From contig JAUKPH010000027.1 in assembly GCA_030549335.1 (NCBI GenBank), positions 1,798,001 through 1,862,000 on the forward strand: a DNA stretch of 64,000 nt, given 5' to 3'. Below the pieces are notes generated by a model. It was not told the DNA's origin. It searched no databases and saw nothing but the letters and a program-made list of their open reading frames with translations. The stretch comes from Pontederia crassipes. Taxonomy: Eukaryota; Streptophyta; Magnoliopsida; Commelinales; Pontederiaceae. Numbering within the stretch: the stretch's first letter is position 1; the number at the start of each line of letters is the position of its first letter. Positions 1-64,000 of this stretch are shown here, piece after piece. Made by a program: the position numbers and the translations under genes.

Positions 1-1755
1 TTGTTACATTCAATTAAAGCCCCAGATTCATAAGCCTTTGGAATACAACGAATAAATATTATTGTTTAATTAGTTATTCTTACTCTTTGAGATATTTTAT
101 CTGATTATTTTTTTTAGTTTCTGAATTTGAGGAGCTAAAATACATTTTCTAATTATTTAATCTTAAGGACATTTGAAACAATTTTTTATATTCATACCCA
201 TTCCCCTTCAAACTATTCTAGCCCTATAATTTTTTTCTTGGGAATGAGTATCCTCTACAATAGCATGTAACTAAAGAAAAGTTTTTCATTCTAATCATAC
301 AATTACATCTTAATTAGATTTACATAAGAGATGAAGGCAATGTTTTCAGTGACGCTACATTCTACATAAAAAACATTGAAAAAGATTTAAATTTATCAAA
401 TAATTTTAAATAATATACAACTTATGTGTTATCAACATATCAAAATCAATGTAGGAACTTGTTCCCTTATCTCAATTTAATATTAAAAAATTACATGTAT
501 ACTTATATAAAAAATATGCTCTATCAATTTATTAACATTATATGCATTCAATATTATGCCACTATAAAATATTTTACAAAAAATTCGAATATAAGATTCC
601 TTATTTATGGAAATAGAAATTATTCATATCCTAGTTTTATTTATTGACAATTGTTATCAACGAAAGAAAATAAAAATAAAAAAGCCTCTAATGAAAAATT
701 CATAGATAACTTATCCACAACTCTTGTTCCATAGAAAAAAAAGAAATTAAGTAAAACAATACTAACATATATGACAATGTTTCTTTCTATTCTCCTTTGT
801 TGGAGCTAATAACAATTATTAAGGATTTTGTAGATCAGGTAGATAATGAAAAAAAAATTCATTTATAGTAGGTGAATAATTTATTACAAAAACTCTTTAA
901 TTTATAATATTTGAATAATTTATTATTAGTTCATTAGAATATCTTAATTATTTAACAAATTGTTAGTAAAAATAACAAAATATTTAAGTCTAGTTGAATA
1001 CTTTGTTGTTAACTGATTACATATCAATTTATAACAAACTATCTAATGATAATAAAATTATCATGAAACCTAGTTATTTGATATTTTAAAATGATTGATA
1101 TATTAAGTCTTCTATTTATTTGATAGAATAACAAAAAAACTATATATAACTAAAAATTGTTCTCATAAATAATATATATGATTATAAACATTATTAGAAT
1201 TGAAATATATCATTTATTTCATATATCATTGATTATTTAGTTGCTGAAAATCTTTCATTTATAGTAGTTAAATTTTTTTGTTAGCTTATTATATAATAAA
1301 AGATACAAATCCTAATTATTTGATATTATAAAATTATTGACATACATGAGTCTTCTATCTTCTTAAGTTTGATAGAATAACAACTTCATAACAACAAAAA
1401 ATATCTATACACAACTTAAAATTCTTACCATAAATAATATATTATTATAAATAATATTAGCACAAAATATACATTTATTTCATATATTATTATCATATTA
1501 TTGTTTATAGAAAAAATCTTTCATTTATAGCAGTTCAAAATTTTGTTATTAGTTAATTAGACTATCTTAATCAATTAGCAAACTATTAATAATAATAACA
1601 TAATGAGTAAGTTTGGTTGAATATTTTATTATTAGCTGATTATATATCTTATTACCACAAAATTATATCATCTACTTCATATATTGTTGGTTACATAAAA
1701 CAATTTTTACTTATAGTAATTGAATAATTTGTTTAACTTCTACTTATATATATAA

Positions 1756-1759
<4 letters not shown>

Positions 1760-1799
<40 letters not shown>

Positions 1800-1827
1800 T
1801 TTATTATTATTATTATTATTATTATTA
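1760..1827. repeat. AAT/ATT trinucleotide microsatellite forming an inverted repeat
   Basis: A run of AAT units (about 1760-1799) is followed directly by a run of ATT units (about 1800-1827). The two runs are perfectly self-complementary and could form a long hairpin. Confidence 0.9.
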
Positions 1828-2944
1828 AAAATCCTAACAATAATAACAAAATTATTAAATTTTGTTGATTATTTTATTATTATTTGATTAATCTTATATC
1901 GATTTATAATGAATTAGGACATATAGATATACACATAATAATAAATTAATAAACTATTAGTAATAATAAAATAATTAAATTTGGTTGATTAGTTTATTAG
2001 CCATCATGTATTGATTATAACAAACTATTCAACAATAATAAAATAATTACGAATTCTAATTGTTTTGATATGGTAAAAGATTGATATATGTAAGTCTTTT
2101 GCCTTCTTAATAGAATAACATCATGATAGCAACAAAAAATAACTATATACAAATAAAAATTATTAGTATTCATAATATATTAGTATAAATATTAGTACAA
2201 AATGTATATCATTTATTTCATTTTAATATTTTAAAATGATTCATATACTCAAGTCTTTTATCACCTTAATAGAATGACAACTTGACAACAGTAAAATATA
2301 TATACAATTAAAAATTGTTAGCATAAATAATATATGATTATAAATATTATTAGCACAAAATTATATCATCTAATTCATATATTATTGGTTACATAAAAAA
2401 CTTTTATTTATAGTAATCGAATAATTTATTAACTTATACTTATATATATAAACATATATATATAATAATAATAAATTAACAAAATGCTAACAATAATAAC
2501 AAAATTATTAAATTTGGTTGATTATTTTATTGCTATTTGATTAATCCTATATCGATTTATAATGAATTATGACATATAAATATACATATAATAATAAATT
2601 AATAAACTATTAGTAATAATAGAATAATTAAGCTTGGTTGATTATTTTTTTATGAGTTGATTAGGCATCCTATATTGATTATAACGAACTATTCAATAAT
2701 AATAAAATATTTACGAATTCTAGTTGTTTTGATATTGTAAAATAATTGATATATGTAAGTTTTCTATGTTCTTGATAGAATAACATCATGATAGAAAAAA
2801 AAAAATTACATACAACTAAAAATTATTAGTATACATAAAATATTAATATAAATATTAGCAAAAAAGTATATCATTTATTTCATATATTATTTGTTACAGA
2901 AAAAATATTTCATTTATATTAGTTGAATAATTTGTTTAACCTCT

Positions 2945-2946
<2 letters not shown>

Positions 2947-2986
<40 letters not shown>
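2947..2986. repeat. TA dinucleotide microsatellite
   Basis: An uninterrupted alternation of T and A of about 38-40 bases. Shorter TA tracts lie at about 10449-10478, 26357-26376 and 61561-61578. Confidence 0.9.
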
Positions 2987-2987
<1 letters not shown>

Positions 2988-3723
2988 TTATAGATAGATA
3001 CATGTTATCATAATATTATATTTAAAAATTTTATGATATTAATCATCAATAGATATTATCATTAGAATATGAAATGCATGTCTTTAACTCGAAGTACAGA
3101 TCATAACATAATATCTTTAGTCTTGCCTTATATATATATAAATTATAATATTTCATATTTTGTATACAAAAAAAATTATATATAAATATTTTTTTATCAT
3201 ACACAAGTTAATGTGTAGGTCCGCATGCACTCATTTCTTCAAAGAGAGCGTCGAGTATGCAAATAAAAAATGAAAGCCCCTTATATAATCTTTCTTATTA
3301 GATAAAAATAAGTATTTTTCCTTATAACATTTAATATTTTTATGAAATAGAAAATATATATATAAATATTTTTTATCACGCACAAACTTATATTTATAGG
3401 TTATCGTTTCAAAGAGGATGTGGAGTATGCAAATGAAAATGAAAAGTCCCTTTATTTATAGTTACAAATATGAAATTTAAAAACATAAATAAATAAAATT
3501 ATATATACTTAACAACTAACATAGAATGTGAAAATGAAGCTAAAAATCTCTTTATTTATAGTTACAAAGGTAGAATTTAAAAACATAAATAAATAGAATC
3601 ATATGATTATAATAACTATATTTTGAGTATCTATGATTATATAATTAAAAGGTTATCATTTTATACATTCAATTTATAATAGTTCGACACGTGGGACTTT
3701 CTACCTCTACATTAACATATATA

Positions 3724-6700
3724 CTAGTGTGAGGTCCCGTGCGATGCACGGGAGCATGACAAATTGATCATATAAAAAATTTAAAACTGATATTAATGGT
3801 ATGAAAAAGTCATGCAATTATAAATAAAAAAATATAATATAGTTGTGCATTTGCTATTTGTTTATCATCATACAAAATTTTAAGACATTTTTTATTTGTC
3901 ACATGTGAAATACCTTAGTGTCCATGTATAAACACTTATTTTTTTTAGAAATAATCTCACATGTGATAACGAAGGCGGCCTCCTTGCAAAATGAAAAAAA
4001 AAGTAGTCTAAAATCTATAGATTTTAAAATGCACTTTTATATTTTTAATATAACAATATACTTCTATTGATATATTTTTTATTTTTTAATATCATTTCAT
4101 TGGATCTTAGTTAGATTTACATAAGAGAAAAGTCAATATTTTCAGTCATGCTACATTAAAATACATTGAAAAAAGTAATTAATTTATCAAATAATTTTAA
4201 ATCATATACAACTTATGTGCTATCAATAAAGAATATCATATCACATAATAAAATTAATGAGTCAACTCGTCATTTCTTTTCTCAATTTAACATTAAAAAA
4301 TTTGAATGTATACTTATATAAAAAATGCTCTATTAGTTTATTAACATTATATGCATTTAATATTATGACACAAAAAAAATATTTTACAAAAAGTTTGAAT
4401 ATAAGATACCTTATTTAATGAAATAGAGATTATTTATATCCTAGTTTTATTTATTGTCAATTGTTGTCAATGAAAGAAAATAAAAATGAAAAAGTGTCCA
4501 CTAAAAAATTCATAAATAACTCATTAGAAAATATTTGCTTGACATTCAAATATAGAAAATTATGATTAAAGTTGTAAAAATATAAGTGAAAAATAATAAT
4601 TACTTGTGAGAGAATGTAAAAAATATGATTTCAAAGATGATGTAGAAAAATTATTGATAACTATTGTTCCATATAAAAAAGGATAAAGATTTATAAATTA
4701 AATAAAAAAACTAACATATAAGATAATGTTTATTTCTATTCTCTTTTTGGCCATGTCTTCTCTTTGTTAGAGTTAATAACAATGATTAAGTATTTTATAT
4801 ATCAAGTAGATAATGATAGATTTTTTTCCATTTATAGTAGTTGAATAATTTTTTTAAAAAAAATCTTAGTTCAATAGAATATCTTAATTAATTAACAAAT
4901 TGTTAGTAAAAATAACAAAATGTTTAAGTTTAGTGATGACATATCAATTTATAACAAACTATATAATAATATTATTATTATGAAACATAGTAATTTGATA
5001 TTCTAAAATGATTGATATATTAAGTCTTCTATTTCCTTGATAGAATAACAAAACAATAACTATATACAACTAAAAATTGTTATCATAAAAAATATATGAT
5101 TTATAAATATTATTAGAATTAAAATATATCAATGATTTCATGTATTATTGATTATCATATTGTTATTGAAAAATCTTTCATTTATAAAAGTTAAAAATTT
5201 TGTTATTAGCTTATTAAGATAATGATAGATTTTTTTTCCATTTATAGTAGTTGAATAATTTTTTAAAAAAAATATTAGTTCAATAGAATATCTTAATTAA
5301 TTAACAAATTGTTAGTAAAAATAACAAAATGTTTAAGTTTAGTGATGACATATCAATTTATAACAAACTATATAATAATATTATTATTATGAAACATAGT
5401 AATTTGATATTCTAAAATGATTGATATATTAAGTCTTCTATTTCCTTGATAGAATAACAAAACAATAAGTATATACAACTAAAAATTGTTATCATAAAAA
5501 ATATATGATTTATAAATATTATTAGAATTAAAATATATCAATGATTTCATGTATTATTGATTATCATATCATTATTGAAAAATCTTTCATTTATAAAAGT
5601 TAAAAATTTTGTTATTAGCTTATTATATAACAAAAGATTGTGAATCCTAATTATTTGATATTATAAAATTGTTGGTATACACGAGTCTTCTATCTTTTTA
5701 AATTTTATAGATTAACAAGTTGATAGCAAAAAAAAATAACTATACACAACAAAAAATTCTTACCATAAATAATATATGATTACAAAAAGTATTAGCATAA
5801 AATATATCATTTATTTCATATATTATTGAGTATTGTATTATTATTTATTATAAATATTATTAGCACAAAATTATATCATTTACTTCATTTATTATTGATT
5901 ACATAAAAAAAACTTCTATTTATAGTAATTGAATAATTTGTTTAACTTATATATATACATATATATAAAAACATAGATAGATATGTATAATAATAAATTA
6001 ACAAATAAATAACTATATACAACTAAAATTTATTAGTATACATAATATATAAGTATAAATATTAGCACAAAAGATATATCATTTATTTCATATATTATTT
6101 GTTACAAAAAAAATATTTCATTAATATTAGTTGAATAATTTGTTTAACCTCTTACTTATATATAGATATGCCTATATAGATAAATAAGTTGTAAATAGAT
6201 ACATAGATACATATTATCAGAAATATTATATTTAAAATTTTTTTGATACTTATATTAATCATTAATATATGTTATCATTAGAGTATGAAATGTATATCTT
6301 TAACTCAAGGTACATATCATAACTTAAAATATTTAGTCTCTCCTTATATATTTAAATTATAATATTTGATATTTTTTTATATAAAGAGAAATTATATATA
6401 AGTATTGTTTTATCATATACAAATTAATATTTATAGGTTTGCATACACTCATTGTCTTCAAAGAGGGCGTCGAGTATGCAAATAAAAAATAAAAGTCTCT
6501 TATAATATTTAATATCTTTTATTAAATAAAGATAGATACATTTCCTTATAAATTTTAATATTTTTATTAGATAAAAAATATATATAAATATTTTTTTATC
6601 GCGCACAAACCTATATTTAGCATTTTTCATTCTCATTCGGCCTTTGGTAGAATTTAAAAACATAAATAAATATAACTATATAATCTTAATAACTAACTTT

Positions 6701-6810
6701 TGAATATCTATGATTATAAAATTAAGATTATCATTTTATACATTCAATTTATGAGAGTATGACACATGGCACTTTCTACCTCTGCTTTTATATATATAAT
6801 ATAATATAGA
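3724..6810 (-). mobile_element. Candidate non-autonomous Helitron
   Basis: Read on the minus strand, the element would start at 6810 with TCTATATTAT, followed by the subterminal motif AGTGCCA(C/T)GTGTC. It would end at 3724 with CTAG. Just before that end is a 7-bp-stem hairpin (CCCGTGC / GCACGGG, 3736-3752). A start with TC, a GC-rich hairpin about 10 nt before CTRR, and insertion between A and T are the known Helitron signatures, and all are present: A precedes the TC, and T follows the CTAG. No Rep/helicase ORF is present, so the element could not move on its own. The 5' boundary could instead be the similar end at 9883, because related termini recur. Confidence 0.55.
4808..5625. repeat. 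Recent tandem duplication, unit 409 bp, two copies
   Basis: The sequence from 4808 to 5216 is repeated almost base for base at 5217-5625, with only scattered differences in A/T run length and a few substitutions. It lies inside the Helitron-like block and has no coding content. Confidence 0.85.
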
Positions 6811-9560
6811 TTACATAAAAAATTTTATTTATAGTAATTGAATAATTTGTTTAACATAGAGAGATATATACAATAATAAATTAACAAATTGCTAACAATA
6901 ATAAAACAATATGATTATATTTGGTTGATTATTTTATTATTAATTGATTAATTTTATATTAACTTATAATTAATTATGACATATAGATATTCATATAATA
7001 ATTAATTAATAAAATACTAGTTTTAATAAAATAATTAAATTTGATTGATTATTTTGTTATCAGCTGATTAGGTATCTTGTATTGATTATAATGAACTATT
7101 CAATAATAATAAAATAATTACGAATTATAGTTGTTTTGATATTGTAAAATGGTTGATATATGTAAGACTTCTATCTTCTTGATAGAATAACAACACGACA
7201 GCACAAAAAAATAATTATATACAACTAAAATTTATTAGTATACACAATATAAGTATAAATATTAGCACAAAAGGTATATCATTTATTTCATATATTATTT
7301 GTTATAAAAAATATTTCATTAATATTAGTTGAATAATTTGTTTAACCTCTTGCTTATATATAGATATGAATATAAATAAGTTGTAAATAGATACATGTTA
7401 TCATAAATATAATATTAAAAATTTTATGATACTTATATTAATCATTAATATATATTATCATTGGAGTATGAAATGTATATCTTTAACTCGAGGTATATAT
7501 AATAACTTAATATATTTAGTCTTTCCTTATATATTTAAATTATAATATTTGATATTTTTTTATATAAAGAGAAATTATATATAAGTACTGTTTTATCATA
7601 CACAAATTAATATTTATAGGTTTGCATACACTCATTGTCTTCAAAGAGGGCGTCAGTATGCAAATAAAAAATGAAAGTCTCTTATAATATTTAATATCTT
7701 TTATTAAATAAAGATAGGTACATTTCCTTATAAAGTTTAATATTTTTATTAGATAAAAAATATATATAAATATTTTTTTATCGCGCACAAACCTATATTT
7801 AGCATTTTTCATTCTCATTCGGCCTCTGGTAGAATTTAAAAACATAAATAAATATAACTATATAATCTTAATAGCTAACTTTTGAATATCTATGATTATA
7901 AAATTAAGATTATCATTTTATACATTCAATTTATGAGAGTATGACACGTGACACTTTCTACCTCTGCTTTTATATATATAATATAATATATATTACATAA
8001 AAAAATTTATTTATAGTAATTGAATAATTTGTTTAACATAGAGAGATATATACAATAATAAATTAACAAATTGCTAACAATAATAAAACAATATGATTAT
8101 ATTTGGTTGATTATTTTATTATTAATTGATTAATTTTATATTAACTTATAATTAATTATGACATATAGATATACATATAATAATTAATTAATAAAATACT
8201 AGTATTAATAAAATAATTAAATTTGATTGATTATTTTGTTATTAGCTGATTTGGTATCTTGTATTGATTATAATGAACTATTCAATAATAATAAAATAAT
8301 TACGAATTATAGTTGTTTTGATATTGTAAAATGGTTGATATATGTAAGACTTCTATCTTCTTGATAGAATAACAACACGACAACACAAAAAAATAATTAT
8401 ATACAACTAAAATTTATTAGTATACATAATATAAGTATAAATATTAGCACAAAAGGTATATCATTTATTTCATATATTATTTGTTATAAAAAAATATTTC
8501 ATTAATATTAGTTGAATAATTTGTTTAACATCTTACTTATATATAGATATGCATATAAATAAGTTGTAAATAGATACATGTTATCATAAATATTATATTT
8601 AAAAATTTTATGATACTTATATTAATCATTAATATATATTATCATTGGAGTATGAAATGTATATCTTTAACTCGAGGTATATATAATAACTTAATATATT
8701 TAGTCTTTCCTTATATATATAAATTATAATATTTGATATTTTTTTATATAAAGAGAAATTATATATAAGTATTATTTTATCATACGCAAACTAATATTTG
8801 TAGGTCTTCATGCACTCATTGTTCTCAAAGAGGGAGCCGAGTATGCAAATAAAAAATAAAAGTCTCTTATAATATTTAATATCTTTTATTAAATAAAGAT
8901 ATTATAAAATGGTTGATATATGTAAGTCTTCTACCTTCTTGATAGAATAACAACAGGATAGCAACAAAAAAATACTATCTACAACTAAAATTTATTAGTA
9001 TACATAATATATAAGTATAAATATTATCACAAAAGGTATATCATTTATTTCATATATTATTTGTTACATAAAAAATATTTCATTATTGGTTGAATAATTT
9101 GTTTAATCTCTTACTTATATGTAGATATGCATATAAATAAGTTTATCATAAATATTATATTTAAAAATCTTTAATCATTAATATATATTATCATTGGAGC
9201 ATGAACTGTATATATTTAACTCGAGGTATATATCATAACTTAATATATTTAGTCTTTCCTTATATATAAAAATTATAATATTTAATATTTTTTATATAAA
9301 GAGAAATTATATATAAGTATTATTTTATCATACGCAAATCAATATTTATAGGCCTGCATGCACTCATTGTCTTCAAAGAGGGAGCCGAGTATGCAAATAA
9401 AAAATGAAAGTCTCTTATAATATTTAATATCTTTTATTAAATAAAGATAAGTACTTTTCCTTAGAAAATTTAATATTTTTATTAGACAAAAAAAATATAA
9501 ATATTTTTTTATCACGTACAAACCTATATTTGTAGGTTCGCACATACTCTTCATCTTCAA
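6003..9560. repeat. Tandem array, unit about 1.18 kb, with shortened last units
   Basis: The marker CACTCATTGTCTTCAAAGAG recurs near 6446 and 7628, and variants of it near 8812 and 9361. The first three are spaced by about 1.18 kb and the last by about 0.55 kb. The first two units also share matching termini near 6768 and 7945 (GACAC(A/G)TG, then ACTTTCTACCTCTGCTTTTA). Minus-strand open frames at 6424-6663, 7540-7845 and 9339-9569 are the same repeat read in one frame, and they are not supported as genes. Confidence 0.8.
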
Positions 9561-9837
9561 AAAGGGCATGAAGTATGCAAATGAAAATTGAAAGCTCCTA
9601 ATTTATAGTTAAAAATATGGAATTTAAAAGCATAAATTATACTTAATAACTAACTTTGAAAAATTGAAAGTCCCTATGAAATTTGAAAACATTAATAAAT
9701 AAAATTTTATATATTTAACAAATAACTTAAAATATGAAAATAAAAACTAAAAATCTCTTTATTTATAATTACAAACATAGACTTTAAAAATATAAATAAA
9801 TATAATTGTATAATTTTAATAACTAACTTTTGAGTAT

Positions 9838-9883
9838 CTAAGACACGTGGCACTTTTTACCTCTGCTTTTATTTATATATAGA
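9838..9883 (-). other. Further Helitron-like 5' terminus
   Basis: On the minus strand this reads TCTATATATAAATAAAAGC, then AGAGG and a GTGCCACGTG motif, matching the 5' terminus at 6810. Related ends lie near 7985 and 10440. No separate 3' end was found for this copy. Confidence 0.45.
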
Positions 9884-10479
9884 TATATATATATAACTAT
9901 TCAATAATAATAAAATGATTATTTTATTTAATATTCTAAAATGATTGATATGCATAAATCTTCTATATCTTAATAAAATAACAACCCGATAACACCCAAA
10001 AATAAATATATACAAATAAAGATTGTTAGTATAAACAATATGTGATTAAAATATTACAAAAATATATCATTATTTCATATGTTATTTGTTATCATATTAT
10101 TGGTTACATATTTTTTTCATTTATAATTGTTGACATACCTACATACATACATAAATGTACACATATATATAATATGCATAGTATCATAATAATATATTTA
10201 AAAAATTAATGATATCTATATTAATCATCAATGAATATTATCATTCAAGTATGAAAGGCATGTTTTCAATGGCATATAATTTTTAGTCTTTCCTTGTATA
10301 TACGAATTATAACATTTAATATATTTTATTAGATTGAGAGAAATTATATATAAGTATGTTTTATTACCTAATTATTTATATTTATGGATCCGTATTCATC
10401 AAAAAGAACATCGAGTATGAGAGCTTGACACGTGGCACTTTCTACCTCTGCTTATATATATATATATATATATATATAA

Positions 10480-11315
10480 AGAAAATTTATTATAATCATT
10501 ATTAAACTACTATGAGATTCGATTGCATGATTAAATTTAGGAGTGACTGTTAATTATGTAACGCAATATTCTAATAATAATAATTGGCAAATACATAAAT
10601 TTGTCAAATGCCATCAATTAATAAAATATTTAAATGATCGAAGATAAAATGTAATGTTTATATTCAATAATATTTTTTTTATCATATCTTGTGTTCTATA
10701 AAAATAACTCATTTTAATTGTTATAGAAAATTGTGGTATGATTCTTATTTATGGTAAAGAATCCATTTTTATTTAACTTTAAACATTATTGTATTTTTTA
10801 TAGCATTTTCATATTTTTTTATTTCTTATTAAAAATGTTACTATTGTGCAAGAGTGATAAAATTTTAGTATATTATTCATTTCTTTACATTGAGAAAAGA
10901 ATAATATATGTTATGAAGTAAATAAAAACTGAGATATTTTTATCTTCATTACTATGTTCAATAAGATTTTTTATTATAAAACAATTCATTTTAGTTTGTG
11001 ATTAATGTTTATCTTCATTACTACTGTTTAAATAATTCATTTTAAATTTTGTGTAAATTAGTTTCCTTTTAGTTTATTTGAGAATAAGGCCGTAACTTTT
11101 TAATTTGTGTTCATTATAAATGACCATTAGCTTGCTATTTATAGCTGATTTATTTAAATTTGTTTTTAAAATTATCATTATTATTTAATTTATATTTATT
11201 ATAAGAAATCTTTTTATTTGTCATTAAATACTGCCATATCTGTTGACATAACTTTTATACAACATTATTTCTCTTAAACATTGTTAGTGAACAAATGCAA
11301 TCATTTTTGTAGTAT
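10480..11315. other. AT-rich intergenic DNA, nothing recognised
   Basis: No long reading frame, RNA gene or repeat structure could be identified here. It is the host sequence into which MULE-1 inserted. Confidence 0.5.
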
Positions 11316-11324
11316 ATTATTTAT

Positions 11325-12150
11325 GGAAAAAATGGGCATCCCCCTACTCAAGTAGGGGGGATGGTACACCTTATCTGTGCATGTGTCCGATGCGCATTGG
11401 ACGGATGCGCAGATATTCTCACGGTTCGTATGGAGAAAGGCCGGCTCGGCATGCGGTTCAGTGGATGCAGTTCGGCGAGGACCGGTTCAGCTCACGAGGG
11501 TACAAAAATGGACAGCACGTGAAGTGCCTCTCTTTCGCCCTCTTCTCTCCTCTGCTCTCCACGATCCAGCCGGCCTCCGAACCATATTTTGCTCTCCGCG
11601 CAGCAGCACGACACCGATGAGCACCCTTGTTTCTCCCCATTTCGCCCTCTTCTGTCCTCTCCTCTCCGCATGATCTTTCCTCTTCACGCGGCAGCATGAC
11701 CCCCCCTCCCCGGCCAGATCTGCAACCCCCCTCTCAAATCCGCGACTTCCTATCTCTCTCCGGCCATCTGCGCGCAGTGGTGACACCCCCTCCCCAGATC
11801 TACGCCCAGTGGCGAGCCCCCTGTCAGTTCTGCGGGCAGTGGCAACTCCCTCGCCGAGCTACGCTGCTCCCCCGCCAAGCTAGGTTGCCAAGTGCCGCCA
11901 ATCAGCCCTGCTGTGCGCTGCCGAGCCCCCCTCTCTATTGGTCACCGCTCCCCCGCAGAGCTTCGCCGATCAGCCTCACCGAGCACTCCGCAACCCCTGT
12001 CCGAGCTTGCCTCCCTATCCGCCGCCTCTCCCCCACCAGGCTCCGCCGCCAAGCACTGCCGAGCGCCGCCGAGCTCCGATGCCAAGCGCCCCCGCCGAGC
12101 ACTACTCCGAGCGCAGCCGAGCCCGCTGAACTCCATCCAATTTGAACATA
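11325..12150 (+). repeat. MULE-1 left inverted arm (GC-rich)
   Basis: The arm starts with the terminal repeat and a 20-base hairpin at 11340-11359 (CCCCCTACT / AGTAGGGGG stem, CA loop). It then becomes strongly GC-rich, rising above the AT-rich surroundings. It is the inverse of the right arm: the phrase GAGGGTACAAAAATGGACAG at 11498 reappears on the other strand near 13449. Overlapping open frames on both strands (for example 11627-12145 with 172 codons) come from the GC-rich, Pro/Ser/Ala-biased repeat composition. They are open on opposite strands at once and show no domain, so they are not annotated as genes. Confidence 0.75.
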
Positions 12151-12584
12151 TGCATTCCTTAATTCATTTGTAATTTTTTTTGGTTTATTTAGGATGATTA
12201 TTGTCGTTGCCTTTATATCGTAATGAAGTATGTAAACATATATGAAAAGTAGTTGAAAAGTTCTTCAATTCTTCACTTCTGCAGTCAAGATTGGATGTCG
12301 CATAACATATATTTGAGTTGTGGGGTAATGTGATCCTGCTGCATTTCATAAAAGTTGGTGCATGGCATGTTTGTAGAGGATGCAAAAGAAAGAAAAGAAT
12401 GAAGCCAATATTGAGAACACATTCTTGCTGGCACATACACCATCACAAAACTAAGCACCGAAACAATTACCACTTTAGTTTCCACATAAAAGAAACAATA
12501 CTTGGTATTTAATCAGACAATTAGAGATAAAATGATCTTACGGAGAACACCCTCCTTTGTCTTTGTCCACATGAATTGTATATG

Positions 12585-13540
12585 TATATGGTTGGCGGGG
12601 TGTGTTTGGCGGCGTAGGCGACGTGAGGGTGTGGGGGAGGGGGGTGGCAGCGCGAGGTCAGCGGCCGGCGGGGTTGCAGCAGCGTTCGGAGGGGCTGATC
12701 GGCGGAGCTCGGCGAGCGCGCTTGACGGCGGAGCGGCGGTGGACAGGGAGGCGGGCTCGGACAAGGGTCACAGCGTGCTCGGCTGGGCTGATCCATGGAG
12801 CTTGATGGCGGAATCTGCAGGGGCGCTTGGAGCCGACATGGAGGCAGCACGGACAGGGGTCGCAGCGTGCTCGGCGAGGTTGATCGGCAGCAGATCTCGA
12901 GGGGGCCCTTGGCATCAGAGCTCGGAGGGGGAGCAGTGGCGGACAGGGAGGCGGGCTCAGACAGGGGTGGCGACGTGCTTGGGGTCACGGATCTGCTCGG
13001 CAGGGCTGATCGGCGGCGGCTATTTCCGGGTCACAACGTAGCTCGGACAGGGTTCGCAGCATGCTTGGGTTGCGATCTGCTTGGCGGGGCTGATCGGCAG
13101 CGCTTGACGCCAACAGTTGGCGGCACTTGGCGCCGGCTGTTGATGGGGGAACGGCATAGCTCGGAGGCGGCGAGGTTGGCGAGAGAGTCGGCGCTGCGCA
13201 CGGATGGCCGGAGAGAAATGGGAAGTCACGGATCTAAGAGGGGGGTTGCGGATCTGAGAGGGGGCTTGCGAATCTGAGAGGATGTTGCGGATCTGGCCAG
13301 GGGGGTCGTGCTTCCGCGCAAAGAGGAAAGAGGGGGAAAGAGGCCGGCCGGATCATACAAAGAGGAGAGGAGAGAAGATGGCGGTCGAAACAGAGAGGAG
13401 AGAGAGAACAGGACGAAAGAGGTGCCCTTCTGTCCATTTTTGTACCCTCACAAGCCGACCAATCCTCACTGAACCTGCCCACCGAATCGCATGACGAGCC
13501 GGCCTTTTCTCCCACTGCAAACCACGAGAATATGTGCATC
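12585..13540 (-). repeat. MULE-1 right inverted arm, inner part, with sub-repeats
   Basis: This is the reverse complement partner of 11390-12150. It is internally repetitive, with units of roughly 110 bp built around (minus strand) GATCAGCC, CCGAGCACGCTG and CCCCTGTCC(G/T)(A/T)GC. The outer 79 bp of the arm now lie at 16875-16953 because a solo LTR splits it. Open frames here (12502-13041, 12795-13277 and minus 12521-12988) are the repeat itself and have no recognisable domain. A captured, later amplified gene fragment cannot be excluded. Confidence 0.7.
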
Positions 13541-14079
13541 TGTCATGACCCCGGTTTAAACCTTTGTTTAATCCGTAAGCCGCGATGTAATAGGATCGAT
13601 CAATTGAAGCATCATATTATTACGTAGAAACATGTGAAATAAAGTTACCTCAACATTGTTCACGACCCACTTATATTTAAACTCATAGTAAGTACACACT
13701 CTAATTCAAACTCATACATTCTAAAAGATTTATGAAACATTTAACTTTTACACACCATAAAATACATTAAGAGTCACACATTCTCATAAAAAGACATCAA
13801 GAGACTAGATCTTTAAAAGTGTTTCTAATCCGACAGGAGATTTTCAAGCATGGTCACATGACTGGTCTACTGATATGAAAAGTAGTAAAACAACATTATG
13901 AGCAAACCACAGCTCAGTAAGTTGAAAACTCATAACCTATGTGTTACCACATATTCAATTCAGATAAAATAGTTTAGCATTTGAAAAACTTATAGGAAAC
14001 AAACTATCATCTTATTACTTACGAACAAATATCATATTATGAAGAATACTACATCAACTAATCTCAATGAAATAACATC

Positions 14080-14520
14080 TTTACCATATCATATAGCATC
14101 TCACATATTTGTTTCACTTCATATAATATTTCACATATCATATCATGTATCATGTCATACCATGTATCATATCATATAATATATCATGTCATATCATGTA
14201 TGCACGTATGCATAATGCACATGTCATATTACCAACTGATCAAAGAAACATATTACCTCGTAGGGTTTCATATCATCTCAAATCATGAGGTATATTTCCT
14301 GCAAAAGACATATCATCCCTGACCAGAAGCCTCATAACGTCCCGTAGGACATCATATCATCTCTGCCGGAGAATATATATTATCCCGTAGGATATCATAT
14401 CATCCCATGAAAATGGAGTACCTTCCCTGCATATGACATATCATCCGGCAGAGGAAATGCAATGCATGACAGATAAGATGCATAATGCATGCATTAACCA
14501 TATCATATCATTTAGAACAC
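14080..14520. repeat. CATATCAT-rich minisatellite inside the solo LTR
   Basis: Short words such as CATATCATATCATGTATC and CATATCATCC recur through the segment with variable spacing, some followed by CCGTAGG(A/G)(T/C)ATCATATCA. Just downstream, 14605-14672 holds a duplicated 31-bp phrase ending GGGTTATTTCTAGTG. Confidence 0.75.
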
Positions 14521-14872
14521 ATATCATATAATAGCATTAAAAGTAATCCACTCACTTTTCAATCACATAGAACATATGATCATATCAAATGACATTCCAA
14601 ATACATAACAAGAGCTATAACAATTATGGGTTATTTCTAGTGAGCTATAATAATGACGGGTTATTTCTAGTGCACCTTAGAACACTAGAAATTCGTGTGG
14701 TGCTAAAAATATCATGCATAATAATTAGTAAACATGTCATATTAATACTATCATAATTTTGCATCGTAATGATCTTTACGAAGCCTAATCCTTTGGAAAT
14801 TTATCATTTAAGGTATATTGTATAAGGGTTCTACAAATTTTATCAAGACAACTATATTCTTTACCTACCTAG

Positions 14873-15499
14873 CAAGGTAGTCAAGATCGGGATTTTATGT
14901 AAGATCGGAAGGGGTCCGTAAGATCGGGGATCGTAAGATCGGATCGGAAATTGTAAGATCCTATCTATATATTAAAATAATAGTTTAATATATAAAATTA
15001 AGTAAAATAATATTTTTTAAAATAAATTTGTAATATTTTAAATTATAAATAGTGTTATCTTGAGTACTATCCTATTAAGACTTTTTACAAATTCATATAT
15101 ATACTATTTATATAATAATAATTTAAGATAGATTGACAAAAAAAAATGTCAATAATATGGTGAATATGAAATAGCATTATATAATAACTTTTAATATACA
15201 TTTATAATAGAGTTATTTTGTGCAAAAATATTTTAAAATTTTAATTATAACCAATAACCTTTTTCTTAATTTTATTTCTTAAAAAAATCATATTGCACTT
15301 GGTGAAAATTTAAAAAACAAAACAAAAAATTGAAAAAAAAAATGGATTAGTATGATCGATAGGATCTTACGATCTTAACGATCTTAAGATCTTGCTATTA
15401 CGATCCTACCGATCTTATAAAAATGATCTCAAAGTTGAGATCGAGATCGTAGATCCTAAGTAGGATCGTACGATCAAGATCGTGATTTTAATAACCTTG
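14873..15499. mobile_element. 627-bp MITE with GATC-dense termini (hAT-like TSD)
   Basis: The ends are inverted: CAAGGTAGTCAAGATC on the left and, on the minus strand, CAAGGTTATTAAAATC on the right. Flanks show an 8-bp near-duplication, CTACCTAG (14865-14872) versus CTACTTAG (15500-15507). Both terminal regions are dense in GATC (AAGATCGG, ACGATCTT, GGATCGTACGATC), while the centre is AT-rich. There is no ORF. An 8-bp duplication suggests the hAT superfamily, but the terminal sequence alone does not prove it. Confidence 0.65.
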
Positions 15500-16962
15500 C
15501 TACTTAGTTTACTGACAGATTGAGTGGTATCGGGTGTAAAAGTCATAACTTCTAGAATACTTATGATAATTAAGTAATTATAATTTTTCATGAAAATAGA
15601 CTCCCCAAGGTTTAACTCATAGAAATCCCATAATTTTATTGCTCATATATGGTTCTCGGAAAATCCAGAGATTTGTCTCTGTTCTCTTTTACTTTTTTAT
15701 TTTGACAGACTGAGTGATGTTTGCTTTAAAACTCATAACTTTCTCTATACATGGTCTATAAAGGTGAGTCCACTTGGATTACAGATAGGACTTTAACATC
15801 TTTCAAAAATATAAATATCATTTATTAAGGATAAGTATTTAAATTACCATAGTATTTACAATTCAAACTACTCATCACAGAAAACAGAAAGGGCGACTTG
15901 GAATAATCGATTCATAACTTTTTGTATACAAATCCAATTAACCTAATTCTAGATCCTATAGAAAGTAGACTCAATTAGAGTTCATCCTACAAAATGTCAT
16001 AATTTTTAAAGCATTCTAAGATGCCAAGAACATGTTGACAACTTTCGGATAAGGTTTGATGTCCAACAAAGATAAAACTTCATGTTTGAGAACTAGGGTT
16101 TGTTCCACACACAAGAACATGGACATAGAAGCACTAAGAGATCTTGGAGTCTTAGAAAAATATATTTCATCTGAATTTCATAGGAATAATTCATAGGGAA
16201 GGAGTAGACAACTTACCTAGATGAAACCCTAGCAATAAATTTGTTGTTGAAATCCCTCCTTTTCCTTTTTGTTTTTACTTCTTCTCTTCAGTTGAGTTTT
16301 ATGTGATTAGGGTAGGTGGCCAGGTGATAAGAAAATGAGGATTGACACTTTATATACTAAACAAATCGACCTAAGATCGGTTGTAGGTAAAATCCTCAAA
16401 GTAAATGGCTTGTCATTTATCATATTATTTATTTTATTTAATCATTTACTTAAGACAATACATGTAAATAAGAAACTACCCCTCATTTGAATTCAAATAA
16501 AATATTTATAAACTTAGATTCCAAAGGAATCGAAATCCAAATTTTTGTCCGAAAAACAAAATCGATGTTTCTTTACTTTTCAATTTTGTGCTATTATTTA
16601 ACCTAATGAAGACTTTGCCTAAAAATTATTAAAAATCATATTTAACATATATTATCATAGAAGAACAATTATGGAGACTTTAATTTTCTTAATTCTAATA
16701 TTTTTTAAAAATCATTTTTCCTTGTCCTTAGTCATTTGTCATCAATTTCAGAAGTTAGATTCTATGGAGTCGATGCACATATGCTAATACACTTATCATA
16801 ATACATTTCAATCCTGTAATCTATGATTAATTTGTATAATCTTACATGAAGCAAATCGTGAATATTACAGCATCCGTCCACTGCGCATCGGATGGATGCG
16901 CATATAAGGGGTACTGTCCCCCCTAGTTAAGTAGGGGGACGCCCATTTTTCCCATTATTTAT

Positions 16963-17314
16963 TTCTACACAAAAAGCTCTAGAGAACTGAAATACTTTTA
17001 ATTTGTTTTAGATATTTGACATTGCTTCTGAATGTTTTGTTTACTTTAATATATCGATTAATGTTTGTTTACTTTAATATATTGCCATTGCTCCTCTCGA
17101 GGTAGGACACGTCTGAAGAATAGATGGGCATGATTTGAGAGGTTCAATTATCTATATTTTTGCTCTCATTCTCTCCTCTCACTCCTGAAATTTCCCCCTT
17201 GGCTCTCTTCCCTCTGAAATTGCTCTCTGTCCTGCCTCAAGAGTCTCTGTCTCTACAGTGATGTAAAACCCGGATTGGACCAGCCGATTTCCTCCCTTCT
17301 TCTATCTTTCTAGT
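16963..17314. other. Intergenic DNA, nothing recognised
   Basis: No gene or repeat could be assigned. A short duplicated phrase, GTTTACTTTAATATAT, occurs near 17038 and 17066. Confidence 0.4.
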
Positions 17315-18003
17315 GTTCTAAAATTCGAACCGGACCGATCGATTGAACTGATCCGACCATCATCCGGGTTCTACATCAGGCAATGGGTCAAGCTCGAATC
17401 AGCAAGGTGATTAGCCTGGATTCAACCGGTCAAACTCATGGTTGAACCGCTGAATCGAGCAGTTTTATTGAAATACATTTTTAAAGTTATTAAAAAATGA
17501 GAAAGAGGGTGAGTTTTGAACTTGAGACCTCTTCTTATTTAAGAGATGTACCACAAAATAGGTCATTTTAAGCATATGATTTGATTCTTACTCAATTATT
17601 TTTATTTATTTTCATTTTTTATCATATTTAAATATTGGAATAAAAAATAATTCAACATCTAATAAAAAATATTACTTAATTTATTTATTTTGTTTAAATT
17701 TTAGCACTTCTTATTCGCCTTAAATAAATATTAGTAACTAATCACATGAATTATAAGTTGATATATTAATTTATATGTTCAAGAATGTAGTAAACAAAAT
17801 ATTTGAACAAATATTTTATTTATTTATTAAAATCTATTATTATTATTATTATAAGTATATTTTATATTAGTTATCAATGAATATATGTTATTAGTATGAA
17901 TATATTTTTATATTATTGACATCTGATCCGGGTTAACCGATCCGACTGATTCGACCTGATCCGAAAACTTTTTCGGATCGACATTCGGTCCGAGTTTTAC
18001 AAC
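17315..18003. mobile_element. MITE-like inverted-repeat element with GGATCGG-type ends
   Basis: The left end, GTTCTAAAATTCGAACCGG, resembles the reverse complement of the right end, GTTGTAAAACTCGGACCGA. Both inner flanks are rich in CCGATC/GATCCGA words around an AT-rich core that includes decayed ATTATT runs. A clear target duplication was not found. It has no coding capacity. This type of element is common in plant intergenic DNA. Confidence 0.5.
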
Positions 18004-18129
18004 ATTGTGTCTCTGAGCAGCCACAGCTGTGTGTCTCTCCTCTCCCTCTCCAAGAATGTTTCGCAAAAAATCGCATTTTCACCCATTGATTCTCCATCCA
18101 ATGAAGGAATAAAAAGGGAGAATGGACAA

Positions 18130-18565
18130 ACATTATATTCTATTTATATATACGCCAAAAATTAAATAAATAAAAAATAATTTTTTTTACATAATAATTT
18201 TGTGATCATATTCTAACATCATTGTTCTATGTCCAATTTTTTATTCTATAAAATAATTTATCTAAATTCTACGAAAATTATATTTCTTTTGATTTATTTT
18301 AGAAAATTGTTATGATTGTTTAATTTCTATTAATTAGGAATAATATTTTTTAATCTTTAAGCATCATCATATCCGTTTATAGCATTTTTATAAAATTGCA
18401 TTTCTTCTTAAAATATTAGTAGTGTAAAAAAGCAAACATTTTTTTAGTATATTATTTATTCTATAATAATAGCTCTCATTGTAAGCTATTTTATTATATC
18501 CTTATACGAGTATTCTATGCATGTTTTCGTATAATTAAAGTTGTGATTGAAACAAATATAGTTTA
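18130..18565. other. AT-rich intergenic DNA, nothing recognised
   Basis: No ORF or repeat of note could be identified between the MITE and the promoter-like block. Confidence 0.4.
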
Positions 18566-18870
18566 AGTAGATGGTGCGACCTTTTAGGCTATACATGAAC
18601 ATGAATCTCTCTCTCACTCGGTTAATATATTAATCCATTTATAATAGAATTTGACTTCTTGAATAGGATAAGCATTTTAGTATTTTTTTTTTCATCAGAA
18701 GCATTTTAGTATTTTAGAACTAACAGAGTTTGCAGTCGCTTTTTCTTGGTCATAGGCTATAGGTCTGCTCTTGACATCAAATATAAATAGGCAGAAAAGG
18801 CAATTTTTCCCATACAAATGTCATCTTCAAGAAAACTACATTTATGATCACCCACTGATATGTTTTCTGA
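18566..18870 (+). promoter_or_regulatory. Promoter-like block, copy C
   Basis: This block matches two others in the window: copy A at 41140-41347 plus 42268-42380, and copy B at 44230-44272 plus 52822-53030. Shared phrases include GGTTAATATATTAATCCATT and GGATAAGCATTTTA(G/T)TATTTT. A TATAAATA box lies at 18782-18789 in all-copy context ATAAATAGG(C/A)A. It is followed by a conserved stretch around AAGAAAACTACATTT. A plus-strand promoter is inferred from the TATA box and its conservation. The downstream gene is not present here; Gypsy pol debris follows. Confidence 0.5.
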
Positions 18871-19269
18871 TGCGATAGAGGGATCACAAGGTAACAAACT
18901 ATCTCATGGTTTTCACCTGTAATGATAAAAAGAAGAAATAAGTGTTTACGCACTGTCCAAATATGCTAAAAGAGAGCTGCAGTTTAAAATAATATTTCTT
19001 TGAATTCTTAATTATGCCCGGCTCTTTAAATTCAACTTCTTACTAGATCGAGTCTCCCAATAAGTTTCAGCACGAACATGAAAACAAGAATTTCCGATCG
19101 GTCGATCACAAAAATCATGATTATTTTTTCTCATTTTCACGATGGGATTTCCAAGCTCTTTGTGAGTCCAAGATTGACTTATTGGCACACTATAACACAT
19201 ATTAAGCAATTTCTCTTTTCATATCTGGCAACTAGAAGCTCTTCTGAATATTCTTGTATATTTTTGTAC
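18871..19269. other. Intergenic DNA without identified gene
   Basis: Short open frames exist on both strands (for example 19078-19284) but show no recognisable family. The right side merges into decayed retrotransposon DNA. Confidence 0.4.
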
Positions 19270-22230
19270 TTCCTGAATGAATAATAAATTCAGACTTATA
19301 ACATTCATTCAATACTTCCTTTCTTAGAGCTGAGTCACTAGGGACCCTTAGGTGTTTCCTATAATTGATTTCGCCATCACTTGAGACTTGCAGGTCTTAT
19401 TTATCTAAATCACATTTCTTCATCATATCTTTATAATCTGGGTTTGTAGGTTGAATCTTGATGATCCTATTCACCAAATCCATCTCAATACGCTGCATCA
19501 CGATGAAGGTACCATTCTTTCCGAGTTTTGGGTTCTACTTAATCAATTCTTGTATCATCTCGTATCTTCTTAATCTGAAAAAGGCAAGTAATCCTTTTCA
19601 CTTTCGGCTCAGTACATCTTCCACCGAGTTGGCCTTTCCTGAATGGTAATTAATAGAAAACTCATAATCCTTCAGCAATTTCATCCATCTTTTCTTTCTC
19701 ATGTTGATGTCTCTTTGAATGAACAACTACTTCAAAGTCTTATGTACTGTAAGGATCTCAAATTCCTCTCCATAGAGGTAATGTCTCCATGTTTCTAGAG
19801 CAAAGATTATAACTATTAATGTAGGATCCCAAAGAGCATCAAGGAAGAGGGGGAGGGGGGGGGGGTGAATTGGTGTTCAATTAGAAAATATCGATTTCAC
19901 AAAAATCATTGCGGAAGTTTAAAATTGATTCTTAAAACTTTGCAATTCATATTATAAACACAATATAAGATGGAGAGAGAGTGAGAGAAATCAAATACAA
20001 TGAACACGGGTGATTGTTGACGAGGTTCAGCCACACCTTGACCTAAGTTCCCGCTCTGACTTTTCGGCCTCGAGACTATTGGAGATTCTCTAGTACTTCC
20101 TTTGTTCCAAATGGGATAAGAAAGAAAGCCCTTTACCAAACCACTTTTCTCCGCTTTGAGAGGCAAATCAACCTCTTTTTTTAGGAAACTAATTTTTACT
20201 CTCGCTCAAGAAGTAAGATTTGAAACATTTTTTACTTAGGGGCTCTCACAATCTTTCTGAAAAATAGTTTCTCTCTTTTACAATAGAACACTCACAATAA
20301 GAGAAGAGAGAAAGAAAGAAAGAAAGCTCTAAATAATAACTTCAAGAGAAATTATCTTTTTTTGATTTTTTGAAGTTTTGTTTCAATGCTTGGATGTGTG
20401 TCTGCTTCTGGCTTTGGCACTCTTTTTATAGGCTCTGGCATGTGGAAAATTCGTACAGAATTAATTCCACATTTTTCTCCTTGAAATATAGCTGCTACTG
20501 TTCATTTCAGTAATGGACGAGTCGATCGGTCTATATGACCGTTGCGCTGATTTCTCTAGTTACCGCAACTGGTCGATCGACCGTTTTGTCAACTGGTATG
20601 TCGTCCGACATCGTCTTGACATTTTGCTTTGTAGCCGTCGAGCTGATCGATCGACCGGTGCTTCGATTGGACTATCAATCGGTATAGTCTCGACGTGGAT
20701 TTGGGCAGCTCATGCACTAATCGGTCGACCGATGTCTACAGATCGGTCGACCTATTTTCTCTCGACCCATTTTCATTGTGTCGACCGGCAGGTTGACCGT
20801 TCTGTATTATTTTCATAACTTTTTGTACAGTTATCTAAATTAGATAATCTTAGATTCTATGGATAGTTAATAGGATTCTCTACAACTTTGATATTCATGA
20901 TTCATTTCGAGTCTAATAAGACCAATGTTAATTGTTTAATCAAAGTGTAGTGCATAAAGTTATCCATTCTATTTAAACTTTTTCAGCATTCAATTTTAAT
21001 CTTTCGAGGTTTGTATCATCAAAATATAATTTTATATGACATTAAAACTTTGACCCAACAGCTAACTCCAAATCATGAGTGGGGTAATTCACTTCATGCT
21101 TCTTCAACTGTCTAGATGCATATGCTACAACCTTGCCATGTTGTATCAGCACACATCCAAGACCCATCCCACATGCGTCCTATACACTGTGTATGCATCA
21201 CTCCCAGCTAGAATAGTGAGAATAGGAGATGTAGTCGACCTCTTCTTCAATTCTTAGAAGCTCTGCTCACACCTTGCAGACCATACATATTTTTCTCCCT
21301 TTATCATGAGCTTGGTCAAAGGTGCTGCTATGTTGAAGAAGTTTTGAATGAACCTCAGATAGTATCTGCTAATACAAGAAAACTTCTAACTTTAAATGCA
21401 TTGTTAGGTTGAGGTCACTTCTCAATTTCTTCCACTTTAGGTGGATAAGATTCCATCCTTTGATACTATATGGCCGAGGAACATGATTTCCTCTAACCAA
21501 AATTCACACTTGAAAATTTTCTATAGAGTTTATGTTGTTGCAATGTTTCCAAAATTTTCTTCAGCGGTGTTGATCATGGCTCTCCGAGTAAATCAGGATG
21601 TCGTCCACGAATACGATGACAAACTGGTCCAATTGAGGCTGGAATACACAGTTCATCATATCCATAAAAGCTGCCGGTGCATTTGTTAGGCCAAACGACA
21701 TCACCACGAATTCATAATGTCCATAACGAGAGTGGAATGTTATTTTCGGAATATCTTCTTCGGCCACACGTAACTGGTGGTAACCACTTTTGAGATCTAT
21801 CTTGGAAAACACTTTTGCTCTTGACAGTTGATCGAATAAGTCATCAAACCGTAGAAGGGAGTACTTATTATTGACTGTGACTTTATTCAACATGTGATAG
21901 TCGATATAGAGCTACATAGATCCATCTTTCTTCTTGACAAATAATATTGGAGTGCCCCAAGGTGAGACACTCGGACGAACAAAATCTTTATCTAGCAATT
22001 CTTGAATCTGCTTCTTCAACTTCAACATTTCAGTCGGTGCCATCCTGTATGGCGCCTTCAAAATTGGAGTGGTTCTTCAAAGTAGTTCGATGCGAAAGTC
22101 TACTTCTCTCCTTGGTGGCAATCTCGAGATATCCTCCGGGAATACATCTAGGAAATCCTTGACTACTTCCACTTGATGGAGCTCCTTAGCGGTGAGTTAG
22201 TGGACACCACATTGGCCAAGAATCCTCTAC
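19270..22230 (-). pseudogene. Ty3/Gypsy pol remnant (RT, RNase H, start of integrase)
   Basis: Translated on the minus strand, the segment reads in order. First comes the pre-RT stretch with LPPRREVDF and APYRMAP. Next is the polymerase core ([21 protein letters not shown] and the catalytic FVDDILIY near 21600). RNase H follows, with [10 protein letters not shown] just right of 21060 and FALETWRHYLYGE just left of 19820. The last piece is a VLSRK motif near 19600. These are the standard Ty3/Gypsy pol blocks. The longest open piece is 21893-21561. Frames are broken by several stops, including one directly after VLSRK, and no gag or full integrase is seen. RNase H is split by a solo LTR. It is non-functional. 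Confidence 0.85.
19820..21060. mobile_element. Solo LTR, 1241 bp, inserted in Gypsy RNase H
   Basis: The block starts TGTAGGATCCCAAAGAGC and ends TTTGACCCAACA. Removing it joins the RNase H reading frame correctly, from DLELA to VIIFALETW, so it is a clean insertion. The flanks GCTAA and ATTAA look like a decayed 5-bp duplication (3 of 5 match). The same LTR family occurs at 58409-60511, with a similar start (TGTAGGATCACAAGACACC), a shared 20-base region GGTTCAGCCACACCTTG-type near 20025, and a similar end. It contains a cluster of GGTCGACCG-like words at 20515-20800. A poly-G run interrupts 19846-19865. Confidence 0.8.
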
Positions 22231-23246
22231 ATCCTTATTTTGTATTTTATCTTAATCCATTCGACAAGGAAGTTGCTAAAGGAAGTTGAGAAGGAGGCTG
22301 TGGTAGCAACCTCCCTTCTCCCTTCTTCTTTTTCTTTTTTTGTTGTTGTTATTTTATGTGTAGTTAAACATTCAACTGAGGATCTATGATGGATGTTTAT
22401 GCTTCTGAACCTATCTTTTTAAGCTTATGATATACAATAGTGGTTTTATATTTTATCTCATTATTACTGTTTTATTGTTCCTTGTTTACTACTCCATTGA
22501 TGTTGACATTTTCACGATGAAGTTTTGATTGTCGAGCTTGTTTTCTTTGACTACATTGTGCCTTGGTCCAAGAGGGTGCTTATCATTCCTAACTCAACTT
22601 TTTCAAGGTCGAGAGGTGAGGAGTTTGAAGTTGAATTTCTCAAGGCACAATAACGTCTAGTGAATCCGTTTCCTATTTCATTTAACCCTAGGTTCGGTTT
22701 GGATAAGTTTGGTGAAGGCGATTCCCGCATGATAGGGTGTTCACAGTCCATAACTAAATCATGTAAGCCCAGAGATTGGACAAGTGCTAGGATATGTCGA
22801 GGAATCATCGTTGTCCAACTAAGGGGAGTGAATTCACACTTCTCTTAGTTTCTAATTTTGAGAGATGATGTTATGTTTTTGGGATTTTGACTATTCATTT
22901 TGACATCGACATCTTCTGTCCGACATGGTGTTCTAATTTTGAGAGACGATGTTATGTTTTCGAGATTTCGACTATTCATTTTGACGCCGACATCTTCCGC
23001 CCGACATGGTGTTCCATCCACTAGTTGATGCATGCACAGCGACTGAGTTGTTTCTAAGGAGGTGCCAAAGGTCATCCGTTTTTCTTAAATTCATTCTTCC
23101 TTTGTCCAGACTATTTTTTGTCTTCTTAGTGTGACTCTTTCCCGAGATGGTAATTTATTCCTTGATTGTCGTATGTGTGTCAAGAGGTGGGATGATGGTG
23201 GGGTTATGTCTAAAGGGTCATGACTAGTGCCAGGTAGGGCTAAGAG
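22231..23246. other. Unassigned region with an 81-bp tandem duplication
   Basis: No known domain could be identified. The notable structure is a direct duplication: 22852-22932 and 22933-23013 share CTAATTTTGAGAGA(T/C)GATG at the start and CCGACATGGTGTT at the end. Read on the minus strand both units stay open (frame 22845-23075) and give a repeated ENITSSLKIR-like peptide, but nothing else supports a gene. The region is probably retrotransposon-derived. Confidence 0.45.
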
Positions 23247-23251
23247 GTCTG

Positions 23252-24795
23252 TGATGCGTTAAATTTGTAATAATAAAATTGCTAGCAAGTGCACTAGTCA
23301 TATCAAGTAATAAAATAGAGAATAGAGTGTCAAACCTACGAGGAACTAGTTAAACCTAATCTACCCTAATAATCTACTAAGAGAAGAGAATGATGGTGTG
23401 ATATAAAAATAGAAAATAAAGATGCAAAAAATTAAATATCATAAAATAAATTGGTGTTGAGCCTAAGGATTATGGATGATTAAAGATATTGATTACTAGC
23501 ATGAATCACGATGATGATTGAATTATAACGACGATGAATAGATTCAATTCTTGAGTCGGATTAGGATTACTTAAATTAATGACCTCTACGCTGAGTAAGT
23601 CAAACTATTTTAATTCTCGCAAAACTCAAGATCACAAACGATGAGTTAATCTTCAGTTAAGAAAGATATTCAGATGCATTAAGTTGTAAGTCCTAAACTA
23701 ACAGTTTTCCTCGCTGGGTAAAAACTGATAGGCCGCACAAACTCTAGCACAAACGATGAGTTACTAGTTTCTTGTTATGATTGCTTCAACTTTAAGTTAA
23801 AAATCAATTCGCTAAAAATTATTAAATCCTAAAACTAACCACCCAAAATCTGATTTGTAGTCTTATCTTAGAATATAATAATCCTAGTAAAAAGCATTAA
23901 GCATAACAATCATAATCAAAAGAATCTGAAATAATAATATTAATTCAAATCTAACAATCGAATTCATGCATTTTTCTCGTAAAGAATAAATATCTCTATT
24001 ACAGAATTAATTAGGCATAAAAAGTATGAGTAAAGAGCATCCAAACAATAGGTAGAAGATAGAATTCTTCGCCTCCGATGATCTCTGGATCGCTACAGAG
24101 TACACGCGCTGAGTCGCTCCGTAGATTCTTCCGAACAAACACCGAAAATTCTGAAATTCTCCTTCTGCAATGTAGCACGACTCCCAAGTCTCAAGCACAA
24201 GTTTTTCTATCTTCTATGACCTCTATTTATAGCCTCCAGGGGTCCCAAGAGTTCTAGTAGAGTTTCGGTTTGATTCGAAGTATTTTCATGTTAAAAAGAT
24301 TAAAGTCGGAATTAACTTTGATAGGTCTTTAAAACTATCCAAAACTCTTTCAAATTTGAGTAAATATGTTTCCTAATCATCCCTAAGGCTTAGGATAAAG
24401 TTTGGGTTCGATCTGGACTTGAAATTCCTAAGAAAAGTCAAAGGAATATTGAAAATAGCCATCGCTGCAGCCCACAACAGCTCTGTAACGGCCCTTACAG
24501 TGTCCAACTCAGATTCTGGTTCAAACTGGGTCTTTTAACAGTCCGTTATATTCATTCAGCTTTGACAGTCTCCACTAATTTGCATTTTCTAGCTCCATTT
24601 TAACTCTGATTTGAGTATCATTTATTTCTGTGAATTTCTGACTCGATTCTCTTTAATTTTTTACAATAAAATATAAAATTTGGATAGATTTCCATTTTTA
24701 TAAAATTAAATCAAATAAGGCCACAAAATTATGCATGCAATATCAAAAGGAATCGAAATGTATGACTAATTATATGTTATATTTTACATTTATCA
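23252..24795 (-). repeat. 3' LTR of the 23252-30307 element
   Basis: Direct-repeat partner of the LTR at 28742-30307. An open frame on the minus strand (24007-24198) has a diverged twin in the other LTR (29429-29689). The twins share a KN(S/V)(I/F)YLLFGCSLLILFMPN ending, but the frame is short and in LTR DNA, so it is not called a gene. Confidence 0.9.
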
Positions 24796-24810
24796 AACTC
24801 CCCCAAGCTT
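24796..24810 (-). other. Polypurine tract
   Basis: On the minus strand, AAGCTTGGGGGAGTT directly precedes the 3' LTR start TGATAAATG. This is the usual plus-strand primer position. A second copy of the same motif, AAGCTTGGGGGAGTTT, lies about 1 kb upstream in element orientation, near 25793-25808. Confidence 0.85.
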
Positions 24811-26089
24811 AGATACTTCCTTGTCCTCAAGCATGTTCAAAGCAAAGCTCCAACCAAACTTGTTAATCATCGCTTCCACCCTGTCATTCAACTACTCTTC
24901 TTAGCACTAAATTTTATACATTCATCGCCTAAGTGTCTAACCACTTTCCATAATAACCCAGCTTTGTGAAATTTCTGAATGAAAGATATTTTTAAACTCC
25001 TCCAAATTCAGCTCTGAATAATAAGAAAATAATTCTTGAAAATAAAAATATCAATGTTGAATATACAAGTGTAATATGAGCTTTTCTTCATTTCTTACTT
25101 TTATATTTCAACACTTAGAAACTTTTCATCATCATTCTTCTTTTTCACTTCTTTTCACTTTTTTATTTTTCATTCATTTGGTACTCATGTGCTTCTCCAT
25201 ATTGCGCAAGGTGGTCCAAGTAACGGGCTTTCGACCGACGGATCCTAGAGCAGTTGCCCTCAGGTCGCCAGACAAGAATCCCCTACGGATTTAATTACTC
25301 GAACTCACCAAGGTTCCGGATAACACCTTTTTGTACCTCCTCATACTTTTTGGGGCTCCACTAGCCCTCTTGACAATTTTGCATGTATTTATTTATTAAT
25401 AAGCTCAGTTACACTTGAATGTTTAACAGGGATATAATTATTATCAAGATAATATACATAATAATAAAAAAAGAGCATGAACATGATTTGTCGTCAAACA
25501 TTCATAGTTTCACTAAGTAACTTTTTTCAAACCAATTGCCTAACACGAAGGCGATAAATGATAAAATAGTAATGCTTCAAATTTCGTTAATTAACAGGAT
25601 GTCCTTGAATAGTGCTTGAAAAATAAGTAAATACTAAGACACGAGAAATTAAGATGCAATTTTCAATTATGAAAAATATTTTTTTATGATTTTTTAATAT
25701 AAAATGCAAGCAAATATGCAACTGAAACACTAAGGGAATGTATGCTTGCAATGCAATATAAAAAGATATGGCATGATGTATGAAATTGCAAACTCCCCCA
25801 AGCTTGAACTCAACACTGTCCTCGGTGCTGGAAATCAAACTTGTAGGACTTAAAATATGTGATAATGAGAAATGTAAACGTAGAAGAGGAAACGAAACAA
25901 CCTGATTTGTCTTGAGTTGATGGATGGTGAAGCTGTAAAAAGAAGCCACGAAGAATCCATAGTGTCCTTGGCCAATAGAAATTTGGGCATCTCTGACTTC
26001 TACTTTTCTTCAATTTCAAGGAGGCAATTTTGTTTTCTTTCTTTCTTCCTCTTCTTTTCTTCTTCGTTGTTCCCTCTCTCTCTTTTTTG

Positions 26090-27240
26090 TTCCGTAACGA
26101 GTCGTGAAAGGAAAGTTACGGCCCGTAAGGTGATGTTATTGGGTCGTATTGAAGAGCTTACGGTCCGTCTGTGCAATTTAACGGGTCTTGCAGTAACGAT
26201 GTATAATAGGCGACGATGCTCACGGGGAGTGATAACTTGCTCATGGCTTTCGACAGATGCTCACGGCCTAGAAGAAATTATTGACGCCCTTCTCAGGAGC
26301 TATGTGATGAGGCTCTGACAGGACACGAGTCATGATATGAAACACATAGACCTGCATATATATATATATATATATAATAAAAAAACAAAGGGTCGTGAAG
26401 ATATTCTAACGACCCGTTAGACTTTGTAACATCTCATAATAACTGTGCGGGGTCGTGAGTCTAGTAATAGTGCAGGGTGTAAGAACTAATGAGTTACATG
26501 TCGTGATAATAGAGTTACGGTGCGTGAGGTATAAAACTTAGAAAATAAGGGCTCCTATGATGCTCGTAAAGTATGACTTACGATTCGTAAACAATAAGAC
26601 CAGGTGTTAGTAAGACACTGTGATATGCGTGAGATTGTGATGCCAACCCATGACACATGAGTGCCTATTCCTCAAGCGATATAATGGGTCGTGACTCTTG
26701 TATGATATGGAAAATCGACAGGTGCCTGGCTCTAATGGTAACGGGTCGTGAGACAAATATTACGGCCCATAATCATTTTTGAGTGACTATGCAGTGACTT
26801 CACATGGGTCGTAAGTGAAGTGGATGGTTAGTGAATCAGGAAGGTTCGGTATAGGGCTTGGTGTGCATTACAACTTACGGGCCATGATGTCGCATTAATG
26901 ACCCATTATGAAAGGATCTATCTTGATAAATTCACTGTGATGTGCGTGAAATGTATCTAATCGGTCGTGATATACCGATCTTGTACAAAATGGCGCTCCT
27001 TACGGGTCGTTAAAGGCATATTACGACTCGTGAAAATTACATATTATGCTTATAGCATACTATGATATCCGTTACGAAGTGATTATGACCCGTGAAATAA
27101 GAGTGCAAGGTGTTATATCGGTCATTACGAGTCGTAACATCAAAGTTACGACTTGTTACATTTTTATGAACACTCGTGAACATTAAATAACGGCCTGTGA
27201 AATTTAAATAAATGTGAAATTTGACTTGTGACATGCAGAG
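26090..27240. repeat. Array of about 24 quasi-palindromic TTACGGGTCGTGA-like motifs
   Basis: Words around a common core recur every 20-90 bases through this segment, in both orientations. Examples are TAACGAGTCGTGAAAG (26095), TTACGGCCCGTAAGG (26126), TAACGGGTCGTGAGAC (26740), TTACGACTCGTGAA (27020) and TTACGAGTCGTAAC (27124). Several are near-perfect 12-13 base palindromes. The sequence between motifs is not conserved. Related words occur in both LTRs. The array lies between the coiled-coil ORF and the 3' LTR. Confidence 0.8.
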
Positions 27241-27664
27241 ACCTGTTAAAATAAACTAATGACATTAAGCAACTAAGATAATCAAACTAACTAATCTAAC
27301 ATGAACTAAATTAAACTAAACTAAATTACGTGACACATCTAAAAAGTTTAAGGATTGAGAAAAAAATAGTTCTAAGTTTAAAGTCACTAGCTCGACTATG
27401 ATATGGCATATATGCTGAGACTAATAAGAAATTATCAATAAGAATAATATAAGTAGATGTAGAATGATCTCACCAGATTTGATTGTGATCGTGAATACTC
27501 GTAGTGGTGAGGCTCAGCACATGCTATGTTGGATGACGCCTATGTTTTCGATTTGATTCATCATCTGGCGGTGGCAGTTCTTCATGTACAATAGCCTTTT
27601 GATATGAAATTATAGAGGTGTTTTGCTGCTGATCTTGGATTGTCGAGCGATTCTTTGGTCGCCA

Positions 27665-28528
27665 CTAGAGTGTTATAGATGGGGAAGATCGTGTTGATGT
27701 CGGCGAAGCACTTTTCTCCTTCACAGATTTTACAGATTGCACGGAGGAGATATGCAGTGATTTACAGCCAACTGTGGGTGATTTACTCTTCTCCTTCGAC
27801 GGTGGCTGAATTGGAGATAACAATGTAGGAATGACATGAACTTCCAAAGGCGGGCCCCTCCTTTGAACCTTCCCATCTTTAATGATGTATTTGCTCGTCT
27901 CCTTGACACGCCATTGAGTCATCACTGTCTTTGCTGAAAAATTTATTTCTGGATGCCATGGATATTGATAATGGCATGAGCATAAGATGACCTTTGAATT
28001 CTCTTCGATGTGCCTTAGACATTCAGAAATTAGAGAACTCAGTTTTTCAACTTCATTCTCTAATGCATGAAATTTTGATTCCAAAGCCTCGAACTTGAGT
28101 TCGTTGTCAAATAATCAAAGAGAATCGTCAACTTCAATTTGCTTATGAAGTTTGGATAACTGAGACTCCAAATTCTGGATGTGTTGGTTTTGCATTGTCA
28201 ACCTTCTTTCAATTGTTGTGGCAAATTGACCAATCATCTCTACGAAGTCAGAAGTTGATGATTTAAATTCAAGAATTGATGCCACATCCTCATCTGACTT
28301 CTTGTTGTGCTGCCTCATATTATGAATTTGTCTCTCCAAATTTTCGATTTGATAATTTTGTGTGGAGAGCTTCTTCAGCAAAGAATCCAATAATTCTGTG
28401 AGTGCAGCAGATGGGTCTTGAAATATATCTTCCTTTTTTTTGTTGAGGCTTCTTCTTTGTGTATTGTTTCGATGATGATGCCTCAAATTGAATTCCATCT
28501 TGCTGGACAACAAGGATATTTCTCTCAA
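27665..28528 (-). pseudogene. Coiled-coil protein of the non-autonomous LTR element
   Basis: Two minus-strand frames, 28528-28115 and 28084-27665, lie in the same reading frame and are separated by a single in-frame TGA near 28115. Joined, they would give about 288 codons. The N-terminal two-thirds is rich in heptad-like Leu/Gln/Glu/Lys segments (LLDSLLKKLSTQNYQIENLE, then a related QNQHIQNLESQLSKL), indicating a coiled coil. The C-terminal part is Ser/Pro/Lys-rich. No zinc knuckle, protease or polymerase is present. The position just after the primer site is where gag normally starts, so a gag-like or packaging role is possible but not shown. Family not recognised. Confidence 0.6.
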
Positions 28529-28723
28529 CTTGTTGATTTGTTGTCATTTTATTCTTTGTCATTGAGATGTCAAGATGTACTCGTGATAATCCAGTTGTGT
28601 ACAAAAGATATTACCTGAAAAGCTTACACAACACTAGAAGAAAAAAGTAAAGTAAAATAGAAAATAAAAATTCTCAAAGTAGTTTATACGAGATAGAATA
28701 AGAGTTATGAATATAGTTCTCTC

Positions 28724-28735
28724 GCAACGGCGCCA
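28724..28735 (-). other. Primer binding site, tRNA-Asp type
   Basis: On the minus strand, six bases downstream of the 5' LTR, the sequence reads TGGCGCCGTTGC. This is complementary to the 3' end of plant tRNA-Asp (GCAACGGCGCCA), as known from tRNA sequences. It fixes the direction of transcription. Confidence 0.85.
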
Positions 28736-28741
28736 AAAATT

Positions 28742-30307
28742 TGATGCGTTAAATTTGTAACAATAAAATTGCTAGCAAGTGCACTAGTCGTATCAAGTAA
28801 TAAAGTAGAGAGTAGAGTGTCGAACCCACGAGGAACTAGTTAAATCTAATATATCCTAATAATCTACTAAGAGAAGAGAATGGTGGTGTGATACAAAAAT
28901 AGAAAATAAAGATGCAGAAAATTAAATATCAGAAAATAAAATAAATTGGTGTTGAGCCTAAGGATTATGGATGATTAAAGATAATGATTACTAGCATGAA
29001 TCACGATGATGATTAAATTATAACGATGATGAATGGATTCAGTTCTTGGGTCGAATTAAGATTACTTAAATTAATGACCTCTATGCTAACTAAGTCAAAC
29101 TATCTTAATTCCCGCAAAACTCAAGACCACAAACGATGAGTTAATCTTCAGTTAATAAAGATATTAAGATGCATTAAGTTGTAAGTCCTAAACTAATAGT
29201 TTCCCTCGCTGGTAAAAACTGATAGGCTGCACAGACTCTAGCATAAACGATGAGTTACTAGTTTCGTGTTATGATTGCTTCAACTTTAAGTTAAAAATCA
29301 ATTCGCTAAAAATTATTAAATCCTAAAACTAACTACCCCAAATCTGGTTTGTAGTCTTATCTTAGAATATAATAATCCTTGTAAAAAGCATTAAACATAA
29401 CAATCATAATCAAAAGAATATTAAATAACTATATTAATTCAAATCTAACAATTGAATTCATGTAGTTTTCTCGTAAAGAATAAATATCTCTATTACAGAA
29501 ATAATTAGGCATAAAAAGTATGAGTAAAGAGCATCCAAATAATAGGTAGAAGACAGAATTCTTCACCTCCGATGATCTCTGGATCGTTGCAGAGTACACG
29601 CGCTGAGTCGCTCTGTAGATTCCTCCGAACAAACACCGAAAAACTTTGAAATTCTCCTTCTGCAATGTAGCATGACTTACAGGTCTCAAGTAAACGTTTT
29701 TCTTTCTTCTATGGCCTCTAGGGCTCCTAAGAGTTCTGGTAGAGTTTCGATTTGATTCGAAGTCTTTTCATGTTAAAAAGATTAAATTCGGAATTAACTT
29801 TGATAGGTCTTTAAAACTATCCAAAACTCCTTCAAATTTAAGTAAATATATTTCCTAATCATCCCTAAGGCTTAGGATAAAGTTTGGGTCCGATCTGAAC
29901 TTGAAATCCCCAAGAAAGTCGAAGAAATATCGAAAACAACCTTCGTTACAGCCCATAACAGCTCTGTAACGGCCCTTACAGTGTCCAACTCAGATTCTAG
30001 TTCAAACCGAGTCTTTTAACAGCCCGTAACGGACATATAACGGCCCGTTATATTCATTCAGCTCTGACAGCCTCCACTAATTTGTACTTTCTGGCTCCGT
30101 TTTAACTCCAAATTGAGTGTCGTTTATTTTTGTAGATTCCTGACTCGATTCTCCTTAATTTTCTGCAATAAAATATAAAATTTGGGTAGATTTCCATTTT
30201 TATGAAATTAAATCAAATAAGGCCAAAACATTATGCATGCAATATCAAAAAGTATCGAAATGTAATTAAATCCATAGCTAATTATATGTTATATTTTGCA
30301 TGCATCA
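28742..30307 (-). repeat. 5' LTR of the 23252-30307 element
   Basis: This LTR is 1566 bp and is the counterpart of 23252-24795 (1544 bp). The two remain easily alignable along their length, with point differences and small indels (for example an extra CCCGTAACGGACATATAACG segment near 30020). The insertion is therefore not extremely recent. It contains TAACGGCCCTTACAG-like words related to the internal motif array. Confidence 0.9.
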
Positions 30308-30312
30308 GTCTG

Positions 30313-31490
30313 CCAGAGTTTTCTTATTTTCTCTCTTGAGCCAAACTTAAGAAGAACGTACTTCTTAAGATTTCTCTAAGTCTTCAGTTTCTATCTTACA
30401 AGTTTTTATCTCGGTTCAAGAAACATAACTTTTAAAATGCCTCCTAAGTCTACTTTTATATTTCTCTACTTTTACATTAAAAATCCATAAAAACTAGTGT
30501 ACCTTCCTTTGCTATAATTTTTAGTTTTGTAGTATTTCACTTGCTCACTTTAAACGATTTTCATACTCTTCTTTTCCTTCAAAACAGCTTCAATCGAGTA
30601 TAAACATTTCAACTTTGTCCGACTGATCCTTAACTAATTGCTGCAGTCTTGTCGTGTGTTTTAACAATTTATAAATTTAAAACCCGGACAAAACCCGAAC
30701 TTTTTGTCTTGGTTGATTGCTGCAAAATCATTTCATATGTATGAAAAAATCATTTCTTGCAGTCTTGACTGATTGCTGCAGTCCTGACTGATTACTGTAG
30801 TCCTTCGAAAGGATTTATAAATATAATCCATATACCCGCTCTCTTTCCCCTCCCTCATTATTCATTGGGTTTATTTGGATTGAGGGATACGAAGGGGTGG
30901 GGTGGAATATGGAGGAATGAAATTAGTTAAATCATATTTGATTACATTTTTTATTTAAGTTAAGAGGGGTGGGGTGGAATAGTTAAACCCTTCAAACATC
31001 ACATTTTTCATTCCACCAAATTGGTGAAATGAGGATAAATAGATAATTTTAGACCAAATTAACCCCTCTTTTATTACCAAATAAAATCATTTCTCCTCTT
31101 ACAAAATTAAATCATCTCTCTCTCTCCTAATCTATCATTTTTTTATATTTTAAGATAGATGAATATAATAGTTCAAAAAAATAAAAGAGAAAAATGAATT
31201 AAGTGGTAAAGTAATTATTTATTGTTCATTATATATAAAAAAAATATAAAATTTTATTTAAAATAAATATAAATATACTATTTAAGAAAATTTAATACTA
31301 ATATAATATATTCAATCGGATCGAGATGTAAAATCCGAATTTAGTCCCGACCCGACTCGGTCGGGTCTCAAAGAAATGAGACCCGGTCTCGACCCAATTA
31401 TTCATCGGGTCAAGAAAAAATTTGAAAAATTCCGGCCGTTACGGGCGAGGGCGATCAGATCGTCCCGAACCATGCTCACCCCTAATTAAT
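30313..31490. other. Intergenic DNA with MITE fragments
   Basis: No gene is seen. Near 30868-31088 the left phrase GGGTTTATTTGGATTGAGGG and a right phrase ending TATTACCAAATAAAAT suggest a hAT-like MITE. At 31310-31490 a GC-richer fragment with CCCGACCCGACTCGG and CATGCTCACCCCTAA looks like another common plant MITE terminus. Boundaries were not resolved. Confidence 0.4.
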
Positions 31491-33230
31491 GGTTATAATA
31501 CTTTAATAATGAAGGGTAAAAATGACTTTTATACAAATAAAACATTCGTTATCCCACCCACGTCTTATATAATTTATTATCCAAAGACGAATTTTTTAAT
31601 GACACGCCACCCATCACTCACCATGTCAACCCACCCCACCCTCCATTAGGTTATTTATTCTTTGTTCTTTTTTAATTTCTTTCGTTATGTTAAACAATTT
31701 TTCATTTATTTGATTATATGATTCCAATTTAGCCATATCACTACTACATTCGATCACCACCTTATATTTTGGTTGCAACAAATAAACATATAACAATTAA
31801 AATTTCAATTCATTTATTTATATAATAAATGATCATTTATTTGTTAAATTACTGGAAAATATATAATAGGTAATAGAAATATAAAGAAACTTTGCAATTA
31901 TTCGATCACCTAATGTGTTGGTTGCAACAAATAAACTTATCACAACTAAAATTTCAATTCATTTATATATAAAAATGATTATTTATTTATATAAATTACT
32001 TGAAAATATATAACAGACAATAAAAATATAAAGAAAAATAAATGGCCAATATGTAACCGCTCCAACTTATTATTCTCCCTCTCCTCGCCACATGTGATAA
32101 CTTCCTATATCTTTATCACCCATCTCTTTTGTAACCTCATCTTATTATTTTTAAAAATTTGTAACCTCCATCTTATTATTCTATCTGCACATCTCGTTTT
32201 TTAACCTCAACCTCCTCAATGAAGTTGATGTTTAGACGATCGTTTCAAGAGAATTATCTTTTTCACCATTTTTAAATTTTATAACATTCTTTCTCTCTAC
32301 TATTATTTAGAGTATTCTCTCTCCTATTAATCATCACACATTCTTTCTACTATTATTACCATTATTTAAAGCAGCCATTGTTAAATTGTATTTTTATGAA
32401 TTTCTTAGTGCATATGTTTTCTAATAATTTAAAATTATATCACCCTATTATATAACTAGTTATACCTATGTTATTTAAATAAATATCTTTTGAATAATCA
32501 AGTAGACTATTCTTCTTCTACCCTTGCATTCTTTTTCATTTTTAATATCAATCCCTTTTTTTAGCACATCTGAATTTAATAAAGGTGCAGCTTTGAAAGT
32601 TCGACCAACCATTCCACAAATATTATTAAGTTACACATTTAAAGGGCATATAAAAATATAGCATTATATATCATTACGTATGACAAATTAATTTCTTTTC
32701 CTATTCTATTATTCAATGTGTAATTGGGTGTTTGAGCTCCTTTATCTACATATAACTTTAATTTTTTGCGGAAATATTGAAACTAATTTATCACAAATAT
32801 AATTTCAATTTATTTGTATAAAAAGTAATGGAAAATAGATAAAACGAAATAAAAAAAATGAAAATATAATTTTAGTAAATTGTTATATTCAGTATGATTA
32901 AAAGTTAGGCTCATCGCAATATTTCTTAATAAAAAAACAATATTATTTTAAATTACATTTTTATTATAATCTATAACTCAATTGTTGGAGCAAGATCCTA
33001 TTTAATTCATATAGTATGATGACAAAATAGTATTATTTAATATTATTATTTATTTACATAGACTAATCTCATTCTTTATTTAAATCAATATGAAAACTAT
33101 TTTTCATATTGTAATTATGTCCACTAATTATAAATTTAAATATAACTTAAATTTGATGATATCGAATTATAAAAAAATAATATTTTAATTGCACGGAACC
33201 GAAAATTTTCACTAGTTTTACTATATTACA
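31491..33230. repeat. AT-rich region with a duplicated 130-bp unit; possible Helitron end
   Basis: The segments 31765-31890 and 31910-32040 are direct repeats (AAAATTTCAATTCATTTAT followed by ATTACT(G/T)GAAAATATATAA). A third, weaker copy lies near 32790-32860. At 33190-33216 the string TTGCACGG, then GAAAATTTTCACTAGT, resembles a degraded Helitron 3' end. Its proposed hairpin is incomplete. Confidence 0.5.
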
Positions 33231-34360
33231 CTCAAATAATTTGTAGAACGAGCTTGAAAACAAAACGGTATCAGCTACAGTGTGAAATGCCATTGCATCC
33301 ACATACAGCCGCAAGATCAGTTACCTTTCCGAATTCGAGCTCATGCAAGCAGAGGAGATGCACAGAGCAGCGCAAGTGAAATGAACAGTGATGTCGGGCG
33401 TCGGAAACCACAAGAAGGGTTTTGTGGGGGGTGCTGCGATCTCTCCGGTCGAAGGGTGCCAACTGAGAGAAGGCAAAGGCGGCTCCAGTACATCAGAGGC
33501 GTTCAGGGTGGGGTTTGGAGGCAAGCTTGGCGACATCGCCTGCGCAGGCAATAGTTGATCTAGCCAGCCTGGTAGAACTGGGCGCATAAATGCTGGTGAT
33601 TTGGTCCCCAATTTTTTACAAGAATTTCCTGCATGCAATCCAAGGTTTCCAAACAGATTCAGTCGCTGTAAGCTTGGAATGTTTAAAGAAATCATCAGAT
33701 TGTTACAGCTCTTTATGAGAGAGAGGCACATGATCGACATGCGTAATCAGTCCAACAGTATGCATGCATGATAAGCATACACCTCGAGGCCCGCCTTTTG
33801 GAACTTTGCGACAACATCTGTTTGACGGGTTGAAGGAAAAATGGAGTCTTTGTTAACTGCAACTGCATGAGCGAATTTCTGAATATCTGCTAGCGATGAA
33901 GCATCAACATCACCAATGGTTTCATCGATCTTGTAGACAAGCTTGTACTCCGTTTCCTGTTTAAATCTCACGAGGACAGAGCTACCGGTGGACTGAATCA
34001 TAATTTTTTGAGACGTTATGTTATCGTAGCCTGCCTCTTTCAACGCACACACTACGTCATGTATTACATTATAACCGAGCTGCTCCAACATAAATTCTGC
34101 ATTCTGTAAACATAATAATATAAATGTGAATTAGGTACATATATCAAAGGCTCCACAATTGAAACAACAGGTAATTGAAAAATGGCATTTTGATTATGGT
34201 AAATGATTGACAGGACATTTTGATTATGGGAATTTATTTCTCACCTCTATCCTGATCAGGACTCCAGCCAAAGGTTTGGATTTTGCAAAAGCCAAAAAGT
34301 CGGATAATCTCATGAAATTTCCACTGTTCTTGTAACGCGGATTACGCACAATACTTGGGT

Positions 34361-34730
34361 ACTCAGAAAATGGCCTCGATATAATGGCTGTGGCAAGAAA
34401 ACGGGAATTATCAAATAAGTTGCAGGTCTTTATACAAGGAAGGTCCGTGGGATAATGCATGAAAATAAAATTGAAAAGCAAAGAAGGCCTAATTTTTGTA
34501 TAATGTGGACTACGTATGGAATTTCTGTACTCAGATAGAGGGCCTCAAAAATAGATCTTTATACAAGGAAGAACCGTGGGTTAATGCATGGAAATGAATT
34601 TGAAAAATAAAGAAGCGACGAATACTCTTATATAGCCAGAATCTATCTGGAGAGTGGAGACCTAATTCGTGCACAATGCGGTTTACTACTAAATTTTCGT
34701 ACTCAGATAGAAGCCTCAAAATAATGATGC
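34361..34730 (-). repeat. Degenerate tandem triplication of GDPDL exon 7 5' part
   Basis: The junction of intron 6 and exon 7 is repeated with a period of about 170 bp. The marker CTCAGA(A/T)A(A/G)...GCCTC occurs at 34361, 34531 and 34701, each followed by CTTTATACAAGGAAG-like DNA in the first two. Only the copy nearest exon 7 keeps a usable acceptor and frame (RPFSEYPSIVRNPRYKN). The others contain stops. Confidence 0.65.
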
Positions 34731-35854
34731 ATCCTTAAGTAAAAAAATAGAACGTGGTTGGTTGTGCATCTTGCATGCGCAGACGAAGCTGTACAAATTG
34801 TGTGTTTGAGTGTTTCTTTAGGATGAGGAAACATAAAATTAGGTAAGAGCAATTGGGTCGAAAGGTGAATAACCCAAATAGATCACCAATAATGTTGGAT
34901 TCCTATGTCATTTCTAAGCATAGGATTCTTAGACCAACATTACAAGAATGTTTTACTACTGACTAGTTTCCCAATATGCTTAAACAAATCCTAACAATGA
35001 GAGCAGGTCAAATGCCTGACGAGGAACATGATAAAAGAGCCCTGAGACTGAAATTTTTGTGACGTATACAATACAAATGCTTGGATATGTACGGTAGGAT
35101 GTGAGAAACTATGGAAATGACTATACAGATGGGAATAACTTATGTTATTTTCATGTTTCAATAAAGATGGAGAAAGAAAATTTTAGATTCTCTGTGACAT
35201 GCTGAATGTGCTTGTCAAAAGATGTGATGTCTTTCCTCTTTTAACTCTAATAGTTCAACTGTATCCACCTTTTTGAATGACAGTTTATATAGGACAACCG
35301 AATGCATCGACTTACGTTTTAATGATTGAATCTCTTCCCAGGTGAGATTGAAGGTAAATATTCCAGAAGTACTTTGAATCCGAGGTATTAGAGAAACACG
35401 AGAAGAATATGGTGACAGTGACTGTAGTAATAAGTATAAGGTCTGTGGAACTCATGCATATAGCTATTCCATCATTTGTAACTTGAACTGGACAATCAAT
35501 AAAATCTGCAGCAACATCAACTGCATTTTGGTAAGCAAGATCAGTGCAATCTGGATAGTCTCCACTGGCTCCATTGTATGTGATAACATATGGCTTTCCT
35601 GAAGCACAAATAACCAAAATAAATCAGGATAGAGCTTAGAATGAGTCTGAAATATTGAAAGGCATACCATGATCAATGCTGCTTTTACTGATACCAACGT
35701 AGCATTCTGCAAGAATTAAGATGTACATTGATGAAATAATTAAAGAAATAGTACTGAGAGTGACATTAATAATTTGGTTGACTAATTCTCTAAACTAAAC
35801 AATCAATTGTAGCTTTGAAGACACACGACTTATATAAAATGAAGAAGTGCATGC

Positions 35855-36600
35855 TGTTGGGAATGAATAACAAAAATTGAAAAAAAATATCAAACAAGAA
35901 AAAAAAGGAATTCTCGTGTTTTGGAGATGGATCCCATATGTCAACTATAAATCTTAAATTATTTCAGTATCAGTCTAAAGAGTCACATAGTATTTTGAAG
36001 CAACAAAATACCATTTTAAAGAAAATTTATTCTTGGTAGGATTTTAAAGCAAACTAACATAAGAGAAAAAGAGAGAAGAAAATAATGGATATGCAAGTTT
36101 TAGCTCTTCTTGAGAGGATTTTAGAGCAGAATTATGCATAGACCCAGAAAAACATTTCTGAAATATGGAAGATCACTCTCGTCATAAGTAAAGGGGATAT
36201 CGATGATGGGAAAATCCGAGAACAAGGAGAGAAGATCGCAGAGAAATTACAGAAAAATAGAGGAGACACACGAAATTACCCAGGTTCACCCTTGATATGA
36301 GGGCTACGTCCTGCAAAGAGGTTCCACTATATCGTTTAGGTTTACAGCCGCCACCACAAATTACATCAGAAATTAGGCTATTAATAGCCTCTTCAAACCG
36401 GGTTTAAAACCCAAACAAACAGAGAAAAAACCTAATCCGAACCACACGGGCTGGTTAAACAAAAGCCCAAAACCGCCGTCGGGGGGCGGGGCCCCCCGAA
36501 CCTCCCCTTTCGTTCGTACGCCAGCAATACTGTTAATTGGGTAATATTCAGATTCCCCTAAGCTCACGTGGACGAACCCGGTGTGAGAAACAAGGGGCCC
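35855..36600. mobile_element. Possible LTR insertion in GDPDL intron 4
   Basis: A TGTTGGGAATGAATAAC start at 35855 and an internal LTR-like phrase near 36275 (ACGAAATTACCCAGGTTCAC, then GGGCTACGTCC) recall Copia LTRs. A GC-rich stretch, GGGGGGCGGGGCCCCCC, lies at 36482-36498. No matching end or duplication was found, so the call is tentative. Confidence 0.35.
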
Positions 36601-37571
36601 TGAAGTATTCACCAACTTTAACAATCGAAACGTTAGATCTGCGACTACCAGAGGCGAGAGATAAGTGGCTCGCGAACTTTTTAAACACATATAAGCACTT
36701 CAAACTATTTTCTAACTCTAGCAATTTGAGCTGTTGCTATAAATAGATATAAAAAGGAATAAAATGCTAAACTTCTAGATATCGTCATGTAAGAAGATTG
36801 AGGGTGCTCAATCATTGGAGTCAACTCAAAGGCCGAATATATACTTGTACAATTAAGGAAGGCCAAAGCTAATGTCTCTCTGTGAGTTGTGTCCTACCTT
36901 TGTCTGTAGTAAAGTAAACAATTTCATAAATATAAATTGTCAACCATTCATAAATGCATAAAGTAACAACCTCAAACCTAAAAAAACTCAAACTTTAAAT
37001 GCAGTATACTCTGAAATGAAAAAAAAAAAGGTTCAAAGCTTCTACTTTCAAGCATTAACATTATTTAATTTCGAAGAAAGAGATTCAACCTATTAAAAGA
37101 ATTATCATATTTATCATCAAATGAGCGATTACCAGAAGTTTTACTTACATGACGGATGAAGTTATCATAATTTGCAAAATAGTTTCTCAACTAACAACCC
37201 AACATCAATAGTGAATATAAACCTGTAACAATTTATTTTCTCACAATGCAAAATCAACCAAACCCCTTGAACTTTTGCGAAACTATAAACATGCATCTAA
37301 AGTCCCTCTAAAACATCTTAGGATCCACTTAATTATTTGTCAATGCCTCTTTTTAGGATTAGACATGTTTTTCTAACAATTGAGATATACAGAGACGAGT
37401 GAAAACCATTGCATAAATAATAATATTACAAGTTATACTATGGCAGGAAACTCTTGACATGTATCGTGTGTATTCTCATATAATTGATGAACATGAATAC
37501 ATCATCTGAAATGTGCATCAAGGAGTGTTTTAATTGGTTTTGCATGATGAACCACAAAACATTCCAAGATT

Positions 37572-38302
37572 TAGGGGTCGTTTGGCTTAGCTGATATAAA
37601 TTAAAGTGCTCATAAGTATTTTATTGATTGAAACTTATTTTTTTATAAATAAGTAGTTACACGTTTGGATAAAACTGCTTATATTAATAACGACTAGTTA
37701 GTTATGAGACAACTAAGTGATTTTTTTATAAAAAAATAATCACTCCTCCTATTACTTATTTTTTTGATTTATAAATAGATTTGATATCTTCTTATCAGTC
37801 AAATTTTTAAGAGCATGTTTGGCTAAACTTATAAGTCAGTCAAAATGACCAAAATAACTTATAAGTGGTTTTAAAATTTTCTTCCTGTTTGATAACTAAA
37901 AAAATGATGATAAATACTTATTTTACCTGCTTATAAGTAAAAAAAAATAAGTTGAGGGAACCCAACTTATTTCGTATAAGAAAAATTAGCTGATCACTTT
38001 GAACAATAAAGGTACTATTTTTCCCTTAGAATATACATAACTTTTATTCACATATTTTTTCTATTATAATATTAATAACTTTTTGATCATTTGATAAAAA
38101 TAATAACTTATAAGTTTTTTATTATCAAACACATAACTGCTTATTTTTTAAAATTAGTTTTAGCCATTAAACTACTTATCAGCATTTCAACCTATCAGCT
38201 ATTTTATATTAGCTAAGCCAAACGGACCCTAAGTTACCAAATGTTAAAATTTTTTTAAACTAACTTATAAGTGACTTATAAGCTTAGCCAAACAGTCAAG
38301 AT
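37572..38302. mobile_element. hAT-type MITEs, two interleaved, in GDPDL intron 4
   Basis: The outer pair of ends is TAGGGGTCGTTTGGCTTAGC (37572) and, inverted, TAGGGTCCGTTTGGCTTAGC (ending 38231). A second pair is TGTTTGGCTAAACTTATAAG (near 37816) and, inverted, TGTTTGGCTAAGCTTATAAG (ending near 38298). The two pairs overlap rather than nest, so one may be a composite of related elements. CTTATAAGT words are frequent inside. No coding capacity. Confidence 0.6.
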
Positions 38303-40311
38303 GAGTTTGTCTGAATGTCTTGGTACTATGGTTCTGAAATGGTTATTTCTGTTTTGGATACTCTTTTAACTCTTACTTCATCTTAATTTTTTATTATGTT
38401 TTCATTATGGATTCAAGTTACAATTGTTGGTGATTGGTGAATCAAGGTTGAACACCAGTTCTTTCACTAGGTCTGTATCTAAATGCCCATAAGCTTATCT
38501 TATTCCACATCACTATGTTGGTTGGTGACACAAATACGAGATTTAGAAAAATGGTGTTTAAATGTGTTGAAGCTTCTACCGCAGGTAATAGCATAATTGA
38601 TTTAGAAGAAAAATACCTATTGCCTCAGAGGGTGTTATCGGAAAGTCTGATACAATACCATCAACCGAGAAGGCCTTATTGTCAACGTAAGAAAGAACTT
38701 CTGCTAATGGATCATAACTGTAGTTGTAGCTAAAAAGATTGTCATTCGCAAAGTCTGCCGCATGAATTTCCAACCCTGCTTTGTGGGCATCCGCAACAAT
38801 TGAAGTGAATGATAGCAGATAGTTATCAGATGTTACTGGCCAGATGTATGTTTTTGGAACTAGAATTCCATCAGCAACTAATTTGAGAAATGTGAGATTG
38901 CTTAACAAGGAACCATATGTTGCTTTGGTGGAAGCTTCAACAATATTCTTGTCAAGGAAGCGGAAGATGAGTTTTGTCTTGGTGTTGCTAAATATTGTCT
39001 GTATACCGCTAAGGAATGACAATTCTGGTGAGGAAATGTAGTTCACAGGGACGCGCCTTGTCACACTGAGTACATAACTTGTCATGCTTAAGTTATGTTG
39101 AGTGTAGAAACTATCATGCTGCAATAAGAACAGACGATATTTTAGTTGGCAAGTAACAGGTGCAGAACAACTATATTTAATCTGTTCTATAATAGGTTTA
39201 CTTGTATGTTCAGCCAAAGAGCGGTTGCATTAGTTTGCTTTACCACATCATCCACAGAAAGTATGTGAAGCCTACTTGAATCGAATATGTATGTTCGAGA
39301 ATAAATTGACTGTATCACTGCACAAGGTACAATGGTTAATTAGATAGGCACAGACTAAAGAAAGCAAGAAGTAAAATTTAGCTTTGAAGTTAGCTATTGT
39401 ATAACAGCTTGTTATGTTTGTTCAAAGATCTAATTTAAATTTGAAACTAAAATCAGAAGCGAGGGCTATAGATTGCTTACAGATTGTACTTTGAGAAACG
39501 TACCTAAAATTTAAATTAATACTTAGAAAAGAGAGACTTGTACCACTTACAAGAGACAGATGAGAGTTGTGTACTATTATAGTCCACAGAAAACCAGCCT
39601 ACCATGTTGATACCGTTGACGAGGTATGATCTCTGCCCTTGAGGATACAACCGTACAATATTGGTGCAGTTGTCTAATTTTAAGTCCGGTAGACAAATCC
39701 CGACGCCGTCCTTCGTCAAGCGAACGTCGCACAACAAAATGGTGGCAGGTGAGCTCAAAATTAGAACGGCATCGTAGGCATAAGAGCTGGAATCTGGAAA
39801 CAAGCCAGAGAACCCACCCTTCGCTATTATTGCTGGAGGGTCTCCTAAAAAGTATCAGATCCGGTAATCAGCTGCGCCCCTTAAAGAATACAATGCAACG
39901 ACAAAATATTGTGACACAAATGCCAAATCCAACAATCCGAAAATTAAAATATCAAATTGTGGTTACAAATTGAAAGTCTAATGATTTCCGACATAGCCGC
40001 CAGCAAACTCCTCTACCAAGACAAATTACCTTAAAAAGTCATGCAACAAAGAAAGTGAAATATTAATTTACTTTGAAGAAGAGGAAGTCTTTCCATCAAT
40101 CTTACTATATCATAAAAGAATAGAATCAAATCATGAAGAATTGCATACTATAGCATCTGTTTTAAAAAAAAAACAAGAAAAATGTGTAAAAATTATGACA
40201 TCCAACGAGAAAGATACCACTGAGTGTTAACCAAGATGAAGAGTTCTGAGCTGTGATCATAGTGGTCTGCTGCAGAAGGATGATGGCAAGCAGGAATGAA
40301 GAGGCATCCAT

Positions 40312-40599
40312 CTTCGGAGCCCTTCCTCTCCAAAGAGCAATTAGCAACACAATTACACAATGATGATAACGGAAATGGATATTATTTGTGTACTTGAAAG
40401 AAAACACCACCCGGAAACGAACAAATTGACATTTGTCACGTAGCCAAGGGTCAGAAGTGTCACTACAAAAACATGTCACTTTGCTCAAAACAACCATTAG
40501 CATATTGGGAATTCTTAAATAACATATAAAATATGATATTGAATTTTAACATGTCGTATTACATGACCATTTGTAAGACATGATATGTCTAAGTACCCA
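40312..40599. other. Upstream flank of the GDPDL gene
   Basis: The 5' flank of the minus-strand GDPDL gene. No convincing TATA box or motif was identified. The open frame extends upstream of the chosen Met to 40503. The Met at 40311 is preferred because a typical signal peptide begins there. Confidence 0.4.
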
Positions 40600-42400
40600 T
40601 CTTTCAAAGCATCTTTAGATGAACAATAAATATTAATGAAAATATAATAATATATCTATTAGTAACAATCAATTTTTTATTGGTTATCAATTATGAATCT
40701 ATCCATTACTAATTATTAATTGTTCATAGGCCAAGTAAATATTTCTAATGTTATAAAAAAAAACAGAAATTTTAATGAATAAGCTCCCACGTCAATAGTA
40801 GAAAAATGAGAATATTTTTTGAATTACCGATCCTCCCAGAAAGCGATGCCGAGGGTTCAACCATCGTCGTGTTAAAAGTTGTGTGTGCACTAAGTTGAAG
40901 GTCAACTTGCTATTAAAATTAACTAATCTAATAATATCTTCTCATGCTGCGTACCTAATAGGTGAAGTTTTCAATAAAAAATTTTACATTCGTAAAAATT
41001 TAAATTTGAGACATTACTTAAATAAAGAAGAGCTGCTTAGGAGTCCATTCTAACTTTCATCACTTTAATCAATATTACTAAATTAAAGATGCTATATGAG
41101 TTTTTTCTTGGTGGAATGTTAGTTTAAATAGCTGGCTTGACCTTTTAGGTCATAGACACACGTAGATAGCTGTCACTCTGTCACACACTCGGTTAATATA
41201 TTAATCCATTTATAATAGAATTTGACCACTCCAACAGGATAAGCATTTTATTATTTTTAAACTAAGGAAATAAGTTGCAGTCGACTTTTCCGGGTTGCTC
41301 TTGATTAATTGTGGTTGCTCCCGACTAGAAATACTGTGTAAAATTAAGAGTGTCCTTAACGTTACTCCTTCAATTCTTAATGTCACTCCACATTTCTCAT
41401 TTTATCCTTTTACTTTTATTAATATTCCCTCAATTCACTTCTTCTATGATATCTTTTCATCTTCCACTTTTTACTCAACTTATTTAAATTAATTAATATT
41501 CTAATTATCTTTTCTTTCTCCACTTTCTCTCTTTTTCATATTAGTGCTTTTATTTTTTTATGATAAATATATAATATAACAAATTCTTCTTATGTTTTTT
41601 TTATTTTTTTAATACTCTAATTATATATTTTTTTATGGTAAATATATAATACTTATATAATATAACCCCTTTTATGTATTTTCCTTCTTACGTTTTGTCT
41701 CACCCAAATTCTTAAATATAACAATATCATATAATATAAAGGAACACATATTAATTTAATTTAATATTGTAATATACATATAAATTAGTTTTGGAAAAAT
41801 ATAAGATAAATGAGTTCTAAAAATTAGAAAAATGACAAACTTATTAAATAATCAGAATATACAAATTATTTTTATATAATTCTTTTAGTTTTGTCTGCAG
41901 TACTTTATTTTCATTTACACTATTTTTTTATTTTCATTTTATTTCATATATATTTTCTAATACTTTACATATTTGATGCAATTTTAGTTTTACATATTAA
42001 TTAAATTTATATGTGTGTATCATATCTCATATTATATAAGTATTATATTTTTATCTTAAAAAAATAAAAGCACTAATCTAAAAAAGAGAGAAAGTGGAGA
42101 AAGGAAAGATAATTAGAATATTAATTAATATAAATAAATTTATTGAAAAGTGAAAGATGAAAATGTACTATGGGAGAAGTGAAGTGAGAATATTAATGGA
42201 ACTAAGAGGATAAAATAAAAAAGATGGAGTGATATTAAGAGTGAGATGAGTGACATTAAGAGCATTCAAAACTAAAATGAGGAAGATTTCATTAATATCA
42301 AGTATAAATAGGAAGAAAAAAGCGTTTGTCTTTCCACACAAATGCCATCTCCAAGAAAACTACATTTGTGGTCACCCATTGGGATGTGGGCAAAGAAGAG
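40600..42400 (+). promoter_or_regulatory. Promoter-like block, copy A (split by a MITE)
   Basis: The segment from 40600 to 41347 plus 42268 to about 42380 matches copy B around MULE-2 and copy C at 18566. Shared phrases are GGTTAATATATTAATCCATT, GGATAAGCATTTTA, TATAAATAGG and AAGAAAACTACATTT. TATAAATA is at 42303-42310. The MITE at 41348-42267 interrupts it. A plus-strand promoter whose gene has been replaced by retrotransposon DNA is inferred. A short frame from ATG at 42342 (MPSPRKLHLWSPIG...) is conserved only in its first residues in copy C. Confidence 0.5.
41348..42267. mobile_element. 920-bp MITE with TIRs of about 230 bp and hAT-like TSD
   Basis: The terminal repeats are long and inverted: GAGTGTCCTTAACGTTACTC on the left and, inverted, GAATGCTCTTAATGTCACTC on the right. 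Similarity continues inward through TTCTCCACTTTCTCTCTTTTT. An 8-bp near-duplication flanks it, AAAATTAA (41340-41347) and AAAACTAA (42268-42275). The core is AT-rich and non-coding. The element breaks promoter-like copy A; copy C keeps the uninterrupted arrangement. Confidence 0.75.
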
Positions 42401-42460
42401 AGATGGCAGATGATCCACATTAACTAGGTTGTCAGGATATATTGATTGTCGTGCATCTTG

Positions 42461-43500
42461 TGTTGGGCCGGTTTATGGTTTCGCTACTGCCGGATATATA
42501 GGAAAATACAAACGAGGGAGAAGAAAGGGTAATGTCCGAGACGCGAATTCGTCTTATGATCCTATATAAGGATGTAGTGTGCAACGAGAGAGGAAAAAAA
42601 AAATGAAGTTCGATTCGAAGATGAATTATTATTCGTTATTCTTGGCTGCCCTATTAGATATTCTTCATATTCTAGTGTCGGAAAATATTTATTCTTCTGT
42701 AGCATCTGACATCAATTTTTAATATTATTATTATATTCTTCTGTGTAATTCACATACTATTATCTCATAATGAAATATTTATTGTACACTTCTATGATTA
42801 TTTTTTCCCACGTAGAGAGATTTTTATGAAATTTTTTTACATCTCTAATCTGATTTAATTTCTTTTATTATTTTCGTCATCTCATTATCATTGTACACAT
42901 TTAAAAAAAAAGAAGTTATTTTTATAAATATCAGTTCAGTCTTTTTTTTAAATAATGATATTAGAGCCTAATAAAAAAGTGCGCAGGATAATAATACCTC
43001 CAATCGAATATCTGTATTCAAAGAACAAATTATTCTATAATATAGGACGAAGGAACATCTAAATTATAGGAATGTTATTATCCAATCGAAAGTGATGTTA
43101 CAAAGCCCCATGATATAGATGATAAAAAGTAGAAGAGGATAAAAATTTAAATAACCATACAAATTCGATAATGAGTGTTATATCATATTGTCAATATTGA
43201 TGAACTTAGGAAATGTGAAAAAAAAAATAAAAATATATGAGCACAAATCATTACAAAAAGTGTTGTTGATGAGAAAACTTGTCAACCTTTGATATTAGAA
43301 TGATCATTTTGTTGCAAAATATCTTGGTAGCGATTTTAACACGCAAACAGAGGATTAACAGCTCAGCTCAGAACATTCCAATCACAGCTCGCAAAAATCG
43401 AAATAGAAGCAGAAGAGATTTGAATTCTCATGTACAAAGTAATGGTTATGGGAGGAGCCACATCAATGCCATCATTATGTATTCGTGTTGTAGGAATTAA
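42461..43500 (+). pseudogene. Copia-type 5' LTR, primer site and gag relic
   Basis: A possible LTR starts TGTTGGGCCGG at 42461 and carries a TATATAAGG box near 42565. It is followed at about 42956 by TGATATTAGAGCC, close to the Copia primer-site consensus TGGTATCAGAGC (tRNA-Met). Downstream, the frame 43279-43500 keeps a Copia gag-like end: ILVAIL, then a basic stretch (ARKNRNRSRRDLNSH) leading to a Cys-Cys motif, where a zinc knuckle would begin. Upstream frames are broken. No pol is present. Confidence 0.5.
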
Positions 43501-43819
43501 AGTATACAGAAAAAGAGTTTTTCATTTATCATAACGCTCAATATATAAAATCACTTCAAAAAAAAAACACATAAATAATTCATATAACTTTAACTTATTT
43601 ACTATCGGTTAATTATATGAAATATCATATCAAATACACGTACACAAAATATCAAATATAATGACTATCAGTCAATAATTAGCAATAAATAAGAAACAAT
43701 TATCGTTAAGCATGATAATAAAAATCAATTTAAATTATAAATAACCGTTAATCGGTCGTGAAAATCTATATAAATGATTAAACAATGGACAATAAATACT
43801 CATAATTATACAACAATTT

Positions 43820-44272
43820 TTTACTACTAATAATAATAGGTTGTCAACTTCAAATTATCCATTATTCATTATTAATTATTAATTATTAATTGATCATAGG
43901 TCAACTTTAACCTATATTAATAATTATTAATTAATCATTATTCTTCAATCGTCATTGTCAATTGTCCATAATTATCAATCAATCATAAAATTAATTGGCT
44001 ATGATTTATAAGTTATATTTTTATGAAAAAACCGCCGCTATACTATAGTTTATTATAAAAAAATTTAAAGTAAATATATCTAATGTTATAAGAAAAACAG
44101 AAATCTTAATATATCAATTTCTTATGTCAATAATAGAAAATTTGAGAACTTCTAATTCAACACTTTAACCAATATAACTCCGAATAAAAGATGTTATGAT
44201 ATTTTTGGTGGAATTCTAGTTTAAGGAGATGGCTCAGAAATCTGTCTCACTCCCTCACACACTATGTTAATA
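43820..44272 (+). promoter_or_regulatory. Promoter-like block, copy B, left part
   Basis: This corresponds to 40620-41200 of copy A (ATTATTAATTAT...GATCATAGG, AAGTAAATATATCTAATGTTAT, TTGGTGGAAT(T/G)). It runs into the MULE-2 target site, and the block continues at 52822. AT-rich flanking DNA at 43500-43820 holds nothing else recognised. Confidence 0.55.
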
Positions 44273-44371
44273 GGATAAAATGTTTGTCATACACCTATTA
44301 TGCGTATGACAATCATACGCATATTTTCTGTGCGTGCGATATGATCGGACGCATCGCCTTCGTGCGCGTTT

Positions 44372-44405
44372 GAACCGGCCACTATTCATGAATAGTGGCC
44401 GGTTC
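44372..44405. repeat. 34-base perfect palindrome in the MULE-2 TIR
   Basis: The half-site is GAACCGGCCACTATTCA, followed by its exact complement. The same palindrome is at 52689-52722. Close by, GCGTATGACAATCATACGC is a second inverted repeat. Possible roles are hairpin formation at the ends or transposase binding. Confidence 0.9.
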
Positions 44406-45024
44406 AGGCCTAGTGGCAGCCTTCTCACACGCGTGACTTTCCACATTTTTTCATCCAGGCGACCGCGATCCATTTCCCCCTTCCGCGAGTGAGCGGCTCC
44501 CGATCCGGCGAAAATTCAACCGACGACGGCAGAGGTTCCGGTGAGTTCTCTTCCTCAGTCGCAGTAGGTTTCTTCTCTGAATGTTCTTGCCCTAATATGT
44601 CTCGTTTCTTCTCCATTGAAGACTGGCGATCCCAATCCCCAGGCGATCGCAATCCCTTTTCCCCCTTTCGCGAGTGAGCGGCTCCCGATTCGGCGAAGAT
44701 TTAACCGAACACGACAGGGGTTCCGGTGAGTTCTCTTCCTCAGTCGCAGTGGGTTTCTTCTCCGAATGATGTTGCCCTAATACATCCCGTTTCTTCTCCA
44801 TTGAAGGCTGGCGATCCCGATCCGACGAAGGCGAATGTTGGCGATCCTGATTCGGCGAAGTCATACGACCGCCTCTGGCAAGTTCTCTTCTTTCTTCGTC
44901 AGCATAAGGTTTCTCTTGCCCTAATATGTTTTTTTTACTTGTATGTTGCTCTTGCCCTATGATGATTTTTTTACTGCCCTAATATGTTTTTTTTACCTGA
45001 ATGTTGTTGTTGCCCTAAGATGCT

Positions 45025-47887
45025 TGATAGTTAAATTGAGGGAGTGTAGTGATAACTTGCTAATTTTGGGGTCAAATTTCAGATTTTTCAATTTTTGATT
45101 TAACTCCCTAAGTCACTTTCAACTACAAGTATACAGGTTAATTGTAGTCTACCCAAATGTCGTATCCACAGTGCTTTGAAGCCTAAGACTCTTTAAACAA
45201 TCTAGATTAGCCTTAACTAAGGTTAAAAATCTAAGAATTTGAAAGAAAGTTAAAATCGATTTCTAAAAAAGACTAAAATGATAACTGTTTTGGAATTTTT
45301 GAAAAGTTATCTAAACTAAATTGTAAATGCTAAACTAGAGGCTCAAAGGGTTTAACTATCAATGAGAAAGATTCTTCTAGGAGTTGGGGTTCATCTAACT
45401 TAATTATGGATGGAATGGAACAAGTTATCAATTCAAATTCAAATCTAACTCAACTTGTATAATTTCTATTTTCACAGCTCGTTTAACCCTGAACTAATTA
45501 TCATATCCTCATATGATTGATTAGCTAAGTTGAATTAGAAGAGGTCCTGACTGAAATCAAATTAACATTAGGCTCAAAACCAAATTCTTTGCTGATTTTT
45601 GGCAATTTAATGAAATCTGAAATGATAATCATCAATTGCACCTTGAAAATGAAGGAAATATTTCAATCAATTAAACAGGATGAAATCAATCCAATATTGA
45701 TACAAATGCTTCTTGGTTTATTTTTAAACTACACAAGGATTTTAAATCAGCTTCTCAACTGCAAATTTAAATGAAATTCACATTTTTACCAAGGGATTGA
45801 ATGAAATCAGCACCTATATTTCATATCAGCACCTATATTTCATATGGGAATTCAACAATCTCATTGCATTCTTGGTCCATCTCTGAACATCAAGACAACC
45901 TTAAAATCACCTCTCAGTGATTAATGAAACCAGGGCTTTAACAATAATAAGGCAGGTTCCACAATTTCAGGATTTCAGCAACTAGAAAATTCAGAAACCA
46001 GCACCTAGCAAACATTGAAATTCAGCACATATCACTGATTAGAATTTAGATTTGCCATTGCTCTTTGGTTCATCTCTGAACAACAAAGTATCCCTAGGAT
46101 TCACTTCTCAGTGATTTAATGATATCAAGGGTTTACAACAGCAAATCAGAATCCAAAGATTCAAGAAATCAGCAAAGGGAAAATCAGAAATCAACATTCA
46201 AAAGTTTGCAATAAATCAGGGATTATAAATTTGGAAACACCATTGCCTCTTGATTCATTTCTGAACAAGAATGAAATCATAAGCAACCTCTCAGTCATCA
46301 ATTAAATTAGGGCTCAACAATGATAGAAACAGGTTTGACAGAATTCAGAAATCAAAAATCAGATTTGGGGGAAAAAATAGATTTCAGAATTCAGATTTCA
46401 TATTTCTAATTGGATTAGAACCTAGAAACTTGGCATTAATTCTTGATTCATTTCTGAACAAGATTATATCAAATGACAACTTCTCAATTGTAGCTACAAT
46501 CAGGACCTTACAATGTCAAGAATCAGATTCATGTAAAACAGATTTTAGGAAATCAGAATTGAAATCAGGAATCAAATTTTAGTGCAGGAAATCAGATTTG
46601 TCCCTAATCCATCCACAACTAATCTAGATTACTACCCTATCCTAGGAGACATAGAGTTTAGCTCCTCATAATTACAAACATAGATTCAAAATAGAATGAA
46701 GAACAGAAGCTAATCATCCTGATTTTGAGGGTTGTTCTGTAAAAATCAGCAACCCTTTTGCAGACTTCAGCTCCACTTCCCACTCCAATTTATCTCCAAT
46801 CCTGCAATGGCCGGCCTCCTCCTTTTCCTTAGGGTTTTCAGCTTATATATGACTTCTTTCCCCCTTAGATCAGCATCAAATTATTCCATAGCTTCTGATA
46901 TGCGCCACCTGTCCAGGTCTTGAAAATATCTACATATGACAGCTTTTTGGACAGCCAAAAAGCAAGTGGTCCCCCCTTTGATTTCCCAACTTTTTCAGCT
47001 CCATTCACTTGCAATAAGAGCCAAAACATCAAGCATCAAAGTCTTCTAATAAGATATAAACAAATAAGGATTAAAACAACAAGTCATATCAGCTCAATTA
47101 TCAAATGAGGTTTGGTGTTATGCAGAATTAAAATCCATAGTAAAAAATAATAGTTTTGAGGCCCGGAATGATAACTTTGCATATTTCATGAAAATTATCC
47201 AAATTTGAGTGGTTCAAAGTATTGAAGGCATCAAAGGGATTAGGCTAGCAAGTGAATGAAGTCAGAAATAAAATATGAATAAGATTTCATAGGAATAATA
47301 TCTTGGGTGCCAAAAACGATAACTTAATGCATTAAAAATGATAACTTGTCATAACTTTGGTTGTGGTTATCCAAATATGATGAAATTTGAACAACAATGA
47401 GTTAAGACAGTAATTTAGTGATTGCTTAATGCCTTTGTGCAGATTTGATAGTTTTACATATCGAAATGACAATTTTGCCCTTAAATGATAATTTGGAATT
47501 GAAAAATGATAACTTGTTTAAATGGATTGATAATTTTGCACAAGTTGAAATATGATCATCCAAATATGATTCATTCATGATGACAATGGATTTAAGGCAG
47601 AATAATCACTGAAAATTAGCTAAATCAAAATAATGATAACTTGTGCATTTGGAGTGATAACTTATCCTAAAAATGATAACTTGGCATAGAATTGAAATAT
47701 TTATTGATTTTGGCAATTCAGAGCCTCTATGCATATGAAATCAAGTATAAAATGGGAAAAATCAACTAGTTATCACAATCCTTGCATTCCAAACATAAAT
47801 GGCCAAAAGTTATGCAAAATAGGGGCTCGATATGGGTGAAATGCATCTAAAATGGAATAAAAATCTATTGTGATCAGCTAGTGATCA
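45025..47887. mobile_element. Solo LTR, 2863 bp, inside the MULE-2 left arm
   Basis: The block starts TGATAGTTAAATTGAGGG and ends GCTAGTGATCA. It is flanked by a perfect 5-bp duplication, ATGCT (45020-45024 and 47888-47892). The intact right arm of MULE-2 shows the pre-insertion sequence. It contains no pol. It holds a cluster of about nine (A/G)TGATAACTT-like words at 47165-47680 and related TTCAG/AATCAG-rich sequence. Another member of the family begins at 63241. Orientation is unresolved. Confidence 0.88.
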
Positions 47888-48132
47888 ATGCTCTTGCTCA
47901 CTTGCCCTAATTTGCTTTTCATTTGCCTTAAGTTGCTCTTGCTCATTTGCCCTAACATTTAGTTCATATGACTTTGATTGGTGGCCGCGTGATTCTTGGC
48001 TCCCGCCTTGCTCATGTTATAAGCAACCATAGATAATGTCGATCACCTACACCAAATTTCAGATAATTCAAAATTTTTATCTGCCATATATTTTTGTCAT
48101 AGTTATAATAAGCCATTTGAAATTCATGCAAT

Positions 48133-48529
48133 ATGACGTTGTCTAAGTGCCACTGCAAACAAGAAGTCATGGTAAGGACATCTTGGACCGAACAAAACCC
48201 GGGACGAAGGTTCTACGGATGTCGGTTCTATGGGGTGAGTTATTAAATTTTCTTTCATATCATCTTTTAAATTATTTCTTATCGTAACAACAAATGTCCA
48301 TATCTTGTAGCAAACCGGAGCGTGTCAATGTTTCAAATGGTTGGATCCAAGTTTTGAAGATCGACCTACACACGTGATAAATGGATTATTACGAAGACTC
48401 AACAGGATGCAAGCTGCAAATGAGTTATTTGAAGATGAAATTATAGTTAATAGGAATGGAATGAAGTTCGTTTGTAAAATGTTTATCGCAGTGTTTATTC
48501 TATTGGTACTGATGGTTATGTTTATATAA
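48133..48529 (+). CDS. Small GRF-type zinc-finger protein with C-terminal membrane segment
   Basis: Two exons, 48133-48234 (34 codons) and 48311-48529, join across a GT-AG intron at a codon boundary to give 106 residues. Residues 6-44 match the GRF zinc finger: CHC at 6-8, then TSW, NPGRRFYGC ending at Cys30, Cys39 and FKW at 42-44. GRF fingers bind nucleic acid in other proteins. A VINGLLRRL helix follows, then residues 88-106, mostly hydrophobic (MFIAVFILLVLMVMFI), look like a tail-anchored membrane segment. The gene lies in the left MULE-2 inverted arm and points inward. An inverted second copy (51826-51430) is broken. It may be a captured host gene or a transposon accessory gene; no function is proven. 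The start Met gives the shortest complete finger. Confidence 0.7.
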
Positions 48530-48610
48530 CATGAACCGATGTCTAGTTTGTGCTATATGTTTATGTTATCTTGTTGAAACAATCTTCTTATGTATAACTA
48601 AATTTCCTTC

Positions 48611-48940
48611 TCTGAATGATGTTGCCCTAATACGTCCCGTTTCTTCTCCATTGAAGGCCGGCGATCCCGATCCGACGAAGGCGAAGGTTGGCGATCTTGA
48701 TTCGGCGAAGTCATACGACCGCCTCTGGCAAGTTCTCTTCTTTGTTGCTCTTGCCCTAATATGTTTTTTTACTGCCCTAATATGTTTTTTTGTTACTTGT
48801 ATGTTGCTCTTTCCCTAAAATGCTCTTGCTCATTTGCCCTAAGTCACTTTTCATTTGCCCTAAGTTGCTCTTGCTCATTTCAACTATAAGCTATATGCAT
48901 TAAATTATTCATTTGTAAACCTTATAGTTTTTAAAACTGC
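48611..48940 (+). repeat. Extra copy of a TIR sub-repeat in the MULE-2 interior
   Basis: From CTCTGAATGATGTTGCCC onward this repeats left-arm sequence near 44755-44990 (CGTTTCTTCTCCATTGAAGG, GATTCGGCGAAGTCATACGA, GCCCTAATATG runs) in direct orientation. It may be the promoter or 5' region of the transposase gene. Open frame 48531-48818 is this repeat. Confidence 0.65.
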
Positions 48941-49006
48941 TATCTTTCTTTGCATTTTAATCTTGCTGTGTTGGGTTTAGGGATTTTTCATATTTTCTTT
49001 ATGCAT

Positions 49007-51174
49007 ATGGAAGCATTTGAAGATGAGTCCAATGCATTTGCAAGTAGTGCTAATTATATTGAAGAAATTGCTGAAATTAATATGGACGATCAGATTGAGG
49101 AGTTGAATGTCGAAAACATTCAAAGTTCAAATTCAGTAAAATTTGTTGACCTACCAAAGTCATATGTCGGTATGACATTTGATAGTGACGAAGAAGCATA
49201 TAAATATTATAATATGCATGCTAGATTGGTTGGCTTTTCTATTAGAAAACATGCTGCACATAAATCGAAAAGTACAGGAGATATTGTAAGGATATTTGCT
49301 TTGTTCTAAGGAAGGACACAAGAAAGTGAAGCAAGATTTTGAAAAGGGCAAACAAAAAGAGAAATTAGAGACGGTTGTCTTGCCCATTTATATGTTGGGC
49401 TAAGAAAAGATGGAAAATGGGAAGTGAAAAGATTCAAAGAAGAGCATACTCATCCTTTAACAACTCCATCAAAAATTAAATATTTGCGTTCACAAAAAGT
49501 AATTTCGCATACATCTAAAGAAGCTATTGTCAACTTGCATGGATATGGCATGGGTCCATCGAAGATAGCCAGGGCACTTTATATGTCTGGTGAGCCACTA
49601 TTAACACCTCAAAACTGTATAGACCATCTGAGAAGAAAAAGAAAAAGCAATCTCGGTACTGAATGCCTAAATGTCATTTCATGTTTTCAGAATAAGATGA
49701 GTGTGGATCCAGGTTTCTTCCATAGATGGGAGTTTGATTCAGAGGGCACAGTTATGAATTTCTTTTGGGCCGATGGTAGGTCAAGAGATAGTTATCTAAA
49801 TTTTGGCGATGTTGTTGTTTTTGATACAATATATCGAACAAATAATTTACGAATGTCATTTGCTCCATTTACTGGGATCAATCATCATAGGAGATCATGT
49901 TTGTTTGGTTGTGCTTTACTTGCGGATGAGATAGAAGAAACATTCATATGGTTGTTCGAAAAATGGTCTAAGTGCATGAGTGAAAAACATCCTGCTTGTA
50001 TAATTACTGATCAGGACATTGCGATGGGCAATGCAATCCATAAAGTTTTTCCACACACCAAGCATATTTTTTGTGCTTGGCATATTAAAAAAATGCGATG
50101 ATTCATTTGCAAGATTTATATGCACTCAGTACATTTAAAGAAGATTATAGTAAATGGCTTCATGACTCTTCTAGTGTAGATGAATTTGAAGAAGGGTGGC
50201 ATTCTTTGAAGGAAAAATTTGATATCCCAAATGGGCACTGGTTGGAAAATATGTACAACAAACGAGGACAATGGGTTCCATTATATTTTAAAGACCTTTT
50301 TACTATGAGTGGGTATGCGCACTACCCAACAAGCAGAAAGTATCAATGCATTCTTCGATGGATATGTCAATGCAAACACATCATTATCAGATTTTGTACA
50401 CCAATATGATTTGGCAATCAAGACTCATCGTGGACTGGAAGAAAGAGAAGACTTTCATACAATGAATTCTATACCTGCTTATGTAGTGAAAAATCAATTA
50501 GAAGTTGATGCGGGCAGCATTTACACGCACAATATTCTTTGCAAATTCCAAGACCAATATTCGCAGGCTTTCAAGATGTACGGACATAAAATTTTCAAAG
50601 ATATTGAGAAGTCCATTTACTCAGTATACTCAATAGAGAGTGTGGATGAAGGTAAAAATATTGTCGAATATAATCAACATGATAGAATCTCTACAAAGTG
50701 TTCTTGCAAAAAATTTGAATAGGAAGGAATATTTTGTTGCCACATTTTATGTATTTTGAATAAAAAAGGAGTTGGAACTCTACCAAAGGAATATGCACTT
50801 CGTAGATTGACAATGAATGCAAGATATAAAAAGGCACGTACAGTTCAGCTAAGCATTTAGAATTTGGTTTTCCCATTATAGATGAGGTTATAAAAAAAAT
50901 TAATGCCTTCGACATGGATAATCAACCTATGGATGTAGGTCAATCAAGCAATGATGTGTCTGTCAGTCAACCAGCAATTGTCAATTTACATGAATCACAA
51001 TTTATTATACGCGACCCGGCTCGTGTAAAAGCAAAGGGTAGACCCAAAAACGTGGGAAGAATTAAATCCAGCGTTGAAATTGCTATGTCACAAAGTGATT
51101 CACAAAAAATGAGTTGTGGACAGTGTGGAAAGAAAGGACACAATAAGATAAAATGTTCGATGATGAAGGTATGA
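49007..51174 (+). pseudogene. FAR1/MURA-type Mutator transposase, several frameshifts
   Basis: The probable start is the Met at 49007. In order: an acidic leader; a FAR1-type DNA-binding region (AYKYYNMHARLVGFSIRKH, then CSKEGHK and a basic stretch); the MULE transposase domain with catalytic positions D in VVVFDTIYRTN and D in ACIITDQDIAMGNA, and E in TTQQAESINAFFDGY; a SWIM zinc finger (CSCKKFE then CCHIL); and a C-terminal CCHC knuckle (CGQCGKKGHNKIKC) ending at 51174. The coding sequence is split across frames near 49305, 49375, 50098 and 50310. A stop follows CSCKKFE near 50720, and further breaks lie near 50860. The frames 49424-50101 and 50309-50722 are the largest intact parts. Some breaks could be introns, but the one inside CSKEGHK and the SWIM stop are not. 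Confidence 0.85.
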
Positions 51175-51349
51175 CATGTATAATATCACACATATTTGTT
51201 ATAATTGTTTCTCATGGTCTTACATACCAAAGAAATCCTTCACATAAGAATCCTTCACACGTTTTTCACAGGGATAAAGAAGGATCCTGGAAAAGAATCC
51301 TTCACATCAATAAAGAAGAATCCCGTAAAAGGATCATCATACCATAAAA

Positions 51350-52821
51350 AAGGAAATTTAGTTATACATAAGAAGATTGTTTCAACAAGATAACATGAAC
51401 ATATAGCACAAACTAGACATCGGTTCATGTTAGATAAACATAACCATCAGTACCAATAGAACAAACACTGCGATAAACATTTTACAAACAAACTTCATTC
51501 CGTTCCTATTAACTATAATTTCATCTTCAAATAACTCATTTGCAGCTTGCATCATGTGGAGTCTTCGTAATAATCCATTTATCACGTGTGTAGGTCAATC
51601 TTCAAAGCTTGGATCCAATCATTTGAAATATTGACACGCTCCGGTTTGCTATAAGATATGAACAGTTGTTGTTACGATAAGAAATAATTTAAAAGACGAT
51701 ATGAAAGAAAATTTAATAACTCACCCCATAGAACCGACATCCGTAGAACCTTCGTCTTGGTTTTCGTTCGGTCCAAGATGTCCTTACCACGGCTTCTTCT
51801 TTGCAATGGCACTTAGGCAACGTCATATTGCATGAACTTCAAATGGCTTATTATAACTACGACAAAAATATATGGCAGATAAAAATTTTGAATTATCTAA
51901 AATTTGGTGTAGGTGATCGACATTATCTATGGTTGCTTATAACATGAGTAAGGCGAGGGCCAAGAATCACGCGGCCACTAATCAAAGTCATATGAACTAA
52001 ATGTTAGGGCAAATGAGAAAGAGCAACTTAGGGCAAATGAGCAAGAGCATCTTAGGGCAACAACAACATTCAGGTAAAAAAAACATATTAGGGCAGTAAA
52101 AAAATCATCATAGGGCAAGAGCAACATATAGGTAAAAAAAACATATTAAGGCAAGAGAAACCTTATGCCGACGAACAAAGAAGAGAACTTGCCAGAGGCG
52201 ATCGTATGACTTCGCCGAATCAGGATTGCCAACCTTCGCCTTCATCGGATCGGGATCGCTATCCTTCAATGGAGAAGAAACGGGACGTATTAGGGCAAAA
52301 TCATTCGGAGAAGAAACCCACTGCGACCGAGGAAGAGAACTCATCGGGACCCTGCCGTGTTCGGTCGAATCTTCACCGGATCGGGAGCCGCTCACTCGCA
52401 GAAGGGGAAAAGGGATCGCAGTCGCCTGGGGATCGGGATCGCCAGCCTTCAATGGAGAAGAAACGAGACGTATTAGGGCAAGAACATTCGGAGAAGAAAC
52501 CCACTGCGACCGAGGAAGAGAACTCATCGGAACCCTTGCCGTCGTCGGTCGAATCTTTGCCGGACGGGAGCCGCTCACTCGCGGAAGGGGAAAAGGGATC
52601 GCGGTCGCCTGGACGGAAAAAAGAGGTAAGTCGCACACATGAGAAGGCTGCGTCTCGTATCAAAAATAAAAAAAATAAAACAAGGCCTGAACCGGCCACT
52701 ATTCATGAATAGTGGCCGGTTCAAATGCGCACGAACGCGGTGCGTCCGATTAGATCGGACGCATAGAAAACATGCGTATGATTGTCATACGCATGATAGG
52801 TGTATGACAAACATTTTATCC
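51350..52821 (-). repeat. MULE-2 right inverted arm
   Basis: This is the reverse complement of the left arm over its full length. It ends at the same base on the inner side (AAATTTCCTT). It contains the second copy of the palindrome (52689-52722), matching sub-repeats (52206-52600) and the decayed GRF gene copy. Open frames at 52108-52712 on both strands come from the sub-repeats and are not called genes. Confidence 0.85.
51430..51826 (-). pseudogene. Decayed second copy of the GRF zinc-finger gene
   Basis: The exon structure is identical to the left copy: 51826-51725 and 51648-51430 are 102 and 219 nt, exactly as on the left. In exon 2 the Trp of the FKW motif has become TGA and an Arg codon (CGA) has become TGA. 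Both are the G-to-A / C-to-T changes expected from decay of methylated DNA. NPG in the finger is changed to KPR. It lies in the right inverted arm, pointing inward. Confidence 0.8.
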
Positions 52822-53030
52822 ATGTTAATATATTAATCCATTTATAATAGAATATAACATCTAGGATAAGCATTTTAGTATTTTAAAACTATGTAATTTG
52901 TAGTTGCTTTTTCTAGGTTATAGGTCTATTCTTGATTAATGATGGTTACTTACTCTTGACTCGAAATGCTTTGTGTAAAATGACGCCCATTTCATTAACA
53001 ACATATAAATAGGAAAGACCGGGATAGAGT
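52822..53030 (+). promoter_or_regulatory. Promoter-like block, copy B, right part
   Basis: This continues the block interrupted by MULE-2: GTTAATATATTAATCCATTT, GGATAAGCATTTTAGTATTTT, and a TATAAATA box at 53004-53011 followed by GG. The block's gene is not seen downstream. The stretch from 53031 to 53318 holds nothing recognised. Confidence 0.5.
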
Positions 53031-53318
53031 AATAAGTGGTTTCTTCTATAATGTTTGAAAATGAATTTTTATAAATATAAAAAAAAATTTGATAAAAATC
53101 TTATGGCACGTGGTATGGAACGACCGTTAAACTGATGCATTCATAGCCTTCTCCATACACCAATGCCTTTTATGTTTTTTTATGAGATTTTTAGAGTTTT
53201 CGGGAGCTTGATCATTTTTCATCTCTTAGCATATTGCACCTCAACTTATTGCAAGGTAATATACGTCAATAAATGATTTTACTCTATGCATATCCGAGGT
53301 TTAATATGTGTAAGAAAG

Positions 53319-54996
53319 AATTACAAGAAAATAAGCTATATCTAATTAATAATTCTGTCATAATACAAGTGCATTTCATCACAAATGCTCCATGGATTTA
53401 TGACAATTGGTATCTGTGATTTTTTACTCACAAACTTTGTTGTGACGAATTATTTTCGTCACAAAGTTATTTGTGACGACTAAAATTGTCACAAGATTAA
53501 AAAAATTTTGTCACAAAAGTTTGATAATATAATTAATAAAATTAGTATTCCATCACAAATGTGACAATTTTATTACGGATTATTGACTACTAATTTATGA
53601 TAAATATATGTTGTGATGATTTTTATGACAGATTTGTGATAATTAGTTGTGACTATTTTGTGACGATTATGATTGTGATAGATTTGTGACAAAGTTTACG
53701 TCGACGTTTTGTGACAAAATTGTGATGATATGTTATTAATTATTTTGATGAAATTGCGATAGAATTTTATGCAAATAAATATTATGACATTACAGATTTT
53801 TTTTATTGAATCATTATGATAATTGTGTGACAATTTATTTTCTAAATATACTAATACACATAAATAATTATATAATAAAAATCAAACAATACAAGATATT
53901 CATTTCTAAACATGCCAAAGATCATATAGTTCAAACATTCATAGTTAAAATATTCAAAATATTAAATCCACTACATGAGTTTTGATTATCCAAATTTAAT
54001 AATGAACATTTAAACAAATTGTAGCTACAATAACATATCCACATTTTTCCTTGTTGAATTGTGATCATCTCTCCATATAAAAAGTTGAAACATGTAATTA
54101 AATATATACATAAAAACTAAAATCTAGTGATTTAAATAAAGAAATATTAAAATAATGAAGCATCATAAAGAAGTGAAATATAAATAAGATAAATTACCTT
54201 ACTTACATAGAATAGAATCTCCAAAAGGTGATTGGCTACTTCCTTGTTGAGTAATTTGTAATACAAGTGTACAAACACGTTCTTCCATTTCAGCATTCAC
54301 TTTTTTAATGCGATCATCTAATTCTTGTTGCAATTCTTGTCGCAGTTCTTCACGCACTTCTTCTCTTATACGTTGCAAATCAGTCTCGGTAGCAACATTT
54401 GAAGAAGAGTCACCCATGTGCTTTGATGTACTCTAACTTAAATTATTTACTAGTGATTCAGCATATTTCCCAACATCAAATCCATATACTCTTCCTTTTG
54501 TTGGACCGCATCAATCCACGTAGCGGCATCAAATCCTAGTTGAGACCTAACATCTCAACCATATTTGGTGTTAAGAAATGCATTGTAATCTTCTTGGATT
54601 TAGCACAAACATAATATGTTAGAAAAAGTAAAAGAATATATATAAATATTTTTTTATATAAAAACTTACACAATTTTTTTCTAATTTTTAGTCAACATAT
54701 TCACCAGTTTTTTCTTTGCCTCGACGTTTATAGCAACAAAAACTTCGTAGTCATTTGGTTATCTACCTAACTTTTGTGCCTACAAAAAGAAAATAAAACA
54801 TGACTAAAACATAGTGCACAACTTGAAAAAATTAAATATTAAAATAGTATAGTTAACATACAAGTCTTATCCGATGCTCTGTCATAAGTATAGAACTGGT
54901 AGTATGCTTCGTGATTCCACTATCTTTCTCAGTGAGCCTATTTTATTTTGCAGCCTCCGATTTTTATTGTCACTCATCTTCTATCCGCAAATCAAT
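53319..54996 (-). mobile_element. Truncated CACTA (En/Spm) transposon
   Basis: The left end, ATTACAAGAAAATAAGC, is a mutated form of the CACTACAAGAAAA terminus. Subterminal repeats of TTGTGACGA / TCGTCACAA and TTGTGAC words recur roughly ten times at 53420-53760, as in CACTA elements. A minus-strand open frame with coiled-coil character follows, then decayed coding DNA up to the LTR at 55002. No right terminus is left. Confidence 0.65.
54199..54417 (-). pseudogene. C-terminal coiled-coil fragment of a CACTA-associated (PTTA/En-Spm) protein
   Basis: 72 codons: MGDSSSNVATE, then a highly charged helix (REEVREELRQELQQEL) and a short tail. This Arg/Glu/Gln-rich helix is typical of the C-terminus of plant En/Spm-associated TNPA/PTTA-like proteins. 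Upstream on the same strand (54480-54800) the translation keeps fragments such as AQKLGR and EVFVA with stops. No complete protein remains. Confidence 0.5.
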
Positions 54997-55001
54997 AATG
55001 C

Positions 55002-55769
55002 TGTTGGAATTTATAACATATATAAATTCTAGAGGTTGTGAAATACCTCTTGCAGCGGAAGCGAATCCTCAGAACTTTTCCATAAACTCTTAACGAACGC
55101 ACTTGCACCTTGGGATCAGGAATCGAACCTCTGAGGAACGGAACTTTTTGCCACAGCACAAGTGCATCTGGAAGAATCTCTCGAAAGTTTGTTTGGGACT
55201 ATGGTATGGGTCCCCTTGTATAGGGTTGGAAGAGTTGGGCAATAAATTAGGCAGAACACATCACGCATCACGCGCGTCCATCGCGAGTGAAGTGCAGCGC
55301 ACAAATCTCACGGCGCACAAATCCCGCGATGAGATCACGCGATTTGCGTGATCTGCGCTACACCAGCGCCGTCCGCACGACCAGCGCGCAGTCCGCGTGA
55401 CCAGCGTGCGCTCCGAGCGATTTGCATGATCTGCGCAGTCTGCGTGACTGGCACGCGATCCGCGAGTGGTCAATGCGGTCCGCGCAACCATTGCGCGGTC
55501 AATGTGGTCCGCACGACCAGCACACGGTCCGCGCGCGCGTCGCACGGAAATGCCCACGCGGGCATTTTCCAATAATCTCCCACTTGTCCGCATTGGGCAT
55601 TGTACTTTTGTTTATCCATAATTGGTAAATGTGCCGTGCGACCCACGAGTACAAGCACGCTTCTTTATTGGAGCTAGAAAAATATCTGTTAAGGTTCAAT
55701 TGCTTAACTATCTCTAGAGTGTATGTCATGTCAATTAGGAATTCATGACAGTTCACACATAAGCCAACA
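55002..55769. mobile_element. Probable solo LTR, 768 bp
   Basis: It starts TGTTGGAATTTATAAC and ends CATAAGCCAACA. The terminal hexamers TGTTGG and CCAACA are exact inverses, and a 5-bp duplication AATGC flanks it (54997-55001 and 55770-55774). Internal sequence includes the phrase AATCTCCCACTTG, familiar from plant Copia LTRs, and a GC-rich minisatellite. The sequence after 55774 has a similar style, so the LTR could be longer and the 55769 end accidental. Confidence 0.55.
55262..55560. repeat. GC-rich imperfect minisatellite in the LTR
   Basis: Words of the form CG(A/G/C)TCCGCGTGACCAGCG and variants (GTCCGCACGACCAGC, CGATCCGCGAGTGGTC, GTCCGCGCAACCATTGC) repeat every 20-30 bases. The block is far more GC-rich than the DNA around it. 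Open frames on both strands (for example 55261-55593 and 55348-55575) are produced by this repeat. Confidence 0.75.
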
Positions 55770-55774
55770 AATGC

Positions 55775-56336
55775 TTAAATAATGTAACTCGTTATGCCCT
55801 AGATCTATCTTCCAGTATAGTCAAGACAATGTATGTCTTGCTCCACGGTAACTATCTTTCACATACACTATTTTCAAAAAATAGTTGACCAATTGTATGT
55901 GAAAGCTTAATGCAACTTATAATAGTTCTTTCTCTTGCCCTCATGTCTCTTAGTAATGAATCAGCTGCTTTCCTAGACATAGTTCGACAGGCTAGTTTAC
56001 TTTTCACCTTTGAATACCACGTTAAAGTAGCAAGCATTAATTCCTTTCCTTAAAACATAGTCAAGAGTCTAAGGGCACGTGCAGATGAATCATCTATCAG
56101 AGACTCACACCATGATGACCATCAATCTAATCAATTCATCATGTTTCTCTAGGTCGACTTTGCATACTTGGTACTAAATACAAGTACTACGGTGGAGACT
56201 CCCACTGAAGGAGTGTATGTCTAACTCTGTTAAATTATGCACCGCATAAACTTAAGTCCAGTTGCTAACTTTTAGTGTCTAAGCCGAGTTTTCAAATTGA
56301 TCGATGTCCAATAGAGTCAAATTTGAATCTTGCATT
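55775..56336. other. Unassigned DNA, probably retrotransposon-derived
   Basis: No gene, primer site or pol motif was recognised. A CT microsatellite (about 56340-56359) follows it. Confidence 0.4.
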
Positions 56337-56536
56337 TGACCTCTCTCTCTCTCTCTCTTAATCCAGCGAAGGCATCTGACAAAGATCCCGGACCTGGCCG
56401 GTCGACTCTTCATCCCTCAGTCGGTCGATCTTCTCTGGTACAAGACACCCTACACCATCTGCATCTCTAAACACACGATTTTCTTTTTAGTGATTTCTAC
56501 TTTAACAGATCATGCACTCTTCACTCTCGTCTCGAA

Positions 56537-57490
56537 ATGGCTCCGCCTCGTACTAAAAATGCACATATCGAGCCAACATCCTCTCGTGGTGAAACTCCCG
56601 GTCGTGCAGGTCGAACCCCCAATTGTCATCATTCATCTTCCTCCGGTTCTTCCTCCAAGTCTCCACCATCACCTACTGGCTGTGACAAGAATCTTTTTCG
56701 CACATCTGCATTTGGCCTCATCTACAACACCTTTTACAGCACACGCGAAATCAAGCGCGTGATTACTATTGATCGGGACTCTTTTCACATGATTGATGTC
56801 CAAGAAATGTTCTCCGATATTGGTTGGTACCCTCTCGTGACCTTATGAGAACACATCTATCCTCGCTTGGTTCGCCTATTTTACAAAAACATGATAATTA
56901 AGAAAGATGTCCTTGTGACCTTGGTCCTTGGACATCGCATCATTGCCGACCTCATTGTCCTCCATCTCATCTTTGGATTTTCGCAACCGGCAAACACTAA
57001 AGAAATTGTTTCCTACGCCATCCACTCTTGGCCTTCTAGTTTTCAAACCATTCAGGCCACGGTGGAGCTAGTGTTTGGCGACTGCGCTTCCCAATACAAG
57101 ACCGATGATGTCCAAAAACATCTTCCTCGTGAACTTAAGGTTGCACATCACATCTTGACTCATATCATAACCCCTCATTCTGGACATTTCAATGAAGTTC
57201 AGCATTTCGATCTCTTTTTTCTTTATTGTCTTTGTATTCATGATGGTTCACGTCTTAGCTTTTCACACTACTTTCTTTATCATCTCGAAATCATACAAAA
57301 GAAAATTTTAAATAAAGCTCCTGGAAACCATCCCTTGTACTTTGGCTCATGGATCACTAAGATCCTTATTTACTTTGGAGTCATCATTCCTCCTGATGAG
57401 GAATTCATTCCTGCCCGGACATGGCATACTATCACCTCTACTGCGCAGAAAACATATTCAACAAAGTCAGGGAGGTGGCAGAGCACTTGA
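56537..57490 (+). pseudogene. Retrotransposon env-like / 'putative plant transposon protein' ORF
   Basis: One reading frame runs from ATG 56537 (MAPPRTKNA...) to 57490, broken only by an in-frame TGA at 56846-56848. The N-terminus is basic and Ser/Pro-rich. The second part begins with HIYPRLVRLFYKN, continues through HLPRELKVAHHILTHIITP and ends around LIYFGVIIPPDEEF. This pattern matches the plant-specific domain found in the third ORF (env-like) of SIRE/Maximus-type Copia elements and in related 'transposase 32' proteins; its molecular role is not settled. Its location upstream of a polypurine tract and LTR (58087 onward) fits the 3' end of such an element. The pol region is absent to the left, so the element is truncated or non-autonomous. 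Confidence 0.65.
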
Positions 57491-58086
57491 AGATATTCCT
57501 TCTGACGCCATGACACGGATCATACTCAGGGGAGGAGCCCCATCCACAACCTCCTCCTACTTACAGTGCACCCTCCTCCTCTGGCGCGCTCGACTTGGCT
57601 GATCTTACTCGTGAGGTGCGCGCCCTGCAAAGGGACGTCCGGTGATAGGGTCGTGACACGCGTTATCTTACATGTGTCCATGAGAGTTCGTGAGGACGAC
57701 AGTCTGGATGAGAATTAGATTATCTTTTATGTACCCCTCTTTAATGATGTCAAAAGGGGGAGTAGTATGATATAGCATTATTTTAGGTTGTTATAGTATG
57801 TATGTTAGGGCCATGTTGTGGACTCTTGCACCTTTTTTATGTAACACTATTCATGCTATGTTTATGTCTAAAATGCTATGAAATTTGATATGAACCAAGC
57901 AACTTTTTGATGAAATGATAATGAAAGATGCTATGTGTTTTTGGTAAAACTTATGTTCTTGAATATTTCTTATCATGTGATGATTGTCATATATGTGAAA
58001 GCATTATGCATGTATTCAGGGGAGCATGAAATACTTATATGACATATATGTATTTATTCTCCATCGACCAATATGTTTGTCATCAT
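57491..58086 (+). other. 3' untranslated region of the Copia-like element
   Basis: AT-rich, non-coding sequence between the env-like ORF and the polypurine tract. It contains an earlier purine tract near 57748 (TGTCAAAAGGGGGAGTAG), typical of this group, and repeated GGGGAG words (57515, 58019). Confidence 0.5.
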
Positions 58087-58408
58087 AAAAAAGGGGAGAT
58101 TGTTGAATCATGTACTATTATCATGTTTTAATGATAACAAACACAATTGGCTGACAAATGTTACTAATAAGTTTGTCGAGTAATACACATATAGGAACAA
58201 ATTAACAGGAAATGAGTTGACGAAGAAACAATGAAGAAATGCAATAGAAATCAAAGACCGGTCGACCGGATGAACGACCGAAGAAAACAAAATATGAAAT
58301 AACTGAAAAATCAATGACTAATCTAAGGACTGGTCGAATGTGAGATCGAAGAAATCAAAACACAGAGACATTGAAGAAATCAACGACGGTCGAACGACCG
58401 ATCGACCG

Positions 58409-60511
58409 TGTAGGATCACAAGACACCAAGAGGGGGTGAATTGGTGTTTAAATTAAAAATATCGATTTTCCAAAAATCATCGTGAAAGTTTAAAATCGAT
58501 TCGTTAATATTTAAACCAACACAATATCAATCAAATCACATGCATAATAGAGTAGGAAGGAGAGGGAAAGAGAAAGATAAACACAAGATGCACGGTGATT
58601 TGTTGACGAAGTTCGGCCACACCTTGGTCTACGTTCCCGCTCCGACTTCCCAATCTCGAAATCGTCGGAGATTCACTACCTTTCTCTTTTGTTGTAGGGA
58701 GAGAATAATTCTTTCTACACCACAATGCCTTCTTCTTTCCTCAAGAGGTAAGGCACACCTCTTCGTACAAGGATCTCTCAAAACTCTCTAAACAAGAACA
58801 CAAGAATTCTCTCAAATTCTTTCTTCTTACAAAGAATGTTCAAACTAAGAAACTAGAAGAGGGAATGAATGATTGGCAAGATTAAGCTTAAGAAAAATGC
58901 TTTGAACTTTAAGGAAACTCTAAAGTGATTTGCCTTGCTTGGTTAATCTTCCTTCAACCTTTTGAATTCCTTTTATAGGCTTCTCTTGAAAATATGGCCA
59001 TTGTAAATCAATGTGAAAAGTGTTGTGTTGTCACCTCTAAAATGGTCGTCCATTTTAGTTTCGATCATCCATTTTGAACGGTAAAGGTCGACCGTTACTG
59101 TTTTGGTCATCCATTTTAGGAACGAAACTAGTCATAGATTTGTGTTTTTTGCGCAGTTATCCGTTGATGACAGTCCATAGAAGGATTTAGTCATTGTCGT
59201 TGCCTTTGCTCTCATAACGGTCGATCGAAAGTGATTCAGTCTTCAGTTTTAGAAATGTCCGTGCTCTCTGTAATCTGCGGTCGTTCATGCAGTGACTTCG
59301 ATCGTCCGATTTCCACATTTTTGTTCTTTGTTGCCCAGAACGGTCAACCATTATAGTTTCGATCGTCCGATTTATAAATGCTTTTGTTCTCTGTAATTAA
59401 CGGTTGTTCCGACAGCAGCTTCGGTCGTCCATTTTAAAGCGTTCATCCTTTTCACCCATAACGGTCGATCGATATAGTTTCGGTCGTCCGTTTGTCATTG
59501 ACAGCTTGATAGACCTGCACTCTTTTATACGTAACTTTTTACTCCATTATCGAAATGAGATAATTTTTTATTCTATGGAAAGATAACAAAATTATCTACA
59601 ATTTTGATATTAATCATTCATTGAAAATCCAATGATATCATAGTCAAATATTCAATCAAATTTCAATGCATAAAGTTGTCAATTTATACTTTTTAGACCT
59701 CACTTGTTTATGCATAACTTTTCATACGAGCATCCAAATGAGATGATTGTTTATTCTATGAAAAGATAACAGAATTCTCTACAATTTTAATATTCATCAA
59801 TATAATCGAATCATAGTCCAAAATTAATTCAAAGTTCAGTACACAAAGTTGTCCATTTCAATTGAAATATTTTAGACATTTACTTTTTTATACATAACTT
59901 TTCATACCAGTATCCAAATGAGATGATATTTGATCTTATGAAAATATAAAAATTTTATTTAAAACTTCATGCTCACCTCTTATTCCAAATTGGTTGATAA
60001 AGTAATCAAATATTAAATGCAAATTCAACACATAAAAGTATCAATTTCAAATAGAACTTGTCGACCTTCACTATTTTTGGCATAATATTTTACACGATTG
60101 TCCAAATGAGGTGATTCTTAATTCTATGAAAAGATAAGATGATTATATATAATTTTTATATTAATCTCCTTATCCAAATCTCATGATAGAATACTAAAAT
60201 ATTAAGTGCAAGTTTAGCACACAATAAACTTCAAATTGAACTTTTCGAACTTTACTTAAACATAACTTTTTATGTGGCTGTCCAAATGAGGTGATTCTTA
60301 ATTTTCTATAAAAATAAAAGAATTATCTATAGCTTTTATTACCATTAATGTAAATCTCGTGGGAGCATAAAAAAATATTAATCGAAAGTTTAATGCATGA
60401 AGCAACTCATTTCTATTTAAACTTTTTCAGCGTTTTAAATATAACCATAATCTTTCAAGGTTTGTATCATCAAAACATAATTATATAGGGCATAAAAACT
60501 TTGCTCCAACA
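58409..60511. mobile_element. Solo LTR, 2103 bp, same family as 19820-21060
   Basis: It begins TGTAGGATCACAAGACACC and ends ACTTTGCTCCAACA. Strong similarity to the LTR at 19820 covers the first part (GGGGGTGAATTGGTGTT, ATCGATTT, GGCCACACCTTG), the GGTCGACCG-like words, and the last 100 bases (TTTGTATCATCAAAA(C/T)ATAAT). It is longer because of an internal tandem array. The flanks GACCG and AATCG give only a weak 5-bp duplication. Confidence 0.7.
59515..60430. repeat. Five tandem units of about 183 bp inside the solo LTR
   Basis: Units start near 59515, 59698, 59875, 60062 and 60248. Each has the order ACTTT...CATAACTTTT..., TCCAAATGAG(A/G)TGATT, TTCTATGAAAAGATAA, and ends with TTCAAAT-like then ACTTTT(T)(A/C)G. 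They are diverged from each other. The sister LTR at 19820-21060 has a single copy near 20811-20985. Confidence 0.85.
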
Positions 60512-61075
60512 AATCGGATGCAGGATCGAACAGATCAAAGAGCAGAACAAGTCTAAAGCAAGAAGTCGATCATGGATTGGTCGACTGACTATGCATCCAA
60601 ATTGAACAAGAAGTTAAAACAAGTGGAAATGAGGAACCGATCATAGGACCGATCGATTGATCAAGCGACCGACATAAATGGTGTGATCAAACGCTGTGAA
60701 AAGTTCCTAATAGGTCGATCGCCTTTGGCAGTCGGTTGACTGACTCGACATGATCTGCTGTAGTAACGGCTATTTTTCATATCAAATCTTTTGATTACTT
60801 TTCAAATATGAAAGATATGATGAAGTGTGCTATAAAAGAAGAACAGAATGTATGAGAGAGAGAGAAAAGAGCACGAGCAATCAAGCAACCAAGGAAGATC
60901 AATCTCCTGTAAAAACTCTAGATCCCTTTCTTCTCTTTACCGTAATCATTTGTGAAAGAAAGATATTGAGAGATATAAATTTTGTATTTCTGAAAGTTCC
61001 TGTGTGAGAAAATGATCGTCTTACCTCTTGAATCGAGAAGAAGGTGGTTGGTTTCCTTCTTCCTAAATTTATAAT

Positions 61076-63240
61076 CTCTTTTAATGCTTATTTAAGTTCA
61101 TAATTGCTAATGTAATTCATCATCACAGTCATTAGCACCACCTTTACATCTTCACCATCATTTATAAGTTTCAACTCACAAACATATGATCCCATTATAA
61201 TTTAATGAGCATAACGTGAAAGAGAAATATAATAACTTTTTTTTAATATCAATTATAATATGTTGTCATAGTTTCAAATTACAACATCAAATTGTCATTA
61301 GGTGAGAAAAGTCAAGATAATCAAATTGTCATTATCATCAAATTATCTCATTAATAAAAGTCAAGATAATAAAAAACATGAATATCTAATATATAATCTA
61401 ATATAACGTCAAGAAACAAAATATAAACCTTTATGATAATGACAAATAACACATATACTAATACTTGTGAAGGTGAAAAGTAAAATAATAAAAGCATAAA
61501 TACATACCTCAAGATTGACATTGGTAATAATAGTAAACGTGACAAGTCATTGGCAAACCTGTATATATATATATATATGTCACACACGTGATAAGCCACT
61601 AGCGACTTTACGCCTACTTTTCTTTATTCTTTTCAACATATTTCTTTATTAATAGCTTAGAGGATTATTGATGATAGCGAAAAATAATTTTATAGAATAA
61701 AAAGTTATAAAAATGATTATATTTCTTATAAAGGATAATAATGCACAAAAATTTGTAAAATTTTAAAAAATAATGAATATAATTATCATTAATTATTTGA
61801 ATCACATTTTTATTATATATATATATATATTATTAAAACATTGAAATCATGTCGAAGCCACCATGCTTATTTTTTTATTTTTCATCATTTTTTATTCCTA
61901 TTTCATTTAAAATTACTAATCTTTAACCTCTTTTAATGCATATTTAATCTCATAATATCATACATTAAGGAATCGATTAAAATAATTAATTCACACTCTC
62001 AACTTACCGCACCACTATTTTCAACCATCATTATTTCATTTAGTGTCATGAATATAAAACAATATAATTAAAATATTTTTTTTATTCTCCTACAATTTTT
62101 TTCTTCCCAATAATTTATCGTTATACTTTTTTTTAACTTTTATTTTAAAATATATTCAATATTATATATAGTTGATGCAATAGAATCATCCTCAATTCAT
62201 ATTTCGCCTTTATCACTTTTTTTTTAAATTTCTCATCCATTTCATCCATTAATAAACATATTTTATAATATAACTAAATACAATATTAAATGACATAAAT
62301 TCCGAATCCAAAACTACGTACCTCAATGAATGCAACGGTTTCAAATTTTTTAATAACCCGAATTGATAATTTTCAAACTTCTAATATGGTGTAATTTCTT
62401 CTCTTCGGTACGTATTAGAAAACACACATTTTAACGGTTTCAATTTTTTTAATAACTTCGCCCAATTAAATCATTTTAATACCACGGTGGCTATTTGTCT
62501 GTTTTCTCATTTATTTAATTTTTATTCCATTTTAAAATTAATAAATTTATTAACCTCCTTTGATGACATATTTAATGTCATAATACCACTTATCTCCTTA
62601 TTATTTTCAGCTATCATTATTTTGATTTAATTTCATGAATACAAAATAAAATAATTAAATAATATTTTCTTTATTCTCCTACAATTTTGCCGATAATTTA
62701 CCTTTATACTGTTTTTTGTTTTTAAAATTATAATCATTTTTTTAGTGTTTCATATTAAAAAGTCATGCAGTAGGAATGACAAAATAATTTTATCTTGAAA
62801 TCATCCCTCATTATATTGTATTTTTTCTTTTAATTTTGATTCTATATATTCTTTTGTTTACTATTATATTCATTATTATAATAATTCATTATTATCCTTT
62901 TATGTTATAAGATTTTTAATTTCGATTTTCATTATGGCATTGGAATGACACTACATATTAATCAATACTTCTTCTAGGAGAGAGTAAAATCGGATTCGGG
63001 TCCGGGTCCAACCGAACCAGATCCTATTTATACTGGGTTTAAAAAAATTGAAACTGGGGTAGGAACAGGTCGGACCTGGAAAACCACAAATAAAATCAGA
63101 AATGGAACAGATAATTTATTAAAAATAAATAATTTAATATTACTACAATGAAATCAAATTTTAGATAATTTAATATATTATTATAATTATATTTTAGTTG
63201 TGAATCAGGAATGGACTGAATTTAGATAAATCATTGATAG
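61076..63240. repeat. AT-rich region with a degenerate direct repeat; no gene
   Basis: Two segments, about 61870-62130 and 62490-62720, are diverged direct copies (ATTTAATTTCATGAATA(C/T)AAAA, TTATTCTCCTACAATTTT, ATAATTTA(C/T)C). A third fragment near 61070-61220 shares AATCTCTTTTAATGC(T/A)TATTTA. At 62980-63090 a GC-richer fragment (GGATTCGGGTCCGGGTCC) resembles a MITE terminus. Minus-strand frame 61351-61599 is a chance AT-rich frame. Confidence 0.55.
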
Positions 63241-64000
63241 TGATATTATGAAGTGTAGTGATAACTTGCTGATTTTGTAGTTAGAATTGAGAATTTTCAA
63301 TAATTGGATCAATTCCCTAACTCTCTCTCTACTGTAGTGCACAGGTCAATTGTAGTAAACCCAAATATCGTATCCACAGTGATTTGAAGCCAATGACTCC
63401 CTAAAATAATCTAAACTAGCCCTAACTAAAGTGACAAATTCAAGAAATTAAAGGAAAGTGAAAATAGATTTTTAAAAGTGACAAAAAGGATAATTATTTT
63501 TGGTGTTTTGATAATAGAAAAGAACTGAGATCTAATTACTGAATTAAGGACTAAAAATAGTTTATCAATCAATGGAAAGGTTCTCCTAAGGGTTGGGGTT
63601 CATCTAATTCAGCTATGGATGAAATTGAACATTTTAACAATTTTAAATTAAATTTGATTCAACCTTAACTATGGCTGCTCTCACAGCTTAATTAGTTCAA
63701 AACTAATCATTATATTCTCATATAAATATTAGCTAAGTTGAATTAGAGGAGGATCCCTACTTAGTGTCAAGTTATCATTAGCATGTGCACAAGTCCCTCA
63801 ATGATTTTGCCATTTTTTCTAAGATTTTGGCAATTTCAGTTTGGGACTTCAACCAAATCACACATCAACTACTCAGAAATGATATGAATCCAATCCTAAT
63901 ACTAATACTTCTTGGTTTATATCTAAACTAGAAGGAGATTTTGAATCAGCCTCTCAGTTATAAATTTAAATGAAATCCACATTAGTACTAATCAATTGGA
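63241..64000. mobile_element. Second member of the 45025 LTR family, cut by the window end
   Basis: It starts TGATATTATGAAGTGTAGTG and aligns from there with 45025-45720 (GTGTAGTGATAACTTGCT, CAATTGTAGT(A/C)(A/T)ACCCAAAT, CGTATCCACAGTG, AGGTTCTCCTA-like, TTCTTGGTTTAT). The right end is outside the window, so its status (solo LTR or whole element) is unknown. Confidence 0.75.

Follow-up and report, generated by a model that had tools for sequence, protein, structure and literature searches.

A Mutator-like element (MULE) with inverted arms was identified in the 64,000-nucleotide stretch of Pontederia crassipes DNA analysed here (the window), and a small gene coding for a GRF zinc-finger protein with a hydrophobic tail was found in both of its arms. 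The gene probably came to lie near both ends through the copying of one end of the element over the other. We interpret the element as a dead, formerly autonomous MULE of the FAR1 type. Its ancestor would have carried two convergent genes between terminal inverted repeats (TIRs) of about 0.8 kb; the left end would later have been overwritten with sequence copied from the right end, and the GRF protein would have been an accessory factor. To this reading as a whole we assign an even chance.

Structure of the element

The element spans 8,549 bp (44273-52821) and is bracketed as a whole by a single outer pair of target site duplications (TSDs), the left copy ATGTTAATA at 44264-44272 matching exactly the right copy at 52822-52830 over 9 bp. 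Its inverted arms measure about 1.46 kb, two left-hand stretches of 752 and 708 nt pairing with the right arm (51350-52821, minus strand), which we read as the source arm. The outer part of the left arm (44273-45024, plus strand, GC content 0.493) matches the right outer arm in inverted orientation with 91.9% identity and contains a 184-bp tandem repeat together with TTGCCCTAA motifs; this motif occurs 15 times in the window against 0.39 occurrences expected, and all 15 fall within copies of the arm. On the GRF side the identity is 94.9%, with 36 of 708 positions differing, and in the inner part of the left arm upstream of the GRF start codon (47893-48132, plus strand) the portion compared (47902-48132) is 94.8% identical to the right arm. 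Given these identities, the arms are not recent copies, and a recent homogenisation was ruled out by their divergence of 5-8%. An open reading frame in the right outer arm (52108-52638) returned no Pfam match.

A solo-LTR-like insert of 2,863 bp (45025-47887), foreign to the MULE, splits the left arm; it has TG...CA ends and the TSD ATGCT on both sides, the second TSD copy lying at 47888-47892. Its own TSD and its ends ruled out the insert as a component of the MULE. The first 0.78 kb or so of the insert is 71% identical to positions 63234-63998. No direct repeats were found at its ends, the direct repeats present being internal, and it is therefore not a complete LTR element.

The interior of the element is occupied by the remnant of a FAR1-type MULE transposase (48992-51174, plus strand), delineated from the reading frames and from a PF10551 match of 2.5e-30 and disrupted by several frame breaks and in-frame stops. 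The relatives of this transposase are FAR1-RELATED SEQUENCE 5-like proteins. PF03101, the FAR1 domain, scored 18.2 bits in the broken N-terminal reading frame, below the cut-off of 28.1, and was counted by eye in 117 of the best 120 of 388 transposase relatives, while a GRF domain fused to the transposase was found in none of the same 120. A CCHC-like motif was recognised by eye near the end of the transposase.

The element thus combines a TSD within the 8-11 bp range given for MULEs (PMC6446971), long TIRs and a MULE transposase domain, and the original prediction of an 8.5-kb MULE with a perfect 9-bp TSD was confirmed. The predicted arm length of about 1.47 kb was also nearly exact, although the insert that splits the left arm had been missed. 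The element falls outside the Pack-MULE class, which consists of non-autonomous elements carrying pieces of host genes without a transposase, since it has a transposase remnant of its own.

The two copies of the GRF gene

Alignment of the arms defined the same gene model on both sides, with a first exon of exactly 102 nt, a GT-AG intron of 76 nt and a second exon of exactly 219 nt (stop codon included), and with both copies pointing inward. The left copy, on the plus strand, consists of exon 1 (48133-48234), an intron beginning with GTGAGT and ending with TTGTAG (48235-48310) and exon 2 (48311-48529), which is open and encodes the hydrophobic tail. Its frame retains the start codon, the splice sites, the finger residues and the tail, and in the spliced protein of 106 amino acids PF06839 scored 25.9 bits, exactly at the gathering cut-off of 25.9. 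The right copy, on the minus strand, comprises exon 1 (51725-51826), the intron (51649-51724) and exon 2 (51430-51648) and is a pseudogene, with in-frame stops at codons 44 and 52 and the substitutions N22K and G24R at positions kept in relatives. The left copy seems to have changes of its own at codons 12 and 41, as read from the alignments. The expected GRF finger and hydrophobic tail were both recovered in the left protein; the expectation of the same inward-facing two-exon gene in each arm held for exon lengths and orientation, but not for the integrity of the right copy.

The two copies differ by 13 non-synonymous codon changes, two of which are the stops, and 6 synonymous ones. The proportion of 13/19 since the split of the arms gave no clear sign of selection (p 0.16), 19 changes being too few to tell from neutrality.

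The GRF-tail protein family

The protein belongs to a family well represented in plants, as had been anticipated, with 759 proteins retrieved at E<=0.001. At4g04775-like plant GRF-type proteins share with it the GRF finger, a conserved VINGLLRR-like stretch and the hydrophobic tail, whereas in overall sequence the resemblance is looser, six relatives showing 33-50% identity across 60-100% of the protein. The GRF alignment gave 25 pattern matches in viral contigs and 12 in prokaryote genome contigs, none of which was confirmed, an outcome in keeping with a plant gene.

The structure model of a relative (P0001; pLDDT 90.8, pTM 0.61) consists of a zinc ribbon followed by a helix of 46 residues. 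The nearest solved chains by sequence are NEIL3 GRF fingers (6.8e-06), and a Foldseek search with the same model also placed NEIL3 GRF domains at the top, with E values of 0.057-0.065, none reaching E<=0.001, and probabilities of 0.98-1.00. The zinc ribbon might hold single-stranded nucleic acid and the long C-terminal helix might act as a membrane anchor; this putative accessory role is the weakest step of the proposal.

In Castilleja foliolosa, nine GRF-tail proteins of 175 amino acids, 93.7-99.4% identical, are encoded on contigs of nine different sizes, which suggests dispersal of GRF-tail genes. The proposed spread of such genes by mobile DNA thus receives indirect support from these near-identical copies, but nothing ties the Castilleja copies to MULEs.

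An inner partial arm copy and a proposed single breakpoint

A second, partial copy of the arm, which had escaped the original prediction, adjoins the inner side of the left GRF gene. BLAST and a three-way alignment placed it at 48607-48884 on the plus strand, the inner limit being approximate; in BLAST, 48603-48817 matched the outer arms at 86-89%. We read this copy as the remnant of the former left TIR. The match of the left GRF block to the right arm ends at 48609 and the remnant begins at 48607, so that one breakpoint, with the trinucleotide CTT (48607-48609) common to both parents, accounts for both limits. The internal copy exceeds 100 bp and has neither a TSD of its own nor a tip; the three-way alignment revealed no further TIR tip at the inner join, and no direct repeats of at least 7 bp flank the copy.

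Over all sites the outer arm is more diverged than the GRF side (61/749 against 36/708, p 0.02). After removal of CpG transitions the values became 37/725 and 28/700 (p 0.37) and the difference disappeared; the similar non-CpG divergence of the two parts fits one copying event. In 162 ungapped columns of the three-way alignment, 2 changes were unique to the left arm, 7 to the right arm and 5 to the inner copy, with 7 differences between inner copy and left arm and 9 between left and right arms. The greater age of the inner remnant that the copying model would lead one to expect was not found in this alignment. If the left extension is disregarded, the distance inward from the estimated TIR limit is about 123 bp for the transposase ATG (49007) and 178 bp for the GRF ATG.

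Origin of the doubled gene

In maize MuDR, mudrA and mudrB face each other from both TIRs. The ancestor of the present element may have had the same layout, in which two convergent genes each began slightly inside a TIR of about 0.8 kb, the transposase read from the left and a single GRF-tail gene, located outside the TIR, read from the right. A copy of the right end would then have taken the place of the left end; it would have extended 1.46 kb towards the interior, across the GRF gene, and been joined into the old left TIR via the 3-nt microhomology, possibly by a template switch while a gap was repaired. Thereafter the arms would have included the GRF gene, now double. Copying from right to left is favoured because two independent breakpoints would have to fall at the same place if the direction were reversed; no match to the left outer arm was found in the interval 51175-51349, which separates the end of the transposase from the right GRF block. 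Decay of both the transposase and the right-hand GRF gene is evident in the present element, whose left arm has also received the solo-LTR-like insert. A gene lying in both inverted arms would be doubled with them, as originally proposed, and the GRF gene is indeed present in both; its residence in the TIRs by design is not supported, the breakpoints suggesting a later entry.

The accessory function proposed for the GRF protein has a competitor, somewhat short of an even chance, in which the gene was captured from the host and travelled as a passive, Pack-MULE-like passenger with no role in transposition, a reading compatible with the copying history. MULEs are known to pick up genes from their hosts, and sequence so acquired can come to lie in extended TIRs (PMC3310237); the wide occurrence of the GRF-tail family in plants and the lack of clear selection between the two copies point the same way, and the retained intron is as expected of capture at the DNA level. 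However, the gene is whole rather than a fragment, its start lies a short way inside the estimated ancestral TIR, and its orientation towards the transposase is that of a gene belonging to the element.

It is unlikely, in our estimate, that the left end, instead of being copied from the element's own right end, derives from another element of the same family that was joined to it by nesting or recombination. An arm divergence of 5-8% would also fit two family members, and recombination, or a nested insertion in which the inner TSD was lost, has been considered for tandem TIRs (PMC3310237), but the inner join shows neither a further tip nor a flanking direct repeat, and one outer TSD pair encloses the whole.

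That the gene has resided in both TIRs since the start of the family, as originally predicted, the inner partial copy being a later tandem duplication, is improbable: the inward orientation in both arms, the nearly equal divergence of arm and gene without CpG changes, and a divergence between inner copy and left arm that does not exceed the one between the two arms agree with it, but the limit of the duplication would have to fall by chance at the exact base where the arm homology stops.

Comparison with known MULEs

The end-over-end copying that we favour starts from an arrangement close to that of MuDR, which likewise has two oppositely directed genes, one of them for the transposase, and within whose group the 9-bp TSD is in range (PMC9168764, PMC6446971). 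The right GRF copy (51826-51430), read from the minus strand, faces the transposase from the other TIR as the second gene of a MuDR-type element does. MuDR carries promoters within its long TIRs (PMC3310237), and expression of the present element may have been driven from its TIRs. The present element departs from MuDR in that its second gene codes for a GRF-finger protein with a membrane tail, in its FAR1-type transposase and in the presence of the second gene in both arms.

Abermu MULEs of barley and other plants offer a further parallel, their type II extra reading frame (ORFR) lying in the opposite direction between the transposase and the 3' TIR, with origin and role described as unknown (PMC9168764). 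Abermu is, however, described as closer to MuDR than to other MULEs, the account of these elements in that paper describes no ORFR in both TIRs, and the term "GRF" is absent from its main text. The plant subgroup of the Jittery group (group 36) has a FAR1 N-terminal and a SWIM or CCHC C-terminal domain, and is listed with one open reading frame, TIRs of 39-292 bp or none and an 8-bp TSD (PMC6446971), whereas the present element has two genes, TIRs of about 0.8 and then 1.46 kb and a 9-bp TSD. This one-frame listing of the FAR1-bearing plant subgroup counts against the reading that we favour.

An extra internal TIR-like copy at one end, with no TSD around it, is also a feature of the MULEs with multiple long TIRs, most of which are reported as non-autonomous, the one with a transposase-like interior being broken (PMC3310237). 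Compared with these elements as described there, the internal copy found here is partial, without a tip, and the outer and inner copies have a complete gene between them. No GRF gene within a MULE was found in the open-access literature surveyed by title and abstract for GRF with Mutator or MULE.

Implications

A more general hypothesis, which we put forward tentatively and consider rather unlikely, is that the second gene of a FAR1-type MULE lineage codes for a tail-anchored GRF protein that belongs to the element and corresponds in function to MURB or VANC. Much of the large plant family of GRF-tail genes would then be made up of such genes or of stranded copies of them, with doubling whenever one end is copied onto the other. 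Should the GRF gene prove to belong to the element, an origin would be available for hundreds of plant GRF-type proteins that lack an explanation, and a protein that binds nucleic acid while anchored in a membrane would be an unusual accessory factor for a transposon. For a passenger gene, too, the one readable join suggests how a single MULE gene can enter both TIRs and be doubled, by a route in which one end is copied over the other through a 3-nt microhomology and part of the old TIR is left as a scar. This decayed element suggests how small genes combining a zinc finger and a membrane tail could multiply in plants.

Architecture of the element

The 8,549-bp Mutator-like element (MULE) occupies positions 44273-52821 of the window; its ends match each other (GGATAAAATG...) and the 9-bp target duplication on either side, ATGTTAATA, is perfect. 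Reading inward from 52821, the right arm extends to 51350 and is inverted with respect to the left arm, in which the matching sequence forms two blocks (44273-45024 and 47902-48609). Together with a MULE domain in the transposase frame (2.5e-30), these features confirmed the original prediction of a MULE bearing a GRF-finger gene in both inverted arms. Exons of 102 and 219 nt, separated by a 76-nt GT-AG intron and pointing inward, were found in each arm.

The transposase frame (about 48992 to 51174) showed several breaks, and this copy of the element can hardly produce a working transposase. A FAR1 match in the frame was weak and below cut-off. The best 120 of 388 transposase relatives, with identities up to 48%, were mostly FAR1-RELATED SEQUENCE-like or unnamed, and none carried a GRF domain.

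The relatives of the proteins encoded in the window point to plant DNA. The window is AT-rich (GC 0.316), whereas the outer arms (44273-45024 and 52046-52821) have a GC of 0.49 and CpG observed/expected values of 1.22 and 1.31 respectively, without CpG depletion, a composition that appears promoter island-like. The 9-mer TTGCCCTAA occurs 15 times in the window against 0.39 expected, always within arm copies and oriented inward (44587-48855 and 52004-52473), and is perhaps a candidate transposase binding motif. Each outer arm also contains a perfect 36-bp palindrome (44371-44406 and 52688-52723).

The left arm is split by a 2,863-bp insert (45025-47887) starting with TG, ending with CA and bordered by ATGCT (45020-45024 and 47888-47892). 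As no end repeats were found at its two ends, the insert was read as a putative solo LTR. It is CpG-poor (observed/expected 0.12 over 45025-47895), and its first 0.78 kb shares 71% identity with 63234-63998, a related sequence beginning close to the end of the window and reaching it. Elsewhere, a 213-aa frame (56849-57490) resembles Transposase_32, a putative plant transposon protein, but at 33.5 bits the match stays below the cut-off of 45. A 217-aa open frame (38576-39229) had no match in a Pfam search; we take it to be reminiscent of a glycerophosphodiester phosphodiesterase-like protein.

The GRF protein and the state of its two copies

The spliced left GRF protein has 106 residues and matched PF06839 with 25.9 bits, exactly at the cut-off. 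A first protein search returned six relatives (33-50% identical), among them one from Rhynchospora and two each from Mercurialis and Linum, and a search with their alignment returned 759 at E≤0.001. Among the best 120 of these, 106 showed a hydrophobic 17-residue stretch within the last 60 residues, according to a threshold of our own used with no control set. A 108-aa relative, rather than the left protein itself, was modelled from an alignment of 54 of the 120 listed relatives, showing a zinc ribbon followed by a single 46-residue helix (pLDDT 90.8, pTM 0.61). The GRF fingers of NEIL3 were the nearest solved chains both by sequence (6.8e-06) and by fold (E about 0.06), the fold search against solved chains giving none at E≤0.001. 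In APE2 the GRF residues bind single-stranded DNA, and the activity of the RNA methyltransferase ZCCHC4 depends on its GRF residues (PMC6834594). We infer that the hydrophobic tail is a membrane anchor.

Left and right copies differ at 19 codons, 6 synonymously and 13 non-synonymously, the latter including stops at codons 44 and 52 of the right copy. This copy also carries the changes N22K and G24R, both at residues that do not vary across a seven-sequence alignment. The right copy is a pseudogene; the expectation of the same gene in each arm thus held for the exon/intron layout but not for intactness. The proposed selection check, made on the left/right pair only (63.3 synonymous and 254.7 non-synonymous sites), showed that 13 non-synonymous changes out of 19 were not significantly fewer than the neutral expectation (p 0.16), so that selection since the separation of the arms is not clearly indicated. 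Identity between the copies is 91-95% in exons, intron and upstream part, and 99% in the downstream 80 bp. The conserved finger and tail nevertheless imply that the gene worked before the split.

Proposed copying history of the arms

A second partial arm copy (48607 to about 48884), read as a remnant of the former left TIR, lies just inside the left GRF gene; direct repeats of at least 7 bp flanking it were looked for and none was found. The match of the GRF block to the right arm extends to 48609, and that of this inner copy to the outer arm starts at 48607, so that the join shares three bases, CTT, present in both parents. On the right side the GRF block continues toward the transposase end, and no match to the left outer arm was found in 51175-51349. 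Copying of the left end onto the right would need two breakpoints to coincide. A single right-to-left event, in which a copy of the right end, GRF gene included, would have overwritten the left end and been joined into the old left TIR by CTT microhomology, would explain the breakpoints, the CTT and the right-side pattern. Against this overwriting history, the inner copy does not clearly appear older than the arms: over 162 ungapped columns unique changes number 2 in the left arm, 7 in the right and 5 in the inner copy, which therefore shows 7 differences from the left arm, fewer than the 9 that separate the two arms. Limits of the TIRs before the proposed overwriting would lie near 48884 and 52004, which places the transposase ATG about 123 bp, and that of the GRF gene 178 bp, to the inside of these limits. 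The reconstructed ancestor would resemble MuDR in its convergent gene pair, and the most plausible view of the doubled GRF gene is that it arose incidentally, when one end of the element was overwritten by a copy of the opposite end.

Relation to known MULEs and possible role

Genes additional to the transposase are described in MULEs, namely mudrB, ORFR of Abermu and antisense PMD genes in MUDR groups (PMC9168764, PMC6446971), as is VANC, the anti-silencing gene of VANDAL elements (PMC13317346). Duplicated TIRs are also on record, their origin being called unclear there (PMC3310237). A GRF gene as an additional MULE gene was not found among the open-access papers listed by the literature searches.

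Among the relatives listed, Castilleja foliolosa has nine 175-aa GRF-tail proteins, 93.7-99.4% identical, whose genes sit on contigs of nine different sizes. Segmental duplication is a possible origin; the pattern looks like within-genome dispersal of near-identical genes, of the kind that mobile DNA would produce. Between a passenger and an accessory factor of the MULE, we slightly favour the accessory factor. The FAR1-bearing Jittery plant subgroup is listed with one ORF and short TIRs (PMC6446971), so that an element combining a FAR1-type transposase with a second gene would count as a new variant.
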